From positions 1-6,357 of the forward strand of contig JAGBRZ010000163.1 of the NCBI GenBank assembly GCA_017632155.1: a stretch of DNA of 6,357 bases, written 5' to 3'. Origin of the DNA: Clostridia bacterium. GTDB lineage: Bacteria > Bacillota_A > Clostridia > Oscillospirales > CAG-272. Under the pieces are notes generated by a model. The model had not been told where the DNA came from and searched no databases. It saw nothing but the letters and a program-made list of their open reading frames with translations. Position numbers and translations under genes: made by a program. Below are positions 1 through 6,357 of this stretch, in pieces. Positions within the stretch are counted from its first letter, which is position 1; every line of letters starts with the position of its first letter.

Positions 1-551
1 AAATTCCCGCCTCGTTGAGCGAAATCTCCTTTTCCAGTGGCCCGATCATTGAGGCAATCATGCAACAACACTATGACACGGAAAAAGGAGCATGGTCGTC
101 TCTTGCGGTGAAGGATGGCTTCCGCTATGCCGAACGGGTGTTCCCTCTTTCCGCAAAACAACTCAAAGAAATCCGTGTTACGCAGGGAAATCCCAATTAT
201 TGGGATGAAAACGGCATACTGTTTGCTTCGCAGCATTTGAACGGCTATATCGGTACACGCACCTACCCGACTCATCAGCTTATCAAGCTCCCATCGCAAC
301 ACATGGGAAATGGGGACGGTACATATCGTATTCCCGATGGCACTGATTATATCCACTCGACAGCCATCTATCAATGCGCCAATCTCCACACGGTATATAT
401 CCCCGACAGTGTCACACTCATAGCCCCTGCTGCCATCATTGCCACAGCTGAAAATCCGCTTACGCTAATCTGTACGGCTGGTAGCGCCGCCGAGGATTAT
501 GTGAGGCAGTTTGGAAGCAAATATCACCTGATCCTTCAATTTGCAGAATAA
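1..551 (+). CDS. Leucine-rich-repeat (BspA/LRR_5-like) protein, C-terminal fragment
   Basis: The frame is open from the left edge (codons begin at base 3) and stops at 549-551, so the true start lies outside; the TTG at 15 is only an internal leucine codon. About 183 residues are visible. The second half carries a motif typical of BspA-type LRR_5 repeats: IPDGTDYIHSTAIYQCANL followed by a VYIPDSVTLIAPAAI stretch, then the common C-terminal pattern of these proteins (LICTAGSAAEDYVRQFG). LRR_5 proteins are usually secreted or surface proteins with binding roles, and their ligand cannot be told from sequence. The first half (about residues 1-95) has no repeat that I recognise. No membrane anchor or sorting signal is seen at the C terminus. 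There is no obvious operon link with the next gene, which starts 160 bp downstream behind its own candidate promoter. Confidence 0.75.
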   Translation, partial: IPASLSEISFSSGPIIEAIMQQHYDTEKGAWSSLAVKDGFRYAERVFPLSAKQLKEIRVTQGNPNYWDENGILFASQHLNGYIGTRTYPTHQLIKLPSQHMGNGDGTYRIPDGTDYIHSTAIYQCANLHTVYIPDSVTLIAPAAIIATAENPLTLICTAGSAAEDYVRQFGSKYHLILQFAE

Positions 552-553
552 GT

Positions 554-599
554 CTAATGTTGCACGCCAAGTTTCGAAGGCCTTAGTGGTCTACATTAG
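554..599 (+). repeat. Inverted repeat just after the LRR gene
   Basis: CTAATGT (554-560) and ACATTAG (593-599) are perfect 7-bp inverted arms, 3 bp after the LRR stop codon. The 32 bases between them contain only weak further pairing. No U-tract follows, so it is not a standard intrinsic terminator. It could be a processing or Rho-related 3' hairpin, or a chance repeat. Confidence 0.35.
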
Positions 600-606
600 T
601 AGTTGG

Positions 607-635
607 TTGAAAAAGTAAAAGTCATCGCCTAAAAA
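607..635 (+). promoter_or_regulatory. Candidate promoter of the response regulator gene
   Basis: TTGAAA (607-612, 5 of 6 matches to TTGACA) and TAAAAA (630-635, 4 of 6 to TATAAT) are separated by 17 bp. Transcription would begin near 642, just before the 653-682 hairpin. It is the best sigma-A-like pair in the LRR/regulator gap, but the -10 box is weak. Confidence 0.4.
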
Positions 636-652
636 TTCTCACAATTCAAAAG

Positions 653-682
653 ATCCTCGCCCGATGATTTTCGGGCGAGGAT
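653..682 (+). repeat. Perfect 12-bp hairpin in the leader of the response regulator gene
   Basis: ATCCTCGCCCGA (653-664) is the exact reverse complement of TCGGGCGAGGAT (671-682), with a 6-base loop. The bases after it (AAATGTC) are not a U-tract, so on the + strand it is not a classical terminator. On the minus strand it would be followed by CTTTTGAATT, but no minus-strand gene needs one. It lies 28 bp before the regulator ATG, so it may be a leader RNA structure or an operator. The 3' arm holds a GCGAGG that could serve as a ribosome site for the tiny ORF at 685. Confidence 0.6.
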
Positions 683-710
683 AAATGTCAAAGAGAGACA
701 AAAACACAAC

Positions 711-1409
711 ATGAACAAAAACATACTTATTATCAATAAAGACAACGCGTCTGCATCCGAAATTCGCCACTGTTTGACCGGGCCGGAAACCAATGTTTTC
801 TGTGCCGAGAATATGAACGATGCCCTGTCCTACATGATAAATACGGATTTTTGTTTGATCATTCTTGATGCAGATATCTCCGCCGAGGATGATCACCGTC
901 TTTTGAAAATGATTCGAAAGAGCAAGACATCTCCTATCTTGGTTTTGTCCTCCGAGGAATCTCACGAAGGCCGTATCCATGCGTTTCAAGCTGGTGCACA
1001 TGCGTATATGGGGCATCCGTATACGTTAGAAGAATGTTTGGCGCAAGCACATACGCTTATGCAGCTTTACTTGGATTTGAACCCTAAGGAACATCGCTGT
1101 TATACACTGGCAATCGGGAATGATTTGATAATAGATCCCTCCACGAGACAGGTCTTTTTGAAAGGAAACGAATTGAACTTTACCCGAAAAGAATTCGATT
1201 TACTGTTCTGTTTGGCAAGCAATCCGGGGAAAGTATTCAGTCGCGAACAATTATATGATCATGTATGGGATGAATTATCGGCACATAATGTCGACGAGGT
1301 AGTGAAGCATCATATCAAAGCTTTGCGCAAAAAGCTCACTCATTCCGATTCCGAATACATCAAAAATGTTTGGGGAGTCGGATACAGATTCGATCACGAT
1401 TTGAAATAA
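711..1409 (+). CDS. OmpR/PhoB-family response regulator with atypical receiver domain
   Basis: A 232-aa protein with the standard two-domain layout: a receiver (about residues 4-115) and a winged-helix DNA-binding domain (about 130-230; RKEFDLLFCLASNPGKVFSR and the terminal VWGVGYRF are typical Trans_reg_C motifs). It should bind DNA as a transcription regulator. The receiver is degenerate. The phospho-acceptor Asp53 (IILDAD) and Ser80 are present, but the paired acidic residues expected after the first strand (DD or ED) are Asn9-Lys10, and the conserved Lys of the TKP motif is His102 (YMGHPY). Phosphorylation by a kinase is therefore doubtful, and no histidine kinase gene lies next to it. 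The start is ATG 711 with only a weak GA-rich ribosome site. A 9-codon ORF (685-714) overlaps this start as ATGA. The stop codon is inside the gene's terminator, so it is likely monocistronic. Confidence 0.92.
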   Translation: MNKNILIINKDNASASEIRHCLTGPETNVFCAENMNDALSYMINTDFCLIILDADISAEDDHRLLKMIRKSKTSPILVLSSEESHEGRIHAFQAGAHAYMGHPYTLEECLAQAHTLMQLYLDLNPKEHRCYTLAIGNDLIIDPSTRQVFLKGNELNFTRKEFDLLFCLASNPGKVFSREQLYDHVWDELSAHNVDEVVKHHIKALRKKLTHSDSEYIKNVWGVGYRFDHDLK

Positions 1410-1439
1410 GGAGGCAATTGATTTTGCCTCTTATTTTTT
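1404..1439 (+). terminator. Intrinsic terminator of the response regulator gene
   Basis: GAGGCAA (1411-1417) pairs with TTGCCTC (1424-1430). With G1410 bulged, the A/T-rich outer part extends the stem to 1404-1409 / 1431-1436. Six T's (1434-1439) follow. The TAA stop of the regulator (1407-1409) is part of the stem, a compact gene end. Confidence 0.8.
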
Positions 1440-1484
1440 GAAAAACTCCCGAAAAACTCCCGATTTCTACCCCTATTTCCTCCC
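1440..1484 (+). promoter_or_regulatory. Array of 11-bp direct repeats, candidate regulator operator
   Basis: GAAAAACTCCC occurs twice head-to-tail without a gap (1440-1450, 1451-1461). It is followed by a degenerate unit GATTTCTACCC (1462-1472) and a weaker 12-base unit CTATTTCCTCCC (1473-1484). Every unit ends in CCC, so CCC recurs with an 11-12 bp period. The array runs from the terminator of the response regulator to 10 bp before a TATAAT box. PhoB/OmpR-family regulators bind tandem direct repeats spaced about 11 bp, and activators of this type replace a poor -35 box. The neighbouring regulator is the natural candidate binder; that link is inference. Confidence 0.6.
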
Positions 1485-1494
1485 TTCTTCATGA

Positions 1495-1500
1495 TATAAT
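1495..1500 (+). promoter_or_regulatory. Consensus -10 box (TATAAT) for the KTR gene
   Basis: A perfect TATAAT lies at 1495-1500. At the usual 17-bp spacing the -35 position (1472-1477, CCTATT) has no resemblance to TTGACA, which suggests dependence on an activator bound to the 11-bp repeats. The leader to the KTR start codon would be about 70 nt. Confidence 0.6.
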
Positions 1501-1534
1501 TGCCACACAAAAGAAAAAGATATTGCAAATGCCA

Positions 1535-1548
1535 GACGCCGGACGCCG
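1535..1548 (+). repeat. Tandem 7-bp repeat in the KTR leader
   Basis: GACGCCG is repeated twice without a gap (1535-1541, 1542-1548) in the untranslated leader. Just after it CGTG (1547-1550) can pair with CACG (1562-1565), placing a small hairpin against the ribosome site. It could modulate translation or be incidental. Confidence 0.3.
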
Positions 1549-1574
1549 TGCTTTGCTATATCACGAGGTGTACT

Positions 1575-1748
1575 ATGAGTGAAAAAGAATGTAAGTCCTT
1601 ATGGATTCGTTGTCCGATATGTGGCAATAAAACAAGAACAAAGGTTTACCGGGACACAGTTCTTGTAAATTTCCCGTTATATTGTTATGAATGCAAGCAA
1701 GAAACAAAAATTGACGTGATTCAACTAAAAATGGTACTGAGCAACTGA
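1575..1748 (+). CDS. Cysteine-rich KTR-type small zinc-ribbon protein
   Basis: A 57-aa protein with two CxxC pairs, Cys13/Cys16 (CPICGNKT) and Cys37/Cys40 (CYEC), spaced as in a zinc ribbon. The GNKTRTKV segment and the NFPLYCYECKQET segment match the 'cysteine-rich KTR' family (Pfam Cys_rich_KTR), which is common in Clostridia, often on mobile or accessory islands, and has no established function. I chose ATG 1575 because AGGTG (1566-1570) sits just before it and the family normally starts this way; the frame is open back to 1500, but that part overlaps the TATAAT box and is Lys/Arg/Cys junk. It is preceded by the 11-bp repeat array and promoter and followed at once by a strong terminator, so it is a single-gene unit. 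Nucleic-acid binding is possible but not shown. Confidence 0.85.
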   Translation: MSEKECKSLWIRCPICGNKTRTKVYRDTVLVNFPLYCYECKQETKIDVIQLKMVLSN

Positions 1749-1767
1749 GTCCGACGCTATAAGCGCA

Positions 1768-1816
1768 GAGCCGGCTTTTCCATTCCTGTGGAAAAGCCGG
1801 CTCATTTTTATTTTAT
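1768..1816 (+). terminator. Strong intrinsic terminator between the convergent KTR and XRE genes
   Basis: GAGCCGGCTTTTCCA (1768-1782) is an exact 15-bp inverted repeat of 1789-1803, with a 6-base loop (1783-1788), followed by a T-rich tract (1805-1814). It ends KTR transcription. On the minus strand the same hairpin lies 4 bp past the XRE stop but is not followed by T's, so it would work mainly in the + direction. Confidence 0.88.
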
Positions 1817-2158
1817 GAGAGTTGCGTTTGGATTGCGAAGCGCTGCAAGAATGGATTCCAAAATCGGAATGATAGCATTCGCTTCTTCTTCGGTGCATTC
1901 TTCGATCAGAATACGAAGCTGATTGAGAGAAGGAGAATTTCTATGTACTTCGGGATAGAATATTTCCATCGGATCCATTTTCAACGTTCTGATCAACGGA
2001 TATAATACTTCGAGTTTGGGATTTCCCTTGTTGTTCTCAATATTTAATACAGTACGGTTATCAATATTCGCTTTCTCTGCCACCTGTGCTTGGGTTAAAG
2101 TTGTTTTAGAACGGGCCTGCTTTACGGCATCTCCCAAGTATTTTGAATATTCGGACAT
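1808..2158 (-). CDS. XRE-family helix-turn-helix transcriptional regulator
   Basis: A 116-aa protein on the minus strand. Residues about 8-67 form a Cro/CI-type helix-turn-helix domain: TLTQAQVAEKANIDNRTVLN supplies the two DNA-contact helices, and the following NIENNKGNPKLEVLYPLIRT is typical of this family. The C-terminal part (about 75-116; QLRILIEECTEEEANAIIPI) looks like a short helical oligomerisation tail and is common in regulators carried by clostridial elements. ATG 2158 is preferred over the in-frame GTG 2161, because AGGGGGTG (complement of 2166-2173) is 7 nt from the ATG. It likely represses its own gene and the rightward promoter from the 14-bp palindromes at 2177, 2230 and 2356; the closest palindrome is 19 bp upstream of the start. 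Binding to those sites is inferred from position and symmetry. Confidence 0.9.
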   Translation of the reverse strand: MSEYSKYLGDAVKQARSKTTLTQAQVAEKANIDNRTVLNIENNKGNPKLEVLYPLIRTLKMDPMEIFYPEVHRNSPSLNQLRILIEECTEEEANAIIPILESILAALRNPNATLIK

Positions 2159-2176
2159 CACAATTCACCCCCTGTA

Positions 2177-2190
2177 TATTTTACAATACA
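2177..2190. promoter_or_regulatory. Operator-like palindrome, site 1
   Basis: TATTTTACAATACA matches the consensus TGTATTGCAATACA, derived from the three sites here, at 11 of 14 positions; the right half is nearly intact. A wider imperfect palindrome TGTAT(2173)...ATACA(2190) also covers it. It falls where the -10 region of the XRE gene would lie (minus-strand TATTGT), consistent with autorepression. Confidence 0.5.
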
Positions 2191-2229
2191 CCATCAAATA
2201 CGAAAATGAACCTCGTTTTATTTCTTTTG

Positions 2230-2243
2230 TGCATTGCAATACA
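2230..2243. promoter_or_regulatory. Operator-like palindrome, site 2
   Basis: TGCATTGCAATACA matches the consensus at 13 of 14 positions. It contains the perfect 8-bp palindrome ATTGCAAT, and a single base pair (C2232/A2241) breaks full 14-bp symmetry. It lies in the XRE upstream region, 53 bp from site 1. Confidence 0.55.
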
Positions 2244-2270
2244 TACGGTTATGGAGGAAAGTGCATTCGC

Positions 2271-2354
2271 ATGAGCAAAAATATTTCAAACGGCTTTAAA
2301 TTGACATTAATAATGAATTTTGTGCGTATGTATGGGGGAACTACGCCCGGTTAA
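2271..2354 (+). CDS. Possible 27-aa small ORF between operator sites
   Basis: ATG 2271 to TAA 2354 encodes 27 residues (MSKNISNGFKLTLIMNFVRM, then YGGTTPG). GGAGGAAA (2253-2260) lies upstream, but the 10-nt gap after it makes the spacing long. Two other tiny frames (ATG 2251, GTG 2261) could also use that site. The ORF is bracketed by palindromes 2 and 3. I recognise no family, and there is no clear signal peptide. It may be a real short peptide of the XRE regulon or chance. Confidence 0.25.
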   Translation: MSKNISNGFKLTLIMNFVRMYGGTTPG

Positions 2355-2355
2355 G

Positions 2356-2369
2356 TGTACTGCGATACA
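2356..2369. promoter_or_regulatory. Operator-like palindrome, site 3
   Basis: TGTACTGCGATACA matches the consensus at 12 of 14 positions, and the flanks extend it to GTGTA(6 nt)TACAC (2355-2370). It overlaps the -35 position of the candidate rightward promoter (-10 TATACT at 2387), so a bound repressor would block transcription towards the sigma gene. Confidence 0.5.
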
Positions 2370-2392
2370 CCTCACAAAATGAAAAATATACT
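2364..2392 (+). promoter_or_regulatory. Candidate promoter for the sigma-factor gene
   Basis: TATACT (2387-2392, 5 of 6 to TATAAT) is preceded at 17 bp by GATACA (2364-2369, 3 of 6 to TTGACA), and the weak -35 lies inside palindrome 3. A start near 2399 would give a leader of about 135 nt that holds a weak terminator-like hairpin and the hairpin over the ribosome site. Confidence 0.35.
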
Positions 2393-2402
2393 TACGCCTG
2401 CT

Positions 2403-2429
2403 TGCGTTTTGCAAACAGACGCATTTTTT
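2403..2429 (+). terminator. Weak terminator-like hairpin in the sigma-gene leader
   Basis: TGCGT (2403-2407) pairs with ACGCA (2419-2423) around an 11-base loop, directly followed by six T's (2424-2429). A competing pairing (TTGC/GCAA plus CTG/CAG, 2398-2418) shares the same bases. The stem is short. It could be an attenuator for the sigma gene or a weak end for upstream transcripts. Confidence 0.35.
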
Positions 2430-2473
2430 ATTATAGCACAAAAACATTAAGAAACTGTTGTTCTGCTCGTGCG

Positions 2474-2526
2474 CCTCCTGCTCGAATTTTGAAAAATTAC
2501 CCACTTTCAAAATTCAAATCAGGAGG
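2474..2526 (+). promoter_or_regulatory. RNA hairpin that sequesters the sigma-gene ribosome site
   Basis: CCTCCTG (2474-2480) is the exact complement of CAGGAGG (2520-2526), the Shine-Dalgarno site of the sigma gene. Nested inside, GAATTTTGAAA (2484-2494) pairs perfectly with TTTCAAAATTC (2505-2515) around a 10-base loop. The two stems (7 + 11 bp) are separated only by a small 3/4-nt internal loop. When folded, the ribosome site is fully base-paired, so translation should depend on melting, a trans factor, or a ribosome arriving from upstream. The pairing is seen; the regulatory role is inferred. Confidence 0.6.
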
Positions 2527-2534
2527 AATCAGGC

Positions 2535-3044
2535 ATGAAATATGCACCCAAAAAAGTTTTTCTATTAGAGAACAACGAATACACAGAGATTACATATGAG
2601 GAACTCTGCCACAGAGAAACGACCGACAAATCCTATGAGAACAAGCGCTTTCTCCCTTTGCACGGAATGCTCATGGAGGTCACCGAGGACGTTTACGCTG
2701 ACTTTTATCGTGATAAGCGTCGTCAGCAGTACATAACCGCAAGAGCAATTGCAAACGGCGACGTGTCCTACGATGTGCTGAACACCGACGAGTTCAACGG
2801 CGAGGACACTCTCGTCGATCCCGATGAGAACGTAGCCGAGCAGGTTGCTCAGAAGATGCTGATCGAGAAGCTCCACCGTGTTCTCACTCTGCTGTCGGAG
2901 GACGAGCAGCTCCTCATCCACCGCCACTATTTCGAGGACATTCCCGAAACCGAGCTGGCAGAGATTTACGGGATCACACAGCAAGGAATCAGCAAGCGGA
3001 TCAAGAAGATTCGTGAGAAGCTAAAAAATCTTTTGGAAAATTAA
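2535..3044 (+). CDS. Sigma-70-like RNA polymerase sigma factor of mobile-element type
   Basis: A 169-aa protein. The C-terminal part (about residues 113-165) is a sigma region 4 helix-turn-helix: LLSEDEQLLIHRHYFEDIPE followed by ETELAEIYGITQQGISKRIK, then a basic KIREKLKNLLEN end. The N-terminal part (EYTEITYEELCHRE, then KRFLPLHGMLMEVTEDVYAD) is the pattern I know from short sigma-like proteins of Firmicute conjugative elements of the Tn1549 kind; a canonical -10-binding region 2 is not obvious, so it may act as an accessory sigma or a region-4 regulator. ATG 2535 is set by AGGAGG (2521-2526) with 8-nt spacing, but that site is buried in a strong hairpin. Its own terminator follows. It may drive the element's transfer or recombination genes; its target promoters cannot be read from this window. 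Confidence 0.85.
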   Translation: MKYAPKKVFLLENNEYTEITYEELCHRETTDKSYENKRFLPLHGMLMEVTEDVYADFYRDKRRQQYITARAIANGDVSYDVLNTDEFNGEDTLVDPDENVAEQVAQKMLIEKLHRVLTLLSEDEQLLIHRHYFEDIPETELAEIYGITQQGISKRIKKIREKLKNLLEN

Positions 3045-3061
3045 AAATTTTTAGTTGTAGG

Positions 3062-3110
3062 CCCCCTTACTTTTTGCCATGAAAAGTGAGGGGGTCATTT
3101 CTGTTTTCCC
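3062..3110 (+). terminator. Intrinsic terminator of the sigma-factor gene
   Basis: CCCCCTTACTTTT (3062-3074) pairs with AAAAGTGAGGGGG (3082-3094), 13 bp with one G-U pair and a 7-base loop. A T-rich tract (3095-3107) follows. It separates the sigma mRNA from the non-coding stretch downstream. Confidence 0.8.
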
Positions 3111-3124
3111 CTTTGATCCTTGAA

Positions 3125-3536
3125 AACTGAATATCTGCACACCTTTTACTTTCCCTCTGCTGTTCCGAGAGGAACGAGCCACATGAACAGAACACAGAGA
3201 CTTCGTCTCAGCAAGACACACATTGTCCGTTGCCGAGGTCTTCAGGATTCAGACGGTACGGCGCACACCGTAACGAAGGCCACGACAGGCAGAGGCACTA
3301 ATGATACTTGCGTTCAGTCACAGGTCGAGCGTTGAAGCGATAACAGAGTCGTGAGCCGTCGCAACCGATGAGAGCGCCTGCGTGAGATCCACGCGGAGGT
3401 GGGATTCCTATGAGGTCTAATGCATGACCGGAAGGTGCGTACCCTTTGTTCGGGGATGTTGAGGACAAATACGAACAGAAAAGAAACGATTGATACCAAG
3501 GCGGTCGTCTGCAAATTGCAAACGACCGCCTTTTTT
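3125..3536 (+). ncRNA. Candidate structured RNA (unassigned) between sigma factor and MazF
   Basis: About 410 bases lack a convincing protein gene but are dense in hairpins. GTTCC/GGAAC closes a GAGA tetraloop (3162-3175). GAGAC/GTCTC forms a 3-base-loop hairpin (3197-3209). One long nested element spans 3221-3303: CATT/AATG, TGCC 3231/GGCA 3288, GGTCTTC 3237/GAAGGCC 3275 with one G-U, and ACGGT 3253/ACCGT 3267. GCGA 3337/TCGC 3359, GCGTG 3380/CACGC 3390 and GGTC 3414/GACC 3426 follow. CTGTTC (3160-3165) can pair with GAACAG at either 3185 or 3473, hinting at long-range alternatives. The 3' end is a perfect intrinsic terminator, which fixes the strand as plus. No clear sigma-A promoter is seen, so the 5' end is approximate. 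I do not recognise an Rfam family. It may be a free RNA of the element or a leader controlling mazF by read-through. Confidence 0.6.
3498..3536 (+). terminator. Intrinsic terminator ending the candidate RNA, directly before mazF
   Basis: AAGGCGGTCGT (3498-3508) pairs perfectly with ACGACCGCCTT (3522-3532), with six T's at 3531-3536. The loop itself contains TGCAA/TTGCA. The U-tract ends only 7 bp before the mazF Shine-Dalgarno site, so mazF must be read by terminator read-through or from a promoter inside the RNA region. Confidence 0.88.
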
Positions 3537-3557
3537 ACAGAATGGAGGAAACAGAAT

Positions 3558-3929
3558 ATGAAACATACAAACCAAATCAAAAGAGGCGAAATCTATTACG
3601 CCGATCTAAACCCCGTGATCGGGAGCGAACAGGGCGGCCGCCGTCCCGTGCTTATTTTGCAAAACGATACCGGAAACAAACACAGTCCCACCACCATTGT
3701 GGCGGCAATCACAAGTCGTTGTGGAAAAAGCAATCTTCCCGTCGATGTAACAATCACATCCGACTGTCTTCCGTTGCCTTCTGCTGTGCTTCTCGGTCAG
3801 ATCAGGACGATAGATAAAACCCGTCTTAAAGATTATGTCGGCAAGCTCGATAGAAAGGAAATGGTCGAGGTCGACCAAGGAATCGTCAGCAGCTTCGGAA
3901 TCAAGTATTTGGAGGATCTGCTGAAATGA
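3558..3929 (+). CDS. mazF: MazF/PemK-family endoribonuclease toxin
   Basis: A 123-aa protein of normal family length. It follows the MazF pattern closely: KRGEIYYADLNPVIGSEQGG, then RRPVLILQND, HSPTTIVAAITS, LPLPSAVLLGQIRTIDK and a C-terminal acidic helix. The catalytic residues of B. subtilis MazF (Arg25, Thr48) correspond to Arg29 and Thr52 here, so sequence-specific mRNA cleavage is expected. ATG 3558 has GGAGG (3544-3548) upstream; the frame is open back to 3420, but that part crosses the terminator and is not protein-like. No MazE-type antitoxin gene is found before it, the usual place; the space is filled by the structured RNA. The stop overlaps the next ORF by ATGA, so that 50-aa product is made together with it. 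MazF-like genes without MazE do occur next to serine recombinases in clostridial elements, where their role is unclear. Confidence 0.92.
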   Translation: MKHTNQIKRGEIYYADLNPVIGSEQGGRRPVLILQNDTGNKHSPTTIVAAITSRCGKSNLPVDVTITSDCLPLPSAVLLGQIRTIDKTRLKDYVGKLDRKEMVEVDQGIVSSFGIKYLEDLLK

Positions 3930-4078
3930 AAAACCAAGATACCAATAACACATCCTTTTGCTACAGCGTTAATTTACTCCGAATGCTCCTCGATATGAAG
4001 CTGATCACCAAGGAGGAATACGATAAAATCATAGAAATATCCGCCACTCACTACGGCACAGAAAAAATTTGTGTCTGA
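3926..4078 (+). CDS. Small SHOCT-like protein translated with MazF
   Basis: A 50-aa ORF whose ATG overlaps the mazF stop (ATGA, 3926-3929), with GGAGG at 3911-3915 inside mazF. The segment LLRMLLDMKLITKEEYDKII has the spacing of a SHOCT domain (a leading hydrophobic helix, a short turn with I-T, then EEY/F and a second helix). Similar short SHOCT-like ORFs often precede the serine recombinase in clostridial elements, from my memory of such loci. The function is unknown. The tight coupling to MazF allows an antitoxin or partner role, but SHOCT proteins are not established antitoxins, so this is only a hypothesis. The remaining residues (N-terminal MKNQDTNNTSFCYSV and tail THYGTEKICV) show no motif. 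Confidence 0.75.
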   Translation: MKNQDTNNTSFCYSVNLLRMLLDMKLITKEEYDKIIEISATHYGTEKICV

Positions 4079-4102
4079 ACTGATAACTCTGCGAAAAAAT
4101 GC

Positions 4103-4131
4103 TGGCTGTATCCGAACTCTTGTGGTATGAT
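4103..4131 (+). promoter_or_regulatory. Promoter with extended -10 for the recombinase gene
   Basis: TATGAT (4126-4131, 5 of 6) is preceded by TGG (4123-4125), giving an extended -10 (TGnTATGAT). The -35 at 17 bp (TGGCTG, 4103-4108) is weak, as is common with an extended -10. The leader would be about 57 nt. Confidence 0.6.
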
Positions 4132-4161
4132 ATGTCTTGCCGAAAGGCAGACAACAAAACA

Positions 4162-4178
4162 GCAAGGAAAACCCTTGC
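4162..4178 (+). repeat. Hairpin in the recombinase leader, next to the ribosome site
   Basis: GCAAGG (4162-4167) and CCTTGC (4173-4178) form a 6-bp stem with a 5-base loop, 4 bp before the AAGGAAGGA ribosome site. A second small stem-loop with a GAAA tetraloop (GTCT-GCC / GGC-AGAC, 4134-4152) lies just upstream around the expected transcription start. These may tune recombinase translation. Confidence 0.4.
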
Positions 4179-4194
4179 GGAAAGGAAGGAATAA

Positions 4195-5751
4195 ATGCAC
4201 ATTACGGACATCACCCCAACCCTGCAGAAAAAGACAGAAAAAATCCGTCTCGCCCCTTATTGCCGAGTATCAAGCGATTCCGCAGATCAGTTGCATTCCT
4301 TTGCCGCGCAGATCAGATACTACAGCGAGTATGCAAAGCGACACCCCGAATACGAGCTTGTAGATATTTATGCGGATGAAGGAATCACAGGCACGGACAT
4401 GAGCCGTCGAGATGATCTCCACAGACTTCTGCGGGATTGTAAGCTCGGCAAGGTCGACCGCATCATCTGCAAGACAGTTGCCCGCTTTACGAGAAACACG
4501 GAAGAACTCCTCACTACGCTCCGAATGCTGAAAGAGATCGGAGTCTCGGTGTACTTCGAGGAACAAGGCATCGACACCGACAAAATGAATATGGAAATGA
4601 TCGTTACATTCCCCGGTATGGCTGCACAGCAAGAAAGTGAAGCTATATCGGGGAATGTTCGTTGGAGCATCCAAAAGCGGATGCAGACGGGCGAATACGC
4701 TGGAACGTATCCTGCATACGGATATCGGATGAAAGACGGAAAGCTCGAGGTCAACGAAGAAGAAGCCGAGGTAGTACGGAGAATATTTACATTATACCTT
4801 AAAGGCTACGGTGTACAAGCTATCGCAACCATTCTCAATGAGGATGGCGTACCGAGAAGAACAAGACAGATCAAGTGGTATAGCAGAACAGTGAGATACA
4901 TCCTTGCCAACGAAAAGTACGTAGGCGACGCGCTTTTACAAAAGAAATACCGTTCTGAAACCCCGCAACACAAGACAAAACGTAACAAAGGCGAAAAGCA
5001 ACAGTATTATGTGGAGAACAGCAACCCGCCCATCGTCAGCCGAGAGGTGTTCGCCGCCGTCACAGAACTACTTAAATCCAAGGGAACATTCGAACGACAG
5101 CGAAAGAGTTTTCCGCTGACAGGCACAATGGTCTGTCCCGAATGCGGAAAGAAATTCCGCCGACAGATCACCGAAGGCAGGACTTATTGGATATGCAATG
5201 GACGGACATCGGGAGATAGTAACTGTCAGAGCCGACGAGTCCGAGAGGACATGGTCTACGATGCATTTATGAGCATGGCAGACAAGCTTGCAGATAACCG
5301 CAAATACCTCCTCGGAACGCTGATCGAACAGATCGAGCTTCTGCAGAACAAGACGAGCAAGAGCCAAGAGCGAATCCGAGAGATCGACAAAGAGCTTGCC
5401 GATCTCGGCGCGAGAAACCTCGTCATCGCAAGACTCCATACAAGCGGAGTGCTAAATACAACCGACTACTCCACACAGACTGCGGAGATCGGCAACAAGA
5501 TCACAGAGCTACGCATAGAACGGCGAAAGAAGCTCTCCGAGGACGAGGATGACGAGATGCTCGACGATCTCCGAAGCCTTGACGAGATTATGAGCGAGTA
5601 CATCCCCACAAGCACATTCAACGAAGACCTCTTCGGTCAGATCGTTGAGAGCATCACGGTGGACGATAGCACACAGATCACCTTCAAGCTCATCGGAGGG
5701 ATCGAGCTGACCGAGCCAATCAACGAGAAAGGACGGTGTAAGACCGCATGA
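4195..5751 (+). CDS. Large serine recombinase (site-specific integrase/excisionase)
   Basis: A 518-aa protein with the full large-serine-recombinase layout. The catalytic resolvase domain spans about residues 16-155: YCRVSSDS gives Arg24 and the nucleophile Ser26, and KTVARFTRNT gives Arg97 and Arg100, the equivalents of resolvase Arg68/Arg71. The linking helix AAQQESEAISGNVRWS follows. The recombinase domain (about 165-290) contains AYGYRMKDGKLEVNEEEAEV and a YLKGYGVQAIATILNEDGV segment. The zinc ribbon uses Cys314, Cys317, Cys334 and Cys344. A charged coiled-coil-like region (about 355-460) and a C-terminal tail come last. Such enzymes insert or excise circular elements at att sites through a Ser-DNA intermediate. 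ATG 4195 is set by AAGGAAGGA (4182-4190) and lies behind an extended -10 promoter. The stop overlaps the next gene by ATGA. No key catalytic residue appears to be missing. No att site was identified here. Confidence 0.93.
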   Translation: MHITDITPTLQKKTEKIRLAPYCRVSSDSADQLHSFAAQIRYYSEYAKRHPEYELVDIYADEGITGTDMSRRDDLHRLLRDCKLGKVDRIICKTVARFTRNTEELLTTLRMLKEIGVSVYFEEQGIDTDKMNMEMIVTFPGMAAQQESEAISGNVRWSIQKRMQTGEYAGTYPAYGYRMKDGKLEVNEEEAEVVRRIFTLYLKGYGVQAIATILNEDGVPRRTRQIKWYSRTVRYILANEKYVGDALLQKKYRSETPQHKTKRNKGEKQQYYVENSNPPIVSREVFAAVTELLKSKGTFERQRKSFPLTGTMVCPECGKKFRRQITEGRTYWICNGRTSGDSNCQSRRVREDMVYDAFMSMADKLADNRKYLLGTLIEQIELLQNKTSKSQERIREIDKELADLGARNLVIARLHTSGVLNTTDYSTQTAEIGNKITELRIERRKKLSEDEDDEMLDDLRSLDEIMSEYIPTSTFNEDLFGQIVESITVDDSTQITFKLIGGIELTEPINEKGRCKTA

Positions 5752-6357
5752 AGAACAGAACCCTCCCATACGGCTACTGCTGCGTGGACGGCATCATCAC
5801 CGCCCACAGCGAAGAATCAGCGATCGTGAGCGATATCTGCACGGCATACCTCGCAGGCAAATCGCTACTGACCATAGCAGAGCTACTCAACGAAAGACAG
5901 ATTGAATATATGCCCGGTGTCCTCGGTTGGAACAAGGCACGGCTCAAGAGAATCCTCGAAGATGAACGCTACCTCGGAAAAGCACCGTATCAGCGGATCA
6001 TATCCCAAGAAGCCTATGAAGCCATCCAAACCGTTAAGAACGCACGGAACACACAGAAAGAAACAGATAGGCAGTCAGACATCTACCAACTGACCGTCCC
6101 CGTGCTGTGTCCTATCTGCCAAAGCAAAATGAAACGCATCTACGCAAGCAAACGTAAATGCAGGACAAGATGGGTGTGCGACAGTCAGGAATGCAGACTC
6201 TCCCTCGACAAAGAGGACGGCGAACTGCTCGATGACATCACCGAACTTGTCAACCGCCTCATCTCTAATCCCCACACCATACGGATGCAGACACCGCAGG
6301 CGGCCGAGCCGAGCATGGAGCTTCGCATCCTCAACAACGAGATTGCACGAATGCTCG
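5748..6357 (+). CDS. Recombinase-family protein lacking the catalytic domain, 3'-truncated by the window
   Basis: The frame opens at ATG 5748, overlapping the upstream stop (ATGA), and is open to the right edge with 203 complete codons visible. It begins directly with RTLPYGYCCVDGIITAHSEE, which aligns with the start of the recombinase domain of its neighbour (its residues about 173-190). Typical features follow: AYLAGKSLLTIAELLNERQI, a WNKARLKRILEDERYLG segment, a zinc ribbon with Cys121/Cys124 (CPIC) and Cys144/Cys149, and the start of a helical region. The resolvase domain with the active-site serine is absent, and no upstream remnant of one exists, because the preceding codons belong to the other gene. 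So it was not cut by a frameshift. Such catalytic-domain-less recombinases are known in tandem recombinase clusters of clostridial elements and may act as DNA-binding partners. It has only a weak ribosome site (AAAGGA at 5728), so translational coupling is likely. Confidence 0.85.
   Translation, partial: MKNRTLPYGYCCVDGIITAHSEESAIVSDICTAYLAGKSLLTIAELLNERQIEYMPGVLGWNKARLKRILEDERYLGKAPYQRIISQEAYEAIQTVKNARNTQKETDRQSDIYQLTVPVLCPICQSKMKRIYASKRKCRTRWVCDSQECRLSLDKEDGELLDDITELVNRLISNPHTIRMQTPQAAEPSMELRILNNEIARML

Follow-up and report, generated by a model that had tools for sequence, protein, structure and literature searches.

Gene and Feature Content of the Locus

The window (the whole stretch of 6,357 nucleotides analyzed here, from contig JAGBRZ010000163.1 of the Clostridia bacterium assembly GCA_017632155.1) carries a structured RNA between a small sigma-factor-type gene and a MazF/PemK-family gene, followed by serine recombinase genes:

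1500-1748: KTR protein gene
1808-2161, minus strand: divergent HTH gene
2535-3044, plus strand: gene for a small sigma-70-region-4 protein in an Orf7-like position, 5' of the RNA (Pfam Sigma70_r4, 28.8 bits)
3558-3929, plus strand: MazF/PemK-family gene, the first gene 3' of the RNA (Pfam PF02452, 112.5 bits)
3926-4078: SHOCT ORF
4195-5751, plus strand: large serine recombinase gene (Pfam Resolvase, Recombinase and Zn_ribbon_recom)

A second serine recombinase gene starts at 5748. The SHOCT_2 ORF (3926-4078, 50 amino acids) overlaps the end of mazF with its start (ATGA) and is followed by the recombinase; ORFs alike recur between the RNA and recombinases in other loci. Upstream of the module, a gene (711-1409) for a response regulator whose output domain is a winged helix is perhaps element cargo. 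The window proteins scanned gave no mazE-type match, the neighbors of mazF being the sigma gene and the SHOCT ORF, and an Orf8-like gene is absent from the window.

The non-coding features between the sigma gene and mazF, all on the plus strand, are as follows:

3060-3096: terminator-like hairpin directly 5' of the boxA-like sequence, with a poor U tract
3114-3133: boxA-like sequence TGATCCTTGAAAACTGAATA, the head of the element
3136-3441: structured RNA domain, closed by the helix 3136-3147/3430-3441
3154-3161 with 3288-3295: long-range helix P0, immediately 5' of the conserved AATGATACTT block
3162-3166/3171-3175: hairpin Pa with a GNRA (GAGA) loop, from the 17-sequence alignment
3254-3261 with 3268-3275: hairpin Pb, with double changes in 6 of 7 pairs
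3298-3413: pemK RNA core (RF02913), comprising the CTAATGATACTT block and helices P1, P2 and P3
3414-3429: hairpin P4, immediately beyond the 3' end of the Rfam model, with double changes in 4 of 5 pairs
3499-3536: intrinsic terminator separating the RNA from mazF (stem 3499-3531, then TTTTT)

Rfam Identity and Relatives of the RNA

The initial annotation regarded this region as an unassigned structured RNA that could not be matched to a known class. That part has to be withdrawn, as a cmscan of the window against Rfam returned a single match above a curated cut-off, RF02913 (pemK RNA), at 3298-3413 of the plus strand, with 55.6 bits vs. a cut-off of 34.8 (E 2.7e-8). While a score above the gathering cut-off is common to the family and the window RNA, the RF02913 model comprises 61 positions only, so that most of the ~410 nt lies outside it, including the boxA-like sequence, the closing helix, P0, Pa, Pb and P4. 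The family name and its class (Cis-reg) imply regulation of pemK, whereas the gene neighborhoods described below speak otherwise. According to the available text of the respective papers, pemK gained three covarying pairs in Rfam 15 (PMC11701678), Rfam and ZWD versions of families differ (PMC7657543), and pemK is listed among RNAs found near defence genes (PMC11061315).

A search with a pattern of the Rfam consensus yielded at least 120 stretches from genome contigs and a further 15 from viral ones, to which the loci of the window, pCF10, KP345886 and OY725736 were added; among the matches listed, the relatives are mostly from Clostridia, and the boxA-like core and the AATGATACTT block occur together in 115 loci (55 non-redundant, window included). 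RF02913 itself was found above cut-off in 21 of 299 genomes of one phylum and in 0 of 14 control genomes. The search with the Rfam model returned 30 loci, of which 27 were used (L171, L174 and L185 were dropped, the motif not being where expected); these 27 are partly dependent, with L160 representing the same place as L058 and the L168 core identical to that of L136, leaving 21 after dereplication.

Conserved Fold and Covariation

The window and 16 relatives (17 sequences in all, each taken from the boxA-like sequence to beyond the core) aligned well, and the alignment yielded, by RNAalifold, 72 pairs in 12 helices, 46 of these pairs with changes on both sides, which well exceeds the at least seven local helices originally proposed. 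Paired cells amounted to 97.0% in this alignment (vs. 84.1% in shuffles and 38–45% when slid), double-change cells to 164 (vs. 49.4 and 7–24, respectively) and the covariation score to 0.419 (vs. 0.187 in shuffles); none of 500 shuffles equaled the observed value on any of the five measures. The three helices of the Rfam model (P1, P2 and P3; helices 7, 10 and 11 of the alignment) are maintained by compensatory changes, and 9 of the 12 pairs of the closing helix show double changes. G-U pairs are conserved (130 of 1146 standard cells, with five pairs mostly G-U) and argue for RNA rather than DNA.

Since this structure was derived from the 17-sequence alignment itself, tests of individual helices on a wider set of loci (excluding the N-rich locus L020) carry more weight. 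Among the matches listed, P0 reaches 7 bp or more in 47 of 54 loci, compared to 23.8% of 2862 cross-locus pairings, and the mean run of the closing helix is 9.6 bp vs. 7.1 bp in cross-locus pairings (54 loci), some of these loci being present in the 17-sequence alignment as well. For both helices, 0 of 5000 permutations matched the observed mean helix length (54 loci including pCF10), with the test windows set after inspection of the alignments and retained in the permutations. Energies from duplexfold are in agreement but noisy.

The longest open frames differ widely among the 17 aligned sequences, and the absence of a credible protein gene from 3125-3536 held up on inspection, as the longest sense ORF has 71 aa (3120-3335) and the longest antisense ORF 88 aa (3314-3580); the mazF frame extends back to 3420. 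Overall, 3114-3441 of the window is a conserved, structured RNA comprising a boxA-like head and a ~310-nt domain. The non-coding, structured character assigned to 3125-3536 is thus borne out by covariation, but the boundaries are not, as the element starts earlier (at 3114) and its domain ends at ~3441.

Some details of the earlier reading fared differently. The GNRA-capped helix is real (3162-3166/3171-3175, loop GAGA). The view that such a density of pairing is unlikely by chance is backed by covariation; the folding energy of the single sequence is modest and too weak to decide: for 3125-3536, terminator included, z is -2.7 with 1 of 100 shuffles as good, and for 3112-3480 z is -1.5 with 8 of 100 as good. 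The nested hairpin proposed at 3221-3303 was not confirmed (z -1.4, with 20 of 200 shuffles folding equally well); its 5' arm is an insert that 7 of the 17 sequences lack, and GGCAGAGG, located in the 3' arm, forms part of the covarying long-range helix with 3154-3161. A switchable fold, based on two possible partners of CTGTTC, was likewise rejected, the partners not being conserved: the window has both, but the conserved fold places GTTCC (3162-3166) in a local pairing with 3171-3175, and already the nearest relative, L080, lacks GAACAG at 3185.

A boxA-Like Sequence at the Head of the Element

The boxA-like sequence is among the best-conserved parts of the element, and its spacing to the 5' strand of each long-range helix is nearly constant. 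Among the matches listed, 112 of 123 loci have its core ([CT].TTGA.AA) upstream, compared to 47 of 384 control windows (55 of 63 vs. 20 of 195 after dereplication); this count leaves aside 2 of 136 loci that lack the block and 11 whose upstream sequence is shorter than 330 nt. For the Rfam-model loci, a slightly wider core gave 24 of 27 vs. 25 of 134 controls, one of the 24 (L176) being an A/T-rich, chance-like match. The core is missing from 11 of the 123 loci (8 of the 63 non-redundant ones) among the matches listed and from 3 of the 27 Rfam-model loci; several of the former 11 have near-matches such as CTTAAAAATCGAATA. A TnpW-type group (29 loci with one spacing, among the matches listed) carries a diverged boxA, TGAACCTTGACAAAGAAAGC.

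The element's boxA-like sequence is of the same type as the rRNA boxA of host genomes. We found rRNA in 6 of the 16 host genomes searched; 12 loci were returned, and all 7 of those examined (with full-length 16S) have ACCTTGAAAA or ACCTTGATAA, located either in the leader of 16S or in the spacer between 16S and 23S, promoter-like TTGACAA matches, also present at rRNA loci, being excluded from this count. One of the seven carries ACCTTGAAAACTGAATA. In the accessible text of published work, boxA of E. coli associates with S10 and NusB (PMC12691694), and boxA and Nus factors are described as conserved in Bacillus subtilis (PMC7819879).

Gene Neighborhoods

To describe the neighborhoods, we combined the 55 non-redundant loci among the matches listed with the 27 loci from the Rfam search (82 in total). 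The first labeled downstream gene is a serine recombinase in 23 loci (a single-linkage cluster that takes in some small ORFs), MazF in 15, a ParA-type gene in 15, an HTH_17 excisionase in 8, a Tn916-type excisionase in 5, SHOCT in 3, TnpW in 2 and a tyrosine integrase in 2, with none labeled in 5 and too short a sequence in 4; these labels come from tblastn to clusters and divergent genes may escape them. A sigma gene lies upstream in 57 of the 82 loci (none in 23, too short in 2). Hence, the placement between a sigma factor and MazF is true of the window, and its sigma half recurs, but MazF is an optional neighbor.

Of the Rfam-model loci, 23 of 27 have a sigma gene upstream and 25 of 27 a gene for recombination downstream (serine recombinase, integrase, excisionase or TnpW), while tblastn labels place MazF in 0 of 27, so that the name pemK looks like a misnomer. 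Lying upstream of pemK/mazF is a property of the window, yet it hardly defines the pemK RNA family.

In several loci (L001, L025, L026, L062 and L070) the same RNA lies 5' of a ParA-type gene, followed by parB where seen; the P1 loop is very short in L001 and L025, and tRNA genes are close by in L001, L025 and L026. On a Staphylococcus aureus plasmid (L138), tet(M), sigma and HTH genes form a Tn916-like module, but erm(C) occupies the expected position of the RNA and the locus gives no RF02913 match.

The order KTR, HTH (minus strand), sigma gene, RNA is identical in the window and in pCF10 (L136), whose Tn916-family element, presumably Tn925, carries genes for tet(M), KTR, HTH, sigma, HTH, excisionase and integrase. 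Within the window, the order sigma, RNA, mazF, SHOCT, serine recombinases places the RNA in a canT-type position, between a sigma operon and recombination genes. In five loci (L029, L045, L046, L058 and L133), genes of 140 and 79 aa lie upstream, like orf7 and orf8 of Tn916; the orf8-type gene is HTH_16.

Relation to canT of Tn916

The available text of PMC11658703 describes canT as a processive antiterminator of 452 nt between orf8 and xis of Tn916, which acts in cis and orientation-specifically on several terminators, with no need for other Tn916 genes. Less than 5% of reporter expression was left when 162 bp (nt 229-390, counted from the orf8 stop) were deleted, and likewise after the S3 mutation (ATA, nt 283 of canT), as reported there (PMC11658703).

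Mapped on the element of pCF10 rather than on a Tn916 record, with orf8 ending at 3167 of L136, the 452 nt of canT correspond to 3168-3619. RF02913 matches at 3450-3550 (55.0 bits), between orf8 and xis and inside canT. The ATA at nt 283-285 occupies 3450-3452, i.e., model positions 1-3 of RF02913; from the orf8 end, the ATA position and the match coordinates, S3 thus falls exactly on the first three positions of the model, and the 162-bp deletion (L136 3396-3557) removes the whole RF02913 match. The boxA-like sequence of pCF10 begins at nt 120, and both long-range helices are present (P0 with 9 bp, closing helix with 12 bp). A TndX-type element (L137) also matches RF02913 (68.9 bits), with P0 interrupted (longest run 5 bp). 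Further data in the accessible part of the same paper show little or no effect of S3 in a 400-bp canT fragment and no activity of a 291-nt fragment containing S3 and the deletion region (PMC11658703); taken together, these two results mean that the pemK core alone does not explain the activity.

Comparing the pCF10 copy of canT with the window RNA, the RF02913 core, boxA-like head, closing helix and P0 are shared, as is the site between a sigma-gene operon and recombination genes. The differences are the lack of an orf8-like gene in the window, where mazF, SHOCT and serine recombinases replace xis-int, and the divergent sequences of the P0-enclosed domain and the P1 insert. The accessible text of PMC11658703 mentions none of pemK, Rfam, boxA or NusB, and in the literature searched, with most subscription papers outside its scope, no paper links pemK RNA to canT or boxA by its title, abstract or accessible passages. 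Identification of pemK RNA with the canT family thus appears to be new; the boxA-like head and the full fold are also new.

Proposed Function and Alternatives

In view of these similarities, the window RNA is most probably a canT-type, cis-acting processive antiterminator within the regulatory module at the right end of a Tn916-like integrative element. The direct basis of this assignment is the RNA, its fold, the core common to canT, the boxA-like sequence and the gene context; processive antitermination in cis is in print for Tn916 only, and we infer that the window copy is active. That the element is a whole Tn916-like ICE is likewise presumed from 6.4 kb of it, and its transfer genes would lie outside the window.

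According to the proposed mechanism, transcription of the sigma-gene operon would produce a nascent RNA that exposes the boxA-like sequence and folds the ~310-nt domain. NusB/S10 would bind boxA, the presumed contribution of boxA to antitermination, and the domain would contact RNA polymerase. The RNA would then stay with the elongating polymerase, which would ignore terminators, the first being 3499-3536, and, after excision, would also bypass terminators beyond the element ends. Consequently, mazF and the recombinases would be expressed only from transcripts begun at the element's own promoter and, after circularization, so would any transfer genes. MazF would be an optional first gene of the module.

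The terminators noted on both sides in the initial annotation are indeed matched by terminator-like hairpins, at 3060-3096 (with its poor U tract) and at 3499-3531 (with TTTTT after the stem). Among the matches listed, a terminator-like hairpin occurs 3' of the RNA in 11 of 50 loci (including L080, a near relative of the window) vs. 0.8 expected, and 19 of 54 loci have one in the 140 nt preceding boxA vs. 0.7 expected, with both expectations taken from plain base shuffles. Terminators 3' of the RNA agree with an antiterminator role. The hairpin directly before boxA would put the antiterminator just after a possible terminator, which is awkward, as transcripts from the sigma promoter must first pass it; it may insulate the RNA against stray transcripts. 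This preceding hairpin is often of the CCCCCTCACTT..AAGTGAGGGGG type.

Among alternative explanations, a possible, if somewhat doubtful, one retains processive antitermination but dispenses with boxA, the folded RNA acting on RNA polymerase directly, as is assumed for put and EAR, and the boxA-like sequence being a relic or serving another purpose. Indeed, these two RNAs need no known protein factors, according to the available text of PMC11658703, and some loci are without a boxA core; this reading has to contend with the high conservation of the boxA-like sequence and the near-constant spacing that separates it from the 5' strands of the two long-range helices.

It is improbable that the RNA is a riboswitch or attenuator of mazF controlling the 3499-3536 terminator upon a signal. 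The order RNA, terminator, mazF in the window, the Rfam class Cis-reg and the 15 of 82 loci with MazF as the first labeled gene would suit such a role, but with MazF in none of the 27 Rfam-model loci, integrases, excisionases or recombinases in 25, and the same core preceding xis in a Tn916-family element, the neighborhoods do not fit, and a MazF regulator was rejected. An RNA antitoxin or trans-acting small RNA partnered with MazF is very hard to credit: mazF, flanked by the sigma gene and the SHOCT ORF, does lack a mazE-type partner among the scanned proteins, and the terminator could end a discrete RNA, but MazF comes first in just those 15 loci and canT acts only in cis, as stated in the available text of PMC11658703. 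Finally, a DNA element (an attachment site or a transfer or replication origin) with a structured look due to inverted repeats, for which the recombinase genes nearby, at the element end, might speak, has next to no likelihood given the conserved G-U pairs, which fit RNA and not DNA, the occurrence of the RNA in loci with ParA-type genes, and the separate marking of oriT and sso from canT in Tn916 (figure legend of PMC11658703).

Returning to the canT-type antiterminator, a broader proposition, which we hold to be evenly poised, is that pemK RNA and canT form one family of boxA-headed, ~310-nt RNAs that would assemble a processive antitermination complex with host NusB/S10 and no phage N-type protein and, in Clostridia and Bacilli, would couple conjugative-element excision, as well as the start of partition operons, to expression of long operons. 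If the boxA reading is right, canT fragments without nt 120-139 are expected to be inactive. An orphan Rfam family would thereby be tied to a function shown by experiment (that of canT), while canT gains a covariation-supported structure, an aspect that its discoverers stated they had left aside, and boxA offers a likely handle for host factors. How RNA-based antitermination works in a large group of conjugative elements becomes a directly testable question, and the name pemK, which sends annotators to a toxin gene, can be corrected.

Comparison with Other Antitermination Systems

Lambda nut and rrn boxA sites share with the window RNA a boxA-like head read into nascent RNA before terminators; unlike lambda nut, no N-type protein or boxB was identified in the window, and a ~310-nt fold follows instead. 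The put RNA (HK022) and EAR RNA (Bacillus eps), compared here by description, are cis-acting RNAs proposed to give a terminator-resistant polymerase, as is the window RNA, but RF02913 is found in none of the 14 control genomes, which include Bacillus subtilis. In conAn (pLS20), an RNA part likewise contributes to the antitermination of a Gram-positive conjugation operon, but, unlike the window RNA, conAn works with the protein ConAn1 as a processivity factor. Homology with the conAn2 RNA was rejected, as RF02913, searched with E values of up to 10, found no match in pLS20 1400-6500, which we take to be the location of conAn; the best boxA-like match in pLS20 1-15000 reaches only 14 of 20.

Two further observations concern related loci. 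Another Rfam family, SQ2397 (229.8 bits), with no listing for the window in cmscan, lies beside the divergent HTH gene of Tn916-type elements (L136 2001-2230 and L137 2001-2230). In L139, a second pemK RNA (5676-5772, minus strand, 53.7 bits) lies in the opposite orientation ~2.6 kb from the first, which suggests adjacent or nested elements.
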